From positions 1 through 64,000 of the forward strand of contig CAJPFH010000014.1 of NCBI GenBank assembly GCA_905339165.1: a stretch of DNA of 64,000 nucleotides. Direction: 5' to 3'. This DNA comes from Flavobacteriales bacterium (GTDB lineage Bacteria > Bacteroidota > Bacteroidia > Flavobacteriales_E > Vicingaceae). Of this stretch, positions 1-64,000 are shown piece by piece (position 1 is the first letter of the stretch; every line of letters starts with the position of its first letter). Both the position numbers and the translations under genes were made by a program. Below the pieces are notes generated by a model. The model was not told the origin of the DNA. It was given only the letters and a program-made list of their open reading frames with translations, and searched no databases.

Positions 1-141
1 AAAAATGTAAAAGAATTGTTTTTACAAATAGCGAATCTTCCTATGTCCGAACAAAAACAAAAACTATCCGAAGCATTCGACCAATGGAAAGGCAGCAACG
101 AGCAGGTAGACGATGTGTGTGTGATTGGTGTGAGAGTATAA
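1..141 (+). CDS. C-terminal end of SpoIIE-family PP2C-type phosphatase (partial)
   Basis: The reading frame is open from base 1 and ends at TAA 139-141, giving 46 residues of a truncated protein. The tail has the pattern MSEQKQKLSEAFDQWKG, then EQVDDVCVIGVRV, which matches the extreme C-terminus of Bacteroidota SpoIIE/PP2C serine phosphatases, usually fused to TPR or 7TM sensor parts. The VDDVCVIG strand carries one of the metal-binding aspartates of the PP2C fold. Such proteins usually act in partner-switching or stress signalling. Sensor domains lie outside the window, so only the phosphatase end can be assigned. Confidence 0.75.
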   Translation, partial: KNVKELFLQIANLPMSEQKQKLSEAFDQWKGSNEQVDDVCVIGVRV

Positions 142-157
142 AGAATCTTTTTATCAT

Positions 158-2419
158 TTATATCTTTTCCTTATTCGCATTTTGATAGTAAGCTACACTA
201 AATTTAATATCCGTATAGGTATATTCTTCTCCTAATTTTTCCATTATCTCACTTAGTTTGGTACTGTTTATTGTTTTGCAAACAGTAATAATATTTTTCC
301 ACTTTTCTTCATCTACAAAATTGTCTATAGCTAGCATACCTAAGGAAACATAATAAGCTAAATGATTTTCTATTGTAAACACGGTGAGTTTGCGATGTAG
401 GGCAATTTGTTCAATATTTAGACCTGATTGATAAAGCTCAAAACTTATTTTTTTTGTATCGGTTTTTTCTTTCTTTTCTTTAGCTTCTTTCTGGCTTTTA
501 CTATTACATTGGATAGTTGATAGATCATCAATCGTTTTTATTTTTTCCTTGTTTTCGTTTACCGAATTGATCATCTCTTTAGTTAAAATTTCATTGCCAC
601 TAGCAGATTGTGCCATCGCTTCAGCTTTCTTTATTTGTTGAATTTGCTTATAAATAATGGCATCCATTTCAATTAGCTCTTTTATTGTTTTGGTCGTCTT
701 TCGCTCGTCTTTTAATATTTCTATCTTAGTTAGTATTTTTTTTGATAAATTGTTCAGCAAGGGTAAAAAATGCAAAGCGGCAGCATTTATCCTTTCTTTC
801 CACTTTATATTATTTTCTTGAGGGGGGGCATTAAATAAAGAATTTAGCTGAACCTGAAATTTGTCGGCTGTTTTTTTTATGTCTTCAAATTCGCTAATTA
901 TTTCCTTTATCCATTCTGTGGTTTGTTGTTTTTCGTTTTTTTTCTTTTCTGAGGCCAATTCGGAAGTGAACAAATTCAGCTTTAAGAGAGATTCTGTAAA
1001 ATTGAAACATTGTAGAACGTATGATTTTAAAAATATTTTTGATTCTTCCTTAAGTTGTGAATGTAAGAAAGGCAGTTCTGGTTTTGCTTTTGAAAATGTT
1101 TCAATTTCTTTATTGATGTACAAGCTATTAAAATTAATTTCAGAGGTAAGCACCAACCCATGTAAAGAGGTTAATCGAGACAGTGCTACATAAATTTGTC
1201 CCGGAGCAAATGCCTTTCCCACATCAATAATGGCCTTTTCAAAGGTAAGTCCTTGACTTTTGTGAATAGTTATAGCCCAAGCAAGTTTAATGGGATATTG
1301 TTTAAACGAACCAATAACGTGTTCTTCAATTTCGTTTGTAATTTCATTTACGGTAAACCGGACGTTTTCCCATTCGTATTTTTCTACTGAAATAATTTTT
1401 CCTTTATCAAGTTGTACTAATATTTTGTCTTTATGAAGAGTATGTATTTTACCTATCTTTCCATTATAAAAGAGTTGATTTCCGCTAGGGTCGTTTTTAA
1501 TAAAAATAATTTGGGCACCTATTTTAAGTTCTAAATTATTTTCAACCGGAAAATTGTGTTCGCTAAAATCGCCTGTTATTTCGGCCGGGTAGAAGTAGGA
1601 GGGGGTGTCTAGTTTTTCTAGTTCTTGTTTATTTAAGTTTTCTGCTTTGTAATTATGAGTGGTAAGTTGTATGTAGGTATCTTCTTTTGCAGGGGTAAAA
1701 TCTGGTTTGTAATAGCGATTCAGCAGTGCAATATCTTTTTCGTTTATGCTGTTGTTTCTTAGGTTGTTTAGAACTTGAATAAATACATTGTCGGATTGTC
1801 GGTACACTTTATCTAATTCTATGTATATGGGTTTATTTTCCCGTAAAACCCAAGCATCGAAAAAGAAGGCACTAGGGTAGTAATTTTTTAAAATATCCCA
1901 TTCGGCTTCTTTTACCACGGGGGGCAATTGTAGCAGATCGCCAATAAATAGAATCTGAATTCCTCCAAAAGCTAGTTGATTTTTTTTTCGCACGCTTTTA
2001 AGCACGGTGTCAATAGCATCAAGTAAATCGGCTCGCAACATACTTACTTCGTCTATAATAAGCAATTCAATTTCCTGTATTAGTTTTCTTTTACTTTTAT
2101 TTAGCTGGAGTTGTTTTAAGAGAGTGTGTGGTGTATTTATTTTATATGATTCGTTGAGTATATTGGGTAGGTTTTTTTCGGGAATAAATGCTCCAAACGG
2201 AAGTTGAAACAAAGAGTGCAGTGTTACACCACCGGCATTAATAGCGGCAATACCTGTGGGAGCAGCGATTACGGTGTTTTTAAAAGTATTTTTAATTATG
2301 TGTTTCAGAAAAGTGGTTTTTCCGGTTCCGGCTTTTCCTGTTAAAAAAATATGTTTTCCGGTATTGTTTACAAACTTTGCAGCAAGTTCGGCAGGGCTAT
2401 TTTCTGTATTGTTCAACAT
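158..2419 (-). CDS. PIF1-like ATP-dependent DNA helicase with C-terminal HTH domain
   Basis: A 753-residue superfamily 1 helicase of the PIF1/RecD2 type. Walker A is GKAGTGKTT (about 28-36), Walker B is IIDEVSM (121-127), and the conserved late motif AWAITIHKSQGLTFEKAIID lies near 380-400, followed by YVALSR. The last third is a charged coiled-coil region and then a helix-turn-helix segment (SGLNIEQIALHRKLTVFTIENHL) like the HTH_40 domain found on RecQ/YpbB-type proteins. The family unwinds DNA with 5' to 3' polarity and handles structured DNA; the specific role here is unknown. The ATG start lies 3 bases after the mnmE stop on the same strand, so the two are probably cotranscribed. Confidence 0.9.
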   Translation of the reverse strand: MLNNTENSPAELAAKFVNNTGKHIFLTGKAGTGKTTFLKHIIKNTFKNTVIAAPTGIAAINAGGVTLHSLFQLPFGAFIPEKNLPNILNESYKINTPHTLLKQLQLNKSKRKLIQEIELLIIDEVSMLRADLLDAIDTVLKSVRKKNQLAFGGIQILFIGDLLQLPPVVKEAEWDILKNYYPSAFFFDAWVLRENKPIYIELDKVYRQSDNVFIQVLNNLRNNSINEKDIALLNRYYKPDFTPAKEDTYIQLTTHNYKAENLNKQELEKLDTPSYFYPAEITGDFSEHNFPVENNLELKIGAQIIFIKNDPSGNQLFYNGKIGKIHTLHKDKILVQLDKGKIISVEKYEWENVRFTVNEITNEIEEHVIGSFKQYPIKLAWAITIHKSQGLTFEKAIIDVGKAFAPGQIYVALSRLTSLHGLVLTSEINFNSLYINKEIETFSKAKPELPFLHSQLKEESKIFLKSYVLQCFNFTESLLKLNLFTSELASEKKKNEKQQTTEWIKEIISEFEDIKKTADKFQVQLNSLFNAPPQENNIKWKERINAAALHFLPLLNNLSKKILTKIEILKDERKTTKTIKELIEMDAIIYKQIQQIKKAEAMAQSASGNEILTKEMINSVNENKEKIKTIDDLSTIQCNSKSQKEAKEKKEKTDTKKISFELYQSGLNIEQIALHRKLTVFTIENHLAYYVSLGMLAIDNFVDEEKWKNIITVCKTINSTKLSEIMEKLGEEYTYTDIKFSVAYYQNANKEKI

Positions 2420-2422
2420 ATT

Positions 2423-3832
2423 TTATTTTCCAATACAAAAGCGACTGAATATGGTACCCAAAATATCTTTATCAATGTCTATGGCCCCGGTAATTTCTCC
2501 TAAATGACGTAATGCATCACGTATATCTAAGGCCAATAATTCGGAAGAAATATTGTTGTTTAATCCTTGCTGTACATTATGTATTGATTGTAAAGATTTT
2601 TGAAGAGCCTCGTAGTGCCTTGTGTTAGAAACAATGCTTTGCTCACTTTGTAAAACATTGGTGTTAATGAGCGAAAGAAGTTTTTCTTTTAACAGAGATA
2701 GATTTTTACCTGTTTTGGCCGATATAAAAAGCGGAGAAAGTGTATCGGAATACAATAGAGTAGTTTGTTCTCCTGTACCTTCATCTATTTTGTTTCCAAT
2801 AGTTAACAGAGGAGTGTTGGCATCGGAAAGTTTGTTTTTTATTTCAGATACATCATGTTCTACTTCAGAAGCGGTATCTTTTATGGTATCGAATAGATAA
2901 AGCACCACAGAGGCTTGTTTAATTTTTTCGTAGGTTTTTTCTATGCCTATTTTTTCTATACGGTCATTCGAATGGCGAATGCCTGCGGTATCTATAAACC
3001 TGAAATGAATTCCTCCGAGAGTAATTTCTTCTTCAATAGTATCGCGGGTAGTGCCCGGTATTTCTGAAACAATAGCCCTGTTTTCATTTAGCAAGGCATT
3101 CAGCAAAGTAGATTTTCCAACATTGGGTTTGCCGATAATAGCTACCGGTACCCCCAACTTAAAAACATTGCCCAAGGAAAATGATTCAGCCAGCGATTGT
3201 ATTTTATTTTTTAATTGTTCAATTAAATTTTTTAGTTCTTCGCGATTGGCAAACTCTACATCTTCTTCCGAGAAATCTAATTCCAATTCAATCAATGCAG
3301 CAAATTGTATTAATTGTTCTCTAAGTAGATTAATTTCGTTTGAAAAACCTCCACGCATTTGTTGCATGGCCATTTTATGCGAAACCTCCGAGTCGGAAGC
3401 AATTAAATCGGCAACGGCTTCGGCCTGCGATAAATCTAACTTTTTATTTAAAAAAGCACGCAACGTAAATTCTCCCGCTTTAGCCATGCGAGCTCCGTTG
3501 TGCACTAGTAATTGTATAATTTGCTGCTGAATATATAAGGAGCCATGGCAACTGATTTCAATCATATCTTCACCGGTGTAAGAGTGCGGATTCTTAAAAA
3601 TTGAAATTAAGACTTCATCGAGGAGGGTATTATCCGAATAAATTTCTCCAAAATGAAGAGTATGAGTTTTAACCTCTTTTGCCGTAAATCTTTTTAAATT
3701 TTTTTTTCTGAATATTTTCTCAATAATGGTGTGGGCCTTATTCCCTGATAGGCGAATGATAGCAATGGCTCCGGTACCCTGTGCGGTAGCCGGGGCACAT
3801 ATTGTATCTTGGTAATGATTTAATTGTGGCAT
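2423..3832 (-). CDS. mnmE: tRNA uridine-5-carboxymethylaminomethyl synthesis GTPase MnmE
   Basis: MnmE works with MnmG to install the 5-carboxymethylaminomethyl group on wobble uridine 34 of certain tRNAs. The order is an N-terminal formyl-THF-binding domain, a helical domain, an inserted G domain, and the C-terminal catalytic tetrapeptide CIGK. The G domain shows GKPNVGKST (about 234-242), DTAGIR (281-286) and NKID (347-350). I place the start at ATG 3830-3832 (MPQLNHYQDTICAPATAQG), because the reading frame upstream of it adds 11 residues the family lacks; this gives 469 residues. It is divergent from the DUF6340 lipoprotein gene, so the short gap 3833-3887 should hold both promoters. Confidence 0.97.
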   Translation of the reverse strand: MPQLNHYQDTICAPATAQGTGAIAIIRLSGNKAHTIIEKIFRKKNLKRFTAKEVKTHTLHFGEIYSDNTLLDEVLISIFKNPHSYTGEDMIEISCHGSLYIQQQIIQLLVHNGARMAKAGEFTLRAFLNKKLDLSQAEAVADLIASDSEVSHKMAMQQMRGGFSNEINLLREQLIQFAALIELELDFSEEDVEFANREELKNLIEQLKNKIQSLAESFSLGNVFKLGVPVAIIGKPNVGKSTLLNALLNENRAIVSEIPGTTRDTIEEEITLGGIHFRFIDTAGIRHSNDRIEKIGIEKTYEKIKQASVVLYLFDTIKDTASEVEHDVSEIKNKLSDANTPLLTIGNKIDEGTGEQTTLLYSDTLSPLFISAKTGKNLSLLKEKLLSLINTNVLQSEQSIVSNTRHYEALQKSLQSIHNVQQGLNNNISSELLALDIRDALRHLGEITGAIDIDKDILGTIFSRFCIGK

Positions 3833-3887
3833 AATTTCTGCAACAAAAGTAGTAACAAAAAGCACTACTTACCTAAATCTTAAAACG

Positions 3888-4871
3888 ATGCGTTATTCTT
3901 CCTTTCTATCATCATGCCTTATTATTTGCTTATTTCATTCTTGCAAATCTTCTTTAAACATTTCGGTGCTTAGGCCCGCAAGTGTCGATATTCCTAAAAA
4001 TGTTAAAAAGATGGTAGTGTTAAACAATACCTTGTTGCGAAACAAAACCAGCAAAGCTGTGGTAGAAGGTATTTTAACCGGAGAACAATTATATGGCGAC
4101 AAAAACGCTTCCTTGGCTTGTGTAAACGCTTTGGTACGCGGAATTAACAACAGTAAAATGTATTCGGCTTCCTATCGTGGTGAAAAAGAAGTGTTGAATT
4201 TCGACAATAGCGTTAATTGGGAAGCGGTAAAGGAAATTTGCGATAAAGAAAATGCCGAGATTTTAGTATCCCTCGATTTTTTTGATACCAATTCCGGTTT
4301 AGGAGCCAAAGTATTGGGAGGCGTTAATCAGGTAGCAGGTACAGCTCATTTTTCTATTTATTTTCCGATTGAGCAACTTTTAATAAGTGATTTTGTAGTA
4401 ACCGACTATAAGGCTACGGGAGCGGCATCACCTAGTTTGCATCCTTTAGCGGTTATAAACGATGCGGTGGTTAAAAGCGAATTGTTGGTGGCAGTGGGAG
4501 AAACAGTGGGGGCCAAAGCCTCATCGGAAATTGTGCCTACCTGGATTTGGGTAAACAGAATGTTTTATATTGGAGGAGGAAGGGAATTGCGTTTTACTAA
4601 ACACCTTATTAGAAATGGAAACTGGGATATGGCCGAACAAAAACTCATTGAACTTACAGGTTCTATTAAAGACCGAAAAGTAAGGAAAGCGAATTATAAT
4701 TTGGCCATGGTAAAAGAGGCTCAGGGCGATTTGGAATCAGCCATTAAATATGCCGAAATAGCTGCCTTTACATTTAATGATAAACATGCAGCCGCATACC
4801 TGCCTATATTAAAAATGAGGCAGAATGACGAAGCTCGTTTGGCCTATCAGTTACAGCCCGAAAATAAATAA
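3888..4871 (+). CDS. DUF6340-family lipoprotein with C-terminal TPR-like repeat
   Basis: A 327-residue exported protein. The N-terminus is a signal peptide ending in a lipobox-like FHSC (Cys19), so it is probably membrane-anchored. The body (phrases such as VDIPKNVKKMVVLNNTLL and NWEAVKEICDKENAEILVSL) resembles the DUF6340 family of Bacteroidota lipoproteins. Near residues 262-295 a helical pair (ARKANYNLAMVKEAQGDLE-like, then AIKYAEIAA) reads as a TPR unit. No catalytic motif is visible and the function is unknown. Its 3' end converges on the thioredoxin-like gene 9 bases away. Confidence 0.8.
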   Translation: MRYSSFLSSCLIICLFHSCKSSLNISVLRPASVDIPKNVKKMVVLNNTLLRNKTSKAVVEGILTGEQLYGDKNASLACVNALVRGINNSKMYSASYRGEKEVLNFDNSVNWEAVKEICDKENAEILVSLDFFDTNSGLGAKVLGGVNQVAGTAHFSIYFPIEQLLISDFVVTDYKATGAASPSLHPLAVINDAVVKSELLVAVGETVGAKASSEIVPTWIWVNRMFYIGGGRELRFTKHLIRNGNWDMAEQKLIELTGSIKDRKVRKANYNLAMVKEAQGDLESAIKYAEIAAFTFNDKHAAAYLPILKMRQNDEARLAYQLQPENK

Positions 4872-4880
4872 TCAAGTATT

Positions 4881-5348
4881 TTATTTATTCAAAAAAGTGG
4901 TTATACTTTCTTTTTCACTTTCCGTTTTTAAAATGAATGTTTTTACTAATTCATTTTTGTAGGTCAAAAATAGGCCAACATTTACAATGTTAAATTTTAA
5001 CTTATCGATTCTTTTTTCTGAATCAATGTAGAAACTAATTTTTTTATTGAACATTTCTTCTTTTATCGTACTATTTGATGAAATTACTATAATATTTTTA
5101 TTAAATCTGTTTATCAACGTACCAATATTATTTATAGAATTAGATATACACCCCTTACAATTAAAAGCAGAAAACATAATTATTAAGGTACTGTCTGAGT
5201 TTAGTTTGATATTATGTTGTGTTGATAAATAGTTACTTAATACGGCAAAATCTTTTTTCTCATCTAAAATTATTTTTTTTGCACAAACTTCAGAGGTAGG
5301 CATCATTGGTAACAAGCATGTAAATAGAATTAAAAGGGAAGTTTTCAT
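4881..5348 (-). CDS. Secreted thioredoxin-like protein with CKGC motif
   Basis: 155 residues with an N-terminal signal peptide ending near SEVCA. After it comes a thioredoxin-like core: a beta strand STLIIMFSAF followed by C64-K-G-C67 at the start of a helix, then a strand NIIVISSN and a later IVNVGLFLTY strand. CxxC at this place suggests a redox or reductase-like role outside the cytoplasm, but the protein is short and the cis-Pro loop is not evident. The start overlaps the upstream gene's stop by 4 bases (ATGA type), so translation is probably coupled. The gene is visibly more AT-rich than the flanking mnmE and DUF5686 regions. Confidence 0.65.
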   Translation of the reverse strand: MKTSLLILFTCLLPMMPTSEVCAKKIILDEKKDFAVLSNYLSTQHNIKLNSDSTLIIMFSAFNCKGCISNSINNIGTLINRFNKNIIVISSNSTIKEEMFNKKISFYIDSEKRIDKLKFNIVNVGLFLTYKNELVKTFILKTESEKESITTFLNK

Positions 5349-6454
5349 TTATACACAATTTTGAAAGCTGAATATGTAACGGAATTTGGTTTATTCTCTC
5401 TATTTAGTAGATATATTTTGTCGTCTTTAGTAAAGCAGTGATAGTATAAATATTTTTTTTGGTCAAATATAAATTCATTTAGAAAGTTTAAATTTTCATC
5501 AAATACAATTAGTGAAAATGGTTTATCTTCAAATTCGTTTAAATAACCGTCTTCATTATAAAAATTAATTCTGTGTATATAAATTCTAAAATATAAATTA
5601 TAAAACTTGTTGTACAATATCTTGTCATATCTTGGTTCTTCAATAATGTATCTTTTTAAAAAGGCAAAATTCCCCACACTATCATTTGGATAGATTTTAG
5701 GATCTGAATGATAACGGCTAGTAATATTTTTTTTCGATATTTTATTTTCTTCATTGAGTTTAAGTAATTTCCCTACACTACGAAACCCATACACTAAATC
5801 CTTTGTGTGTGTGTTCAATGCCGAATAAATATAATAGTCCCTATAATTCATTTTTCCGTTAAATTCTTCAGGCCATTGGGCAGTTAATTTTGTTTCGAAA
5901 GGTTTTTGTATAGAAATTGCCATATCGGGTTTTGTTCTATAGTAGAGTTCTCTCTCAGAGTCTGTTCTGACAGAGATATCTGTACGTATAGCTTGAACAT
6001 ATATATTGTTGCCAACTTTTCTGATAGGACAAAATGAAGCACTGAATGTGAAATTATCATTAAAATCAAAATTTGACAAGGAATAAAAAACACTCTTTAA
6101 GCTACCACTTTTTAAGTTTAAAAGATAAAGTTCATTTGTAGACTCTGGTATAAGAAATATAGAGTCGTAGGAATGAAAATAAAAATTATACTTTTTGTCA
6201 TACAAACTATCATTCCAAAGAGTAAAACTGCGATTTGATATAGTATTTTGGTTATTCACGTTATAAATTAAAAAGGATGGTGTTTTTTTTCTTAGAATAA
6301 TAAGTTCCTGATTATTACTTGATTCTTGAACTTGCCTTATATCAGAAACATCTAAAGAATCAATAATAAAATTTGAATTTTCAGATATATTCACGCTTTT
6401 TTTTGAGCAAAAAAGCAAAGAAAAAAGTATTATTAAGTTGGTAAGTTTTAACAT
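5345..6454 (-). CDS. DUF4221-like (beta-propeller type) lipoprotein
   Basis: 369 residues with a hydrophobic N-terminus ending LLFC (Cys16), a possible but imperfect lipobox. The rest is a run of beta-strand repeats (for example SIFLIPESTNELYLLNL, SLIVFDENLNFLNEF) with the segment YDKILYNKFYNLYFRIYIH, which is the hallmark-like stretch of DUF4221 proteins in Bacteroidota. These are thought to be surface or periplasmic propellers of unknown function. It overlaps the thioredoxin-like gene by 4 bases and follows the small cysteine-rich lipoprotein gene by 59 bases on the same strand. The DUF assignment is from memory of the family and is moderate. Confidence 0.65.
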   Translation of the reverse strand: MLKLTNLIILFSLLFCSKKSVNISENSNFIIDSLDVSDIRQVQESSNNQELIILRKKTPSFLIYNVNNQNTISNRSFTLWNDSLYDKKYNFYFHSYDSIFLIPESTNELYLLNLKSGSLKSVFYSLSNFDFNDNFTFSASFCPIRKVGNNIYVQAIRTDISVRTDSERELYYRTKPDMAISIQKPFETKLTAQWPEEFNGKMNYRDYYIYSALNTHTKDLVYGFRSVGKLLKLNEENKISKKNITSRYHSDPKIYPNDSVGNFAFLKRYIIEEPRYDKILYNKFYNLYFRIYIHRINFYNEDGYLNEFEDKPFSLIVFDENLNFLNEFIFDQKKYLYYHCFTKDDKIYLLNRENKPNSVTYSAFKIVYK

Positions 6455-6513
6455 TCAACAGTTGAATTATAAAGGCACAAATAGAATATACCATTTGCGC
6501 CTTGAATTACTAA

Positions 6514-7032
6514 TTATCTACACTCACAATTTGCATCATCGGTAACATCTACAGCAAATTTAACATCATTTAATGTATAATTTGTTGGCGAGGCACTTGA
6601 ATCTATCGCAATATAAAAAATATCAGGACTCATAGCACTAGTCTCTTTAACCAAATGAACTCTTCCTAGTTGAAGTAAGAGTAATTCTTCTTCTTGTTTA
6701 TAGAAGTTTGGAAATTGAGCACTCCAATTTTCTTCATTGCTGAAAAACAGTGATACTGTGTCACTTAGAATAGCCAAATCTAGGTTATAAAGAATACTTG
6801 TATTGCAAGGCTTTACTTTAGAGCAGTTGTCTTTTGGTGTGTTGCATGACCACTCACCTTCAAAAACGTCTAAATTGTAATTAAAATCAACACATAAATC
6901 TTTTTGTTGATTTTTATTAGTTGAAGCTATCATTTTTTGATTTGTATCGGTTGATAATTTCTCTTTTGAACAAGCATATGCAAATAGAGGTATTATTATT
7001 GTGTAGAAACATATATTTTTTAAAGATTTCAT
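6514..7032 (-). CDS. Hypothetical cysteine-rich lipoprotein
   Basis: 172 residues, not recognised. The signal peptide ends FAYAC (Cys21), a good lipobox, so the mature protein is probably lipid-anchored. A central segment (about 47-80) has four cysteines (DLCVDF, WSCNTP, DNCSK, KPCNTS) and the extreme C-terminus is NCECR, so disulfides or metal binding are possible. It is the first gene of an AT-rich minus-strand trio with the DUF4221-like and thioredoxin-like genes. A CxxC thioredoxin-like partner next to a cysteine-rich lipoprotein suggests, but does not prove, that one acts on the other's thiols. Confidence 0.6.
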   Translation of the reverse strand: MKSLKNICFYTIIIPLFAYACSKEKLSTDTNQKMIASTNKNQQKDLCVDFNYNLDVFEGEWSCNTPKDNCSKVKPCNTSILYNLDLAILSDTVSLFFSNEENWSAQFPNFYKQEEELLLLQLGRVHLVKETSAMSPDIFYIAIDSSASPTNYTLNDVKFAVDVTDDANCECR

Positions 7033-7409
7033 GTTTTTTAGTTTTAAAGTATATACTTATAATTTTTTTGTTATAATATTTAAAAGTATAAGTCAAGGAG
7101 GGTGTTTAGAATTAAAAACAATGAATACCTGAGGTAAAGAAAAAATTTTATGAACTAAAAAGTAGGACGATAGATTCTGATAGTGTGATTTTACGAGTTC
7201 GTGTATGTATGTATGTATGTATGTAACATCTCGCTATCTCTTGAGAGAACGAAGATAATATAAATATTTTAGATGTCAAAATATTTTCTTAATTAAATGT
7301 TGTATGTAATTTCGATAAAATGCATTAGTTATAGTTTTTAGTTAGTTTTGAATAGTTGGATTCTAACTTATATAAAAAACGAATAATTGATTAAGTAGCT
7401 TTAAATTAC
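7033..7409. other. Intergenic region, AT-rich, with a tetranucleotide repeat
   Basis: 377 bases between two divergently transcribed genes. It contains the tetranucleotide run described separately and otherwise only AT-rich sequence. I see no tRNA cloverleaf, no open frame with coding character and no clear terminator. It should contain the promoters of both flanking genes, but no convincing TAnnTTTG core with a correctly spaced upstream box was found. Confidence 0.7.
7203..7225. repeat. Tetranucleotide microsatellite (GTAT)n
   Basis: Five full GTAT units plus GTA form an uninterrupted 23-base tract. It is about 185 bases upstream of the DUF5686 start and about 170 bases upstream of the cysteine-rich lipoprotein start. 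Tetranucleotide tracts mutate by slipped-strand mispairing and in some bacteria switch surface genes; here the tract is noncoding and any effect would be on promoter spacing. Confidence 0.9.
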
Positions 7410-9929
7410 ATGCACTTATTATTAATAAACTTTTGTTTTCTTTCAGTATTTTTACTTTGTAGTAAATTTCTTGCTTCACAATCTTTAAGCGGTATAGTGT
7501 TCGATGAAAACAATCAACCTCTTTCATCGGTAAATGTGTACATTAAATACACCGCCACTGGAACCAGTACTAACTCAAAAGGTGAATATTTTTTTACATT
7601 GCCGCACACAGGCACTTATGAATTTATTTTTTCGAGCATAGGATACCAAAATAAAATAATAGAAATTACTGTTCGTAAAAACGAAAATATTATTAAAAAT
7701 ATTTGGCTGCAACCTGCGGTAGTAAATCTGAACGAGCTAACCGTAAGTGCCAAAAAACGAGACCCTGCTTATGATATTATTAAAAAATGCATCGATGAAA
7801 AGGATAAGTATTTAAATCAATACCGCAATTCGGTTTCCGAAGTTTACATCAGAGCTACAGAAGAAGGCGACCTTTCGGATAAACAGAAAGTCAAACTAGA
7901 GCAACAAAAGTTAAAGCAAGCCGAAAAAAACAAAAAGAAAAACAATGCCGATTCGCTGTGGGTGGCCGATACGCTGCATACATTGGAAAACATACAGACG
8001 GATAAAAAAATGAACATCACCGAATCTAAGCTAGTGCGATATTGGCAAGAGCCCAACTCAATGAAAGAAATTAAAACCGCCTATAAAAAAACAGGCAGTA
8101 GTTATGGTTTGTTCTTCTTAACTACCACCGATGGAGATTTTAATTTTTACCATAATATATTAAACATTGAAAGATTGAGCGAAACACCATTTATTTCACC
8201 TCTTAGTCGTTTAACTTTTCTTACCTATAAGTTTTCCTTAGAGGAAACCATAAAACAAAATGAAAAAATAATTTATAAAATAAAAGTATGGCCATGGAAA
8301 ACAGGCGATGCCACATTAAAAGGTTTTCTGTGGATAGAAGATAACTCATGGGCAATAGATAGTTTGGAACTTACTATGGAAAAAGGCACTTTACTGATTT
8401 ACGACCAATTTACAATTCGTCAAAAATATAACTTGTTTAACGATAGCATCAGAGCATTAACTAAACAAGAGTTTATTTATTTTTCTAAAGACGGGAAAAA
8501 CGAGTATAACGGAAAAACTATTGTGGTTTATTCTAACTATAAGTTTAATCGGGAGTTTCCCAAACGCTTTTTTGGAAATGAGTTAGGGGTTACAGAAAAA
8601 GATGCCTTTAAACGCGATTCTGTATTTTGGAACAACGAGCGACCTGTTCCTCTTACACGTGAGGAGCAAATTTATATAGCCAAACAAGATAGTATTTACG
8701 AAAAAGTCAATTCCAAAGAATATCAGGATTCGGTTGATGCACGCTTTAACAAAGTTACATGGGGTAAAGTGTTATACTGGGGGCAGGGCTATCGTAAACG
8801 TTCAGAAAAAAAAGAAATTTGGTTTGGTTCCGTAGGAGAGTATGTGGAGCCTTTTCAAATTGGCGGGTTTCGTTTTGGTCCTTACATATCCTATTTTAAA
8901 AAGTGGAAAAGCGAAAAATATATAAATACAAATGCCTCTCTTAATTATGGTTTCAGAAATGAAGATTTTAAAGGGGGATTATCTACCACCTTCAGATATA
9001 ATCCGTACAAGTTATCGGAAATACGCACATGGCAGGGGCATTTGTTTGACGTAATAAACCCATACGATGCTTTCTTAAACTTAATAAAAAGAGCTAATTA
9101 TTTCGAAAAAACATATCTCGGCTTAGGTCATAAAACCGAATTACTGAATGGTTTATATTTTGATATTTCGGGCGAATACACCTTTAGAAGACCCATCTCG
9201 GGCTATAAGTTCGGAACAGTAATGGATGAAGTATTTACTAATAATGTTCCGGTTGATTTTATCGCATTTAACAGTTTTATCACTACCGCCTCACTTTCTT
9301 ATACCATAAACCAAAAATACATTCGCGAACCTTTTCGAAAAGTGGTGCTTGGCAGCAAGTGGCCCACCTTTTCTGTTGTTCACAGAAAGGGCATAAGTGG
9401 TATTTTTTCCAGTGCGGTAAATTTCGATTATTTAGAAGTGTTAATGAACCAGTCTTTTAAAGTAGGAACCTTGGGTACATCGAATTACCGTCTAAGCAGC
9501 GGAAAGTTTTTGAATACTAGGCAACTTAGTTTTATTGATTTTAAATATCACCGGGCTGGCGACCCATTTTTGTACTCAAACCCTATGCATTCCTACCAAC
9601 TCCTCGAATCTACCATGTCTACCATAGATATTTATTACGAATTACATTATATACACCATTTTAACGGAGCATTTATAAATAATATTCCCCTTATCAAAAA
9701 AACAAGAATACAAACCGTAATGGGAGGAGGGCTTTTGTACATGACCGACCGGAAATACCAGTATGCCGAAGTATATGCCGGTGTAGAAAGAGCTTTTCGT
9801 ATTGCCCGCAGGCGTTTCCGATTTGGAATATATGGTGTGGCAGCCGAAGCCAATCAGGCTAAACCGAAATACGGAATTAAGTTTTCGTTAGAAGAATTTA
9901 ATCATCGCGAAAACAGGTGGAGGTTTTAA
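7410..9929 (+). CDS. DUF5686 outer-membrane protein with carboxypeptidase-like regulatory domain
   Basis: 839 residues. A signal peptide (ending near FLASQ) is followed by a carboxypeptidase-regulatory-like beta-sandwich (about 24-110: SGIVFDENNQPLSSVNVYI, then TNSKGEYFFTLP) and then DUF5686 (AKKRDPAYDIIKKCIDEKDKY onward). The C-terminal half is rich in alternating aromatic strands and the protein ends in Phe, as expected for an outer-membrane beta-barrel. A Lys-rich, low-complexity loop (about 165-180) lies between the two. This architecture is common in Bacteroidota, but no enzymatic or transport role is established. It stands alone, convergent with the NUDIX gene. Confidence 0.88.
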   Translation: MHLLLINFCFLSVFLLCSKFLASQSLSGIVFDENNQPLSSVNVYIKYTATGTSTNSKGEYFFTLPHTGTYEFIFSSIGYQNKIIEITVRKNENIIKNIWLQPAVVNLNELTVSAKKRDPAYDIIKKCIDEKDKYLNQYRNSVSEVYIRATEEGDLSDKQKVKLEQQKLKQAEKNKKKNNADSLWVADTLHTLENIQTDKKMNITESKLVRYWQEPNSMKEIKTAYKKTGSSYGLFFLTTTDGDFNFYHNILNIERLSETPFISPLSRLTFLTYKFSLEETIKQNEKIIYKIKVWPWKTGDATLKGFLWIEDNSWAIDSLELTMEKGTLLIYDQFTIRQKYNLFNDSIRALTKQEFIYFSKDGKNEYNGKTIVVYSNYKFNREFPKRFFGNELGVTEKDAFKRDSVFWNNERPVPLTREEQIYIAKQDSIYEKVNSKEYQDSVDARFNKVTWGKVLYWGQGYRKRSEKKEIWFGSVGEYVEPFQIGGFRFGPYISYFKKWKSEKYINTNASLNYGFRNEDFKGGLSTTFRYNPYKLSEIRTWQGHLFDVINPYDAFLNLIKRANYFEKTYLGLGHKTELLNGLYFDISGEYTFRRPISGYKFGTVMDEVFTNNVPVDFIAFNSFITTASLSYTINQKYIREPFRKVVLGSKWPTFSVVHRKGISGIFSSAVNFDYLEVLMNQSFKVGTLGTSNYRLSSGKFLNTRQLSFIDFKYHRAGDPFLYSNPMHSYQLLESTMSTIDIYYELHYIHHFNGAFINNIPLIKKTRIQTVMGGGLLYMTDRKYQYAEVYAGVERAFRIARRRFRFGIYGVAAEANQAKPKYGIKFSLEEFNHRENRWRF

Positions 9930-9932
9930 TAT

Positions 9933-10484
9933 TTAAAGTTCACCCTTTAGCATCATCAGTTTTATCTTTAAAACGGCTGTTACTGTAAGGCTGTCTAAAA
10001 TAGAACCCTTTAACACCAGTTGGTATAATTCTTCGAATGGAACTTTTTTAATCTGTAAAACTTCCGATTCTTCGGGTTGTGGGGCAACAAATTCTAATTT
10101 TCTGGCAAGGTATAAAATGGCTCGTTCATCACTTGCCGAGTTGCTTAAATACATTTCCTGAATTTTTGTGTATTCCTTAGCTATAATTCCTGTTTCTTCC
10201 AGTAATTCGCGTTGAGCACTTTCTAATGCCGGAACCATTCTATTTCCCCCACCTTCAGGAATTTCCCAACTGTATTGCTTAATAGGGAAGCGGTATTGCC
10301 CTACAATCCATGTATTATAGTACTCATCGAGGGGGAGTATACCTATGGCTAAATTTTTAAAATGAATAGTACCGTATATACCTTCATTTCCTTTAGAGTT
10401 TAACACTTTGTGTTCATCTACCTTAATCCATGGGTTTTGATAAATTTCTTTGGTGTTTAATATCTTCCAAGGGTTGGTTTCCAT
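9933..10484 (-). CDS. NUDIX hydrolase (ADP-ribose pyrophosphatase-like)
   Basis: 183 residues with the fold of ADP-sugar pyrophosphatases. The Nudix box is recognisable as EIPEGGG, then ESAQRELLEETGI, which holds the REUXEEXGU metal-binding core. The first Glu of the GX5E part is Val in this protein. I recall similar Bacteroidota proteins with a divergent GX5E part, and the metal-binding core is intact, so activity is still expected. The likely substrate class is ADP-ribose or related nucleoside diphosphate compounds, inferred from the length and the N-terminal WKILNTKEIYQNPWIKVDEH segment. It lies downstream of rpoD but behind a strong terminator, so it probably has its own promoter. Confidence 0.85.
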   Translation of the reverse strand: METNPWKILNTKEIYQNPWIKVDEHKVLNSKGNEGIYGTIHFKNLAIGILPLDEYYNTWIVGQYRFPIKQYSWEIPEGGGNRMVPALESAQRELLEETGIIAKEYTKIQEMYLSNSASDERAILYLARKLEFVAPQPEESEVLQIKKVPFEELYQLVLKGSILDSLTVTAVLKIKLMMLKGEL

Positions 10485-10514
10485 ATTTCTTTTTTAGGTA
10501 GGATTCGTATATTT

Positions 10515-10554
10515 TAAATAAAAAACCCCGAAAATTTTCGGGGTTTTTTATTTA
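10515..10554 (-). terminator. Bidirectional-looking intrinsic terminator downstream of rpoD
   Basis: A perfect 40-base palindrome (20-base arms centred between 10534 and 10535) with core CCCCGAAAATTTTCGGGG flanked by A-runs on one side and T-runs on the other. The symmetry gives a U-tract on either strand. It sits 15 bases past the rpoD stop on the minus strand and before the NUDIX start. Confidence 0.93.
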
Positions 10555-10568
10555 GAGGTTATTAAAAA

Positions 10569-11432
10569 CTATAAATAGGTTTGAAGATTATTTACTCTAG
10601 ACATTCTGCGTAATCTGCGAAGTCCTCTTTCTTTAATTTGGCGTATTCTTTCTCTGGTTAATCCAAAATTATTGCCAATTTCTTCTAAGGTCATTTCGTT
10701 TTTTCCGCCCAATCCAAAGAATAATCGAATTACCTCAGCTTCTATTCCTTTAAGGTGCTTTAGCGATCTTTCTAAATCATTTGCAAGAGATTCTTTATAG
10801 AGCTCATCAGATGGCGTAGGGGTGTCACTGTTTTCAAGAACGTGTACCAATGAATTATTATCTTCATCGTTTGCCAAAGGGGCATCTAGCGAAACTTGTT
10901 TTTTCGACATCATCATTGAAAGCTCTACCTTCTCCGGGTCCATTTCAATAAGAACAGAAAGCTCGTCAGCAGTAGGTTCTCTTTCAAATTTTTGCTCAAA
11001 ATCAATGGTTGCTTTATTTATTTTTTGAATTTCACCCAAACGGTTGTGTGGAAGCCTGATGGTTCTGGAATTATCTGCTGCAGCTTTTAGAATAGATTGA
11101 CGAATCCACCACACCGCATAAGAGATAAATTTAAATCCTTTAGTTGGGTCGTATCTACGGGCAGCTTCGATTAGACCTAAATTCCCTTCATTAATCAAGT
11201 CTTCTAATGTTAAACCAGTATTTTGGTATTGTTTGGCTACACTAATAACGAAACGTAAGTTGGCCCTAACAAGTCGGTCTAATGCATAATCATCGCCTTT
11301 TTGTATGCGGTGGGCTAATTCTACTTCTTCCTCGGGGGTAATCATGCCTTCTTTAGAAACCTCTTGAAGGTATTTTTCTAAAGAGCGACTTTCCCTTTTG
11401 GTAATTTGTTGCGTAATTTTTAATTGTCTCAT
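10569..11432 (-). CDS. rpoD: Primary RNA polymerase sigma factor (RpoD/SigA family, Bacteroidota type)
   Basis: 287 residues, the short primary sigma of Bacteroidota, which lacks region 1.1. Region 1.2 (SLEKYLQEVSKEGMITPEEE), region 2 (ANLRFVISVAKQYQ, LTLEDLINEGNLGLIEAARR, KFISYAVWWIRQSI), region 3 and region 4 (MTLEEIGNNFGLTRERIRQIK) are all present. It recruits core polymerase to the housekeeping promoters whose TAnnTTTG cores occur in this window. It is monocistronic, with its own promoter and terminator. Confidence 0.96.
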   Translation of the reverse strand: MRQLKITQQITKRESRSLEKYLQEVSKEGMITPEEEVELAHRIQKGDDYALDRLVRANLRFVISVAKQYQNTGLTLEDLINEGNLGLIEAARRYDPTKGFKFISYAVWWIRQSILKAAADNSRTIRLPHNRLGEIQKINKATIDFEQKFEREPTADELSVLIEMDPEKVELSMMMSKKQVSLDAPLANDEDNNSLVHVLENSDTPTPSDELYKESLANDLERSLKHLKGIEAEVIRLFFGLGGKNEMTLEEIGNNFGLTRERIRQIKERGLRRLRRMSRVNNLQTYL

Positions 11433-11482
11433 TTTATGTTGATTGGTTTGTTGTTACAAAATTTGTTTTAAATATCGGGCGG

Positions 11483-11512
11483 CTAATATATAACAGTTTT
11501 TTTAACTTGCAA
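11483..11512 (-). promoter_or_regulatory. Probable rpoD promoter (Bacteroidota -33/-7 type)
   Basis: On the minus strand TTG (11512-11510) is followed after exactly 19 bases by TATATTAG (11490-11483). This fits the Bacteroidota consensus TTTG-N19-TAnnTTTG with one mismatch in the -7 box and one in the first base of the -33 box. The predicted start would leave a leader of some 45 bases before the rpoD ATG. Confidence 0.6.
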
Positions 11513-11628
11513 TGAATATTTAGACGGTTCTTCAACGAGAAAGGTTGAATTATGTTATACATTTAACAAAATTTATCATAAAAAGTTTAATCACCCTCAT
11601 ACAGCAAAGTACCCGCAACAATTAGGCC

Positions 11629-12102
11629 TTATTTTTTTCGTGAAATAATAATTCTATTTCCTTCGGTGGTAACTCCCCATTGTTTATCAAAAACTTGACG
11701 AATATAGCGAGTATAAAGTTTTATTCGAACCGTTGGTTTTTTACTGTCTTCTTGTTTTTTGGGCTCTCCGGTAAACTCGTAGGTATGTATATTCGGGTGT
11801 TCTTGCATGTAAGATAGCACAATAAGCACAATGGTTGACATTACTTTATACACTTCTCCCTTATTGGTTTCGGAATATTCTTCGCCCTCAAATTCATCGT
11901 TGGTTACTCCAAAAACAATGGTAGCACTAAGAATATCGTTTTGTTTGCGACCAAAACGTACCTCGTAAAATATTCCGGTATCTGTGGTAAAAGTAAACAC
12001 ACTCCCGCTTTTTATGGGAGGAAATACAATCCTATATGGTTTTACTAAGCCAGACATTCCTGTTTGGGAAAAAACATACAAATATGCAAACATTAAATCC
12101 AT
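11629..12102 (-). CDS. DUF6934-like hypothetical protein
   Basis: 157 residues, no known function. The pattern YVFSQTGMSGLVKPYRIVF at the N-terminus, then NKGEVYKVMSTIVLIVLSYM, HTYEFTGE and RIKLYTRYI in order, resembles DUF6934 proteins of Bacteroidota (FxSxGxxGxIxK, NxGDxxKVxxTV, GSTxxRTRLY). The match is by eye and imperfect, since the GST triplet reads TGE. Some DUF6934 members are encoded near toxin-antitoxin-like pairs, but none is seen here. An internal ATG at residue 16 is an alternative start; the longer form is kept because the family pattern begins before it. Confidence 0.65.
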   Translation of the reverse strand: MDLMFAYLYVFSQTGMSGLVKPYRIVFPPIKSGSVFTFTTDTGIFYEVRFGRKQNDILSATIVFGVTNDEFEGEEYSETNKGEVYKVMSTIVLIVLSYMQEHPNIHTYEFTGEPKKQEDSKKPTVRIKLYTRYIRQVFDKQWGVTTEGNRIIISRKK

Positions 12103-12173
12103 TAATCAAGCAGAACTTTTTTTATTACTCTTTTTATGTTTTTCTTGTACTTTAGCTCTTTGAATTAGCTAGA

Positions 12174-12908
12174 ATGAAAATTGGAAAATGGATTGGTGGT
12201 GGCTTAGGTTGGGCGTTTGGCGGGCCTATTGGGGCTTTAGTTGGTTTTGCTTTAGGCAGTGTGTTAGATGGAGGAGGGACAGAAAGTAAAACACAGGCTA
12301 AAGAACGAAGAAGAGAGGTACAAACCGAACCGGGCGATTTTGGAGCCAGCTTAGTGGTGTTGGCATCGTGCGTAATGAAAAGTGATGGTAAGGTACTACA
12401 GTCGGAACTTTCGTATGTGCGTTCTTTTTTGCTGAAACAATTTGGTGCCGAAAAAGCAAAGGAATACTTGCTTGTACTACGAGAGGTGCTTAAAAGAGAA
12501 GTTCCTATACGAGAGGTATGTTTTCAAATAAAGCAATACATGAACCTTAGCTCTCGTTTGCAATTGCTTCATTTTCTGTTTGGTATTGCGGCTGCCGATG
12601 GTGCAATATCCGAGAAAGAGTATAGGGTATTGTTTTCCATTTCGGGTTATTTGGGGGTTTCGCAGCAAGATTATCTTTCCATAAAAAGTATGTTTGTGCA
12701 AAGCAGCACAAGCGATTATCAGATTTTAGAAATTACCAAAGACGTAAACGATGAGGAGGTTAAAAAGGCTTACCGTAAAATGGCGATGAAGTACCATCCT
12801 GACAAAGTGGCACATTTGGGAGAAGAGGTGCAAAAGGCTGCAAATGAAAAATTTCAGAAAGTACAAAAAGCCTTCGAAAACATTAAAAAGAGTAGAGGAA
12901 TAGCGTAA
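12174..12908 (+). CDS. TerB-like / DnaJ-domain co-chaperone (DjlA-like)
   Basis: 244 residues in three parts: a Gly-rich hydrophobic N-terminus (WIGGGLGWAFGGPIGALVGF) that can insert in a membrane, a TerB-like helical domain (about 57-175), and a C-terminal J domain with the essential HPD triplet at 208-210 (KYHPDK). This is the architecture of DjlA-type proteins, which stimulate the ATPase of DnaK at the membrane. Only the N-terminus and J domain are conserved enough to be sure. It is divergent from the DUF6934-like gene and followed by a rhomboid protease gene 97 bases downstream. Confidence 0.85.
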   Translation: MKIGKWIGGGLGWAFGGPIGALVGFALGSVLDGGGTESKTQAKERRREVQTEPGDFGASLVVLASCVMKSDGKVLQSELSYVRSFLLKQFGAEKAKEYLLVLREVLKREVPIREVCFQIKQYMNLSSRLQLLHFLFGIAAADGAISEKEYRVLFSISGYLGVSQQDYLSIKSMFVQSSTSDYQILEITKDVNDEEVKKAYRKMAMKYHPDKVAHLGEEVQKAANEKFQKVQKAFENIKKSRGIA

Positions 12909-13005
12909 ACAGTGCGTTATATTTAGCTTAAATAGATTTAAACAGAAGCAGCCACTCAAAAAATGGTATTCATATTGATTGGGAAGCGAGTTAAACGAAT
13001 ACCAC

Positions 13006-13704
13006 ATGCATTCTGTTCCCCTTAAGCAAAATAATAAACCCATTCACTTATTTTTTTTTACTTCGGTATGGCCGGTATTGCTGCTTTTAATACCCATGTT
13101 TTTATTAAAAATTATTGAAAATTATTATAACCTGTCTTTTTCTCAGTATGGAATATTTCCCAGAAAAATAAGCGGGTTATCGGGTATTTTATTTTCGCCC
13201 TTTATACATGGAAACTGGGCTCATCTTATAAATAATGCAATTCCCTTATTTATTATGGGCGTTGCCATGTTTTATTTTTACAAAGAAATAGCTTGGAAAA
13301 CATTTTTTTGGATATGGATAATGCAAGGGATTTGGACTTGGCTGGCGGCCAGGGAATCTTTTCATGTTGGAGCAAGCGGGATTTTATATGGATTGTTCGG
13401 CTTTTTGCTTTTAAGTGGAATTATTAGGATGAATAAGGCCTTATTGATTATTTCCTTGCTGGTTGTTTTAGAATATGGCAGCATGGTTTGGGGAGTGTTT
13501 CCAATTAAATACGAAATAAGTTGGGAATCGCATTTATGGGGTTTGGCAGCAGGTGTGGCGCTGGCGTTTGTTTTTAAGAAACAAGGAATGCAAAGAGAAG
13601 TTTATAAGTGGGAAGAAGATGAAGAAGAGGTTGAAAATGCTATGAGTGAAATAAAAGTGAATTACGAATTTATAGAGAAAAATAAAAATGATGAAGCGAA
13701 CTAA
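13006..13704 (+). CDS. Rhomboid-family intramembrane serine protease
   Basis: Multi-pass membrane protein with the rhomboid catalytic dyad: Ser124 in GASGILYG and His176 in SWESHLWGLAAG, plus the conserved loop HGNWAHLINN near residues 68-77. Rhomboids cleave transmembrane segments of substrates within the bilayer; the substrate here is unknown. I use ATG 13006, giving 232 residues, rather than an upstream TTG 27 bases earlier. The acidic C-terminus (EEDEEEVENAM) is cytoplasmic or periplasmic tail. Its stop overlaps the dltA stop on the opposite strand by 2 bases, so the two transcripts converge without a spacer. Confidence 0.88.
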   Translation: MHSVPLKQNNKPIHLFFFTSVWPVLLLLIPMFLLKIIENYYNLSFSQYGIFPRKISGLSGILFSPFIHGNWAHLINNAIPLFIMGVAMFYFYKEIAWKTFFWIWIMQGIWTWLAARESFHVGASGILYGLFGFLLLSGIIRMNKALLIISLLVVLEYGSMVWGVFPIKYEISWESHLWGLAAGVALAFVFKKQGMQREVYKWEEDEEEVENAMSEIKVNYEFIEKNKNDEAN

Positions 13705-15200
13705 TCCTTTTTTGAGGTATAAAATGTTATCAATTTATTTTTATCTACCTTATGACTTGCATTATAAGGAAACTCATCAAGTACAACAATATCCGAAGGA
13801 ATCATATAGTAGGGTAATTTTTTTTTCAAAAAATCAGTTAGTTCATTAATTGCGTTGTCTACATTCTGATTGAGTATTACAAAAGAAATTATTTTTTTTA
13901 CCTCTGCATTTCGTTTGAGAGGAATGGTTACAGCATCATTAATAAGGTAGTGGGTTGAGATAACGTGGTTTATTTCGTTTATTTCAATTCTAAAACCGTG
14001 TAACTTTACTTGGTCATCATTTCTGCCTAAGAAAAAAAATAAACCTTCTGTTTGATAAGATAAATCACCTGTTTTAAAACTTTGGTGTTTATTATGTGTA
14101 AAAAACTTGAGATTGTTGAGGGATTCATTTTTAAAGTACCCTGCCGACACATGGGGGCCGTTTATAATAAGCTCACCTTCTTTTTCATCTGCAGAATTAA
14201 AATCTATAAACAGTTCCGCATTCGGTCTACAATAACCTATGGGTAATGTAGTGTATTTCTCAATTACATCATCGGTAATTTCTATAAAAGTGGTTACAAT
14301 GGTGGCTTCGGTTGGCCCGTATGCATTGTAAATAGAACATTCGGGAAACAATGCTTTAAGTTTTTTACAAGTGATATTCGGAAGTTCCTCTCCCATAAAC
14401 AGGAATTTCTTTAGCGATGGTATTTGGTCTTTCACAAAAGAAACATTTCGCAGAAAAATAAAAATAAAAGAGGGGGTGGATGTCCAAACCGTACAACGGT
14501 ACTTTGTTAATCGGTTTATAAAATCTTCCTGATTTTTTGCTACATCATGAGAAGTTAAAACCAAACTTCCTCCAACAGAAAAAGCGTTTATCACATCGCA
14601 TAAAGAAACGTCAAACGAAAAAGGGGCTTGGTTTAGGAATACATCGTTTTGATGAAAGCCAAAGTCTGAGGTAGCCCAATTTACAAAAGAAATAATATTG
14701 TTTCGGGTTATTTGAACCCCCTTAGGTTCTCCAGTAGACCCGGAAGTAAACATTATGTATTGTAAAAGTTCGTTTTTAATGTGATAAATATTGTTTTCGA
14801 ATTGGGGAGAGGCATTTTCTTTAACTATTAGTTCGCTATTAATAGATATTGGAATAGAAAAGGGTAATGGGAGTTGAGTGCAGTTAATAGCCATTTGAGA
14901 CCCCGTTTGTTCTATAATTTTTTCAATTCTTTGCGGTGGGTATATAACGTCTATCGGAACGTAGGTAATACCAGAAGAGAAACAAGCAAGAATAGAAACG
15001 GGAAAAAAGTGTTCTTTATGTCCATAAATAAGAATAGGGTGACCTTTAGGAATACCTATTTTATTAAATAATTCGGATAACTGTTCTACTTTGTTTTTTA
15101 ATTCATCCCAGTTTAAATCTACATCGCTGGCAGAAATGGCCAATTTATGGGGCCAATTTTCTAACTCGGTAAATTCATTGCAAAAAAAGTTAAATTTCAT
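13701..15200 (-). CDS. dltA: D-alanine:carrier-protein ligase-like adenylating enzyme (DltA-like)
   Basis: 499 residues of the ANL adenylation superfamily. Core motifs are FTSGSTGEPKG (151-161), NAYGPTEAT (292-300), KTGDL near 387, and the C-terminal catalytic Lys484 in SHKVDKNKL. The family activates an amino acid as its adenylate and loads it on the phosphopantetheine of a carrier protein. In the standard pathway DltA loads D-alanine onto DltC, and dltC is in this same operon. The amino acid preference cannot be read from the sequence by eye. It is the last gene of the operon; its ATG directly abuts the dltB stop. Confidence 0.88.
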   Translation of the reverse strand: MKFNFFCNEFTELENWPHKLAISASDVDLNWDELKNKVEQLSELFNKIGIPKGHPILIYGHKEHFFPVSILACFSSGITYVPIDVIYPPQRIEKIIEQTGSQMAINCTQLPLPFSIPISINSELIVKENASPQFENNIYHIKNELLQYIMFTSGSTGEPKGVQITRNNIISFVNWATSDFGFHQNDVFLNQAPFSFDVSLCDVINAFSVGGSLVLTSHDVAKNQEDFINRLTKYRCTVWTSTPSFIFIFLRNVSFVKDQIPSLKKFLFMGEELPNITCKKLKALFPECSIYNAYGPTEATIVTTFIEITDDVIEKYTTLPIGYCRPNAELFIDFNSADEKEGELIINGPHVSAGYFKNESLNNLKFFTHNKHQSFKTGDLSYQTEGLFFFLGRNDDQVKLHGFRIEINEINHVISTHYLINDAVTIPLKRNAEVKKIISFVILNQNVDNAINELTDFLKKKLPYYMIPSDIVVLDEFPYNASHKVDKNKLITFYTSKKD

Positions 15201-16373
15201 TTATTCATTTTTAAAAAAGGGTGCATAGCCACTAAAGATATAAAGAGAAAATGCGGCCAAATGAAACATTATAAATAGGCTTAAATATTTTACAATAGAA
15301 GAGTTCATATTTCCAAAAACAATATCGCGATTGTATTTTTTGCAATAATAAATGTACGTATTATATACTACCGAGTAAATAGCAAAAAGAACACCGCTAA
15401 GTATAAAGTTTAATGAAAAGCCGTTCCAACACCCCATGAGGGCAAAAGTTAAAAAAAGAGACATATTTTGACGAAATAGGGGCATTTTTTTTAACCTTTT
15501 TTTTCTGGTAAAAAATAAGTACAGAGGTGAAAAAAAATTATCTTTTAGCCAAGTTCCAAGACTGATATGAAAACGATTCCAAAAATCTTGTGGGTTTTGA
15601 GCTAAATAGGGTTTATTGAAGTTTAATGGCAAGTGAATACCCATCATTTTCCCTACTCCTAACGCCATAAAAGAGTATCCTGCAAAATCAAAGAAAAGGT
15701 AAAAATAGTATGCATACATTGTATTTAACGTATTTAGAGAATAGAAGGAAGCGGTTTCAGAATCATTCAGCCAATATCTGCTAACCAGTTCGGCAAGGAT
15801 AAACTTAAATGCAATTCCTTTAACTAAATAATTCCATGCGGAAATAAAATTTTCGGGAACTAAATTTCTAAACCCGAGTTCTTCTGATTTTTTAAAATTA
15901 CTGTAACGGTCTATTGGACCAATAAGGAGAGAGGGGGTAAACGCTAAAAAATTAAAATACGAAAACAGATTAGGCATATTTTCGTTGTTCGATTTTTCCA
16001 TGTAAAGTCCTACCGTTTTAAAAGAAGCATAAGATAAACCCGCAAACGAAATAATATCATTTAAACGAAAAGGGTAATAGTGTACCCGTATATCGGATTT
16101 TACAAGAACGAGTGGTAAAAGCAAAAGTAGTATGCCCCACAACTTAATATTAAACCTAAAAACCGATAAATTTAAAAAGGTAACAATGTATGAAAAAAGT
16201 ACAAGTAGAAGAAAGTGTGTGGGCTTAGGAAATACAAGCACCAGAAAAAGAGCATTTAGGAAAAAGAGCACTTGTTTATAGAACTTATTTGGAACAAAAA
16301 ATTTAGAAAAATGGAGCAGCAATATGAAGATACCCATTAAAATAAAAAACTCGTATGTGGTAAAAGGAAGCAC
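15201..16373 (-). CDS. dltB: MBOAT O-acyltransferase, DltB-like, with WHG changed to WNG
   Basis: 390-residue multi-pass membrane protein of the MBOAT family. It has the DltB-like block DFWNRFHISLGTWLKDNFF, keeping the first conserved His (His289 of the Streptococcus numbering), and a C-terminal FHLAAFSLYIFSGY resembling Gram-positive DltB. The second, catalytic His lies in WHG in known DltB proteins (His336), but here the triplet is WNG (codon AAC, minus strand near 15424-15426), and the following GxxHG is GVLFA. In the known system DltB moves D-alanine from DltC onto DltX for transfer outside. The start is GTG 16371-16373, three bases after the dltX stop. Confidence 0.85.
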   Translation of the reverse strand: MLPFTTYEFFILMGIFILLLHFSKFFVPNKFYKQVLFFLNALFLVLVFPKPTHFLLLVLFSYIVTFLNLSVFRFNIKLWGILLLLLPLVLVKSDIRVHYYPFRLNDIISFAGLSYASFKTVGLYMEKSNNENMPNLFSYFNFLAFTPSLLIGPIDRYSNFKKSEELGFRNLVPENFISAWNYLVKGIAFKFILAELVSRYWLNDSETASFYSLNTLNTMYAYYFYLFFDFAGYSFMALGVGKMMGIHLPLNFNKPYLAQNPQDFWNRFHISLGTWLKDNFFSPLYLFFTRKKRLKKMPLFRQNMSLFLTFALMGCWNGFSLNFILSGVLFAIYSVVYNTYIYYCKKYNRDIVFGNMNSSIVKYLSLFIMFHLAAFSLYIFSGYAPFFKNE

Positions 16374-16376
16374 TGC

Positions 16377-16526
16377 TTAAAATTGCTGATAAATAAATTG
16401 CACCGATGATTTAGTTTGGTTATTAGGGTGTATGTTTAAAGGATTGTACAACCAATACAACAGAAACGCAATGGTTGTATACAACAAGAGGTTTAAAACG
16501 AAACGAATTAAAATATTATTTTTCAT
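16377..16526 (-). CDS. dltX: DltX-like membrane microprotein ending in FIYQQF
   Basis: A 49-codon gene missed by ordinary length cut-offs. One hydrophobic helix (about 5-27, NILIRFVLNLLLYTTIAFLL) is followed by a polar linker and the C-terminal tail SSVQFIYQQF. Size, single N-terminal transmembrane segment, tail of type FxYxxF with a Tyr (Y46), and position beside dltB and dltD all match DltX of Gram-positive dlt operons, whose C-terminal Tyr motif is required for D-alanine transfer. Its ATG (16524-16526) overlaps the dltD stop by 11 bases and its TAA lies 3 bases before the dltB start, so it is tightly coupled. There is no database search behind this, but the context and the tail agree. Confidence 0.82.
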   Translation of the reverse strand: MKNNILIRFVLNLLLYTTIAFLLYWLYNPLNIHPNNQTKSSVQFIYQQF

Positions 16527-17736
16527 AAAGTAGTTTATAATAGGTTGCAATTTCCTTGTTTACTGTTAGCCATCCAAAGGAAGATAAGTGCATAATGTCG
16601 CTTAACATTGCTTTATCGTATAAAGCAGGGCTGCTTGTATATAAATTTAAGCAAGGCATAGCTTTTCCTGTTTCCGGCTTTGTAATTTCGTTTACTACTT
16701 GTTGTATAATGGGATCTAATTCTTCTGCATTTTTATAGTACAGGGGGTTGATGGGTTGGATGATAAAGTATGCATTTATATTTTGTTCCCGCACATACTT
16801 TACAAGCATTTCAAAGTCTTTCCATTCGGTATTAAATTTTCTGTTAACCGCACTAACGCGGCCTTTTTTGTTTTTTATGTAGGAAGTATAATATGCGTTA
16901 TTGATACCCATTTTATTATTATTAGCCTTATTATTTACCTCTTTTCTCGCCTCTTCAAGGAGGGTATTCCATTTTATATTCTGCACACGGTTTAATGAAT
17001 AATTGGAATATTTAATTTTTACAGATGCAGATTGATTGCTGATATTACTAAGTAAACGATGTTTTTTTGAAAGTAAGAAATTAGAGATGTTGCAGAGAGG
17101 ATAATAAATGCCCTTATGGATAAAAGATTTTTGAGATTGGTGTTTAAGAAATATTGTTTTAAGTTCTAAAGAAGGGTTATTAAAATCTGGAAAAAGTTGT
17201 GAAATTCTGGAACCTACGTAGGTAGAATAAATATTTTTTTGGGTAGAAATTTTGTAAAAAAAAATGGGAGAGTTATAGTTTAAGAGAACCTCGGAAGAGG
17301 TTCCTTTACTAAAAGTAGATTCAAACCATCCCGGAGAAATAATAAACACAATATTTTTTTCTTTTAGTTTGGTTTCATTAGCCATAAGTTGGCAAAGTAT
17401 TGACAAGCTTTGATTGCCCGCAGCACCATATGAAAACACATTGGCATTAAAGTTTTTATTTAAAAAAAAATGCGGAACTTCCGGTTCACTAGAGGTTAAT
17501 TCCGATGAGCCTATGATAAAAATAGATTTTTGTCCATTATCAGGTGTATTTAAAAACGAGTTCTCTAAAAGAGGGTTTGATTTAAATGTGGGAATAAAAC
17601 TAGGGGATAGAAAGAGGGTATCTTTGGGAGCAGAGCTAAAAAGTAAATGATTTAAACCATTAGAGTGGTATAAAAAAAAAGTAACAATGAAAGATAGAAT
17701 AGCAGGAAAGATACATGTTAGAAGAAAATTCTTCAT
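16516..17736 (-). CDS. dltD: DltD-like D-alanyl transfer protein (SGNH-like hydrolase fold)
   Basis: 406 residues: one N-terminal membrane anchor (about 5-23), then a periplasmic domain. The catalytic set of DltD is present: GSSEL (76-80) with the nucleophilic Ser, and D380-x-x-H383 (SDIMHLSSFGW) near the C-terminus. DltD in known systems takes D-alanine from the membrane complex and puts it on the envelope polymer. It follows dltC by 2 bases and overlaps dltX by 11. The middle (about 160-300) is diverged from Gram-positive DltD, which fits a different acceptor. Confidence 0.85.
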   Translation of the reverse strand: MKNFLLTCIFPAILSFIVTFFLYHSNGLNHLLFSSAPKDTLFLSPSFIPTFKSNPLLENSFLNTPDNGQKSIFIIGSSELTSSEPEVPHFFLNKNFNANVFSYGAAGNQSLSILCQLMANETKLKEKNIVFIISPGWFESTFSKGTSSEVLLNYNSPIFFYKISTQKNIYSTYVGSRISQLFPDFNNPSLELKTIFLKHQSQKSFIHKGIYYPLCNISNFLLSKKHRLLSNISNQSASVKIKYSNYSLNRVQNIKWNTLLEEARKEVNNKANNNKMGINNAYYTSYIKNKKGRVSAVNRKFNTEWKDFEMLVKYVREQNINAYFIIQPINPLYYKNAEELDPIIQQVVNEITKPETGKAMPCLNLYTSSPALYDKAMLSDIMHLSSFGWLTVNKEIATYYKLLYEK

Positions 17737-17738
17737 TC

Positions 17739-17969
17739 TTATGGTTCAACTTTTTTTATGGTTTCAACAATATTTTCAATAGTATCAAAGTTTTCTTCTA
17801 CAATAAGATGTTGAGGTATTTTTTTTCCAATATATTCTTCAATGGCTACAATCAACTCTACGGTTGAGATGGAATCCAGTAGCTTAGATTTAATAATAGA
17901 TTCATTGTCATCTACCTCTCTAAAGGAAAGATTCTTAATTTCATTTTTCAAAAAATCCTTTATTTCCAT
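17739..17969 (-). CDS. dltC: D-alanyl carrier protein-like acyl carrier protein (DltC-like)
   Basis: 76 residues, the size of a DltC/ACP. The prosthetic-group serine is Ser33 in LLDSIS (the family has LDS), with the helix TVELIVAIEEYIG following. It carries the activated acyl group as a phosphopantetheine thioester between the adenylating enzyme and the MBOAT protein. It is the first gene of the dlt operon and lies 61 bases downstream of the M23 peptidase gene on the same strand, so it may be read from that promoter or from its own weak one. Confidence 0.87.
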   Translation of the reverse strand: MEIKDFLKNEIKNLSFREVDDNESIIKSKLLDSISTVELIVAIEEYIGKKIPQHLIVEENFDTIENIVETIKKVEP

Positions 17970-17995
17970 TTTTAGGTATTCTCAATTATGCTATG

Positions 17996-18003
17996 CGAAA
18001 GTA
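17996..18003 (-). promoter_or_regulatory. Possible -7 element upstream of the dlt operon
   Basis: On the minus strand the octamer TACTTTCG agrees with TAnnTTTG at seven of eight positions and lies 26 bases before the dltC ATG. No -33 TTTG is correctly spaced, so this may be a weak or spurious promoter. Confidence 0.3.
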
Positions 18004-18030
18004 TAAATTATATACCCAATTTTAAAATGC

Positions 18031-19761
18031 TTATTTGTAAAACCATGCCTGATATATGGCACAATTTCCGGTAGCATCTTCTGCTTCAAGGGTAAAAAAG
18101 TTTTTTCCTTGTACGGTTTTTTCATCAAAGTAGTAAATTACTTTGCCCGTTTTGGGTTGGTACTCCATTAATATCCATTTCCCGTTCAGGTATCCCTTAT
18201 AACTTTTAAGTCCGGATAGATTATCTTTTACAGTTAGTTGAATACCGGAGGCTTTGGCCATATTTTTTCCAGAGAGAATATTTATAGGTTCTATTACAGG
18301 AGGCACTGTATCTATGCGAATAAAAAAGGTTCCAAAGCATTTAGAAGAAGCTGCAATATAATCGCCATGCCATGCTCCTCCTATTGACTGCCATTTTTCT
18401 TTAGAGTCCATGCGAACGATAATGGCTTTTTCCTTTAACGAGGGAGAAAGGGTTGAGTTTTTAATACTAATGTTAATAGGAGTATGCAGAGGAGTATAGT
18501 CGTTGTGAATGGCATATGCCGCACCAACTGCCCCCCATACTTTATCCTTTTTGTAGTATTCAAATTTTAAATCATTGTATAATGCATTAGCCGGAAAACT
18601 TACTAATATTTCATCTTGCATAAAAGTGTGAGGCTCGTTGCATTTTAGATAACGAGAGGGTTTTGCCGCAATTTTTTCTTCTATCTTACCCTTATATTCC
18701 GGATTTCCTACTAGTTCAAAAGTTAATGAAGAGGTATTTCCATTCAAATCTTTGGCAATACATTTGATTTTATAGAAGGATGATGTTTTAGCCTCAACAG
18801 CCCCTTTTTCGTTGTAATGAGTATAGATGTTTAAAGGGTTACATTCCTCAATAAAGCACTTTTGAATGTGTTGCCCTTTTTCCGTGTAATACGTATAATC
18901 AATGTGAGAATTGATAGCTCTGGTTTCATCAAATGAAATTTTATCGAGAGCATGCGAATAGGTAGTTTGATTGTTGGTTGTAACTTCTACGTAATAAGTT
19001 CCATTTTGATTGTTTGCTTCATTGGCTCGGTCGTATGTGCTAATGCCAATGCCAATGTTTCCGTATACCTGAATAGGAGTGTTGTTTTTTAGCGAATATG
19101 CCCCGTTAGTCAACACTACATCGAGCACCATTTTTGCATTCTTACCATTTACAAAACTTTCTTCGTTTAATGGGTAAATAGCCACTTTTGAGATAACAGG
19201 AGGAACATTGTCCTTTACATCGAAGCCAAAAAGTAGAGGATTGATTGCCTGCTCCGAAATGGTTTCCCTTATTTCAAAATGTAAATGCGGAGCAGCCGAA
19301 CTGCCGGTGTTCCCGGAAAAAGCAATACATTCCCCTTTGGCTACCCATAAAATAGAATCTTTTGGGAAAAGTTCAATTTCCCAAGTTTCGTTAAGGTATT
19401 GGGCTTTTTTTACATAGGCGGCAATTTTGGCATTAAACTTTTGAAGGTGAGCATAAACGCTGGTAAAACCATTTGAGTGGGTAACGTATAAAACATTTCC
19501 GTACCCCCATGGAGAAACTTTAATGCGAGAAATATACCCCTCTGCTACAGAATAAACTTTATGCCCTTCTACCCCTTGTGTTTTTATATCAATGCCGCTA
19601 TGAAAATGATTGGATCTCAACTCTCCAAAATTACCGGATAAGAATATCGGAATATCTAAGGGAGAAATAAAATAATTTTTCGGATACCCTTTATTTTGGG
19701 CATGAGCAGAAATAAAACATAATAGAATTCTTAATAATATAAGGGTTCTATAAATTTTCAT
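18031..19761 (-). CDS. M23-family (LytM-type) metalloendopeptidase
   Basis: 576 residues after choosing ATG 19759-19761 (MKIYRTLILLRILLCFISAH), a signal peptide start; the upstream frame adds 15 unlikely residues. The LytM zinc site is H54-x-x-x-D58 (HFHSGID) with HLHFEIR further on. The domain (about 30-180) lies at the N-terminus and is followed by a long C-terminal region of beta strands of unknown role. The family cuts peptide crosslinks of peptidoglycan or acts as a scaffold. It lies just upstream of the dlt operon on the same strand, hinting at joint cell-envelope expression. Confidence 0.85.
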   Translation of the reverse strand: MKIYRTLILLRILLCFISAHAQNKGYPKNYFISPLDIPIFLSGNFGELRSNHFHSGIDIKTQGVEGHKVYSVAEGYISRIKVSPWGYGNVLYVTHSNGFTSVYAHLQKFNAKIAAYVKKAQYLNETWEIELFPKDSILWVAKGECIAFSGNTGSSAAPHLHFEIRETISEQAINPLLFGFDVKDNVPPVISKVAIYPLNEESFVNGKNAKMVLDVVLTNGAYSLKNNTPIQVYGNIGIGISTYDRANEANNQNGTYYVEVTTNNQTTYSHALDKISFDETRAINSHIDYTYYTEKGQHIQKCFIEECNPLNIYTHYNEKGAVEAKTSSFYKIKCIAKDLNGNTSSLTFELVGNPEYKGKIEEKIAAKPSRYLKCNEPHTFMQDEILVSFPANALYNDLKFEYYKKDKVWGAVGAAYAIHNDYTPLHTPINISIKNSTLSPSLKEKAIIVRMDSKEKWQSIGGAWHGDYIAASSKCFGTFFIRIDTVPPVIEPINILSGKNMAKASGIQLTVKDNLSGLKSYKGYLNGKWILMEYQPKTGKVIYYFDEKTVQGKNFFTLEAEDATGNCAIYQAWFYK

Positions 19762-19843
19762 TCGGCAAATATATGGTGAGGCTTGATTTGGGTGCTTTTG
19801 CCTCAATTATAGATATTCACATTACAACGTGTAAAAAAAATGT

Positions 19844-19851
19844 TAACTTTG
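19844..19851 (+). promoter_or_regulatory. Probable -7 element for the coiled-coil/zapA/rny genes
   Basis: TAACTTTG matches TAnnTTTG fully and lies 33 bases upstream of the GTG start at 19885. No TTTG at the -33 distance is visible, which leaves moderate certainty. Confidence 0.45.
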
Positions 19852-19884
19852 CTACATTGTTTAATAATAAAAAAGGTAGTTTGA

Positions 19885-20169
19885 GTGGAAAATTTGTTGG
19901 ACATTACTTCGCAGTTGAAGGATAAAATTCTGACACTGATAGAGGCGTATAACCGGCAAAAAAAAATAACCTATTCTAAAGAGCAAGAAATAAAGGCCTT
20001 AGAACAAAAGATTGAAAACTTAAACCTCCAACTAAAACAACAAAAAGAAAATTATGAATTAAAAATTACCGAGGGAGCAGAGAAAAATAAAAGCTCAGAA
20101 AACGCCAAGATGTTAATAGAACAACTGGTTGCCGAGGTAGATGCGTGTATTGAAATGTTAGAAAAATAA
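19885..20169 (+). CDS. Small coiled-coil protein upstream of zapA
   Basis: 94 residues, nearly all helical with heptads (QKKITYSKEQEIKALEQKIE and NLNLQLKQQKE). Start is GTG (19885). No enzyme motif. A short coiled-coil gene just before zapA is common in Bacteroidota, and by position and shape it may play a ZapB-like role in division, but sequence does not prove it. It precedes zapA by 14 bases and is probably cotranscribed. Confidence 0.6.
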   Translation: MENLLDITSQLKDKILTLIEAYNRQKKITYSKEQEIKALEQKIENLNLQLKQQKENYELKITEGAEKNKSSENAKMLIEQLVAEVDACIEMLEK

Positions 20170-20183
20170 GCAAACCAATTTAA

Positions 20184-20474
20184 ATGCCTGAAGTATCTCT
20201 TAAAATAACCATTGCAGGAAGAACATACCCTATTACCGTTCAAACCAACGAACGAGAAACTGTATTGCAGGCTGCAAGTGTATTGTCGGAAGAAATTATC
20301 CGATTCGAGAAAGAGTACGATGTTCGCGATAAGCAAGATTTATTGGCGATGGCGGCACTTAAAATAGCCACTTTATTGGTTGAATTAAAAGATAAACACA
20401 ACAACACCGAACCTACCTTGTTTAATCAGTTAGAAGATTTACATCACCTAATAAATAGGGAATTACCTATTTAA
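20184..20474 (+). CDS. zapA: Cell division protein ZapA
   Basis: 96 residues, the length of ZapA. It begins PEVSLKITIAGRTYPITVQ, the beta-hairpin of the globular head, and then has the long helix VLQAASVLSEEIIRFEKEY plus LAMAALKIATLLVEL. ZapA binds FtsZ filaments and crosslinks them in the Z ring. It follows the coiled-coil gene and precedes rny, the usual order in this phylum. Confidence 0.9.
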   Translation: MPEVSLKITIAGRTYPITVQTNERETVLQAASVLSEEIIRFEKEYDVRDKQDLLAMAALKIATLLVELKDKHNNTEPTLFNQLEDLHHLINRELPI

Positions 20475-20530
20475 ATCATCTTGTTTTCTTTCTTTTTCTC
20501 TACTCTATGGTAAGCTAAATTAACGTAACC

Positions 20531-22072
20531 ATGGAAAACCTATTTGTAATTATTGCAGCAGTGGTCGGTATTTTTATCGGATCATTGCTCGTTTGGCTTT
20601 TTCTCAAGAAAAATATAGAAAAAAGAGCTAATCAACTACTGATTGATGCAAAAAACGAAGCAGAGGTCATTAGAAAAGAAAAAATACTTCAGGCAAAAGA
20701 AAAGTTTTTGCAACTTAAAGAAGAGCACGAAAAGGCCATAATTGAAAGAGAAAAGAAAACCGTTGAAGCCGAAAACAGAATTCGACAAAAAGAATCCTCT
20801 TTATCACAAAAACTAGAAGAAGTTAAAAGAAATGAACGAGAGGTTGAGGGTAGTAAGAAAACACTGAGTTCTCAATTGGAGTTACTGGATAAGAAAAAAG
20901 AAGAATTAGAAAAAGCCCACAGAAAACAAGTGGAGCAGCTTGAAGTGATTTCTGGATTAACCGCAGAGCAAGCAAAATCGCAGTTAGTAGAAGCGTTAAA
21001 AGCCGAGGCCAAAACGGAGGCCATGGCTTCTATTAAAGATATTGTAGATGAAGCAAAACTTACAGCATCGAAAGAAGCAAAGCGAATTGTGGTGCAATCC
21101 ATTCAGCGTGTTGCCACAGAAGTAGCCATTGAAAATTCGGTATCGGTTTTTAATATAGAAAATGATGAACTAAAAGGAAGAATAATAGGCCGAGAAGGAA
21201 GAAACATTAGGGCTATTGAGGCGGCAACTGGCGTAGAAATCATTGTAGATGATACCCCGGAGGCCATTATTCTTTCTTGCTTCGACCCGGTTCGAAGAGA
21301 AGTGGCTCGTTTGGCTCTTCATCAACTAGTATCCGATGGAAGAATACACCCGGCTCGTATCGAAGAGGTGGTTAGTAAAGTGCATCGCCAACTGGAAGAA
21401 GAAATTATTGATACGGGCAAAAAAACATGTATAGACTTAGGTATTCATGGTTTACATCCTGAGTTGCTTAGAATGGTAGGTAGAATGAAATATCGCTCCT
21501 CTTATGGTCAAAATCTTTTGCAACACTCGCGAGAGGTTGCCAATTTATGTGCAATAATGGCATCAGAGTTAGGCCTAAATGTGAAAATAGCGAAACGTGC
21601 TGGTTTGTTACACGATATAGGAAAAGTACCCGATGATGAACCCGAATTGCCACATGCTATTTTAGGTATGAAATTAGCCGAGAAATACGGAGAAAAACCT
21701 GAAGTATGTAATGCCATTGGAGCTCACCACGATGAAGTAGAGATGACCTCTATCATTTCGCCTATTATTCAGGTGTGTGATGCCATTTCCGGAGCAAGGC
21801 CCGGGGCAAGAAGAGAAGTGGTAGAATCGTACATTCAGCGATTAAAAGATTTGGAAACTATGGGAATGGCATTTCCTGGAGTACAAAAAACGTACGCAAT
21901 TCAGGCAGGAAGGGAATTGCGTGTAATTGTAGAAAGCGAAAAAGTGAGCGATCAAGAAGCAGATACTATATCTTTTCAGTTAGCACAAAAAATACAAACA
22001 GAAATGACCTATCCGGGGCAAGTGAAAGTAACTGTAATTAGAGAAAAAAGAGCGGTGAACTATGCAAAATAA
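20531..22072 (+). CDS. rny: Ribonuclease Y
   Basis: 513 residues in the usual order: an N-terminal transmembrane helix ([19 protein letters not shown]), a long coiled coil (about 30-170), a KH domain with the [15 protein letters not shown] motif, and an HD domain with LLHDIGK and HHDEVE. RNase Y is a membrane-bound endoribonuclease that begins mRNA turnover. It ends at the ribosomal-like polysaccharide cluster start and is likely the last housekeeping gene of its operon. Confidence 0.96.
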
Positions 22073-22101
22073 AAAATAGTTTCTCTATTCAGGTAGTAAA
22101 A

Positions 22102-23403
22102 ATGAGTCACTTTCTTAACTCAAGGATTGTAAGCATAGCAAAAACATTGTTTTTGAATTACTCATTTTATTTTATCTATCTGTTTGTTTTTATTTTAGTT
22201 TCGTATGGAATTATTTATTCTACCGGGAGTAAATTTTTGAACGAATTGCTCATTTATTTTACATCGTTTACGCTTTCTTATTTTATTCTTGCGAAAAGAT
22301 TAAAATTTGATTTTATAAATAGACTTATTGAAAAGTTTTATCATTTCAATAATAAAAACGAGAGATTATTTAACATATCGGCCTACATGATGGCTTTTTT
22401 GGTGGTTCTGTTTGTCATTTTTCATTTTTGGTTTTTAGGTCATATACCCGCTTTGTCTTCTTATTTAAGTTTAGATTACTATGGAATAGCCCTCATTAGA
22501 CAAAGCATTATTGAGCATAATAGCACTTTTATTAAATATATGAGTGCTTTCGTATTAAAAGGTTTTTTACCCTTCTTATTAATTTATTTTTTATTCAAGA
22601 GTAAACCGGTTTTTATTCTTCTTACGCTTGTAGCGGTACTGTATAGTTTAGCCTTAATGCAAAAGGCTTATATCGTTACCGTTTTAGCACCTCTAACCAT
22701 CTACGCATTTTTAAATCGCAAATATATTTTAACGGTAGTTCTTTCTATCATTCCTTTTATAGGTATATACCTTTTGGTATATATTACTAATCCTCAGTTA
22801 AGAGCTACTGAAGAAGAAATTGCATTGTATTTAAGTGACAAAGATTCCACATACTTAAATAAAATGTACAAGGATATGTCGGCAAGCGGTATAAAGAAAA
22901 ACAAATCGGCTATAGAGAGCCTTAAAACAGCAACAGAAGGAGTGAGTGAACGTGTTTTTGTTACCACGGGAAAAGCCTCTTCCTATTGGTTAGAACTTAT
23001 ACCCGATACCTTTGCTTATGCATATGGTTGTGGATATAATTTTTTAGCTCCACTACTAGGTTGCGATTATAAAGAGTATGATTACAGTCGAAAGGTATAT
23101 GACATTGTTTATGAAAATAATGCAAAAAAAGGATTAGAAGGAACTGTAACCGTGGCAAGCTTTGTGTACGACTATGCAAACTTTGGCAGAATAGGATTGA
23201 TTTTTTCGGGCATTCTATTATCTGTTCTTTTTTTGTTTATACAATTTCTTTTCAAAGAGAACGCAAAACATCTTATTGCATTAAATTTTTTGAATATTTG
23301 GTGGTTATCCTCTGCTTATTATACCACTCTGTTGCTTTCCGGAGGTTGGGCCTTGTTACTTTTGTTATACATTTTTTTTAAGCCTCAATTAAACAAGAAA
23401 TAA
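22102..23403 (+). CDS. Putative polysaccharide polymerase (Wzy-like membrane protein)
   Basis: 433 residues with some ten hydrophobic segments and a long central hydrophilic loop (about 230-330). Wzy polymerases are diverse and have no short signature, but the next gene encodes a Wzx-type flippase and the following ones sugar enzymes, so a polymerase for a surface glycan is the best call. The loop is where Wzy binds lipid-linked repeat units in the characterised families. Start ATG is 30 bases after the rny stop. Confidence 0.6.
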   Translation: MSHFLNSRIVSIAKTLFLNYSFYFIYLFVFILVSYGIIYSTGSKFLNELLIYFTSFTLSYFILAKRLKFDFINRLIEKFYHFNNKNERLFNISAYMMAFLVVLFVIFHFWFLGHIPALSSYLSLDYYGIALIRQSIIEHNSTFIKYMSAFVLKGFLPFLLIYFLFKSKPVFILLTLVAVLYSLALMQKAYIVTVLAPLTIYAFLNRKYILTVVLSIIPFIGIYLLVYITNPQLRATEEEIALYLSDKDSTYLNKMYKDMSASGIKKNKSAIESLKTATEGVSERVFVTTGKASSYWLELIPDTFAYAYGCGYNFLAPLLGCDYKEYDYSRKVYDIVYENNAKKGLEGTVTVASFVYDYANFGRIGLIFSGILLSVLFLFIQFLFKENAKHLIALNFLNIWWLSSAYYTTLLLSGGWALLLLLYIFFKPQLNKK

Positions 23404-23404
23404 A

Positions 23405-24688
23405 ATGTTGAAAGATCTTTTTAAAAAAGATAAGGCAAACATTAATGTGGTTATTTTAATGGCAGGAACGATTGTTTCTCAACTGATACCCATTCTTATT
23501 TCCCCTCTTTTAACTCGCTATTTTACTCCCGAAGAATTTGGCGTATTTGGTCTGTATTTCAGCCTAACTATGATATTTAGTATTCCGGTAACCGGGCGGT
23601 ACGAGTATGCCATTATGTTGCCAAAGGAAGATAATGAGGCCGTAAATGTCCTTTCTCTTTCAGCATTTTTAGCTCTATTATTTTCTGTTTTTTTGTTTAT
23701 TGTATTACTTTTCTTCCACCAACCTATTTTGTCGGTTTTAAATTCAGAAGCCATTGGAGAATGGTACTATATTTTAGCACCTACAGTATTATTGATTGGT
23801 TTGTATCAGGCGTTAAATTACTGGTTTAACCGAAAAGGAGACTACTTAAATTTATCCTATAGCAGAGTTGCCCGAAATACCAATTCGGCAGTTTTTGGTT
23901 TGTTTTTTGGATTTACAAAAATAATCAATAATGGCTTAATTCTAGCCGATACCATTGGGCAAGCCATTGCTACCGGTTTTTTTTATTACCGATTTTTAAA
24001 AAAATACAATGAGGTAAGGAAGCATATATCATGGATAAAAATGAAGGAAATGGCTATAAGATATAAGCATTTCCCTAAGTATAATATTTTATCCGGTTTT
24101 TTACAAAATGCATCTGTTCATGCACCGGCTATTTTCCTTACCAGTTTTTTCGGAAATACAGTGGTAGGATATTACGTTCTTTCTTACCGTATTGTGAGTG
24201 CTCCGGGATCAGTTATCGCAAGAGCTTTTGGCGATGTGTTTCGCCAACAGGCTACGGAGGAGTATAATAAAATGGGTAATTGTAAAACCCTTTTTATGAA
24301 AACATTAAAAAAATTATTCTTTCTCTCGGTTATTCCCTTTTTGTTATTATTTTTTTTGGCCCCCACCGCATTCGAAATTATTTTTGGGAATGATTGGAGG
24401 CTTGCGGGTGTGTACACTCAAATAATGTTGCTGATGTTTTTCTTGCAGTTTACAATTAGCCCTTTAAGCAACATGTTTATTATAGCCGAAAAACAAGATT
24501 ATGATATGTATTTGCAGTTTTTTTTGTTTATACTTGTTGTAATAAGTTTTGTAATAGGGTATAAAATTTTTAATTCTTCCGAAGCATGTTTGTATTTATT
24601 TACTTTTGCATATAGTGTAAAGTACATAATTGAATTATACCTTTCATACCAATTTAGTTTAGGAAATAAAAAAATAAATGAGCCATAA
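23405..24688 (+). CDS. Oligosaccharide flippase (Wzx/MATE-type)
   Basis: 427 residues with many hydrophobic helices and the N-terminal pattern GTIVSQLIPILISPLLTRYF, typical of the polysaccharide biosynthesis Wzx/RfbX group; PGSVIARAFGDVFRQQA follows near 265-280. The family flips undecaprenyl-diphosphate-linked repeat units to the outer face. It starts 1 base after the previous stop and overlaps the amidotransferase gene by 11 bases, so the genes form one transcription unit. Confidence 0.85.
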   Translation: MLKDLFKKDKANINVVILMAGTIVSQLIPILISPLLTRYFTPEEFGVFGLYFSLTMIFSIPVTGRYEYAIMLPKEDNEAVNVLSLSAFLALLFSVFLFIVLLFFHQPILSVLNSEAIGEWYYILAPTVLLIGLYQALNYWFNRKGDYLNLSYSRVARNTNSAVFGLFFGFTKIINNGLILADTIGQAIATGFFYYRFLKKYNEVRKHISWIKMKEMAIRYKHFPKYNILSGFLQNASVHAPAIFLTSFFGNTVVGYYVLSYRIVSAPGSVIARAFGDVFRQQATEEYNKMGNCKTLFMKTLKKLFFLSVIPFLLLFFLAPTAFEIIFGNDWRLAGVYTQIMLLMFFLQFTISPLSNMFIIAEKQDYDMYLQFFLFILVVISFVIGYKIFNSSEACLYLFTFAYSVKYIIELYLSYQFSLGNKKINEP

Positions 24689-25796
24689 AGAATATAAAAT
24701 ATGTGTCCGTTGTATTATGGATACCAGCGATGAAGAAATTACTTTTGACGAAAAGGGTTACTGTAACCATTGCACCGAGTACTTTCAATTAGCCCCTTCT
24801 TATTCATATTTAGGCGAAAAAACCGATAGGCAATTACAGGCGATCGTTCAAAAAATAAAAGAAGACGGAAAAGGAAAGCCCTACGATTGTGTTATTGGAG
24901 TGAGTGGAGGAGTAGATAGTTCCTTTGTAGCATACAATGCAAAAAAACTAGGATTAAGGCCACTTACCGTTCATTTCGATAATGGCTGGAACTCCGAACT
25001 AGCTGTAAAAAACATAGAAAAAATTGTAACCAAATTAGGGTTCGATTATCAAACCTATGTGGTAGATTGGGAAGAATTTAAAGACTTGCAAATAGCATTT
25101 TTAAAAGCTTCGGTAGCCAATGCCGAAATACCTACCGACCACGCTTTTTTGGCGGCTATTTACCATTTGTGTAATAAATACGACATAAAATACACCCTAA
25201 GCGGCAGCAATTTTGTTACCGAGCAAATACTTCCCAAAAGTTGGGGATACAATGCAAAGGATTTAAAACATTTAAAGGCAATTCATCGCCAATTTGGTAA
25301 ACACCCCCTAAAAACCTACCCTACGCTTGGTACTTTTAAAGAAATATATTACACATATTTTAAGGGTATTAAAATGATTCGTTTGCTGAATTATATCCCC
25401 TACAATAAACCCAAAGCCATGGAAATTATTCAAAATGAATTAGGCTGGATTTATTACGGAGGCAAACATTACGAGTCTATTTTTACCCGATTTTTTCAAT
25501 CGTATATTTTACCCGTTAAATTTGGGATAGACAAACGCAGAGCACATCTTTCTACCCTGATTTGTTCCGGTCAAATTACAAGAGAAGAAGCCTTAAAAGA
25601 AATGCAAAACCCACCTTATCCGCCAGATAAGGCAGAAGAAGACAGAAAATATGTGGCAAAAAAACTAGACATGACTGATGAAGAGTTGGAAGCCATTTTA
25701 AAAGCCCCCATTAAATCATATAAAGATTATCCGAATGATGAGAAACTCATAAAGTTTGTATACTCATTGTACTATAAACTAAAAGGCAAAAGGTAA
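24678..25796 (+). CDS. N-acetyl sugar amidotransferase (WbpG/PseA-like)
   Basis: 372 residues. A cysteine-rich N-terminus (CVRCIMD, then CNHCTEY) is followed by the PP-loop SGGVDSS (about 82-88), as in the N-acetyl sugar amidotransferase family (TIGR03573). The family uses ammonia from a HisH/HisF-like partner to convert an N-acetyl group to an acetamidino group on an activated sugar. No hisH/hisF-like gene is found next to it. It overlaps the flippase gene by 11 bases and precedes a glycosyltransferase by 1 base. Confidence 0.85.
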   Translation: MSHKEYKICVRCIMDTSDEEITFDEKGYCNHCTEYFQLAPSYSYLGEKTDRQLQAIVQKIKEDGKGKPYDCVIGVSGGVDSSFVAYNAKKLGLRPLTVHFDNGWNSELAVKNIEKIVTKLGFDYQTYVVDWEEFKDLQIAFLKASVANAEIPTDHAFLAAIYHLCNKYDIKYTLSGSNFVTEQILPKSWGYNAKDLKHLKAIHRQFGKHPLKTYPTLGTFKEIYYTYFKGIKMIRLLNYIPYNKPKAMEIIQNELGWIYYGGKHYESIFTRFFQSYILPVKFGIDKRRAHLSTLICSGQITREEALKEMQNPPYPPDKAEEDRKYVAKKLDMTDEELEAILKAPIKSYKDYPNDEKLIKFVYSLYYKLKGKR

Positions 25797-25797
25797 A

Positions 25798-26928
25798 GTG
25801 GAAATTAAGAAAGATATAAAAATTTGCCATTTAACCTCTGCACATCCGCCTTATGATATTCGAATTTTTCATAAAGAGAGTGTTTCTTTAGCAGAATATG
25901 GTTACAATGTTTCTTTAATATGTGCCGGAGCAGAGAATGAGATTAAAAACGGAGTACACATTTTAGGAGTAAAGAAAAATAATTCCCGCTTTGGACGAAT
26001 GTTTATAACGGTTTGGAGAGTATATAAAAAAGCACTTGAACTTGATGCCGAATTATACCATTTTCACGACCCCGAATTAATGCTTGTAGCCCTTCTGCTA
26101 AAACAAAAGGGAAAAAAAGTGATTTATGATGTGCATGAAGATGTTCCCAAACAAATTTTAAATAAACACTGGATTAGCAAACCCATGCGTTTATTTATTT
26201 CTGCGATATATAAAAAAAGTGAAAATTTTTGTGCTGCTCGCTTTTCAGCAGTAGTTACTGCAACCCCATCTATTAAAATTAGATTCACTGATTTTAAAAT
26301 ACCTGCATATACCGTAAATAATTTTCCTTTTTTAAACGAACTTAAAACAGAAAAAAAAATATCTTCTAAAGATAATTCTACCATTAAATATGTTTGTTAT
26401 TTGGGTGGAATTTCAGAAGTGAGAGGGCTCACGTATCTCATAAAAGCAATGGCATTATTAGATAACTGCAAATTAATTATGGCCGGAAAATGTTCTCCTG
26501 AAAATTATTTAAGCGAACTACAAAATACAGAAGGTTGGCATAATATAATATACAAAGGCTTGGTGCAACGTGGTGAATTGTCGGAAATACTGGCACAATC
26601 GGAAGCCGGAATAGTTACTTTTTTGCCTATACCTAATCATATAGATGCTCAGCCAAATAAAATGTTTGAGTATATGAGTTCAGGAATTCCGGTTATTTCA
26701 TCTGATTTTCCGTTATGGAAAGAAATTATTTTGGGAAATAATTGTGGAATGTGTGTTGAGCCCACTAACCCAAAAGCTATAGCAGAGGCTATTCAGTATA
26801 TTATTGATAATACAGAAAGAGCAAAAGAGATGGGAAACAATGGTTTAAAAAGTGTTACAGAAAAATATAATTGGGAGAGAGAAAAAGTTAAATTGTTCGA
26901 TTTGTACAATCAAATCTTTAATTCATAA
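25798..26928 (+). CDS. Glycosyltransferase family 4 protein
   Basis: 376 residues of the GT-B fold. The N-terminal half has HLTSAHPPYDIRIFHKES, and the C-terminal half has the donor-binding pattern EYMSSGIPVISSDFPLWKEI and CVEPTNPKAIAEAIQYII. Start is GTG (25798), 1 base after the previous stop and with AGG a few bases before it. It would add one sugar in the repeat unit; the donor cannot be told from the sequence. Confidence 0.85.
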   Translation: MEIKKDIKICHLTSAHPPYDIRIFHKESVSLAEYGYNVSLICAGAENEIKNGVHILGVKKNNSRFGRMFITVWRVYKKALELDAELYHFHDPELMLVALLLKQKGKKVIYDVHEDVPKQILNKHWISKPMRLFISAIYKKSENFCAARFSAVVTATPSIKIRFTDFKIPAYTVNNFPFLNELKTEKKISSKDNSTIKYVCYLGGISEVRGLTYLIKAMALLDNCKLIMAGKCSPENYLSELQNTEGWHNIIYKGLVQRGELSEILAQSEAGIVTFLPIPNHIDAQPNKMFEYMSSGIPVISSDFPLWKEIILGNNCGMCVEPTNPKAIAEAIQYIIDNTERAKEMGNNGLKSVTEKYNWEREKVKLFDLYNQIFNS

Positions 26929-26947
26929 TTTATTTTTTTTCGATTAT

Positions 26948-27964
26948 ATGATTAATCCAAGAGTTTCTATCACCATACCTTGCCGTAACGAAGAAAAATA
27001 TATTGCACGATGTTTAAACTCAATTGTTTCCTGTACCTACTCAAAAGAACGGATAAATGTGTATGTGTGTGATGGGAATAGTAATGACCGAACACAAGAA
27101 ATTATTTCTGATTTTCAAATAAAATATCCGTTTGTTCATTTGCTAAAAAATGAAAAACAAACTACCCCGCATGCTTTGAATTTAGGAATAAAAGCAGATG
27201 ATTCAGATATAAAAATAATTTTGGGAGCACATGCCGAAATAGCCCCGAATTATATTGAAAAGTGTATAGAAACATTTAAAATTTCTGAAGAAATTGCCTG
27301 TGTGGGTGGGGTGCTAGAAAATATTACCGAAGATGAAGATACCGAAGTGATAGCAAAGGCTATGTCATCGGGTTTTGGTGTGGGTAATGCATATTTCAGA
27401 ACCGGCAATTACAGCGGTTATGTTGATACCGTTGCATTTGGGGCATATAAAAAAGAAGTATTTGAAAAAATTGGTTTTTTCGATGAAGAGTTAATTCGTA
27501 ACCAGGACGATGAATTTAATTATCGTTTGTTAAAAGCAGGGTATAAAATTTATTTAAGTTCCGAGATTCGTGCAGCGTATTATGTGCGATCATCTTTTTC
27601 TAAACTCCTTAAGCAGTATTTTCAATATGGTTACTGGAAAGTGTTTGTAAATAAAAAACACCAATCGGTAACTACATTCAGGCAGTTAGTTCCTCTCTTT
27701 TTTGTTTTATTTTTATTGTTTTCTTGGGTGTTTTTTCTGATTCCTATTCCTTTTTTCAGATGGATTTATCCTATTGGAATCATTCTTTATTTCACTACAT
27801 CTTCAGCATTTGCCGTAAAAATGGCAGGCTCGGTAAATGTTTTTTTTAAAATAATTTATGTTTTTTTTATTTTGCATTTTGCCTACGGATTTGGGTATTT
27901 ATTAGGCATAAAAGATTTTTTTATATTCAACACCAGTCCCAAACATTATTCATTATCTAGATAA
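26948..27964 (+). CDS. Glycosyltransferase family 2 membrane-associated protein
   Basis: 338 residues starting at ATG 26948 (MINPRVSITIPCRNEEKYI); an upstream in-frame start would overlap the previous gene by about 80 bases and adds residues the family lacks. The GT-A pattern is CDGNSNDRTQEI and later NQDDEFNYRLLKAGY, the acceptor-site DD motif. Two or three C-terminal hydrophobic helices (about 240-320) suggest membrane anchoring. It resembles the succinoglycan-type transferase group of GT2. Confidence 0.85.
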   Translation: MINPRVSITIPCRNEEKYIARCLNSIVSCTYSKERINVYVCDGNSNDRTQEIISDFQIKYPFVHLLKNEKQTTPHALNLGIKADDSDIKIILGAHAEIAPNYIEKCIETFKISEEIACVGGVLENITEDEDTEVIAKAMSSGFGVGNAYFRTGNYSGYVDTVAFGAYKKEVFEKIGFFDEELIRNQDDEFNYRLLKAGYKIYLSSEIRAAYYVRSSFSKLLKQYFQYGYWKVFVNKKHQSVTTFRQLVPLFFVLFLLFSWVFFLIPIPFFRWIYPIGIILYFTTSSAFAVKMAGSVNVFFKIIYVFFILHFAYGFGYLLGIKDFFIFNTSPKHYSLSR

Positions 27965-27965
27965 T

Positions 27966-29045
27966 ATGAAATTACTTACCATAATAGGTGCCCGTCCTCA
28001 ATTTATAAAAGCAGCAGCGGTTAGCAGAACTTTTTCTAACATTAAATCTATTAATGAGATTATCGTTCATACGGGTCAGCATTTCGATAAAAACATGTCT
28101 GAAATATTTTTCACAGAAATGGATATTCCGAAACCTTCATACAATTTAAATATCAACAGCCTCAACCATGGATCGATGACCGGCCGAATGCTCGAAGGAA
28201 TAGAAGAAATTGTGTTAAAGGAAAAAGCGGATATGTTAATGGTTTATGGAGATACCAATTCTACCATAGCCGGAGCTTTAGCAGCTAAAAAGCTGCATGT
28301 GCCGGTGGCTCATGTTGAAGCAGGCTTAAGAAGTTTTAATATGCGTATGCCCGAAGAAGTGAACCGCATTCTTACCGATAGAATTTCTGATTTGCTGTTC
28401 TGCCCTACCGATAAGGCTATTGAAAATCTTACGAAAGAGGGTTTCAACACCTTTCCTTCTAAAATAGTAAAAAGCGGAGATGTAATGCAAGATGCAGCCC
28501 TTTATTACTCTCAAAAATCGGAAAAACACTCAAACATTATAGCTACGCATGCTTTATCTAATTTTATATTATGCACGATACACAGAGCAGAAAATACCGA
28601 TGATATAAGTAGACTTGCTGAAATTATAAATGCCATTAACGAAATTGAAAAATCAATAGAGGTTGTTATTCCATTACATCCCAGAACAAAAAAAATAATA
28701 GCAGATAATCGCTTAATGCTTAATGCCAAAATAATTGAACCTGTTGGATATTTTGATATGATAGAGTTGTTGAAAAATTGCAGTTTAGTAATTACCGACT
28801 CAGGAGGTTTACAAAAAGAAGCCTACTTTTTTAGTAAGCATTCCGTTACCTTAAGAGATGAAACAGAGTGGGTAGAGCTAACAGAGGGAGGATTTAATCA
28901 ACTTGCAGGGGCCAATAGCCGCGTAATTGTACAATCGGTAAACAAGATGCTGAAGAGTACCTCCGATTTTTCAGTAAATCTATACGGAGGAGGAAAAGCC
29001 TCGGAAATCATTGCGGAAGAGATTGCAAACTATAAAGCAGATTAA
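27966..29045 (+). CDS. wecB: Non-hydrolysing UDP-GlcNAc 2-epimerase (WecB-like)
   Basis: 359 residues. Motifs are GARPQFIKAAAV at the start, GDTNSTIAGALAAKKLHVPV, HVEAGLRSFN, PEEVNRILTDRIS and TDSGGLQKEA. The enzyme makes UDP-ManNAc from UDP-GlcNAc, or its homologues work on 2,3-diacetamido uronic acid sugars (WbpI type). With a WbpG-type amidotransferase in the cluster the second use is possible. It begins 1 base after the GT2 stop and converges, with a 4-base overlap, on mazG. Confidence 0.9.
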   Translation: MKLLTIIGARPQFIKAAAVSRTFSNIKSINEIIVHTGQHFDKNMSEIFFTEMDIPKPSYNLNINSLNHGSMTGRMLEGIEEIVLKEKADMLMVYGDTNSTIAGALAAKKLHVPVAHVEAGLRSFNMRMPEEVNRILTDRISDLLFCPTDKAIENLTKEGFNTFPSKIVKSGDVMQDAALYYSQKSEKHSNIIATHALSNFILCTIHRAENTDDISRLAEIINAINEIEKSIEVVIPLHPRTKKIIADNRLMLNAKIIEPVGYFDMIELLKNCSLVITDSGGLQKEAYFFSKHSVTLRDETEWVELTEGGFNQLAGANSRVIVQSVNKMLKSTSDFSVNLYGGGKASEIIAEEIANYKAD

Positions 29046-29809
29046 ATTATTGTTTTGGCTTTTTCCCAAATCTCGTCCATTTCACTAAGTTTAAGATTAG
29101 AAATTTCTTTTCCCTGTTTTTTTACTTCCTCTTCTAAAAATTGAAATCGTTTAATAAATTTCTTATTGGTTCTTTCCAAGGCATCTTCCGGATTTACACC
29201 TATAAAACGGGCATAGTTTATTAACGAAAAGAGTACATCGCCAAACTCATTTTCAATTTGATGGGTATTCCCTTTTATTACTTCTTCGTTTAATTCGTTT
29301 AGTTCTTCTTTCACTTTTTCCCACACCTGTTCGGTTTTTTCCCAATCGAAACCTACGCCTTTTGCTTTGTCCTGAATGCGTGTGGCTTTCACCATGGCGG
29401 GTAAAGATTTGGGTACTCCTTCCAACACTGATTGGTTGCCTGTTTTAAGTTTTATTTTTTCCCAGTTGGCTTTTACTTCTTCTTCATCAGCTACTTTTAC
29501 ATCACCATAAATATGCGGATGGCGTTCTATTAATTTTTCGCACAAATTATTGATTACATCTTCAATGGAAAAACTACCGGTTTCGGAACCTATTCGTGCA
29601 TAAAATACAATATGCAATAATAGGTCGCCCAGTTCTTTTTTTACTTCATTTAAGTTGTTATCCAAAATGGCATCGGCTAGTTCATAAGTTTCTTCTATCG
29701 TTAAGTGTCTGAGAGATTGCATGGTTTGTTTTTTATCCCAGGGGCAATTTTCTCTTAATTCGTCCATTATTTTTAAAAGACGTAAGAATGCGACTGCTTT
29801 TGCTTCCAT
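29042..29809 (-). CDS. mazG: Nucleoside triphosphate pyrophosphohydrolase MazG
   Basis: 255 residues with two MazG repeats. The first has CPWDKKQTMQSLRHLTIEETYELADAI and later the acidic ELGDLLLHIVFYAR; the second has ENEFGDVLFSLINYARF. The EExxE and DxxD-type residues bind magnesium. MazG cuts (d)NTPs to monophosphates and helps clear abnormal nucleotides. It is not related to the polysaccharide genes and reads against them. Confidence 0.93.
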   Translation of the reverse strand: MEAKAVAFLRLLKIMDELRENCPWDKKQTMQSLRHLTIEETYELADAILDNNLNEVKKELGDLLLHIVFYARIGSETGSFSIEDVINNLCEKLIERHPHIYGDVKVADEEEVKANWEKIKLKTGNQSVLEGVPKSLPAMVKATRIQDKAKGVGFDWEKTEQVWEKVKEELNELNEEVIKGNTHQIENEFGDVLFSLINYARFIGVNPEDALERTNKKFIKRFQFLEEEVKKQGKEISNLKLSEMDEIWEKAKTII

Positions 29810-29871
29810 TTAAAATTCATTTAAAAAATAAAGGTAATACAATACCGCTAATTATACCACGTAAAAATGGA

Positions 29872-29879
29872 TATATTTG
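29872..29879 (+). promoter_or_regulatory. Probable -7 element for the PagL-like gene
   Basis: TATATTTG fully matches TAnnTTTG and lies 6 bases before the ATG at 29886. If used, the mRNA would have almost no leader. No well-spaced -33 box was found. Confidence 0.45.
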
Positions 29880-29885
29880 CTTTGT

Positions 29886-30977
29886 ATGTATTGGACGTGG
29901 TTATATAAAGCAGTTTGCGTAATAATATTTGTACTTTATTTTTCCAAAATAAGTTCTCAAATTGTAACGGGCGGAAATGCACAATATGGTTTTATCATGC
30001 CTCATCATCCCGAAATGAAAAGCCTTATTAAAGGACATGTTAAATCATTTGATTTATTTTTAGAATTTCCAACAAATGGCAAGCAAGAATGGCATTACCG
30101 ATACAATTTTCCTACTTGGGGCGTTTCTTTTTACACAGCCGACCTTGCGAACCGAGAACAAACGGGCTGGGCTTTGGGAGTGTATCCGTATTTTAATTTG
30201 CCTCTGTTTAGCGGAAAATCATTTCGGATAAAACAAAAAGTAGGGTGGGGGGTAGGGTATCTTACTAAGTATTTCCACCGGCAGGAGAATCATAAAAATA
30301 TTATTGTGGGTTCCGCTATTAATGCCATTGTAAACCTTACTACTTCGGCCGAAATAGATATTAGTAAAAAAATTAAGTCGAGAATCGCATTTTCATTTAT
30401 ACACTTTTCAAATGCATCGTATGCTCAGCCCAATTTGGGATACAATCTTCCTGCCGCCTCTCTCGGTTTTTTGTATTCATTCGGAAATACTGATACCCCA
30501 AAAAACGCTGATACTCTAGCCGATTTTAAAACAACATTCTATGTATCTTCTATAGTTGCAGGAGGTGTAAAAGAAATTTTACCGGCCGGAGGAAAAAAAT
30601 ATCCCGCCTTTGTTCATTCCTTAGATGCGGCATACCGTTTTACATACAAAAGTGGAGTAGCATTAACAGGCGATTTATATTATAATACTTCTATTAAAGA
30701 GCGGCTGCAACGAGATACAATATCTGTTACAGATGTTGGAATCATGCAACCAGGAGTAGCCTTGTTTTATCGGATTTATTTTGGAAAAATTAATATGTCA
30801 TTGGGTATGGGAACTTATATTTATTCTCGTTTAAAAGACGATGGTATTTTCTACCATCGCTTTATAACACGCTATCAACTGAACGAACGTATTTTCTTAA
30901 ATGTAGTGTTAAAAACTCATTTCTTTAAAGCCGATTTTGCCGAATTTGGTATAGGATATCATTTATGGAAAAAATAA
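29886..30977 (+). CDS. Acyloxyacyl hydrolase / lipid A 3-O-deacylase (PagL-like)
   Basis: 363 residues from ATG 29886; a TTG three codons upstream is an unlikely start. A signal peptide (ending near SKISSQ) precedes a beta-barrel rich in aromatic strands. The PagL signature is visible as FIHFSNASYAQPNLGYN (about 175-190), where His and Ser of HxSN are the catalytic pair. The family removes the 3-linked acyl chain of lipid A in the outer membrane. It is longer than classical PagL because of a C-terminal extension of further strands. It overlaps the following lipoprotein gene by 1 base (TAATG). Confidence 0.8.
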   Translation: MYWTWLYKAVCVIIFVLYFSKISSQIVTGGNAQYGFIMPHHPEMKSLIKGHVKSFDLFLEFPTNGKQEWHYRYNFPTWGVSFYTADLANREQTGWALGVYPYFNLPLFSGKSFRIKQKVGWGVGYLTKYFHRQENHKNIIVGSAINAIVNLTTSAEIDISKKIKSRIAFSFIHFSNASYAQPNLGYNLPAASLGFLYSFGNTDTPKNADTLADFKTTFYVSSIVAGGVKEILPAGGKKYPAFVHSLDAAYRFTYKSGVALTGDLYYNTSIKERLQRDTISVTDVGIMQPGVALFYRIYFGKINMSLGMGTYIYSRLKDDGIFYHRFITRYQLNERIFLNVVLKTHFFKADFAEFGIGYHLWKK

Positions 30978-31708
30978 TGAGAACATATATTCTTGCATGC
31001 GTGTGTGTATTTCTGCTGAATTGCAAAAAGCCGGAAGATAGAACTTGTTTTAAACCTGCCGGAGAAATCACTAAGCTGAAAATATCTTTATCGGCATTCG
31101 ATTACATAGAAGTGAAAGATTATGTAGATGTATTTCTTACGCCTGATACTATTGAGTTTGCAGAAGTGGAGGGAGGGAAAAATCTAATAACACATATTAC
31201 CATAAAACAAGAAGAAAATAAATTATTTATCAGAAACCAAAACAAGTGCGATTGGGTAAGAAAGTATACCCAACCAATAAAAATTTATTTACATTATAAA
31301 ACCTTAAATACCATAGAATATCAGAGTTCCGGAAATATTTATTTTACCGATACGCTTGCGGCTCCTAAATTTACCATAAACCAAAGAGGAGGCAGTGGTA
31401 TTTGCTATTTAGTTTTAAAAACAGATTCTTGTTTTTTAAATATCCATACGGGTCCGGGCGATTTTGTTGCTGAGGGTAAAACAATAAACTGTTTAGTATT
31501 CTGCAATGGAAATGGCTTTATAGATGCCTCTAAGCTTGTTTCCGATTACAGCTTTGTAAACTCTAAAGGAACAGGAGATACAAAGATTTATACAACATTA
31601 CATTTAGATGCTATTATCAGCTACATTGGCAATATTTATTATTTTGGAAATCCACCTAAAGTAAATAAGGAAATAAAAGGGAAGGGGCAGGTTATAAAGG
31701 TTAATTAA
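30977..31708 (+). CDS. GIN-domain (DUF2807) lipoprotein
   Basis: 243 residues from ATG 30977 (a TAATG overlap with the upstream stop). A signal peptide ends VFLLNC, a lipobox, so Cys is probably lipidated. The rest is the head GIN / putative autotransporter adhesin domain (DUF2807): a stack of strands such as FDYIEVKDYVDVFLTP, NTIEYQSSGNIYFTD, SCFLNIHTGPGDFV. The function is unknown. A second in-frame ATG four codons earlier is possible. It is coupled to the PagL-like gene, which hints at a joint outer-membrane role. Confidence 0.82.
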   Translation: MRTYILACVCVFLLNCKKPEDRTCFKPAGEITKLKISLSAFDYIEVKDYVDVFLTPDTIEFAEVEGGKNLITHITIKQEENKLFIRNQNKCDWVRKYTQPIKIYLHYKTLNTIEYQSSGNIYFTDTLAAPKFTINQRGGSGICYLVLKTDSCFLNIHTGPGDFVAEGKTINCLVFCNGNGFIDASKLVSDYSFVNSKGTGDTKIYTTLHLDAIISYIGNIYYFGNPPKVNKEIKGKGQVIKVN

Positions 31709-31718
31709 TAAAAAAAAT

Positions 31719-31726
31719 TATCTTTG
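31719..31726 (+). promoter_or_regulatory. Probable -7 element for the NqrM-like gene
   Basis: TATCTTTG fully matches TAnnTTTG and lies 16 bases before the ATG at 31743. No correctly spaced -33 box is present. Confidence 0.45.
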
Positions 31727-31742
31727 TGTTTTATTAAATTTT

Positions 31743-31943
31743 ATGCAGCTATTTATTATAACCATTCTTTTACTTTCATTGGCCTTTTTAGGAATAGCCG
31801 TAAAAGTGCTGTTGAAAAAGAACGGAAAATTTGCAGGAACCTGTGCCAGTCAAAGTCCATTTTTAAATAAAGAAGGAGAGCCTTGTTCTTTTTGCGGAGC
31901 AATGCCCGAAGAGCAGTGTAAAAACGAAGAATCTAAAGATTAA
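31743..31943 (+). CDS. NqrM-like (DUF539) small membrane protein
   Basis: 66 residues: an N-terminal transmembrane helix (LFIITILLLSLAFLGIAV) and a soluble tail with four cysteines in the order GTCAS, EPCSFCGAMP, EQCK. This spacing resembles NqrM, the protein needed for maturation of the sodium-pumping NADH:quinone reductase, in which the cysteines are thought to deliver iron. No nqr genes are near. The assignment is by pattern and length only. Its stop overlaps that of the HD gene on the other strand. Confidence 0.65.
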   Translation: MQLFIITILLLSLAFLGIAVKVLLKKNGKFAGTCASQSPFLNKEGEPCSFCGAMPEEQCKNEESKD

Positions 31944-32515
31944 AGACTGCTTTTTAGCTTATCTAAGTTAATTTTTTTGGTTTCGAGCCATTCGCTTATT
32001 GCTGCTTGGGTATAGTATTGGTGTTTTTCTAAAAATTTTATCTGAACATTTTTCCATTCTACTGCGGAATAGGAAGTACCATAGAACTCCATTTCTTCTC
32101 TTAATGCCATGGCTGAAGTGGTATATTGTTTTAATCCGAAGTTGTAATAGTCGGCATCTTTCAGAATTTTTTGTAAATGTGTGGTAGGTGTAACTTTTAC
32201 CTCGGTACTGGCAATGATAGAAGAAATGATTTCGATTTCATTTGTATGATAATCAAAATCGGGTAATAATTGACGGGCAAATTCTATGGCGTATTTTTCG
32301 TTATGAAAATACTGTTTAATAAATCCGGAATCGTGAAGCAGGGCGGCCGTTTTTAAAAGAGTAATTTCTAATGAGGTGCAGTTTTCTTTTTTTCCAATAA
32401 ATTCGGTAAAATAAGCAACATCAATAGAGTGTTGTAGATTATGATAAAGCAGTTTGTCAGATAAATTCTCTTTCAAAAAAGAGAGAATGTGTAATTCTAA
32501 ATTTTTAAAATCCAT
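31940..32515 (-). CDS. HD-domain phosphohydrolase
   Basis: 191 residues. The HD metal-binding set is seen as YHNLQHS, ALLHDSGF and later KDADYYNFG, fitting the H...HD...D pattern. HD proteins of this size hydrolyse phosphate esters of nucleotides or signalling molecules; the substrate is unknown. It starts 1 base from the PBP4-type gene's stop and is likely in the same unit. Confidence 0.85.
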   Translation of the reverse strand: MDFKNLELHILSFLKENLSDKLLYHNLQHSIDVAYFTEFIGKKENCTSLEITLLKTAALLHDSGFIKQYFHNEKYAIEFARQLLPDFDYHTNEIEIISSIIASTEVKVTPTTHLQKILKDADYYNFGLKQYTTSAMALREEMEFYGTSYSAVEWKNVQIKFLEKHQYYTQAAISEWLETKKINLDKLKSSL

Positions 32516-32516
32516 T

Positions 32517-33962
32517 TTAATTTTCAGAAATTTTAGTCATGAATTTTTCTAATATTTTTTTTACCTCATCGTGCGTGCAGGTGTAATTATTTACAATAAT
32601 GGCGAAGGCATAATCTTTTTTAGTATTGGTTTTAATGTATCCGGCATAACTTTTTATTCTTTCCATGGTGCCGCTTTTGGCCATTATTTTTCCTGCGGCA
32701 CTTGTTCCTTTAGCTATATTTTTAAGAGTTCCACTTTTTCCGGCAACAGGTAAAGAGTTTTGAAAACTCATAAATTCTTTGGTATTCCTGAAATATTTTA
32801 AAGTTTCGGCCAATTGTAAGCTGCTTATTGCATTAAATCGAGATAAACCACTACCGTCATAAATAAACATTCCTTCGGTGTTTATTCCTTTGCTTTTCCA
32901 GTATTCTATAAGAGCTGTGGCTCCGGAACCTTGGTCTCCGCTTTTGTATTTGGCAATACCAATCCAATATAAAAGATGTTCGGCATACAAATTCATGCTA
33001 ACCATATTGGTAATATTTATTATTTCGCTGAGACTTGGAGAAAAAGTTTTGGTTATATTTTTTCTGTCTTTTAGATTCGCTTTTTCATTTAACTTTCTTA
33101 GCGAAGTGGCTGAGCCGTTTACTTTAATTTCTTTGTTTCTTAATTCCATTTCCAGTTCGAATGCGGCTAAATAAGAGGGGTCAGGAATAGCTCCTTTTAC
33201 AATAAACGCTTCCTGATTTTTTGGAATAGCCCCTTTAATTTTCCTTTCATTGTCGTAGGGTGCTCCAAAAATGTAGGCAAAATCTTTATTTACGTTAGCC
33301 GATTTTACTTTATTGTCAATTTCTAATTCTGGTAGGTATGGGTAGAAGCAGGCAATACGGGTAGAATCTCTGTGTTCTCCTGTGTTAAATTCAATTTTAC
33401 AGGTATTGTCGTAAATACTTAAGCCCGAAGGAATGGCTCCGTAATATTGTCCAATATCGGCCCATGGCCAGGTTGCGGGTACATCGTAGCTAAACAAAGA
33501 GGCATCGGCAATAATGTTTCCGTTAATGTGGTGTATGCCGAAAGCGTAAATAGAATCGGCCCAGTTTGAAATAAAATTTTTATAGTGTTTCTCAAAAAAT
33601 GGAGAACCAAGGCAAGGGTCGCCCCCTCCCCGAATATAAATATTTCCGTGTAGTACGCAGTTGCTATCAATTTTTCCATCGTACTGAATGGTGGTTTCAA
33701 ATCTTTTTTTTGGACCTAATATTTCGGTGGCAGCGGCTGTGGTAAGTATTTTCATTACCGAAGCCGGAACCAGACTTGTGTTTTCATTATATTTTGCAAT
33801 TAGCGTGTTGGTTTCTACATCAATAATAGAAAACGAAACAGAGGCATTTGAGAATCCTTTTTCTGAGAACAGATTAATTAATTCTTTTTCGAGAATAGGG
33901 TTTTGAGAGAATAAGAAGTTTTTAACGCACAGAAAAATGAATAAAAGAATATAGTTCTTCAT
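32517..33962 (-). CDS. dacB: D-alanyl-D-alanine carboxypeptidase/endopeptidase, PBP4 family
   Basis: 481 residues with a signal peptide (NFLFSQ). The three penicillin-binding motifs are SVMK (68-71), SMN near 319, and KSGT (in GKSGTLKNI and again in AKSGTMERI). The 481-residue length with an inserted domain is typical of PBP4/DacB. It trims peptidoglycan by removing the terminal D-alanine and cutting crosslinks. It is 11 bases from the S9 peptidase and 1 base from the HD gene. It releases free D-alanine, the same amino acid the dlt operon uses. Confidence 0.93.
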   Translation of the reverse strand: MKNYILLFIFLCVKNFLFSQNPILEKELINLFSEKGFSNASVSFSIIDVETNTLIAKYNENTSLVPASVMKILTTAAATEILGPKKRFETTIQYDGKIDSNCVLHGNIYIRGGGDPCLGSPFFEKHYKNFISNWADSIYAFGIHHINGNIIADASLFSYDVPATWPWADIGQYYGAIPSGLSIYDNTCKIEFNTGEHRDSTRIACFYPYLPELEIDNKVKSANVNKDFAYIFGAPYDNERKIKGAIPKNQEAFIVKGAIPDPSYLAAFELEMELRNKEIKVNGSATSLRKLNEKANLKDRKNITKTFSPSLSEIINITNMVSMNLYAEHLLYWIGIAKYKSGDQGSGATALIEYWKSKGINTEGMFIYDGSGLSRFNAISSLQLAETLKYFRNTKEFMSFQNSLPVAGKSGTLKNIAKGTSAAGKIMAKSGTMERIKSYAGYIKTNTKKDYAFAIIVNNYTCTHDEVKKILEKFMTKISEN

Positions 33963-33973
33963 TTTTTTTAATC

Positions 33974-36889
33974 TTATTTCTTCTCTTGTGGTATTTTTAA
34001 TCCGTTATTTTTTCCTTTTTCCAAAGCGGGTATACCGTTTGTCATCCATTCGGGAGCCGGTTTATCCATAAGGTAGTGATCGAAAAATTGTTTCATTCTT
34101 ATGCTTAAATCTACTCTGTTGGGGTATTTTGTAAGGTTGTGTTCGTCTCCGTTATAATTTAGCATCCATACGGGTTTGTTTAATCTGCGAAGAGCTACAA
34201 AATACTCTATTCCCTGGTACCAAGGAACCGCTCCGTCATTATCATTTGCCATTATCAGCAGGGGCGTGTTTACTTTGTCGGCAAAAAACAGTGGAGAATT
34301 TTGAATATATAATTCGCGGGCTTCCCACAAATTTTTACCTATCCGGCTTTGACCGTGTTCGTACTGAGTCATTCTGCTGTTTCCACTTTCCCATCGTATT
34401 CCTCCGTAGGCACTAGTCATATTACTCACAGGCGCACCTGCCATGGCGGCTTTGTATATGTTTGTTTGAGTAATTAAATAGGCCGTTTGGTAGCCTCCCC
34501 AACTTTGCCCTTGTAAACCAATTTTATTTTTATCTACAAAATTGTCAGCCATCAGGTGTTGCGTGCCGCTTACAATATCATCGTAGGCACTTTTTCCGGG
34601 ATAACCAATTTGGTAGCTAATGTCGGGGACAAAAACAAGGTATCCGCTGCTAGTGTATTCACTAATTCCAATGGTAGAGTGGGAGGGGCGGGGCGAGTGA
34701 AACTGGTGTAAGTTATCGGAAAATTTTTCGTAGAAATAAACCAGCATGGGATATTTTTTATTGGGGTCGAAGTTTTCGGGTTTGTATAAAAGTCCTGTTT
34801 GTTCCTTGTTTTTAAAGTTTTTCCATTTAATTAATTCTACACTTCCCCATAAATACTCTTTTTGTTGAGGGTTGGCATTTGAAATTTTTTGTTGAATATT
34901 AAAATCGTTCAGACTGGTTAGTATAATATCGGGGTATTGAGTAAAGGACATAGGTCTAATAGCAACCGTATTGTTGTGTTCGGCTTTTACTATACCAAGT
35001 GTATTGATGTTGCATTTGCAATCGTATGTTTTTTCAAAGAAATCTTTTTTTGCAATAGAGGTTAGAAAAATAGAGGCCTCTTTTGTTTGTTCATTTAATC
35101 CTGTAATAACAAGGGTATCGTTAAGATTTATCCAGTCCATCTTTGTGTTGGTTTTCTGAAAGCGAAAGAATATTTTATTTTTGGCTCCCACATGTTGTGT
35201 TAAGGAATACGGTTTTTCTTTACCGGAAGGGTCTACTACCCAAATATCATATTTATCGTACAATAAAATATTTTTGTCATTTTCTGTCCATATGGCCATG
35301 CCGTAGGGGAATGGCGGAGTTGGAACATCAATATCATCTCGATGAAATGAGGTTTTTATACCACAGGTAATACAGGAGTCTTTTAAATCATTGGTTCTAA
35401 CTACATGCCAGTTGTTATTGAGGGTATTAAACCAAAGGATATACTTTCCAACATTTGAAATACCTATAATAGGAGATTTATTTTCTAAAGCCATTGTGGC
35501 TTTCCCTGTATTTACATCTACTAAATATGCATCGCGTTGGCCAATGGCATTCCATGAGTATTCTCTTTTATAACGGTTGTTGTCGTATCCTATTCCAAAC
35601 AGCCCTTCTCCTTTATTGGAAATATATACGTTTCGCATGGTTTGGTTTTCTAGTTGCACGATTCTGTTTTCTTTTATATGAAAACAGGCTTTATAGCCTT
35701 TTTTTCGGTCTTCTTCCAGTTTTTTTAATTGTTGAGTTTGTAATTCTTGGTCTTGCCAGTTCCAAACATCTACTTTTGTTTTTTCGTCATCGGGTAGGGT
35801 GTCTTTTTTTTCTTTGGGCAATAAAGGCGAGGTTTCAAAAAACAGGCGGTTTCCCGATTCGGAGAAACTGAGTTTGCCGAATTCACTTATTCCCCATTTT
35901 TCCGGAATTTCGGTAGAGAGGGAGTCGGCTACTTTTTTGATTTCATTCTTTTTTAAATCGGAATAGTATAAACTAAAGTATTTCACATTTCCTGTATCGG
36001 CCGAAAATATAAAGGCTGCATGGTTTCCGGATTTATCGGTAGCAATGGTTTTCGCTATTCCTTTTTCAGAAAAAAGAAGAGTGTTTTTTTCAGAAGCGGT
36101 ATTGAACCAGTATACGTGGCAGGAGTCGGTTGTATCGGTTGTAAGTTTAATGTAGGCTACCGTTTTACCGTTATCGGAAAGGGTGTATTCCGAAACTTGA
36201 GAAAAGGTAAATGTTTTTTCTGCAACAGGGTTTGTAATGAAAATATCAGAAACCTCTTTCGGCTTGCCTTTGGGTTTGGTTGGAGTAGATGCGTTGTTTT
36301 TAACAGGTTCTGGAGGTGTATTTTTTTTGCTTTTTCTACAGGAGCATTTTTCTTTTTTCTTTTTATCTGTACTTTTTTCTTCGGGTTTAGGTTTGGGGGC
36401 TACGCTAAGTGGTTTTTCTTTTATTTTTTCTTTTTGCCAAACAAACCATGAGGAAGAATCGGCAGGCACTTTAAAGCTTTTTATGTTTTCCTTTTTTATG
36501 AGTTGGTTTTTTCCGAGTAGAAAAATCCCTAAGGTATCTTTAGGAAAATCTTCCTGTTTTTTCTTGTCTATTTTTAATTTTCGGATGGTATCTAAGGGGG
36601 CTTTAATTTTAAAAATAATATATTCTGCGTTGGGCGAAAACTGTGCGGAATACCCTCTGTTTAAAGTGTCGTAACGATTTAGTGTAGCATTATAAATAAA
36701 GAGATTTCCATCGCCTTTGTTGGGGTTTACTTCGAACGAGGTCCAGTTGCCCAATGGAGAAATAATAAGGTTGTTTATTGCATTCCATGAATCGTACACA
36801 TGGTGGTCTATTTCTTTTTTACTGGTGTTTTGAGAGTAACACGTAAAAAAAAGAGAGCAAGCACAAAGTAAAAACAGAGTTCGCATCAT
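33974..36889 (-). CDS. S9-family prolyl oligopeptidase with Lys/Pro-rich insert
   Basis: 971 residues from ATG 36887-36889, where a TAATG overlap with the upstream gene and a signal peptide (LFLLCACSLFFTCYSQ) begin. A second ATG follows directly. The beta-propeller comes first and the alpha/beta-hydrolase domain last, with GQSWGGYQTAYL carrying the nucleophile Ser, an Asp in DNDGAVPW and a His in GDEHNL. About residues 170-215 are low-complexity Lys/Pro-rich with a CSC pair. The family cleaves short proline-containing peptides, here presumably in the periplasm. Confidence 0.9.
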   Translation of the reverse strand: MMRTLFLLCACSLFFTCYSQNTSKKEIDHHVYDSWNAINNLIISPLGNWTSFEVNPNKGDGNLFIYNATLNRYDTLNRGYSAQFSPNAEYIIFKIKAPLDTIRKLKIDKKKQEDFPKDTLGIFLLGKNQLIKKENIKSFKVPADSSSWFVWQKEKIKEKPLSVAPKPKPEEKSTDKKKKEKCSCRKSKKNTPPEPVKNNASTPTKPKGKPKEVSDIFITNPVAEKTFTFSQVSEYTLSDNGKTVAYIKLTTDTTDSCHVYWFNTASEKNTLLFSEKGIAKTIATDKSGNHAAFIFSADTGNVKYFSLYYSDLKKNEIKKVADSLSTEIPEKWGISEFGKLSFSESGNRLFFETSPLLPKEKKDTLPDDEKTKVDVWNWQDQELQTQQLKKLEEDRKKGYKACFHIKENRIVQLENQTMRNVYISNKGEGLFGIGYDNNRYKREYSWNAIGQRDAYLVDVNTGKATMALENKSPIIGISNVGKYILWFNTLNNNWHVVRTNDLKDSCITCGIKTSFHRDDIDVPTPPFPYGMAIWTENDKNILLYDKYDIWVVDPSGKEKPYSLTQHVGAKNKIFFRFQKTNTKMDWINLNDTLVITGLNEQTKEASIFLTSIAKKDFFEKTYDCKCNINTLGIVKAEHNNTVAIRPMSFTQYPDIILTSLNDFNIQQKISNANPQQKEYLWGSVELIKWKNFKNKEQTGLLYKPENFDPNKKYPMLVYFYEKFSDNLHQFHSPRPSHSTIGISEYTSSGYLVFVPDISYQIGYPGKSAYDDIVSGTQHLMADNFVDKNKIGLQGQSWGGYQTAYLITQTNIYKAAMAGAPVSNMTSAYGGIRWESGNSRMTQYEHGQSRIGKNLWEARELYIQNSPLFFADKVNTPLLIMANDNDGAVPWYQGIEYFVALRRLNKPVWMLNYNGDEHNLTKYPNRVDLSIRMKQFFDHYLMDKPAPEWMTNGIPALEKGKNNGLKIPQEKK

Positions 36890-38100
36890 TACACTTTTTT
36901 TATCATTTTTAAAGTAAAATATCCCATAATTAATATCAATATTACAAGAACAATCCACAGCCAAAGTTTGTTAGTAATAAGTGAATCTTTGCGTGAAATA
37001 ATCACTATATTTTCATTTTTAAGGATTGCAAATTGAAGCGAATCTGGAATAGATGAAGAGAAATTGGCAATATCGTAGTTGGGTTTGTGAATAGTTGGGT
37101 TGCCATAAAAAAGAGTGTATTGATTTTTAGTGCTAAGTTGTGATACGAGAACAACACTCGGTTTTTTAATTAATACGCTTTCTATTTTTAGCGGAGGGTT
37201 ATCCAATTCTTCTACCACCCATTTTACCGATTTTGTTATAAGTGGAGAAAACGGGATATAATTTGAGTGAAGAGAGGATAATTGAATACTTGTAACAAAT
37301 TCCCAGTTTGCTTTATTTCCGTTTTTTGTTCTTACAGAATCTTTTAAGATGTACAATTTTGCATTTCGGAGGTAGTCGCCTGTATAATTAATTTTGGGTT
37401 CAATTGCCGAAAGGGCAGTAGGTATATTTAACTCTATGTAGTGCGTACTTGTTTTGTTTTTTTTGTTGTATTGCGAGTTTGGAGTGAGCGTTAAAATTTG
37501 ATGTTTTCCTTCTTTTTTTTCTTTTATTTTTAAAGTGGTTTTATATAAATCTATTTCTTTGGCTTCTTTAAGAAATACTTTAAAATATCTGAAATTACAG
37601 GGAGAGAAATAGAGAGCATTGGAGCGGAATTCATTTTGGTCTATTTTAATATCTACTATTCTAAAGTCATCTCCAATGGTAAGCCAGTTTTTTAGGTCGT
37701 TGCTGCCTTCTAATTTTACTTTGTAGTCAAAGTTTTTATTGCGTAAAAAAATGTTAAGGTAGTTGGTAACCTTATTCTCTTTTTGGTCTATTAAATACTC
37801 GAAACCGTTCGAGGTATACCCTTTATTTAGTATCTCGGAATACACCATATTTTCTATCCACTTTTCGTTTCCGAATTGTAAAAGGAAAGGAGTTTCAACA
37901 GTATCAGTAGGGGTTGTTTGGAATAATCGTAATCCATGTAGATTGCTGTACATTGTTGAAACGATTGAATCGTTCAACTCTATGGCGTTCCAACCTTCTG
38001 TGGCCGGAATTACTTCCCGGTAATAGTTAAAATTTTGTTGTGCAAAGAGGCTGCAATGTGCAATAAATGCTAAGAATATAAGAATCTTATTTATTTTCAT
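36889..38100 (-). CDS. DUF3999-family membrane protein
   Basis: 403 residues. A signal peptide (IAHCSLFAQ) is followed by a long beta-rich extracytoplasmic domain and a single C-terminal transmembrane helix (LWLWIVLVILILIMGYF). The family DUF3999 commonly stands next to DUF2339, as here: its ATG overlaps the DUF2339 stop by 14 bases. No enzymatic motif is visible. The function is unknown, but the two probably form a membrane complex. Its stop overlaps the S9 peptidase start by 1 base. Confidence 0.82.
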   Translation of the reverse strand: MKINKILIFLAFIAHCSLFAQQNFNYYREVIPATEGWNAIELNDSIVSTMYSNLHGLRLFQTTPTDTVETPFLLQFGNEKWIENMVYSEILNKGYTSNGFEYLIDQKENKVTNYLNIFLRNKNFDYKVKLEGSNDLKNWLTIGDDFRIVDIKIDQNEFRSNALYFSPCNFRYFKVFLKEAKEIDLYKTTLKIKEKKEGKHQILTLTPNSQYNKKNKTSTHYIELNIPTALSAIEPKINYTGDYLRNAKLYILKDSVRTKNGNKANWEFVTSIQLSSLHSNYIPFSPLITKSVKWVVEELDNPPLKIESVLIKKPSVVLVSQLSTKNQYTLFYGNPTIHKPNYDIANFSSSIPDSLQFAILKNENIVIISRKDSLITNKLWLWIVLVILILIMGYFTLKMIKKV

Positions 38101-40390
38101 CGTTATTGATTTTCTTGTTTAGTTTCTGATAAAGGAATGAGGTTAAGAGCAATAATACTCCTAAGGAAATAAACACAATGGTTTTACCTATGGTTGATGA
38201 AACCTGAATATCGCTTATTAATATTTTACACAGTGATGCAAAAAACAGTATAAAACCGGCTATGCGGTTTACTTTTATGTTTTGTTTTAGACCGTATACC
38301 ACCAGCAGCAGAGCGTAAATGCCCCATAAAATGCTGATGGTTAAAGGATAGGTTCCGGTAGTAAGTTTCATAATGGTTTTTAATTCACTGCTTAAAAGAG
38401 TTAAAACAACAAAGTGGGTAAATAACAAAAAATAATATTTATACTTCTCTGAAAATTCTGGAAAAGCAATACTTCTGTTTTTATATTTTACAAACAATAA
38501 CCCTGATATTCCTAATAAAGAAATATAACGAACCAATAGCAAATAGATATTTCTAAAATGAGCAGATTCCGCATTTAAATATTCTCTGAGCAGTGATGAT
38601 AAGTTAAAAAGATGATCGGTAATAAACGAGAGAGCATAAATCATCATCAGGCTCCATAGCACAATGGCATTGATTTTCTGATTATAAAATCTAACATTTA
38701 TAAGGCCAGAAATCAGCAAATAAAATCCGGTAAATGTGTAAATCCATGCTTCGCCTATTTTTCTGTAAGTGTAATCGTATTCGGTATATCCGTTTATTTC
38801 GTAAGCAGAATGAATGAATTGGAGTTTCCAGTATAAATCAATTTCGTAATAAATTGAATAATAAAACAAAAGAAAAAAGAGCGAAGAAAAAATATAGTTT
38901 AATACATTTTGCAGTGGTTTTATTCTATCAGCTATTTCTGTTTTATTTTGATGGTTTAGTTTCCACAATAAGAACCACGTTCCGCAAATAATAAGTGACG
39001 ATAGAAACTGTATATTAAAAAAAGCATGGGGAGTGTCATTCTCAACATCAAGCACGTTTCCGTAGTATGAGTAATACTGATACGAGTCGTAAAAGGTAAT
39101 CCAATCATAGGCTAGTCCAATTAATCCGGTAAAGGCAAGAATGTAAGAGAGTATTTCATAGTAAAATACTTTTTGTGAGCGACCAATGTAAAATAAAATC
39201 ACTGCTTCGCACATCCACGCAATAGTTACCCATGGCCCGTTTAGTTGAACAGGGAATGTAATGGTTAAAAACATAAGCACCATTGCGGCTGTGAGATAAA
39301 ATAATTTTTTGTCGGCCAAGTTTTTCTTAAAAATATATGCTGTTACCCCAAAGTGCAATAATGCATTGGCTAAACAAAAGGCACCATCCCATTGGCCGTC
39401 AAATTTACTACTTAAGGCGGCCACCATTATTCCGAAGTAGAAAAATGAATTCATAAGAATGACCAGTGTATCCCAAATCGAAAATTTTTCATCTCTCTTA
39501 ACTTTATAAGCCAAAACGGCAGTATAAAATAGAAGAAAAAACAGGGTGCCAAAAACAGAGAGGAGGGATAGGTGAATATCACTCTTGTAGCTGGCAACGT
39601 ACCATGTGCACACAATAATCCATGTTAAAAATGAAGAAGTAAGATTAAGGAGTCTCCAATTTCTCAAAAATGCTAAAACCAAAATACCTATGTTGGTAAT
39701 GGTCATATAACTGAAAAGAACAAGCACTTTTCCGGAACCATCGCTAAGCAAAAACGGAACCGCATATGCTCCTACCAACGCTAAATGGGCAATAATCTGA
39801 ATATTGTACCTAATGGAAGCAAACACCGTAAAAACGGTAAATAATACCATTAAAATAAAAGCCAGCAACTGAGGAAGTAAATCGTAAAAGCTATAAGCTG
39901 CAAAGGTTATAAAATAGAATGAAGCCATAGCCCCGCTTAATAAAACCGCACTGAAGTAGGTGTATTTGTTCTTTAGTTTTAAAGCCGTTATGGTAATTGC
40001 TAATCCGGCAATATAGCCCAATATAATACGGGTAAGAGGATTAATTAATTCATTATCGATGGCGTATTTTACACCAATACCTATGCCTATTACAGTTACT
40101 GCAATTCCAACAATACTCAGCAAATTTTTACCAATAAAATTCTCTAACTGAAAGGTGTTTTGTTTTTTCGGTTTAGGGGCAGAAGGGGGTGTGGGGGTAG
40201 GCAAAGGAACCGGTTGAATTGGCTTTTCATCTTGCTTTTTCGAATAAACTGGAACGGTTGTATTTTCTGTTGCAGCCATTTTGCCTCTCAACTCTTCTTT
40301 TATAAGATAGAGCTCTTTCTGCAAAGCATCTATTTTGCTTTCTACAGCTTTTATTTTATGCTCAATATTATTTGGTTCGGTTGCACTCAT
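38087..40390 (-). CDS. DUF2339-family polytopic membrane protein
   Basis: 767 residues from ATG 40388-40390 (MSATEPNNIEHKIKAVESK); the upstream frame adds 17 residues that look like leader read-through. A coiled coil (about 8-38) and a Pro-rich linker (PVPLPTPTPPSAPKPK) come first, and then more than 20 hydrophobic segments starting with NLLSIVGIAVTVIGIGIGVK. This is the DUF2339 layout, of unknown function. Its last residues overlap the DUF3999 gene start. Confidence 0.85.
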   Translation of the reverse strand: MSATEPNNIEHKIKAVESKIDALQKELYLIKEELRGKMAATENTTVPVYSKKQDEKPIQPVPLPTPTPPSAPKPKKQNTFQLENFIGKNLLSIVGIAVTVIGIGIGVKYAIDNELINPLTRIILGYIAGLAITITALKLKNKYTYFSAVLLSGAMASFYFITFAAYSFYDLLPQLLAFILMVLFTVFTVFASIRYNIQIIAHLALVGAYAVPFLLSDGSGKVLVLFSYMTITNIGILVLAFLRNWRLLNLTSSFLTWIIVCTWYVASYKSDIHLSLLSVFGTLFFLLFYTAVLAYKVKRDEKFSIWDTLVILMNSFFYFGIMVAALSSKFDGQWDGAFCLANALLHFGVTAYIFKKNLADKKLFYLTAAMVLMFLTITFPVQLNGPWVTIAWMCEAVILFYIGRSQKVFYYEILSYILAFTGLIGLAYDWITFYDSYQYYSYYGNVLDVENDTPHAFFNIQFLSSLIICGTWFLLWKLNHQNKTEIADRIKPLQNVLNYIFSSLFFLLFYYSIYYEIDLYWKLQFIHSAYEINGYTEYDYTYRKIGEAWIYTFTGFYLLISGLINVRFYNQKINAIVLWSLMMIYALSFITDHLFNLSSLLREYLNAESAHFRNIYLLLVRYISLLGISGLLFVKYKNRSIAFPEFSEKYKYYFLLFTHFVVLTLLSSELKTIMKLTTGTYPLTISILWGIYALLLVVYGLKQNIKVNRIAGFILFFASLCKILISDIQVSSTIGKTIVFISLGVLLLLTSFLYQKLNKKINNDENK

Positions 40391-40501
40391 ACATTTAAAA
40401 TTAAAGCATGAAGATACAACAAAATAACAATACCCAACCATTTTAGATTTAAAATTAAACCCACTTGTTTTAAAAAATCTTCACCATAAAGGTCAAACCG
40501 C

Positions 40502-40509
40502 TATATTTG
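40502..40509 (+). promoter_or_regulatory. Probable -7 element for the biotin operon
   Basis: TATATTTG fully matches TAnnTTTG, 22 bases upstream of the bioB ATG. A TTG lies 24 bases further upstream, more than the usual 19-21. No BirA-type operator was recognised. Confidence 0.45.
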
Positions 40510-40531
40510 TAAATCTAAAAAAGAATGCAGC

Positions 40532-41635
40532 ATGACTGAAAAAAAAATAAGTTATACAAAAGAAATCATTCAGGAAGTATATAATCGCCCGCTTATGCAA
40601 CTTTTACTGGAAGCATCTGCCATACATCAAAAAAATCATAATCCGTTGGAAGTGCAGGTTAGTACTTTGGTTTCTATAAAAACCGGAGGCTGTTCCGAAG
40701 ATTGTGGCTACTGTTCTCAGGCAGCACGTTATCATACCGATATCGAAAAAAACGACTTACTCGATGTAGAAGAGGTAAAAAAGGCAGCCATAGAGGCCCA
40801 ATCATCGGGTTCTTCGCGTTTGTGCATGGGTGCGGCCTGGAGAAATGTAAAAGATAATGAAGAGTTCGACAGGGTGTTGGAAATGGTTCGAAGTGTAAAC
40901 GAATTAGGAATGGAAGTGTGCTGCACACTTGGCATGATTACCGAAAATCAGGCAAGGAGATTAAAAGATGCAGGTCTCTATGCATACAATCACAACATTG
41001 ATACTTCCGAAGAACACTACAAAGAAGTAATATCTACCCGCAGCTATGATGACAGGCTGAATACCATAGAAAATGCCCGTAAAGCAGGTATTTCCGTTTG
41101 TTCCGGTGGAATTATCGGAATGGGAGAATCTGAAGAAGATAGAGTAGGAATGTTATACACACTAGCTAATTTAACACCACAACCTGAATCGGTACCCATT
41201 AATGCCTTGGTTCCGGTGCCAGGTACACCATTAGAAGATGCCCCTATGGCTTTGGTGTGGGATATGGTGCGCACCATTGCCACTGCAAGAATAATTATGC
41301 CAAAATCGCAAATACGATTATCGGCCGGCCGAAAAGAAATGAGCCTTGAGGGACAAGCATTGTGTTTTATTGCCGGAGCTAATTCTATCTTTTCGGGCGA
41401 AAAATTGCTTACTACCGCCAATGCCGATGCCAATACCGATGCTACACTTTTTAAAATCTTAGGATTAAAATCAAAAGAACCTTTTGTTGATGGAGAGAAA
41501 CCTACTGTGAATGAAAACTACAAGATAAAGCCCGAAACTCAGGATAAAATAAAATGGAGCCGACCCGGGCATTTCATAGAAAAAAATATACTTGCAAAAG
41601 AAAAAGCAAACAAACAGAAAAACGAAATAAAATAA
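40532..41635 (+). CDS. bioB: Biotin synthase
   Basis: 367 residues, a radical-SAM enzyme. Cys54, Cys58 and Cys61 (CSEDCGYC) hold the 4Fe-4S cluster; GSSRLCMGAAWR and the CCTLGM strand follow, as does SAGRKEM with the arginine that binds the 2Fe-2S cluster. It inserts sulphur into dethiobiotin. The Lys-rich C-terminal tail beyond about 330 is an extension without known role. First gene of bioB-bioF-bioD-bioA. Confidence 0.97.
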   Translation: MTEKKISYTKEIIQEVYNRPLMQLLLEASAIHQKNHNPLEVQVSTLVSIKTGGCSEDCGYCSQAARYHTDIEKNDLLDVEEVKKAAIEAQSSGSSRLCMGAAWRNVKDNEEFDRVLEMVRSVNELGMEVCCTLGMITENQARRLKDAGLYAYNHNIDTSEEHYKEVISTRSYDDRLNTIENARKAGISVCSGGIIGMGESEEDRVGMLYTLANLTPQPESVPINALVPVPGTPLEDAPMALVWDMVRTIATARIIMPKSQIRLSAGRKEMSLEGQALCFIAGANSIFSGEKLLTTANADANTDATLFKILGLKSKEPFVDGEKPTVNENYKIKPETQDKIKWSRPGHFIEKNILAKEKANKQKNEIK

Positions 41636-41644
41636 TTTTCCTTT

Positions 41645-42787
41645 TTGAATACTCTTGATGAATATATACGAGCAGCTATTCAAGAAAGAAAGCTTCAAAA
41701 CACCTATAGGAGCCTTTCCGTTAATCCTCTTTTAACTGATTTTGCTTCTAATGATTATTTGGGATTTACCCGAAATAAATCCATTCATTCTTTCGAGCAC
41801 GAATCACCAGTGCAATCAATAGGGGGGGGCGGTTCACGACTTATAACAGGAAATACTTTCGAGTACGAAGAATTGGAAAAAAAAATAGCCCGTTTTCATA
41901 AAGCAGAAGCGTCTCTTATTTTTAATACAGGCTATATGGCTAACGTGGGTTTGTTGCAAGCAATTGCTCAGAGAGGCGATACCATTGTGTATGATGAATT
42001 ATGCCATGCCTCAATCCGAGATGGAATAAGGCTTTCTTTTGCTAATGCCTTTGCGTTTGCCCACAACAACCTAAAAGGGTTAGAAAAAAAACTAAAAGTT
42101 GCTAAAGGAAAAATAAGCGTAGTAACCGAATCGGTTTACAGCATGGATGGCGATGTGGCTCCTCTCTTAGAAATAGTAAAGTTGTGCGAAAAATTCAGGG
42201 CTTCATTAATAGTTGATGAAGCTCATGCCACAGGTATTTACGGAAAAAATGGAGAGGGTTTGGTGGTGGAATTAGGGATTGAACAAAAGGTTTTTGCTAG
42301 AGTAGTTACTTTTGGGAAAGCCTTAGGTTGCCACGGGGCAACTGTTTTAGGAAGTCAACACCTGATAGGTTTTCTGGTTAATTTCTCTCGTCCTTTTATT
42401 TATACAACCGCCTTACCTCATACATCAATAATAGCCATTGATAGAGCCTATTCAGAACTGATGGCAAGCAAAAATAAAATAAACGAACTACATCAAAAAA
42501 TACATTATTTTAAATCGCTTACCCAAAACATATCTGAAAAAATTATTCCTTCTACCAGTCCTATTCAGGCACTGATTATAGGCCACATCGAAAAAACAAA
42601 ACAAATAGCAAAACGAATAAGAGAACAAGGCTTTCTGGTAAAAGAAATTCTAAGCCCTACGGTACCCAAAGGCTCTGAACGTATTAGGATTTGTATTCAT
42701 GTATTTAATACTGAAAATGAAATATTGGAGCTAGCAAACATTCTGAATAATGAATTAACTCTATCAGAAATAGTTGTCCATGCGTAA
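41645..42787 (+). CDS. bioF: 8-amino-7-oxononanoate synthase
   Basis: 380 residues, PLP-dependent alpha-oxoamine synthase. Motifs: FASNDYLGF, GGGGSRLITGNTFEYEELE, SVYSMDGDVAP, DEAHATGIYG, and TFGKALGCHG with the PLP lysine. It condenses pimeloyl-thioester with alanine. The start appears to be TTG (41645), because the only nearby ATG is out of frame; a TTG start is unusual here and may reduce expression. Confidence 0.95.
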   Translation: MNTLDEYIRAAIQERKLQNTYRSLSVNPLLTDFASNDYLGFTRNKSIHSFEHESPVQSIGGGGSRLITGNTFEYEELEKKIARFHKAEASLIFNTGYMANVGLLQAIAQRGDTIVYDELCHASIRDGIRLSFANAFAFAHNNLKGLEKKLKVAKGKISVVTESVYSMDGDVAPLLEIVKLCEKFRASLIVDEAHATGIYGKNGEGLVVELGIEQKVFARVVTFGKALGCHGATVLGSQHLIGFLVNFSRPFIYTTALPHTSIIAIDRAYSELMASKNKINELHQKIHYFKSLTQNISEKIIPSTSPIQALIIGHIEKTKQIAKRIREQGFLVKEILSPTVPKGSERIRICIHVFNTENEILELANILNNELTLSEIVVHA

Positions 42788-43394
42788 AATATTTATAACC
42801 GGCATAGGAACCGATGTAGGTAAAACCATTGTTTCGGCTGTTTTAGCCCAAGCATGGAGGGCAGATTACTGGAAACCGGTACAAGCAGGCAAGCTACCCG
42901 AAACCGATTCGGAAACAGTAAAAAAACTACTTACCAATAAAATTTCCAATGTTTGGCCGGAAAACTATTTGCTGGAAAACCCTGTTTCTCCTCATTATGC
43001 GGCATCTTTAGAAAATAAAATAATACAGAAAGCAGAGATGATTCCTCCTCCCTCTTCTAATAAAATATTACTCATAGAAGGAGCAGGAGGATTGATGGTA
43101 CCTCTTAACGATGAATTTCTGATAATAGATTTAATTTCTAAACTAAATGCGGAAACCATTGTAGTTTCTAAAAATTATTTAGGCAGTATTAACCATACTT
43201 TGCTAACCATTAATACCTTATTTCATCATAAAATACCTGTATTGGGAATTATTTTTAATGGAGAAGAAAACACTGTTTCGGAACAATTTATTTTAAAATA
43301 TACCGGTTTAAAAATGCTGGGAAGAATTGAAAAAACTCAACAAATTACCCGAGAGTGGATTGCAAAAGAAGCCGTAAAATTTAGTACGTTATGA
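42780..43394 (+). CDS. bioD: Dethiobiotin synthetase
   Basis: 204 residues from ATG 42780, which overlaps the bioF stop by 8 bases. P-loop GTDVGKT is at the N-terminus, WKPVQAG follows, and EGAGGLMVPL lies near 105. It closes the ureido ring of biotin by using CO2 and ATP. Translation is probably coupled to bioF. Confidence 0.95.
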   Translation: MRKIFITGIGTDVGKTIVSAVLAQAWRADYWKPVQAGKLPETDSETVKKLLTNKISNVWPENYLLENPVSPHYAASLENKIIQKAEMIPPPSSNKILLIEGAGGLMVPLNDEFLIIDLISKLNAETIVVSKNYLGSINHTLLTINTLFHHKIPVLGIIFNGEENTVSEQFILKYTGLKMLGRIEKTQQITREWIAKEAVKFSTL

Positions 43395-44662
43395 GTGTTT
43401 CCGAAAAAGATAAAAAGTATATATGGCATCCGTTTACCCAAATGAAAGAGGCTGTACAAATACCCATAGTAAAGGGGTGTGGAGTTTGGTTATTTGCCGA
43501 AGATGGAAAAAAATATGTAGATGCGGTTTCTTCTTGGTGGGTTAATATTCATGGGCACTCCCACCCTTATATGGCAGAAAAAATGTATCAACAGTTTTTG
43601 GAGTTAGAACACGTATTGTTTTCCGGATTTACAACCCCTGTAGCTACCGAATTAGCCGAACGATTGATATTGAAAATGCCTTGGCAACAAAAAGTATTTT
43701 TTTCCGATAATGGTTCTACTGCGGTAGAAGTAGCGGTTAAAATGGCTATACAGTATTTTAAAAATAAAAAAGAAGAAAGAAATACCCTAATCGTTTTTAA
43801 AAATGCCTATCATGGCGATACCTTCGGAGCCATGTCGCTCAGTCAGAAAAATATTTTTAACGAGGCTTTTTCTGATTTTGTATTCGATGTAAAAACAATT
43901 TCTGCTCCGGAATACGGTTTAGAAACGGAATCAATAAACGAATTGAAAAATATTATTAAGAATGAAAAAGTAATTGCCTTGCTTTACGAACCCATGATTC
44001 AAGGTGCAGGCGGTATGCGTATACAAAATCCTCTTGCTTTAAATAATGTGCTCGAATTAGCAAAGAGTAAGAACATTTTACTCATTGCCGATGAGGTAAT
44101 GACGGGGTTTTACCGTACCGGCAGAATGTTTGCTTCAGAGTACACTACGGTAAAACCCGATTTAATGGCTTTATCGAAAGCTCTTACCGGAGGGGTTATG
44201 CCTCTTGGGCTTACCACATGTACCGATGCTATTTATAATGAGTTTTTAGGAAGTTCTATCGAAAAAACATTTTATCACGGACATTCTTTTACAGGTAACC
44301 CCTTAGCTTGTGCAGCTGCTTGTGCCAGTTTAGATTTGTTGGAAAAGCAAGAAACAAAAGAACAAATTGTATCTATTTGTGAAAGGCAGCAGGAGGCGGC
44401 TTCTCTTTTTTTGGCATACAATAAGGTAAAAAAATCTCGTTCATTAGGCACTATTCTCGCTTTAGAGTTAGATGCCGAGCAGGGATATTTTAGTAGTATA
44501 AGAGGTGAGATGTATTCCTTCTTTTTGCAAAAAGGAATTGTTTTACGTCCCTTAGGAAATGTGTTGTATTTTATGCCACCCTATTGCATTAATACCAATG
44601 AAATAAACTTAGTTTACGAAGCCATTCACGAATTTTTAAAAACCTATCAATCGAAGGAATAA
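43391..44662 (+). CDS. bioA: Adenosylmethionine-8-amino-7-oxononanoate aminotransferase
   Basis: 423 residues, class III PLP aminotransferase. HPFTQMKEA at the start, SSWWVNIHGHSHPYM, FSDNGSTAVEVAVKMA, YHGDTFGAMS, ADEVMTGFYRTG and LSKALTGGVMPLG (PLP lysine) all fit BioA. It uses SAM as amino donor to make 7,8-diaminononanoate. It overlaps bioD by 4 bases (ATGA). bioC and bioH, needed for the pimeloyl chain, are not in the window. Confidence 0.96.
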   Translation: MSVSEKDKKYIWHPFTQMKEAVQIPIVKGCGVWLFAEDGKKYVDAVSSWWVNIHGHSHPYMAEKMYQQFLELEHVLFSGFTTPVATELAERLILKMPWQQKVFFSDNGSTAVEVAVKMAIQYFKNKKEERNTLIVFKNAYHGDTFGAMSLSQKNIFNEAFSDFVFDVKTISAPEYGLETESINELKNIIKNEKVIALLYEPMIQGAGGMRIQNPLALNNVLELAKSKNILLIADEVMTGFYRTGRMFASEYTTVKPDLMALSKALTGGVMPLGLTTCTDAIYNEFLGSSIEKTFYHGHSFTGNPLACAAACASLDLLEKQETKEQIVSICERQQEAASLFLAYNKVKKSRSLGTILALELDAEQGYFSSIRGEMYSFFLQKGIVLRPLGNVLYFMPPYCINTNEINLVYEAIHEFLKTYQSKE

Positions 44663-44668
44663 ATACAA

Positions 44669-46297
44669 CTATTTGCCATATACTTTTTCCCCATTCACAA
44701 AAGTGTAAACTACGCGGGTGTTTAATAAAAGATTTTCTTTTACTGTTAAAATATCTCTATCTAAAACTACAAAATCTGCATTTTTTCCTGTTTCCAAACT
44801 GCCTTTTTCATTTTCTTCAAAGTTGGCAATAGCAGCCCAAATAGTCATTCCTTTTAGGGCATTCTCTCTGCTCAGTGCATTGTTCGGCTGATATCCGTTT
44901 TCGGGGAAACCTTTATGATCTTTTCTAAAAACAGCCGCATAAAAAGTATAAAGCGGATTGATTTCTTCTACCGGAAAATCGGTGCCAAGAGCAATGAGGC
45001 CATTTAGTTGCATTAGCTCATTATAGGCATACGCTTGAGGCTCTCGGTGTGTGCCAAGCCGTTGATTGGCCCAGTACATATCCGATGTGGCATGTGTGGG
45101 TTGTGCGGAGGGAATAATGGTATATTCGGAAAAAAAAGAAAAATCCTTTTTATCTACTACCTGAGCATGCTCTATTCTCCACCTTAAATCGTTTGTGCTT
45201 TTTAGATATTTTGCGTAGATAGAAAGCATAAGAGCATTGGCACTATCGCCAATAGAATGCGTATTTAATTGAAAGTTTAAGCGAGAGCAAAGGGCTGCAA
45301 AGTGATTTAATTTTTCCAATGAATCAACGAGTACCCCCCTATGGGTTGGCATATCGGAATAAGGTTGTTTTAAAAGAGCACCTCTAGAACCTAATGAACC
45401 ATCGGCATACAATTTAAATGAGCGAACCGATAAGTGGCTGGTTTTAATAATACCTTTTAGTGCCAACTGTTCATTCTCTTCACTCGGGTTTAACATAGCA
45501 TAAATTCTCATTTTAAGTTCTCCGGATTCGTGCATTTTTTTTATCAGCATAATATCTTCTAAATCTAAGCCGGCATCGCTTACGGTGGTAAGACCTACAG
45601 CAAAACAATTTTCTTGTGCCAGAAGGAAAGCCTTTCTTTTTTCTTCTATCGATTTTTTAGGTAAAACTTTTTCCACCAAATTCATGGCGTTATCGGTAAT
45701 GATTCCTGTAAGGTTTCCGTTTTCAATAAAAATTTCTCCTCCTTCTATTTTTGTTTGGGTTGTAATACCGGCTAATTCTAACGCTTTAGAATTTAAAAGT
45801 GCGGCATGCCCATCTACTCTTTTAAGATAAACAGGAGTGTTAGGGAAAAGCGAATCGAGAGAGTTTTTATTCGGAAATTTTTTTTCATCCCAATCGTTTT
45901 GATCCCATCCTCTTCCAATAATCCATTCCGATAGGTTGTTTTTTGAATACAGAAGAACTTTATCAATTACTTCATTAAAAGAATGTGCGCTTTTTAAATC
46001 CAGCACATTGAGAAATAATCCATATCCTAAAAAATGGCAGTGGGCATCTATAAAACCCGGATAAACGGGCATTTTGCGGGCATCTATTTTGTGAGGAGCA
46101 GTGTATTTGTTTAAAATCTCATTTTCGGGTCCTATGGCTACAATCTTTCCATCTTTTATTGCCATAGCTGCTGCTTTAGGCAATGTTTCATTCAGTGTAT
46201 AAATGGAGGCATTATGTACAATTAAATCGGCTTCTTCTAAGTTGTTGCAGGCACTAATAAACAGAGAAGCGATTAAAAAAAGTTTCCAGTTTTTCAT
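44669..46297 (-). CDS. Amidohydrolase family lipoprotein (YtcJ-like)
   Basis: 542 residues from ATG 46295-46297 (MKNWKLFLIASLFISACNN), a lipoprotein signal with lipobox ISAC. The metal-binding HCHF pattern is seen as DAHCHFLGYG (DXHXH), and further residues are LKLYADGSLGSRG, LNTHSIGDSA, WRIEHAQ and LGTDFPVEE. It belongs to the amidohydrolase_3 group (YtcJ-like); the substrate is unknown. The start lies inside the end of the upstream membrane gene (overlap 44 bases), which looks coupled. Confidence 0.88.
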   Translation of the reverse strand: MKNWKLFLIASLFISACNNLEEADLIVHNASIYTLNETLPKAAAMAIKDGKIVAIGPENEILNKYTAPHKIDARKMPVYPGFIDAHCHFLGYGLFLNVLDLKSAHSFNEVIDKVLLYSKNNLSEWIIGRGWDQNDWDEKKFPNKNSLDSLFPNTPVYLKRVDGHAALLNSKALELAGITTQTKIEGGEIFIENGNLTGIITDNAMNLVEKVLPKKSIEEKRKAFLLAQENCFAVGLTTVSDAGLDLEDIMLIKKMHESGELKMRIYAMLNPSEENEQLALKGIIKTSHLSVRSFKLYADGSLGSRGALLKQPYSDMPTHRGVLVDSLEKLNHFAALCSRLNFQLNTHSIGDSANALMLSIYAKYLKSTNDLRWRIEHAQVVDKKDFSFFSEYTIIPSAQPTHATSDMYWANQRLGTHREPQAYAYNELMQLNGLIALGTDFPVEEINPLYTFYAAVFRKDHKGFPENGYQPNNALSRENALKGMTIWAAIANFEENEKGSLETGKNADFVVLDRDILTVKENLLLNTRVVYTFVNGEKVYGK

Positions 46298-47603
46298 AAA
46301 AATATTTATATAAATTAAATTGATTATAAAGTTTAGAATGATTAGAAAGTAGAAGCAACACCGCAAAAAGAAAAGGTAATGCGGGGGTTTTATAACGCAC
46401 AATAGCACCCAATACAGGGGTGGTAGTGCCAATGAGCATAAAAAGGAACACCGAAAATGAGAGACAAAGCCACACGAAATTATTTTCGACTTTCGTTAAT
46501 TTATTTCTAAAGAAAAAAGAGAAGAGTAAGCCTATCTGAAATATGCTGTTTTCTATGGCTGCAGGAAGTTCTAAGCCAATTTTGCAGGTAAATACAAAAG
46601 GATGTAAAAACAAATTTTTAATAGCATAAGGAATATTTTTAATTAGGTTCATGTAGGAGTTTTCTAATTTATAAACTTTCACCACGCTTCCTGCATTTTC
46701 TTTTTCTGCGAGTTCTAAAAAAGCTTGTTGTTTCTCACTTAATAAGGTAATGGGCGAAAAAGGAGAATGGATACGAGAAACAAAAAGTATAAAGGCAATA
46801 TAAAAAAGAAAAACGAGTAAGTATTTCCAGAACACCTTGTTGCTATGAATAGAAAAAGCAATTAGAGCAGGTAATATCGAAGCAAAAAGATAAAATTTTA
46901 AATAAAATAAGAGCAGGGCTCCGGAAAGAAAAACAATAAAATGAAAGGCTTTGTATTTTTTTAGTACAACAAGACTAAAGAAAGAGTAAAGCAAAAATCC
47001 GATAGCAAAAAATACAATGCCTTCTTTAAGAACTCCCGATGACCAAAACCATACCGAAGGAAGTAGAAAAACACAGATAAATAATTGTTTTTCCTTATTC
47101 TGAATGAAAACAGAAAAAGCTTTGTACAGAGCTGTGCATCCGGCAAAAGATAAAAAACACATAAAAATTGTATGCACATTAAATTGACCAAAGGAAAAAA
47201 AACGCACCAGAGTATTAAATCGAATAATAATATGGCTGTCGTTATACAAGTTGCCGGCCGATTGCCTGTACCACCAGTTCATTTTATTATAATAATGCTC
47301 ATTGAAGTAAGTATGATCGTTACCAATTCCGGAAAGCATTTTAATAAAATCAGTAAAATTTGTAAAGGCGGCATCATACATAACCTTACTATCGTCAAAA
47401 TATTTAAAAATATCAGCCGTATTACGTGTTGGGTAGTAGTGGGTATAAATAAGAGTAAGTATTATTCCGGCTAAAATCTTCAGTAAAAAGGTGGCAATTG
47501 GAAAAAATATGGGTACCCCTTTTAATTTAAAAAAAGCCCCCTTTTTTATAAGAACAACAAAAACGAAAATATAAAAAATACTTATGGCTGAAGAAGCTAA
47601 CAT
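46254..47603 (-). CDS. Hypothetical multi-pass membrane protein
   Basis: 449 residues, not recognised. About ten hydrophobic helices, with a soluble loop at about 60-120 (NTADIFKYFDDSKVMYDAAF and NKMNWWYRQSAGNLY) and a second loop at about 265-310. The layout resembles glycan polymerases or GT-C transferases (acidic pair in an outer loop after helix 1-2), but there is no signature to prove it. It ends 44 bases inside the amidohydrolase gene start. Its upstream region 47604-47748 is shared with the divergent carboxylase gene. Confidence 0.6.
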   Translation of the reverse strand: MLASSAISIFYIFVFVVLIKKGAFFKLKGVPIFFPIATFLLKILAGIILTLIYTHYYPTRNTADIFKYFDDSKVMYDAAFTNFTDFIKMLSGIGNDHTYFNEHYYNKMNWWYRQSAGNLYNDSHIIIRFNTLVRFFSFGQFNVHTIFMCFLSFAGCTALYKAFSVFIQNKEKQLFICVFLLPSVWFWSSGVLKEGIVFFAIGFLLYSFFSLVVLKKYKAFHFIVFLSGALLLFYLKFYLFASILPALIAFSIHSNKVFWKYLLVFLFYIAFILFVSRIHSPFSPITLLSEKQQAFLELAEKENAGSVVKVYKLENSYMNLIKNIPYAIKNLFLHPFVFTCKIGLELPAAIENSIFQIGLLFSFFFRNKLTKVENNFVWLCLSFSVFLFMLIGTTTPVLGAIVRYKTPALPFLFAVLLLLSNHSKLYNQFNLYKYFYEKLETFFNRFSVY

Positions 47604-47712
47604 AATAAGTGGCTAATTTAAGCGAAAAATAAAAAAGCAGTAAACAACTTAGGGGGCAAATGATGTAAGAATGACATGAAGAAGAAATAAAACATGTAAA
47701 CTTCTTTATTCG

Positions 47713-47720
47713 TAATTTCG
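47713..47720 (+). promoter_or_regulatory. Possible -7 element for the acyl-CoA carboxylase gene
   Basis: TAATTTCG agrees with TAnnTTTG at seven of eight positions and lies 28 bases upstream of the ATG at 47749. No well-spaced -33 box was seen, so the call is weak. Confidence 0.3.
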
Positions 47721-47748
47721 CAATACCACTAATATATAAATAATTGAA

Positions 47749-49395
47749 ATGGCAAAAGTAACGGTGCAAGAACTAGAAGCTAATACCAACGAGGATAATA
47801 TCCGAATGTTGCTTTCGGATTTAAAGCAAAGGCTCGACAAAATATACGAAGGAGGCGGCAAAAGCAAAATAGATAAACAGCACGAGCAAGGTAAATTAAC
47901 TGCCCGGGAGCGGGTTGCTTACTTGCTTGATAGCGATTTACCCAACATTGAAATCGGAGCATTTGCCGGATATAATATGTTTAAGGAACAAGGGGGCTGC
48001 CCATCAGGAGGAGTGGTGGTTATGCTGGGGTATATTAAAAAAAGGCAATGTTTGGTGGTAGCTAACGATTCCACGGTGAAAGCCGGAGCCTGGTTTCCAA
48101 TTACAGCAAAGAAGAATCTTAGGGCACAAGAAATTGCCATTGAAAATAAACTACCCATTATTTATTTGGTAGACAGTGCCGGGGTGTTTCTTCCATTGCA
48201 AGATGAAGTGTTTCCTGATAAAGAACATTTTGGAAGAATTTTCAGAAACAACGCAGTGATGTCCTCTTTGGGGATTCCGCAAATTGCAGCCATTATGGGT
48301 AGTTGTGTGGCAGGTGGAGCCTATTTGCCCATTATGAGCGATGAAGCTATGATTGTAGAAAAAACGGGCACTATCTTTTTGGCAGGCTCTTATTTGGTAA
48401 AAGCAGCAGTGGGCGAAGATATTGACAACGAAACATTGGGAGGGGCCACTACGCACTGCGAAATATCAGGAGTTACCGACTATAAATGCAAAGACGATAA
48501 TGCCTGCTTAGATAAAATAAAATTTATCGTAGATAAATACGGAGATTTTCAAAAAGCAGGATTTAACCGTTCCGATCCTAAAATTCCGAAATTAAACCCC
48601 AAGGAAATTTATTCTATTATACCCAAAACACGAGATAAACCTTATGAAGTAAGAGAAATAATAAAGCGTTTGGTAGATGATTCTGAATTTGAAGAATACA
48701 AGGAACTCTACGGGAAAACCATAGTGTGTTGCTATGCACGTATAGATGGGTGGGCGGTTGGTATTGTGGCCAATCAACGGGCAATAGTAAAAAGCAAAAA
48801 GGGCGAAATGCAATTCGGAGGTGTCATTTATTCCGATTCGGCCGATAAAGCAGCCCAGTTTATTATGAACTGCAATCAAAAAAAAATACCCCTTGTCTTT
48901 TTGCAAGACGTAACCGGATTTATGGTAGGTTCACGTTCCGAACACGGAGGCATTATAAAAGATGGAGCAAAAATGGTAAATGCACAGGCAAACTCAGTGG
49001 TGCCTAAATTTACAATTATTACAGGAAATTCATACGGAGCCGGAAATTATGCCATGTGCGGTAAGGCCTACGACCCACGCCTTATTGTAGCTTGGCCTAC
49101 AGCCCGCCTGGCGGTAATGGGGGGAGAACAAGCTGCCAAAACTCTTTTACAAATTGAAGTGGCCACACAAAAAGCCAAAGGAAAAGAGGTAAGCAAAGAA
49201 GATCAAGAGCAAATGTTAAAAACCATTACCGACCGTTACAACGAACAAATGTTGCCATACTACGCAGCTGCTCGCTTATGGGTAGACGCTATTATAGACC
49301 CTATGGATACACGAAAATGGATTTCAATGGGTATTGAAATGGCCAACCATTCGCCTATAGATAAAAAATTTAATGTTGGAGTAATTCAAACCTGA
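47749..49395 (+). CDS. Acyl-CoA carboxylase beta (carboxyltransferase) subunit
   Basis: 548 residues of the biotin-dependent carboxyltransferase family. KLTARERVAYLLD near the N-terminus, GGCPSGGVVVMLGY, DSAGVFLPLQDEVFPDKEHFGRIF, and FLQDVTGFMVGSRSEHGGIIKDGAKM in the C-terminal half match methylcrotonyl/propionyl-CoA carboxylase beta chains. The closest look is the methylcrotonyl-CoA type (MccB). No alpha subunit with biotin carboxylase domain is adjacent, so it must be elsewhere. It overlaps the following hypothetical gene by 1 base. Confidence 0.88.
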   Translation: MAKVTVQELEANTNEDNIRMLLSDLKQRLDKIYEGGGKSKIDKQHEQGKLTARERVAYLLDSDLPNIEIGAFAGYNMFKEQGGCPSGGVVVMLGYIKKRQCLVVANDSTVKAGAWFPITAKKNLRAQEIAIENKLPIIYLVDSAGVFLPLQDEVFPDKEHFGRIFRNNAVMSSLGIPQIAAIMGSCVAGGAYLPIMSDEAMIVEKTGTIFLAGSYLVKAAVGEDIDNETLGGATTHCEISGVTDYKCKDDNACLDKIKFIVDKYGDFQKAGFNRSDPKIPKLNPKEIYSIIPKTRDKPYEVREIIKRLVDDSEFEEYKELYGKTIVCCYARIDGWAVGIVANQRAIVKSKKGEMQFGGVIYSDSADKAAQFIMNCNQKKIPLVFLQDVTGFMVGSRSEHGGIIKDGAKMVNAQANSVVPKFTIITGNSYGAGNYAMCGKAYDPRLIVAWPTARLAVMGGEQAAKTLLQIEVATQKAKGKEVSKEDQEQMLKTITDRYNEQMLPYYAAARLWVDAIIDPMDTRKWISMGIEMANHSPIDKKFNVGVIQT

Positions 49396-50204
49396 TGCTT
49401 CGATTAGGGAGTATTACATTGTTTTTTATTTTGTGCCTTAATGTTGTACAGGCACAAGATACCGCAAGTTTTGGTAATTATTTTTTCTTTTCTTTTTCTT
49501 CCGGAAGTAGTGTATTAAGAGACGAGTTAATGTCGCCCCTCCGTTATTCAGGGTTATCTCTTTCTCCTAGAGTAAGTTTTTCGTCAAATGGAAAAAAATA
49601 CATTCATCTGGTAGAAATAGAATATACGCGTGCGAAATTAACATCCGAACACTATAAAACACTTACCGGAAATTATCTTATCAATCAGCGAGGATACCTG
49701 AGTTATTTATTGCTTAAAAGAATTTTAACCAATAAAAAAAACATCAACTATTTTGCAGGAGTAACCCTAAACCATACTCTCGATGTGAGAGAACACACCT
49801 CACTTTTTATTTATGGCGAGTTCGTTTCTTCCCTGAATATAGCCGGAAGGTTGCAGAAAACAATAGCATTGTTCGGGAAAGAACTAAATATAGCATACCA
49901 AGCCCATGTGCCCTTGTTAAATTTTATGGTTACTCCTAATTATGCCTACTCTCCACCCGATGATTTTTTTGAACAGAATGCGTATTACCAAAATAAAAAA
50001 ATTAAACGATTTTTAAACAGTGGAAATTTCTCTTCTTTCAATCAGTTTTTCAGATTTTCCAGCCGATTTACCTTAGAGAAAGAAATAAAAGCACATAATA
50101 AAATAGCATTGTATTACGATTTCGATTATTATTCCTATCAACTACCTCAACCGGTAAAGAAGGGAAAAAGCGTATTCGGATTTTCATTAATAACTTTTTT
50201 ATAA
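49395..50204 (+). CDS. Hypothetical outer-membrane beta-barrel protein
   Basis: 269 residues, not recognised. A signal peptide (LNVVQAQ) is followed by alternating aromatic strands (YIHLVEIEYTRAKL, IALYYDFDYYSYQL) with the last strand VFGFSLITFL ending the protein. This is typical of a small barrel. The ATG overlaps the carboxylase stop (TGATG). It stands directly before an S41 peptidase gene (5-base gap); a pairing is possible. Confidence 0.6.
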   Translation: MLRLGSITLFFILCLNVVQAQDTASFGNYFFFSFSSGSSVLRDELMSPLRYSGLSLSPRVSFSSNGKKYIHLVEIEYTRAKLTSEHYKTLTGNYLINQRGYLSYLLLKRILTNKKNINYFAGVTLNHTLDVREHTSLFIYGEFVSSLNIAGRLQKTIALFGKELNIAYQAHVPLLNFMVTPNYAYSPPDDFFEQNAYYQNKKIKRFLNSGNFSSFNQFFRFSSRFTLEKEIKAHNKIALYYDFDYYSYQLPQPVKKGKSVFGFSLITFL

Positions 50205-50209
50205 GAGAA

Positions 50210-51232
50210 ATGGTTAATATAAAAAATATACATTTCAGCTTATGGTTATTGGGTATAATAATATTTACCCTTTCGGGTTGCGAAAAATTATTTATTAAAC
50301 CCGATAAGGAAAATACACACATCAGCAACTTCGAAATTTTATGGAACGATTTTGATAAAAATTATTCTTTCTTTGAGTATAAAAAAATAAACTGGGATTC
50401 ACTTTATAGTGTTTACCGCCCTTTGGTTCACAACGAAATGAAAAACAGAGATTTTTTTCATGTCTTAAATCAGTTGCTTTTTCATTTAAAAGATGGACAT
50501 GTTAATTTATCGGCATCATTCGATTATACTCGTTTTTCCGAGTATTATTTGAAAGCCCCCCCAAACTTTAATTATGATTTATTGGAAAGAAACTATTTTA
50601 ACAATCAGCAAATGTATACAAAGGGTGGAGCATACGAGTATATATGGTTGGGGAATATTGGTTACATCAGAATATCTGATTTTGATGCTTCCGGATTTGG
50701 ATATATCGAAGGTTTGCTGACCTATTTTTCAAATGCAAAAGGAATTATAATTGACATCAGAAATAACCCGGGAGGCGACCCCTATAATGCAGAAATAGTA
50801 GCTTCTCATTTTAACAATGTAAAAAGAGTATATGCCTTTTGGAAGTGGAAAAATGGCCCTAAACACTCCGATTTTACCGAAGCCTTTCCTTATTACATCG
50901 AAGCCTCAGAAAATCCTTGGTTAAAGCCGGTAGCACTGCTTACCAACCGATCTTCTTTTAGTGCCTCGAACGATTTTACCCTTATGATGCACCAATTACC
51001 TCATGTTATTCATTTAGGCGACACCACAGGAGGAGGGGGAGGAGTTCCCTATTTCAGAGAATTGCCCAATGGATGGACCTACCGATTTTCACGTACACAA
51101 ACCCTTTCGCCAGAGGGTGAAAATGTTGAATTCGGCATCCCTCCTCATATTTTACAATACATGGATACCATTGATTTTCTTAACGGAAAAGATTCAATGA
51201 TAGAAAAAGCACTTGAAATATTGGATAATTAA
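50210..51232 (+). CDS. S41-family tail-specific peptidase-like lipoprotein
   Basis: 340 residues. Lipobox LSGC near residue 24, then an S41 core: LKDGHVNL (about 92-99), GNIGYIRISDF, GIIIDIRNNPGGDP, and the catalytic Ser region TNRSSFSASNDF. GDTTGGGGG follows. A PDZ domain between the N-terminal and core parts is absent, and the usual Lys of the Ser/Lys dyad was not identified by eye, so activity is uncertain. The family cuts C-termini of exported proteins. Confidence 0.8.
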   Translation: MVNIKNIHFSLWLLGIIIFTLSGCEKLFIKPDKENTHISNFEILWNDFDKNYSFFEYKKINWDSLYSVYRPLVHNEMKNRDFFHVLNQLLFHLKDGHVNLSASFDYTRFSEYYLKAPPNFNYDLLERNYFNNQQMYTKGGAYEYIWLGNIGYIRISDFDASGFGYIEGLLTYFSNAKGIIIDIRNNPGGDPYNAEIVASHFNNVKRVYAFWKWKNGPKHSDFTEAFPYYIEASENPWLKPVALLTNRSSFSASNDFTLMMHQLPHVIHLGDTTGGGGGVPYFRELPNGWTYRFSRTQTLSPEGENVEFGIPPHILQYMDTIDFLNGKDSMIEKALEILDN

Positions 51233-51306
51233 AATTCTTTTAATAAATATGCAAAACAAATAAATCCTTAATATTGAGCCTTTAAAAAATGTAAAATTAA
51301 ATCACA

Positions 51307-52173
51307 ATGAAAAAACGAACTCCGTATTTACTGTTTTTTAGTATCCTCTCTCTGTTTTTATGTTCCTGCGGAAACGAAACAGACACCGAACAACTCGAAA
51401 TAACAGAAAAAATAGACTCTTCCTTAGTGGTGGTAGAAGACGATATATCTTATACACTACCCTCTCCTTTACAAATTGCTTTTATTTTTAAGCAAGCAGG
51501 CTTGCCTTATCAGGCCGGATTAACCAATAAGCCCGAAAATATTAATAATTATGTTTCTAAGTATAACCAAAAACTAAATTTTGGCGTATACACAGCAGAT
51601 TTAGCATATTGTGTGTTAAACAAACAAAGTCAGGAGGCTATTTATTATCTTAAAAACTTGGGGCAGATGTCTGAAAAACTTTGGATGTCAAATATTTTCC
51701 AAACGGTAAATGTGTTAACCCGATTCGAGAAAAATATCGGTAACGAAGATTCTTTAGCCACCATTATTTCCGATATGCAGCTAAGCATGGATAATTACTT
51801 AGAAGAAAATGGGGTAGGAAACAATGGTAGCATCATCTTTGCCGGAGCTTGGGTGGAAAGTATGTACATAGGCTCTAAAGTAATTGAAAAATCCAGTAAT
51901 GAAAAATTACTCGGCAGAATAGCAGAACAAGCCATTATATTAGATAATCTGTTGAAACTGCTTCGTAAAAATAATGCCGATGAGGCAGCAGAAATAATAA
52001 CGGATTTGGAAAGTTTGCAAAAACACTTTGCCAAGTTTTTAAAAGAAGAAACCGAAAATGAGGAAGAGAATGAAAGTGAAGTAGAAGAAGAAGTGGTTTA
52101 CACTTTTTCAAAAGAAGAACTGCAAAGTTTTGGCAAAGAAATAGAAGCCATTAGAAAAAAGATTATAAACTAA
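51307..52173 (+). CDS. Conserved Bacteroidota lipoprotein of unknown function
   Basis: 288 residues. Lipobox LCSC near residue 21. The segment SYTLPSPLQIAFIFKQAGL, then LNFGVYTADLAYCVLNKQSQ and IYYLKNLGQMSEKL, is a pattern I recognise from an uncharacterised family widespread in Bacteroidota. The C-terminal part is helical with a very acidic stretch (about 248-262). It is followed 14 bases later by a small exported protein and probably shares its transcript. Confidence 0.7.
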   Translation: MKKRTPYLLFFSILSLFLCSCGNETDTEQLEITEKIDSSLVVVEDDISYTLPSPLQIAFIFKQAGLPYQAGLTNKPENINNYVSKYNQKLNFGVYTADLAYCVLNKQSQEAIYYLKNLGQMSEKLWMSNIFQTVNVLTRFEKNIGNEDSLATIISDMQLSMDNYLEENGVGNNGSIIFAGAWVESMYIGSKVIEKSSNEKLLGRIAEQAIILDNLLKLLRKNNADEAAEIITDLESLQKHFAKFLKEETENEEENESEVEEEVVYTFSKEELQSFGKEIEAIRKKIIN

Positions 52174-52187
52174 AACCTTAACCGAAT

Positions 52188-52661
52188 ATGAATACTATTA
52201 AACTTTTTACACTTGCGTTAGTCGTATTTGTTACAGCTACTGCCGGTAGGGTTTCTCTACAGTCCGATGGAGATTGTGATGCTACCGGAATGAAAAATCA
52301 AGCCAAAGGATTGTTGGATAACGATTTTAAGTACGATTCATCAAAAATTACCCGATTTGCCTACAAGGAAAAAGAACAACTCAAAGAAATTGAAGTGCCT
52401 CTTTTTATTGGTGAAAAATACCGTTTTATTTTTAACACCGCGGTACCTGAAAATGTAGTAATCAGTATTTATGATAAACCCTCTACGGCTAAAAAAAGAA
52501 AATTATTATACACAAACAAAGAAGAATTGAAAGGAAATAAAAAGATATATGTTTGGGAACCCCAAAAATCTCGTAAAATGTACGTAAACTTTGAAATACC
52601 TAAAAGTCAAAATGTAGATTCTAGAGGTTGCATTATTTTCCTTTTGGGATATAAAATTTAA
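52188..52661 (+). CDS. Hypothetical exported protein
   Basis: 157 residues, function unknown. A signal peptide (ALVVFVTATAG) is followed by a domain with strands typical of a small beta-sandwich (KEIEVPLFIGEKYRFIFN, ENVVISIYDKP, KKIYVWEPQKSRKMYVNFE). Two cysteines (C30 and one near the C-terminus) could form a disulfide. It is the last gene before the terminator-like hairpin that precedes thrS. Confidence 0.6.
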   Translation: MNTIKLFTLALVVFVTATAGRVSLQSDGDCDATGMKNQAKGLLDNDFKYDSSKITRFAYKEKEQLKEIEVPLFIGEKYRFIFNTAVPENVVISIYDKPSTAKKRKLLYTNKEELKGNKKIYVWEPQKSRKMYVNFEIPKSQNVDSRGCIIFLLGYKI

Positions 52662-52677
52662 AAAAGCATATTTCTGT

Positions 52678-52685
52678 TATCTTTG
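52678..52685 (+). promoter_or_regulatory. Probable -7 element for thrS-infC-rpmI-rplT
   Basis: TATCTTTG fully matches TAnnTTTG, 33 bases before the thrS ATG. Its last G is also the first base of the hairpin that follows. No -33 box at 19-21 bases was seen (nearest TTTG is about 31 bases up). Confidence 0.45.
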
Positions 52686-52714
52686 CCGTCCGTTTGTAAA
52701 CGGACGGCTTTTTT
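52685..52714 (+). terminator. Intrinsic terminator hairpin overlapping the thrS promoter
   Basis: Perfect inverted repeat: GCCGTCCGTTT (52685-52695), GT, AAACGGACGGC (52698-52708), then six Ts (52709-52714). It lies 24 bases after the stop of the exported-protein gene, the classical place for a terminator, and 5 bases before the thrS ATG. If transcription of thrS begins a few bases after the -7 box, the left arm is mostly outside the thrS mRNA. Confidence 0.8.
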
Positions 52715-52718
52715 ATTT

Positions 52719-54659
52719 ATGGAACAAATTAAAATTACATTTCCCGATGGCAAGGTAAGGGAGTACCCCAAAGGAGTTACTCCTTTTGAAATAGCCAAAA
52801 GTGTAAGCGAAGGCCTAGCACGCGAAGTAATAACTGCAAAAGTAAATGGTAAAACTGTAGAAACAGTTACACCTATTAACAGTGATGCTTCTATTCACCT
52901 CTATACATGGGAAAGCGAAGAAGGAAAACAAGTGTTTTGGCACTCTTCGGCTCATATACTTGCACAAACATTAGAGTTTTTTTATCCGGGCATAAAGCTT
53001 ACCATAGGACCGGCCATAGAAAATGGATTTTATTACGATGTAGATTTAGGCGAAAAAACTATTTCCGAATCTGATTTTAAGAAAATAGAGGAAAAGTTTT
53101 TAGAATTTGCTCGTCAAAAAACCGAGTTTAAAATAAAATCGGTTTCTAAATCCGATGCTCTAAACCTCTATAAAGAACAACAAAACGAATTTAAAATAGA
53201 ACTGATAGAAAACCTTACCGATGGCGAAATAACTTTTTGCGACCACTCTAACTTTACTGATTTGTGCCGAGGAGGTCATCTCCCTAATACAGGTTTTGTA
53301 AAAGCAGTAAAAATTACAAACGTAGCAGGTGCTTACTGGAGGGGAAATGAAAAAAACAAGCAATTAACAAGGGTTTACGGTATTTCCTTTCCAAAACAAA
53401 AAATGTTGGAAGAATACCTTTTGCTTTTAGATGAAGCTAAAAAAAGAGACCACAGAAAATTAGGAAAAGAACTGGAATTATTTACCTTTTCGCAAAAAGT
53501 AGGTCAGGGCCTACCTCTTTGGCTACCCAAAGGAGCCGCCTTAAGAGAGCGACTCGAAAATTTTATGCGAAATGCACAAAAAAAAGCCGGTTATGTTTCG
53601 GTAGTTACACCACACATTGGCAGTAAAGAACTTTATGTAACTTCCGGGCACTACGAAAAGTATGGAGCCGACTCGTTTCAGCCTATACATACACCAGACG
53701 AAAATGAAGAATTTTTACTTAAGCCAATGAATTGTCCACATCATTGCGAAATTTTTAATTCTTCTCCCAAATCATACAAAGATTTACCGCTTCGATTGGC
53801 CGAGTTTGGAACCGTTTATCGATACGAACAAAGCGGAGAGCTTCATGGCCTTACTAGGGTGAGGGGGTTTACTCAAGACGATGCCCATATTTTTTGCCGA
53901 AACGACCAAGTAGAAGAAGAATTTAAAAAAGTGATAGATCTTGTGTTGTATGTATTTTCGGCTCTCGGATTTAACGACTATACTGCTCAAATATCTTTAC
54001 GCGACAAAGAAAATAGAGAAAAATACATAGGAACAGACGAGAATTGGGAAAAGGCCGAACAAGCCATCATTAATGCAGCTAAGGAAAAAAGATTAAAAAC
54101 GGTGGTAGAATATGGTGAAGCGGCATTTTATGGCCCGAAACTCGATTTTATGGTAAAAGATGCATTAGGTAGAAAATGGCAATTAGGCACCATACAAGTA
54201 GATTATAACTTACCTGAACGGTTTAATTTGGAATATACAGGAAGCGATAATCAAAAACACCGTCCGGTAATGATACACCGTGCGCCATTTGGTTCGTTGG
54301 AAAGATTTGTGGCCGTGCTTATAGAGCATTGTGGGGGTAATTTCCCCATCTGGCTAAGCAACGAACAAGCCATTTTATTACCGATTAGCGAAAAATTTAA
54401 TGAAAAAGCCCAAGAACTTTTAAATTTGCTAAATAATTACGATATTCGCGGCCTCGTTGACAATAGGAACGAAAAGATAGGCAAAAAAATTCGTGATGCA
54501 GAACTAAAAAAAGTACCCTACATGCTTATTGTGGGCGAAAAAGAGGCAGAAACCAATACGTTGGCAGTTCGAAAACACGGAATAGGGGATATTGGGGTTC
54601 TTACAGTTGAAGAGTTTGCTGCAATGATTAAAGAAGAAATAAAAGAAAATATAAATTAA
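52719..54659 (+). CDS. thrS: Threonyl-tRNA synthetase
   Basis: 646 residues from ATG 52719 ([11 protein letters not shown]). TGS domain (1-62), second N-terminal editing domain with HSSAHILAQ (H-x-x-x-H) and [10 protein letters not shown], then the class II catalytic core with [32 protein letters not shown], and the C-terminal anticodon-binding domain ([14 protein letters not shown] onward). It charges tRNA-Thr and hydrolyses mischarged Ser. It leads the thrS-infC-rpmI-rplT operon. Confidence 0.97.
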
Positions 54660-54663
54660 AATT

Positions 54664-54670
54664 AAGGAGG
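54664..54670 (+). promoter_or_regulatory. Strong Shine-Dalgarno sequence for infC
   Basis: AAGGAGG 7 bases before ATA 54678. Such sites are rare in this window, where most genes lack one, so the site supports a special start for infC. Confidence 0.8.
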
Positions 54671-54677
54671 CTTAACT

Positions 54678-55235
54678 ATAATACAGAAAAACGATTTTCA
54701 GCGGAGAAGTTTTCAACGTAAAAGCGAAGAGTTACATCGTATTAACCACAGAATTACAGCAAAGGAAGTGCGTGTGGTGGGCGAAGGAATTGTGTCGGCC
54801 GTTTACCCCGTTGCAGAAGCCATAAAAATGGCCGAAGATATGGAAATGGATTTGGTAGAAATTTCTCCGTCAGCTACTCCTCCGGTTTGTAAAATAATAG
54901 ATTATAAAAAGTTTTTATACGATCAAAAAAAGAAACAAAAGGAAATTAAAGCAAAAACGGTTAAAACGGTTATAAAAGAATTACGTTTTGGACCAAATAC
55001 CGATGACCATGATTTTGCGTTTAAGCTGAAACACGCCATTAATTTTATAGAAGAAAACGCAAAAATTAAGGCGTATGTTTTTTTTAAAGGTAGAAGTATC
55101 ATGTTTAGCGAACAAGGAAGGGAAGTGCTTGCCAGATTAGCCAAAGAATTAGATGAGATTGCAGTGGTAGAAAGTATGCCAAAGCTTGAAGGAAAACGAA
55201 TGATAATGATGTTGGCTCCGAAGAAGAAAAAGTAA
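54678..55235 (+). CDS. infC: Translation initiation factor IF-3, with non-AUG (AUA) start
   Basis: IF-3 prevents subunit joining and inspects the start codon. [18 protein letters not shown] (N domain), [19 protein letters not shown] and the C-terminal domain to KKKK are typical. No ATG, GTG or TTG exists in frame between the stop at 54663-54665 and GTG 54768, and a start at 54768 would delete the conserved N domain. A strong Shine-Dalgarno AAGGAGG (54664-54670) lies 7 bases before ATA 54678 (and 10 before a second ATA, 54681), so I set the start at ATA 54678, giving 185 residues. In E. coli infC uses AUU as an autoregulation device. Confidence 0.85.
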
Positions 55236-55270
55236 AACATATAATAGTAAACAACCATAAACTACACACA

Positions 55271-55465
55271 ATGCCTAAAATGAAAGCCAACTCGAGTGCA
55301 AAAAAAAGGTTTAGTATAACCGGCACCGGGAAGATTAAAAGAAAACACGCTTTTAAAAGTCACATTCTTACAAAGAAGTCTAAAAAGCGTAAAAGGGCGT
55401 TAACCAATAGCGGTTTGGTTCACAAAGGAGATGAGAATAATATTAAATTTCTTCTTTGTATCTAA
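55271..55465 (+). CDS. rpmI: 50S ribosomal protein bL35
   Basis: 64 residues, highly basic. [20 protein letters not shown] and [20 protein letters not shown] are the bL35 signature. Structural protein of the large subunit. It lies between infC and rplT, the universal gene order. Confidence 0.96.
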
Positions 55466-55512
55466 ATTAAATACATTGGTTAACGTAAAAATTAAAATTA
55501 TTTATTAACCCC

Positions 55513-55559
55513 GGTAATAAGCCCCAAAAGAGTTCCTGACAAAGGAAACGCTTACTACC
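55513..55559 (+). promoter_or_regulatory. Putative structured L20-type leader between rpmI and rplT
   Basis: GGTAATAAGC (55513-55522) pairs with GCTTACTACC (55550-55559) with one A-C mismatch. Inside is a short hairpin TTCC (55533-55536), loop TGACAAA, GGAA (55544-55547). The element lies within the rpmI-rplT spacer, 17 bases before the rplT ATG. In several phyla L20 represses its own operon by binding an RNA that copies its rRNA site; the position agrees, but the match to the rRNA has not been checked. Confidence 0.55.
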
Positions 55560-55576
55560 AAAAAACGTAAAAAAAA

Positions 55577-55924
55577 ATGCCACGTTCAAAAAATGCAGTT
55601 GCTTCGAAAGCTCGAAGAAAGAAAATCTTAAAACAAGCCAAAGGGTACTTTGGTAGAAGAAAAAATGTACTTACGGTAGCCAAAAATGCCGTAGAGAGAG
55701 GCCTTAATTTCGCCTATTCAGGCCGTAAACAAAAGAAACGGTTATACAGAGGTATTTGGATACAGCGTATCAATGCTGCGGTTAGAGAGCATGGTATGTC
55801 ATACTCTGAGTTTATGGGTGCAGTAAACAAAAAGGGAATAAACATCAACCGTAAGGTGTTGGCCGATTTAGCTCTAAATAATCCGGAAGCATTCAAAGCA
55901 ATCGTAGATTCTGTTAAATCTTAA
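55577..55924 (+). CDS. rplT: 50S ribosomal protein bL20
   Basis: 115 residues. [30 protein letters not shown] and [16 protein letters not shown] are the bL20 signature; the C-terminal globular half binds 23S rRNA and, in other phyla, its own mRNA. Last gene of the operon, followed by a clear terminator. Confidence 0.97.
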
Positions 55925-55943
55925 AAGAAGAATATTTTTGCAG

Positions 55944-55975
55944 TAAAAAAGACAGCTACTGGGCTGTCTTTTTTA
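55944..55975 (+). terminator. Intrinsic terminator after rplT
   Basis: GACAGC (55951-55956), loop TACTGG, GCTGTC (55963-55968), flanked by six As before and six Ts after. It lies 20 bases past the rplT stop and before the convergent DUF3276 gene, so it can serve both strands. Confidence 0.9.
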
Positions 55976-55994
55976 TTACTCTTTTTTTTGAATT

Positions 55995-56360
55995 TTATTT
56001 TCCCAAGTCATCAAAGTCTACATCAGAAAATCCGTTTCCTCCTTTTTCTGAGGAAAGATTTTCTATTGCTGTTCCGCTTTGTTGAAGCAACTCGTCAATT
56101 TTTTCAACGGTTTCATTTAATCCCTCCGAAAATTTTTCAAAATCTTCCTTGTATAGGAATATCTTGTGCTTTTCATAAAAGAATTTTCCGTTTTCCTGAT
56201 TGAATCTTTTCTTGCTTTCCGTAATAGTTAAGTAAAAATCATTTCCTTTAGTAGCTTTTACGTCAAAAAAATAGGTGCGTTTTCCCGCACGTACTACCTT
56301 GGAGTACACTTCGTCTCCTTTTCTTTCCTTTTCAGGTCTGTTAAATCCGTTTTCTTCCAT
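55995..56360 (-). CDS. PUR-family (DUF3276) nucleic acid-binding protein
   Basis: 121 residues. The DUF3276 core is EVYSKVVRAGKRTYFFDVKA, then DFYLTITESKKRF and KHKIFLYKEDFEKFSEGL, the beta-beta-beta-beta-alpha PUR repeat also found in Borrelia PUR-alpha. The tail is acidic. PUR proteins bind single-stranded DNA or RNA; the role here is unknown. It is convergent with rplT. Confidence 0.88.
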   Translation of the reverse strand: MEENGFNRPEKERKGDEVYSKVVRAGKRTYFFDVKATKGNDFYLTITESKKRFNQENGKFFYEKHKIFLYKEDFEKFSEGLNETVEKIDELLQQSGTAIENLSSEKGGNGFSDVDFDDLGK

Positions 56361-56393
56361 CTTTTTATGTTTTAATAATAATCAATACTATGT

Positions 56394-56401
56394 CAAATAT
56401 A
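56394..56401 (-). promoter_or_regulatory. Probable -7 element for the DUF3276 gene
   Basis: On the minus strand TATATTTG matches TAnnTTTG fully, 33 bases before the ATG. A TTG lies 22 bases further upstream (minus strand), slightly more than the usual 19-21. Confidence 0.5.
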
Positions 56402-56514
56402 ATTATTCGTGCCGAAATAAATGCAATTGAACGAAAAAAAAACGCTATTTATGGAAAAAATAAGAAAAGAAATATGAAAAGTAGTTTATCTCGAATAAGC
56501 AAAATGCTTTGAAA

Positions 56515-58305
56515 TCATTTATTTATACTTTCGAGCAATTGTTTTTTGTACATTCCTGCATATATACCATTAATGGCCATCAGTTCTTCATGATTTCCTT
56601 TTTCGGCAATACTGCCGTTGTGGAGTACTAAGATGGTATCAGCATTTTTAACTCCAGAAATACGATGACTTATAATGAGTGTTGTTTTGTGTTGCATTTC
56701 ATGTTCCAAATTTTTTAGAATTTCCTCTTCTGTTTCTGTATCAACGGCCGAAAGGCAATCGTCAAACAGTAAAATTTGCGGTTTATGTATGATAGCTCTG
56801 GAAATAGAAACCCTTTGTTTTTGCCCACCCGATAAAGTAATACCCCTTTCGCCTAACAGGGTTTCCATTCCTTTTGGAAAGCTCATTATATTATCATAAA
56901 TAGCTGCGTCTTTAGCAGCTTTAATAATTTTATCTTCTCCAGGCAAGTTTTTGCTGTATCCAAATGCAATATTATTTTTTATGGTATCCGAAAATAAAAA
57001 AACTTCCTGAGGAACAAATCCAATGGAACTTCTTATATTATTAAGATTATGCTCTTTTATATTAATTCCATCAATTAAAATTTCTCCCGTTGTAACATCG
57101 TATAGTCGTAAAATGAGTTGAGCAATGGTAGATTTTCCAGAACCTGTTCTTCCTACAATAGCAATTTTTTGACCTTGTTCAATGGCAAACGATATGTTTT
57201 TAAGTACCTCAATGTTTGAATCGGGATAAATAAAACTTACATTTTTAAATTCTATTTTTCCTTTAATAACTCTTTCTTCGTTGGAAACATTGGTTATATC
57301 AGGTTTTTCTTTTAAAAATTCGTTAATTCTTTCTTGAGAGGCGGCCGCACGTTGAATTAAGGAAGTAACCCAGCCTAATGAAGTTACCGGCCAAATAAGC
57401 ATATTTACATAAATTACAAATTCTGCAATATTTCCATAGCTGATGTTGCCGGCAATAGCCTCTTTGCCTCCAATGTATATAGTAAGTATAGTGCTTAATC
57501 CAATTAACAAGATCATTAATGGATGAAAGAGGGCGTTTATTTTTACTAAACCAAGCGTAAGCGTTTTATATCCTAAATTTTCTTTTTGAAAAGAATGGGC
57601 GGTTTGTTTTTCCTTCACAAAGGCCTTTATAATACGTATCCCCGAAAATGTTTCTTGCGATAGTGTAGATAAATAGGAAAGTTGTTTTTGCACCTGCTCA
57701 CTTTTTTTATTTATAGCATTGCTTACATAGTAAATAAGAATGGCTAAAATAGGAAGAGGAGCTAAAACGTAAAAAGTTAGTTTGGCATTGATATTTATCA
57801 TAGTGGCTATAACTAAAATAAACAGAGTAACCAAATTTAAGGTGTACATAATGCCCGGACCTAAATACATTCTAACTCTGCTCACATCTTCCGAAATACG
57901 GTTCATTATATCGCCCGTATTATTTCTTCGGTAAAAAGAGGTGTTCAGATTTTGATAATGATTAAAAACTTCATTTTTCAAGTCATATTCAATAAGTCTA
58001 GACATCACAATAATGCTTTGCCGGGTAAAAAAAGTGAACACACCTTTTAATAACGACATTAGTAACACCAAAAAACCATACCAGATGGCCGCTTTAATAA
58101 TAGCCTCTTTTTTTAATAATTTGTCGGTTTCGTTTGCAATCAGATTATATTGTTTAATAGACTCACCCGAAAAATCAAATGCTTCGCGGATGTATTGGGC
58201 GGGATAAATAGCGAAAATATTAGAAATAACAACAAAAAAGGTTCCTAACAATAAATGATATTTATATTTAAAAAGGTATTTATTTAAGTACGAAAGCGAT
58301 TTCAT
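56515..58305 (-). CDS. ABC transporter, fused permease/ATP-binding (MsbA-like)
   Basis: 596 residues from ATG 58303-58305 (MKSLSYLNKYLFKYKYH); the frame before it adds 17 unlikely residues. Six transmembrane helices come first (about 15-320). The ATPase part has Walker A GRTGSGKST, Q-loop VPQEVFLF, signature LSGGQKQR, Walker B ILLFDDCLSAVDTETEEEIL and switch His in IISHRISGV. Walker B is followed by Cys instead of the usual Glu-like general base (DDCLSAVD), yet Asp-Asp is kept. The substrate is unknown; lipid or drug export is common. It is divergent from the leucine dehydrogenase gene. Confidence 0.9.
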   Translation of the reverse strand: MKSLSYLNKYLFKYKYHLLLGTFFVVISNIFAIYPAQYIREAFDFSGESIKQYNLIANETDKLLKKEAIIKAAIWYGFLVLLMSLLKGVFTFFTRQSIIVMSRLIEYDLKNEVFNHYQNLNTSFYRRNNTGDIMNRISEDVSRVRMYLGPGIMYTLNLVTLFILVIATMININAKLTFYVLAPLPILAILIYYVSNAINKKSEQVQKQLSYLSTLSQETFSGIRIIKAFVKEKQTAHSFQKENLGYKTLTLGLVKINALFHPLMILLIGLSTILTIYIGGKEAIAGNISYGNIAEFVIYVNMLIWPVTSLGWVTSLIQRAAASQERINEFLKEKPDITNVSNEERVIKGKIEFKNVSFIYPDSNIEVLKNISFAIEQGQKIAIVGRTGSGKSTIAQLILRLYDVTTGEILIDGINIKEHNLNNIRSSIGFVPQEVFLFSDTIKNNIAFGYSKNLPGEDKIIKAAKDAAIYDNIMSFPKGMETLLGERGITLSGGQKQRVSISRAIIHKPQILLFDDCLSAVDTETEEEILKNLEHEMQHKTTLIISHRISGVKNADTILVLHNGSIAEKGNHEELMAINGIYAGMYKKQLLESINK

Positions 58306-58332
58306 AAAAACAATTGAATGGAAAAATATTTC

Positions 58333-58340
58333 TACTTTTG
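58333..58340 (+). promoter_or_regulatory. Probable -7 element for the leucine dehydrogenase-like gene
   Basis: TACTTTTG fully matches TAnnTTTG, 69 bases before the ATG. TTG at 58314-58316 lies 16 bases upstream, shorter than the usual 19. Confidence 0.4.
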
Positions 58341-58409
58341 CCCCTGTTAGTAGCACTGCGAAATTAGCTATTATCCATTTAATCTTTTTTAATTGTAGAA
58401 ATTAAACCT

Positions 58410-59516
58410 ATGTTGAAAGCAAGCGAAAACAAAACCTCTTTATTATCTGAAAACCCTGTAATAGCACAGATGAGTACGTTAGACCACGAACAAGTATTGT
58501 TTTGTCAAGATAATGCTACGGGACTAAAAGCCATTATAGCCGTTCACAATACGGTACTAGGGCCAGCCTTGGGTGGCACGCGTATGTGGAAATACAACAA
58601 CGAAATGGAAGCTTTAAACGATGTTCTGCGTTTATCAAGAGGAATGACCTACAAAGCCGCCATTACAGGCTTAAATCTTGGAGGCGGAAAAGCGGTAATT
58701 ATCGGTGATTCATATACTCAAAAGTCGGAAGCCTTAATGAGAAGGTTTGGAAAATTTGTAGAAAGTTTGGGCGGAAAATACATTACAGCCGAAGATGTAG
58801 GAATTTCTACCAAAGACATGGAGTATGTTAAAATGGAAACCGATTATGTATCAGGTTTGCCCATTTCATTAGGAGGAAGCGGAGACCCTTCGCCTGTTAC
58901 AGCATTTGGAGTGTATATGGGAATGAAGGCAGCTGCAAAAGAGCTAACAGGAAGCGACAGTTTAACAGGTAAAAAGGTAATGGTGCAAGGAGTTGGGCAT
59001 GTAGGGCAGGTACTGGTTGATTATTTAGCAAAAGAAAATGCAAAGGTAATGGTTTCAGACATTAACGAATTGCGAGTTAAAGAAGTAGCCGAAAAGTATA
59101 AAGCAACTGTTATAACCGGAGAAGATGTATTTGATGTGGATATGGATATCTATGCTCCTTGTGCCTTAGGGGCAACCGTAAACGATAATACATTAGCCCG
59201 ATTAAAGTGTTCTATTATTGCCGGAGCAGCCAATAACCAGCTTGCCGATGAAAAAGTACACGGAGTAAAGGTAATGGATAAGGGAATCATATATGCCCCT
59301 GATTTTTTAATTAATGCAGGAGGCTTAATAAATGTAAATTCTGAAGTAGAAGGTTATGGCAGAGAAAGATCCATGGAGATGGCTTCAAATATTTACAACA
59401 CAACTTTGGATATTATAAAAAAATCAAAATCAGAAAACATCCCTACCTATTTAGCTGCAAACCAAATGGCCGAAAGTAGAATAGAAGCCATAGGGAAAGT
59501 GAAATTACCATACTAA
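58410..59516 (+). CDS. Leucine/Glu/Phe/Val dehydrogenase family enzyme
   Basis: 368 residues. Motifs: GPALGGTRMW, GMTYKAAITGLNLGGGKAVI (catalytic Lys), KYITAEDVGIS and the Rossmann segment VMVQGVGHVGQVLVDYLAKENA. It fits leucine dehydrogenase rather than hexameric glutamate dehydrogenase by length and pattern. It deaminates branched amino acids with NAD. The next gene is nusB, 23 bases downstream. Confidence 0.88.
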   Translation: MLKASENKTSLLSENPVIAQMSTLDHEQVLFCQDNATGLKAIIAVHNTVLGPALGGTRMWKYNNEMEALNDVLRLSRGMTYKAAITGLNLGGGKAVIIGDSYTQKSEALMRRFGKFVESLGGKYITAEDVGISTKDMEYVKMETDYVSGLPISLGGSGDPSPVTAFGVYMGMKAAAKELTGSDSLTGKKVMVQGVGHVGQVLVDYLAKENAKVMVSDINELRVKEVAEKYKATVITGEDVFDVDMDIYAPCALGATVNDNTLARLKCSIIAGAANNQLADEKVHGVKVMDKGIIYAPDFLINAGGLINVNSEVEGYGRERSMEMASNIYNTTLDIIKKSKSENIPTYLAANQMAESRIEAIGKVKLPY

Positions 59517-59539
59517 ATTTAAATCAGGTTCTTTTTAAC

Positions 59540-60490
59540 ATGTTGAGCAGAAGGTTGCAGCGAATTAAGGTATTACAGGCTTTGTATGCATTTTTTCAAT
59601 CAGATAATACAGAAATTCAAAAAGCCGAAAACGAACTTTTTTTGAGTTTAAACAGAGTATACGAATTATACATTTATTTTCTTATACTCCCCATAGATAT
59701 TGTTGGCGTTGCCAGTCAAAAAATAGAAGATTACAAGCAGAAAATATTACCTACCGAAGAAGATTTAAACCCTAATCTGAAGTTTGTAAACAACAGGTTA
59801 ATTTCAGCAATAGCAAATAATACTCAACTTAAAACATTCGCTGAGAATAAAAAAATATCGTGGCAGTTGTACGATGAGGAAATTCGGAAATTTTTTAATT
59901 TAATCAGGCAGAGTGATGAGTATCAAGTTTATATGAACTCAGAAAATAATTCGTTTGAAGAAGATAGAAAAATTTTAATAAACCTCTACAAAATTTTATT
60001 GCCACAATTTGAATTGATTTTTGACAAGTTTCAGGAAAAAAGTATCTATTGGAATTTAGAAGATATTGATTATGCTCTTATGTTGTGTATAAAAACATTT
60101 GAAGCATGCGAAATAGATACTCAACAGTTAAATGTGATGCCTATATACAAAGACGATGAAGACGATACAGCCTTTATAAAAAATTTATTTAGAAAAACTA
60201 TTTTACACAATACTGAAAACGAAGTATACATTAGCGATAAAACAAAAAATTGGGAAATAGAACGCATTGCGTTAATTGATATTATACTCATGAAAATGGC
60301 TATTACCGAATTATTATATTTTAGCTCGGTGCCAATTAAAGTTACCCTAAACGAATATATAGAAATTTCAAAATTATATAGCTCGCCAAACAGTAAAGTG
60401 TTTATTAATGGTATTTTGGATAAATTAGTAGCCGATTTTAAATCGAAAAAATTAATAAATAAGCAAGGAAGAGGTTTAATTGATAAATAA
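59540..60490 (+). CDS. nusB: Transcription antitermination factor NusB (long Bacteroidota form)
   Basis: 316 residues, about twice the usual length; the Bacteroidota NusB has an N-terminal extension. The start MLSRRLQRIKVLQALYAFFQ and the C-terminal domain KNWEIERIALIDIILMKMAITELLYFSSVPIKVTLNEYIEISKLYSSPNSKVFINGILDKL are typical in order (the long run here is the conserved NusB core, shown as separate motifs). NusB with NusE binds boxA RNA in rRNA antitermination. Confidence 0.9.
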   Translation: MLSRRLQRIKVLQALYAFFQSDNTEIQKAENELFLSLNRVYELYIYFLILPIDIVGVASQKIEDYKQKILPTEEDLNPNLKFVNNRLISAIANNTQLKTFAENKKISWQLYDEEIRKFFNLIRQSDEYQVYMNSENNSFEEDRKILINLYKILLPQFELIFDKFQEKSIYWNLEDIDYALMLCIKTFEACEIDTQQLNVMPIYKDDEDDTAFIKNLFRKTILHNTENEVYISDKTKNWEIERIALIDIILMKMAITELLYFSSVPIKVTLNEYIEISKLYSSPNSKVFINGILDKLVADFKSKKLINKQGRGLIDK

Positions 60491-60496
60491 AAAAAC

Positions 60497-60952
60497 ATGA
60501 AAAAAATTGCACTTATTTCGTTCATTACAGTTCTATTTTTCGCTTCATGCGAAAATAAAGAAAGCGAAATTTCGTCTGATTTAATTAATAATCCAAACAC
60601 GGCTTCAGAAGTAGATCCGGAGCACATGCCGGTAATTACTTTCGATAATGAGGTGTACGATTTTGGAGAAATAGTGCAGGGAGAAAAAGTAAATCACTCA
60701 TTTACATTCAAAAACACAGGAAATGCCGATTTGCTTATTTCATCGGCTCAGGGAAGTTGCGGATGCACCGTACCAACCTGGCCAAAAGAACCGATTAAAC
60801 CGGGTGAAACAGGGAAAATTGATGTAGAATTTGATTCAAACGGCAAACAAGGAAAACAAAATAAAACGGTAACCTTAGTGGCTAATACATTGCCAAATAC
60901 AACCGTAATAGCTATTAAAGGAGAAATATTATTACCCGCAGAAAAAAAATAA
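60497..60952 (+). CDS. DUF1573 lipoprotein
   Basis: 151 residues. Lipobox FASC near residue 18. The DUF1573 core is VYDFGEIVQGEKVNHSFTF, then KNTGNADLLISSAQGSCGC and KPGETGKIDVEFDSNGKQG, an Ig-like/ASPM-SPD-2-Hydin fold with CGC. These proteins are common in Bacteroidota between nusB and yajC. The function is unknown. It begins 6 bases after nusB. Confidence 0.9.
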   Translation: MKKIALISFITVLFFASCENKESEISSDLINNPNTASEVDPEHMPVITFDNEVYDFGEIVQGEKVNHSFTFKNTGNADLLISSAQGSCGCTVPTWPKEPIKPGETGKIDVEFDSNGKQGKQNKTVTLVANTLPNTTVIAIKGEILLPAEKK

Positions 60953-60977
60953 CTATTTATAAATAAAACAAAATCGT

Positions 60978-61310
60978 ATGAAATTATTATCTATACTACT
61001 AATGGCACCCCCCCAAGGAGAGGGTGGTGGTGGCGGAGCCATGCAATCACTCATTATGTTTGGACTAATTATTATTGTGTTCTACTTTTTTATGATTCGC
61101 CCTCAAATGAAAAAAGCAAAAGAGGCCAAAAAGTTTAGAGAAACTTTAGACAAAGGAGATAAAATCGTAACCATAGGAGGCATTCATGGTAAAGTAGCCG
61201 AAATAAAAGAAACAACCATTATAATAGAAGTAGAGGGTGGTATGCGTTTAAAGGTTGAAAAGGCGGCTATTTCGCCCGAATATACAGGCCAGTTAGAGCA
61301 AAAGAAATAA
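60978..61310 (+). CDS. yajC: Sec translocon accessory protein YajC
   Basis: 110 residues. One transmembrane helix ([20 protein letters not shown]), then the YajC motif [20 protein letters not shown] and [12 protein letters not shown]. YajC joins SecDF in the inner membrane. It lies in the conserved order nusB, DUF1573, yajC, ybbR, coaE. Confidence 0.94.
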
Positions 61311-61311
61311 A

Positions 61312-61331
61312 AGGGGATTAGCTAATCCCTT
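61312..61331 (+). repeat. Palindrome between yajC and the YbbR gene
   Basis: GGGATTAGCTAATCCC (61314-61329) is a perfect palindrome extended by one G-T and one A-T pair. It follows the yajC stop (61308-61310) directly and ends 3 bases before the GTG start of the YbbR gene. It could be a protein operator or a tight hairpin; the T-tract after it is short, so a terminator is less likely. Confidence 0.6.
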
Positions 61332-61334
61332 CTT

Positions 61335-62327
61335 GTGGTGAAAACAGATGTGCAAATAAACAAGTCTGAAAAATCGTATCTTTTCCGTTTTAACAAGCAT
61401 GTTTATGTGTACTTGATAAGCGTGCTTTTAGCTTCACTCTTTTGGTTTCTAAACGCTTTAGAAAAAACATATTTTGTTTTAGTTCATTTTCCCGTTACAT
61501 ACACGGGAATACCTGCAGGAAAAATGGTATTAAACGAATTACCTCCCCAAGTTAAAATACAAATTTCAGGGAAGGGGTTTAATCTGTTGCCCATCACACT
61601 ATTAAATAAAAACAATAAACTATCAATCGACTTTTCGCAAGTTAAATTCAATAAAAAAAGCGAGGAGATATACCGAATCTCGGCAAGCGATTTAATAGAG
61701 CAAGTTAAAAATGAAATACCATCGAACGTAAAAATAAATACCCTCAACCCCGATACTATTTTTTTGCATTTAAACGAAAAATACAGTAAAACAGTGCCCG
61801 TAAAACCACTATTTCATGCTGTTTTTAAAGATCAATTTAGTTTTAGCGATACCTTAAAAATTACCCCATCACATATTAAACTATATGGCCCTAAAAAGGA
61901 ATTAGATAAAATAAATGCATTGTATACAGATAGTTTTTATATTGAATATCCCGAAAAGAAATTAACAGTAAATATTGGTTTACAAAACATATCCGGCCAT
62001 TTGGAATTAGAAACAAACAAAGTGGAAATTGTTATACCGATTGAGAAACTTACCGAAAAAAAAATAAGAGTTCCGGTGCAAGCTATAAATTTGCCCGATA
62101 CAATTCAAATAAAAACTTTTCCTCAGTGGATAGAATTATCCTTGTTGGTTCCTCTGAGTAAGTATGACGCAATTGATGAATCTCAAATAGAATTAACAGT
62201 TGATTATTTAGACTATTCGGAAAAAAAGAAATCCCGATTATTGGTAAAAGTTCAAAAGAAACCTGAATTTGTAATAATCAATCACACAAAACCAGAAAAG
62301 GTTGAGTTTATAGTAAAAAGAAAATGA
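61335..62327 (+). CDS. YbbR-like (CdaR family) domain protein
   Basis: 330 residues starting at GTG (61335; a second GTG follows). One N-terminal transmembrane helix (VYLISVLLASLFWFLNAL) and then YbbR repeats, seen as HFPVTYTGIPAGKMVLNELP, KIQISGKGFNLLP, PVKPLFHAVFKDQFSFSD, and KIRVPVQAINLP. CdaR in Firmicutes tunes the c-di-AMP cyclase CdaA; no such gene is nearby here. Its stop overlaps the coaE start by 4 bases (ATGA). Confidence 0.85.
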   Translation: MVKTDVQINKSEKSYLFRFNKHVYVYLISVLLASLFWFLNALEKTYFVLVHFPVTYTGIPAGKMVLNELPPQVKIQISGKGFNLLPITLLNKNNKLSIDFSQVKFNKKSEEIYRISASDLIEQVKNEIPSNVKINTLNPDTIFLHLNEKYSKTVPVKPLFHAVFKDQFSFSDTLKITPSHIKLYGPKKELDKINALYTDSFYIEYPEKKLTVNIGLQNISGHLELETNKVEIVIPIEKLTEKKIRVPVQAINLPDTIQIKTFPQWIELSLLVPLSKYDAIDESQIELTVDYLDYSEKKKSRLLVKVQKKPEFVIINHTKPEKVEFIVKRK

Positions 62328-62917
62328 TAAAAGTAGGTGTTACCGGAGGTATTGGAAGCGGAAAAAGCGTGGTGTGTAAGATATTCGAGGCTTTGCAGAT
62401 CCCCGTATTTTATGCCGATGTGGAGGCTAAAGAAATTGCCGTAAACGATTTACAAGTGGTAGAGCAAATAAAACAAAATTTTGGAAATAATATCTATACT
62501 CCCGAAGGCACACTTAACCGAAAAAAACTTTCCGAAATGGTGTTTAATGATGAAAGTAAATTACAAGTTTTAAATCAAATTATACATCCTGCTGTAGTCA
62601 AGGCTTTTATTGAATTTGAAATTAAAAACCCCAATGCACCCTATATCGTAAAAGAGGCCGCCATATTAATTGAATCGGGAGCCTATAAGAATACAGACAA
62701 AATTATTGTAGTTACCGCTCCTCTTAAACAAAGAATAGAGAGAGTAATGAAACGAGATGGAGTGCTGGAACAAGAGGTGTTACAAAGAATAAGCAAGCAG
62801 TTTCCGGAAGAAAAATTAATGCCATTTGCCCATTTTATTATACACAATGAAGAGGGTGCTATGTTGTTGCCACAGGTAATAGAAATTCATCATTCCATCC
62901 TAAATGAATTATCCTAA
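62324..62917 (+). CDS. coaE: Dephospho-CoA kinase
   Basis: 197 residues. P-loop GGIGSGKS at the N-terminus, FYADVEAKEIAV, LNQIIHPAVVKAF and KEAAILIESGAY match CoaE. It phosphorylates dephospho-CoA, the last step of CoA synthesis. ATG overlaps the YbbR stop by 4 bases and the following ATG begins just after its stop. Confidence 0.95.
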   Translation: MIKVGVTGGIGSGKSVVCKIFEALQIPVFYADVEAKEIAVNDLQVVEQIKQNFGNNIYTPEGTLNRKKLSEMVFNDESKLQVLNQIIHPAVVKAFIEFEIKNPNAPYIVKEAAILIESGAYKNTDKIIVVTAPLKQRIERVMKRDGVLEQEVLQRISKQFPEEKLMPFAHFIIHNEEGAMLLPQVIEIHHSILNELS

Positions 62918-63226
62918 ATGAACAAGATTACTCACTGGTTAGACGAACATTTATTGCCGTGCTTTTATAAGCAATATTTTGGAATAGACTGTCCGGGGTG
63001 CGGTATGCAGCGTGCATTTATATACTTACTAAAAGGCAATATCTCTGAAAGCATTCAACTCTATCCGGCTCTTATTCCCATGTTGCTCATGTTTTTCTAT
63101 TTAGCACTTCATCTTACGTTTAAATTTTCGAAAGGGGCAAAGATTCTTACATTTATGTTTATCTTTAACTGCTCATTAATTATCATTAATTATATCTATA
63201 AAATCTTTACTCATGGAATTTACTGA
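62918..63226 (+). CDS. DUF2752 membrane protein
   Basis: 102 residues. The DUF2752 signature is FGIDCPGCGMQRAFIYLLKG (20-residue block at about 22-41), then hydrophobic helices. The CPGCGxxRA motif hints at metal binding. The function is unknown. It overlaps the next gene by 14 bases, and the pair DUF2752 plus a small membrane protein is frequent in Bacteroidota. Confidence 0.88.
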   Translation: MNKITHWLDEHLLPCFYKQYFGIDCPGCGMQRAFIYLLKGNISESIQLYPALIPMLLMFFYLALHLTFKFSKGAKILTFMFIFNCSLIIINYIYKIFTHGIY

Positions 63227-63581
63227 AGAAAAGCACGAAAGCACACATCCAACCCAGCCTCAAACCATTCAACTGGCCGAAGCGCCCAATGCCACATTAA
63301 TATTGGTGTTCGGTATATTATCTATTGTTTTTTGCGGAATAATAGGTTTAGGCTTCGGAATTACTGCTCTCATTATGGCCAATAAATCGAAAGAAACCTA
63401 TAGTTTAAATCCGGCTTTATACACCAATGGTAGCATTAGTAATGTAAATGCAGGCAGAATCTGTGGCATCATAGGAATTGTTCTGGGTTCCATTATTACG
63501 CTATTTATAATAGCATACGTAATCTTTATTTTTGCCATTTTAGGCGGGCTTGCGGCCTCGGGCGGAACCGGTTGGATTTAA
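63213..63581 (+). CDS. Small DUF4190-like membrane protein (CCC-motif family, without CCC)
   Basis: 122 residues, two hydrophobic hairpins: LILVFGILSIVFCGIIGLGF and IIGIVLGSIITLFIIAYVIF. The loop NVNAGRICGIIG joins them. It resembles the Bacteroidota proteins encoded beside DUF2752 and named after a triple cysteine motif, but here the sequence reads VFCG, so the triplet is lost. Function unknown. Confidence 0.7.
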   Translation: MEFTEEKHESTHPTQPQTIQLAEAPNATLILVFGILSIVFCGIIGLGFGITALIMANKSKETYSLNPALYTNGSISNVNAGRICGIIGIVLGSIITLFIIAYVIFIFAILGGLAASGGTGWI

Positions 63582-63592
63582 TATAAACAGAA

Positions 63593-64000
63593 ATGAAAAT
63601 TCTCTCTGCCCAACAAATACGTGAAGCAGATAAATACACCATAGAGCACGAACCTATTTCCTCTTTAGATTTGATGGAACGTGCTGCAAACGCTTGTTTT
63701 AGGTGGATTATCACTCGCTTTCCGAAAAAAGAAAATAAAATACTAGTATTTGCCGGAAATGGAAATAACGGAGGAGATGGATTAGCAATAGCCCGCTTAC
63801 TGCACAATGCAGGATATATCGTTAAAATTGTATTGTGCACGGTAGCTCCCGAAAACTCTAGAGATTTCGAGTCTCAACTACAAAGAATTAATCAGGAAAA
63901 CATTGAAACAGAAAACTGGGAATCTTTTAATACACCGCATTCTATCCCCCAACTTTTAATAGATGCTTTATTGGGCACAGGATTAAATCGTTCGGTGAAG
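63593..64000 (+). CDS. nnrD: NAD(P)H-hydrate epimerase/dehydratase (5' part)
   Basis: Open to the window end, 136 codons visible. MKILSAQQIREADKYTI, DLMERAANACFRW and FAGNGNNGGDGLAIARLL are the N-terminal epimerase (YjeF_N) domain; ALLGTGLNRSVK near the edge is its ribose-binding motif. The bifunctional protein repairs NAD(P)H hydrates; the C-terminal dehydratase half lies beyond the window, so only the epimerase part is seen. Confidence 0.9.
   Translation, partial: MKILSAQQIREADKYTIEHEPISSLDLMERAANACFRWIITRFPKKENKILVFAGNGNNGGDGLAIARLLHNAGYIVKIVLCTVAPENSRDFESQLQRINQENIETENWESFNTPHSIPQLLIDALLGTGLNRSVK

Follow-up and report, generated by a model that had tools for sequence, protein, structure and literature searches.

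DltX is a small protein that carries alanine across the Gram-positive membrane. Descriptions of it are confined to Gram-positive bacteria, and other MBOAT/SGNH acylation systems are said to work without such a microprotein (PMC5541007, PMC12148441). Kamar et al. described an invariant leucine in its helix (PMC5541007), a relay through an acylated tyrosine is established for Staphylococcus aureus DltX and Campylobacter jejuni PatA, and the view that the separate DltX of Firmicutes is what other MBOATs carry in cis has been published (PMC12148441). Its partners have known functional residues: Streptococcus thermophilus DltB has two active histidines, His289 and His336 (PMC11035591); one MBOAT histidine, His315 of PatA, which may be either active-site position, has been called universal (PMC12148441); and Cys268 of Bacillus cereus DltA is the D-Ala selector, excluding L-Ala (PMC8972799). 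A literature search returned no report of DltX outside Gram-positives, although subscription papers were largely beyond its reach and a prior mention is possible; the term ‘DLTx’ in the Bordetella literature denotes lung transplantation and is unrelated. Here we describe a DltX in the window, by which we mean the whole 64 000-nucleotide stretch of Flavobacteriales DNA analysed. The protein is of a known kind, newly found in Bacteroidota, and the variant catalytic site of its partner DltB is the more surprising part of the finding.

A small conserved gene between dltD and dltB

The minus strand of the window carries a five-gene operon encoding a carrier protein, DltD, a small frame, DltB and DltA. 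The dltC-like carrier gene (17739..17969) specifies 76 amino acids with an LLDSIS phosphopantetheine site, recognized by the Pfam PP-binding model; its match to the NCBIfam DltC model lies below the cut-off. It is followed by dltD (16516..17736), coding for an SGNH transferase (Pfam DltD, E 3.6e-54), by the MBOAT gene dltB (15201..16373), which has a GTG start and is identified by a structural match and by the NCBIfam model LTA_dltB (E 4e-71; 240 bits, cut-off 375), and by dltA (13701..15200), coding for a carrier-protein ligase of the DltA type of AMP-binding enzyme.

The small gene, dltX (16377..16526, minus strand; ATG at 16526, TAA at 16379-16377), encodes a 49-amino-acid single-pass membrane microprotein, MKNNILIRFVLNLLLYTTIAFLLYWLYNPLNIHPNNQTKSSVQFIYQQF. 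It overlaps the stop end of dltD by 11 bases (16516-16526), and 3 bases separate its end from the GTG of dltB at 16373; the first-pass annotation had described the 49-codon frame with its N-terminal helix, the overlap and the gap, and its coordinates, overlap and gap were exact. The membrane helix is placed at approximately residues 8-27 (16446..16505, minus strand) from the sequence and an AlphaFold2 model, in which the predicted helix covers residues 3-27 with block pLDDT values of 77-89, and Lys2 and Arg8, N-terminal to the helix, suggest an N-in, C-out topology. The protein ends in FIYQQF (residues 44-49; 16380..16397, minus strand), a putative acyl-shuttle motif that fits the FxYxxF pattern already noticed in the first reading, and its Tyr46 (codon 16389..16391, minus strand) would be the acyl acceptor by analogy with S. 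aureus DltX and C. jejuni PatA (PMC12148441).

An alignment scan for DltD in 84 980 species genomes added three Bacteroidota dlt loci that are much more distant, with DltDs 29-37% identical to that of the window, and searches around the relatives of these three carriers yielded ten more; among four Bacteroidota loci compared, DltD identity ranged from 29 to 89%. The small frame is present in every Bacteroidota locus in which dltD lies beside dltB (15/15), all 15 copies end in F[IV]YQQF, with F44, Y46, Q47, Q48 and F49 invariant, and conservation among the copies peaks at this FxYQQF tail rather than in the helix. Gene order is C-D-X-B-A wherever all five genes are on the contig (one locus, L153, stops before dltA), with the carrier gene upstream of dltD in each of the 15. 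A Bacteroidales metagenome-assembled genome, McBI.38, contains an additional dltC-dltD pair with none of dltX, dltB and dltA (L015 5712-7200, the same as L106); this orphan pair contains the only dltD without the small frame, and no dltB is found there.

Compared with its congener (L006/L011), dltX shows seven base changes, leaving six codons synonymous and one not, and the resulting values (dN 0.008, dS 0.25, dN/dS ~0.03), like those for dltD (dN 0.052, dS 0.22) and dltB (dN 0.019, dS 0.23), derive from this single congeneric pair, pairwise dS being saturated at greater distances. The gene is under strong purifying selection. The first-pass annotation had held that an invariant Tyr46 in a frame kept between dltD and dltB would speak for a DltX, and that a missing frame, a lost tail or a high nonsynonymous rate would speak against it; frame, tail and tyrosine proved to be retained throughout, and the nonsynonymous rate to be low. 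That the frame is an untranslated product of chance, as its shortness and Pfam matches uniformly below the cut-off might be taken to mean, is exceedingly improbable given the dN/dS value and the profile homology described below, and we rejected this reading because the frame is conserved in all 15 of these divergent loci.

Homology to Firmicutes DltX and occurrence

Profile-profile comparison of the Bacteroidota and Firmicutes DltX families with hhalign gave a probability of 95.7% and a score of 37.9 over 40 columns, against a maximum of 17.8 in 200 column-permuted controls and of 18.4 when the tail was kept in the permutations. Removal of the eight C-terminal columns still left a score of 35.8, so the helix is homologous and the resemblance is not merely that of a convergent motif. 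A hidden Markov model built from 70 Firmicutes DltX sequences scored the window protein at 14.0 bits, a value reached by none of 500 full shuffles and none of 500 shuffles that kept the tail (best 13.9). The DltX identity proposed at the outset, together with the suggestion that a DltX profile be used to check it, is thus upheld by profile-profile comparison with permutation controls. The protein also has the general attributes of the family, namely about 50 amino acids, a single helix near the N terminus, an FxYxxF tail and the genes dltA-dltD alongside. Either Leu23 or Leu26 may be the equivalent of the helix leucine of Kamar et al., and the only such position invariant in Bacteroidota is in the pair Leu26-Tyr27.

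Pfam DltX (PF12459) aligns with nearly the full length of the window protein at 14 bits and with the other Bacteroidota copies at 19.8 bits at best, some giving no match, all below a curated cut-off of 25 that is a detection threshold rather than a biological feature; family-based annotation will therefore not name these proteins. A search of NCBIfam gave no matching small-protein model for the window DltX and a sequence search for a solved DltX structure found none; we regard the weak matches obtained, with a designed protein and with ATP synthase protein 8, as fortuitous.

True DltD occurs in one of 395 genomes sampled over the Bacteroidota, that one being the window's own, in two of its 60 nearest relatives, both of the same genus, and in 5/118, 2/118 and 6/119 relatives of the other three carriers (these relatives' counts leave out the carrier itself, and three genomes occur in two sets). 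The Dlt system is thus rare and patchy in Bacteroidota. Partial matches to PF04914 in three other Bacteroidota, covering only 46-118 profile positions (one of the three sequences was read), were set aside as SGNH-like fragments rather than DltD, and a scan of viral contigs for DltB found none. The expectation that DltX had been widely overlooked therefore holds in the sense that the gene was missed in every dlt locus, but not in the sense of many genomes. Its presence in every Bacteroidota dlt locus means that having the relay tyrosine on a protein apart from DltB is a trait of the Dlt lineage itself and not of Gram-positive walls, and provides a rule for locating missed copies.

A dlt operon is also found in Klebsiella electrica (NZ_CP041250; L007 3457-7509), in the order D-X-B-A-C among IS transposase genes. 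It shares with the Bacteroidota loci the D-X-B-A block, a WNG motif in DltB and a sister position in the DltB tree, but its carrier gene is last, whereas in Bacteroidota it is first. The X gene has 40 codons, is annotated as hypothetical and ends in FEYQKF; its product scores a non-significant 1.1 bits, being too short and divergent for a profile match of its own, so its assignment as DltX rests on position and motif. Near-identical dltD genes with the small X are present on plasmids of K. electrica, Klebsiella pneumoniae and Enterobacter cloacae, and a search of the E. coli collection for DNA related to the Klebsiella dltB gave nothing.

A tail-less DltB with an altered active site

The predicted structure of the window DltB matches the DltB structures 8jem and 6bug (Z 39). 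The Gram-negative DltBs end at or just after YIFSG and have no fused tail, whereas a fused C-terminal tail consisting of FIYFQF or a variant of it is present in 22 of the 23 other MBOATs that we inspected, which came mostly from the window's genome and those of the other carriers (L118, near a contig end, shows no tail), from which we conclude that DltX supplies the missing part. Two more MBOATs in the window's genome (contigs C45 and C116; L120 and L126) are of the fused type, with WHG and a C-terminal FIYFQF, and the MBOAT domain of the latter carries a long insertion.

Alignment to 6bug places His289 at His269 of the window protein (codon 15567..15569, minus strand) and His336 at Asn317 (codon 15423..15425, minus strand). 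The His289 equivalent, within FWxRxH, is kept in every DltB seen. At the second position all 15 Gram-negative DltBs have WNG (the 14 readable Bacteroidota sequences and that of Klebsiella), whereas WHG is found in the 77 Firmicutes DltBs of a first survey, in nine matches from a clostridial survey (one of them the L072 genome) and in the 23 other bacterial MBOATs. In a maximum-likelihood tree of MBOATs the Dlt clade (support 100/100) consists of a Firmicutes group (100/99) and a Gram-negative group (99/96), so that one His-to-Asn change suffices, although Klebsiella sits on a long branch of less certain position. By fold, tree and operon, the window protein is a DltB with a variant active site. 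Eukaryotic MBOATs usually have Asn or Asp at the first of the two positions and His at the second; the Gram-negative DltBs have the reverse, His first and Asn second.

The replacement of His336 might be read as a sign that the Gram-negative Dlt lineage is degenerate and inactive. We rejected this reading, which we regard as very unlikely, because the five genes are intact, dltX, dltD and dltB are under constraint, and an asparagine invariant at this depth, in 15/15 sequences, argues for function and against decay. Rather, from the alignments, His269 is likely to be the catalytic base in the absence of His336, and we consider it somewhat more likely than not that the centre has been rewired in the Gram-negative DltB branch, with position 336 fixed as Asn and the DltX tyrosine acylated via His269. 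If this is true, a supposedly essential MBOAT histidine is dispensable in nature, and Bacteroidota envelopes are aminoacylated by a relay that nobody has sought. With this fixed substitution, nature offers a way to test which residue is the catalyst of acyl transfer in bacterial MBOATs.

The proposed relay in comparison with known systems

We consider it very likely that the frame encodes a genuine DltX, acting as acyl-relay subunit in a Gram-negative Dlt system. In such a relay, DltA would charge the carrier protein with an alanine-sized amino acid, probably D-Ala, and the aminoacyl group would cross the membrane by way of DltB to reach Tyr46 in the periplasmic FIYQQF tail, this first transfer proceeding without the usual second active-site histidine and with Asn317 in its place. 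The tail would then swing to DltD, where Ser77 would accept the group, and DltD would esterify some periplasmic or cell-surface polymer. Ser77 (in GSSEL), Asp380 and His383 (in DxxH) of DltD are invariant in our alignments and are putative catalytic residues. Against the relay we count the Pfam DltX score of 14 rather than 25 bits, the exchange of Cys268 in most Bacteroidota DltAs and the absence of His336, which may mean an altered chemistry. A structural model likewise gave no support. The dltX and dltB frames happen to be in register with a stop between them, and to test whether the tail would reach into the funnel of DltB we folded an artificial DltX-DltB fusion, the stop being read as Gly as a modelling device; the model was good for DltB but left the tail unplaced (pLDDT <50), and we claim no placement.

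DltX could also be a real, conserved subunit whose sole role is to keep DltB and DltD in contact, the tyrosine remaining unacylated and DltB transferring directly to DltD. A single-pass helix would suit such a scaffold, and without His336 transfer to tyrosine may not be catalysed as it usually is, but the strongest conservation is at the FxYQQF tail and not in the helix, and the motif is fused to 22 of the 23 ordinary MBOATs examined and is acylated in PatA (PMC12148441); we therefore think a pure scaffold unlikely.

A further alternative retains the proposed relay and concerns its cargo. At the Cys268 position, 12 of the 13 Bacteroidota DltAs read have Met, Ile, Ala or Leu (Met in the window; Cys only in L150) and the Klebsiella enzyme has Ile, and teichoic acid is not expected in these envelopes, both of which favour a cargo other than D-Ala. 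However, the pocket Met is Cys in most Bacteroidota DltAs (FDVSLCD / FLFMGE), amounting to a Cys/Met swap (window; L144-L152) by which the pocket volume looks compensated, and the amino-binding Asp197 is kept. An alanine-sized substrate is plausible from the sequences, which do not secure its D-configuration, and a different cargo, as a non-exclusive sub-case of the relay, seems possible but the less probable outcome.

Firmicutes DltX (PF12459; Bacillus thuringiensis, S. aureus) and Bacteroidota DltX have in common a length of about 50 amino acids, one helix, an FxYxxF motif with an invariant tyrosine and a place in the dlt operon, and are homologous along helix and tail. They differ in the tail, mostly FIYNEF in Firmicutes and F[IV]YQQF in Bacteroidota, in the linker between helix and tail, about seven residues longer in Bacteroidota, and in gene position, between dltD and dltB rather than in the X-A-B-C-D order of Bacilli. 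Several clostridial loci (L160-L165) have dltX directly after dltD, unlike the Bacilli, and in one clostridial genome (G852; L157, L166, L167) a stretch of about 7 kb contains three dltD genes. PatA, AlgI and other fused-motif MBOATs have the same hexapeptide and, by inference, an acyl-tyrosine relay to an SGNH partner (PMC12148441). In these systems, however, the motif lies within the MBOAT itself, whereas the Bacteroidota Dlt system has it on a protein of its own, uses a carrier protein as donor and shows WNG instead of WHG in DltB.
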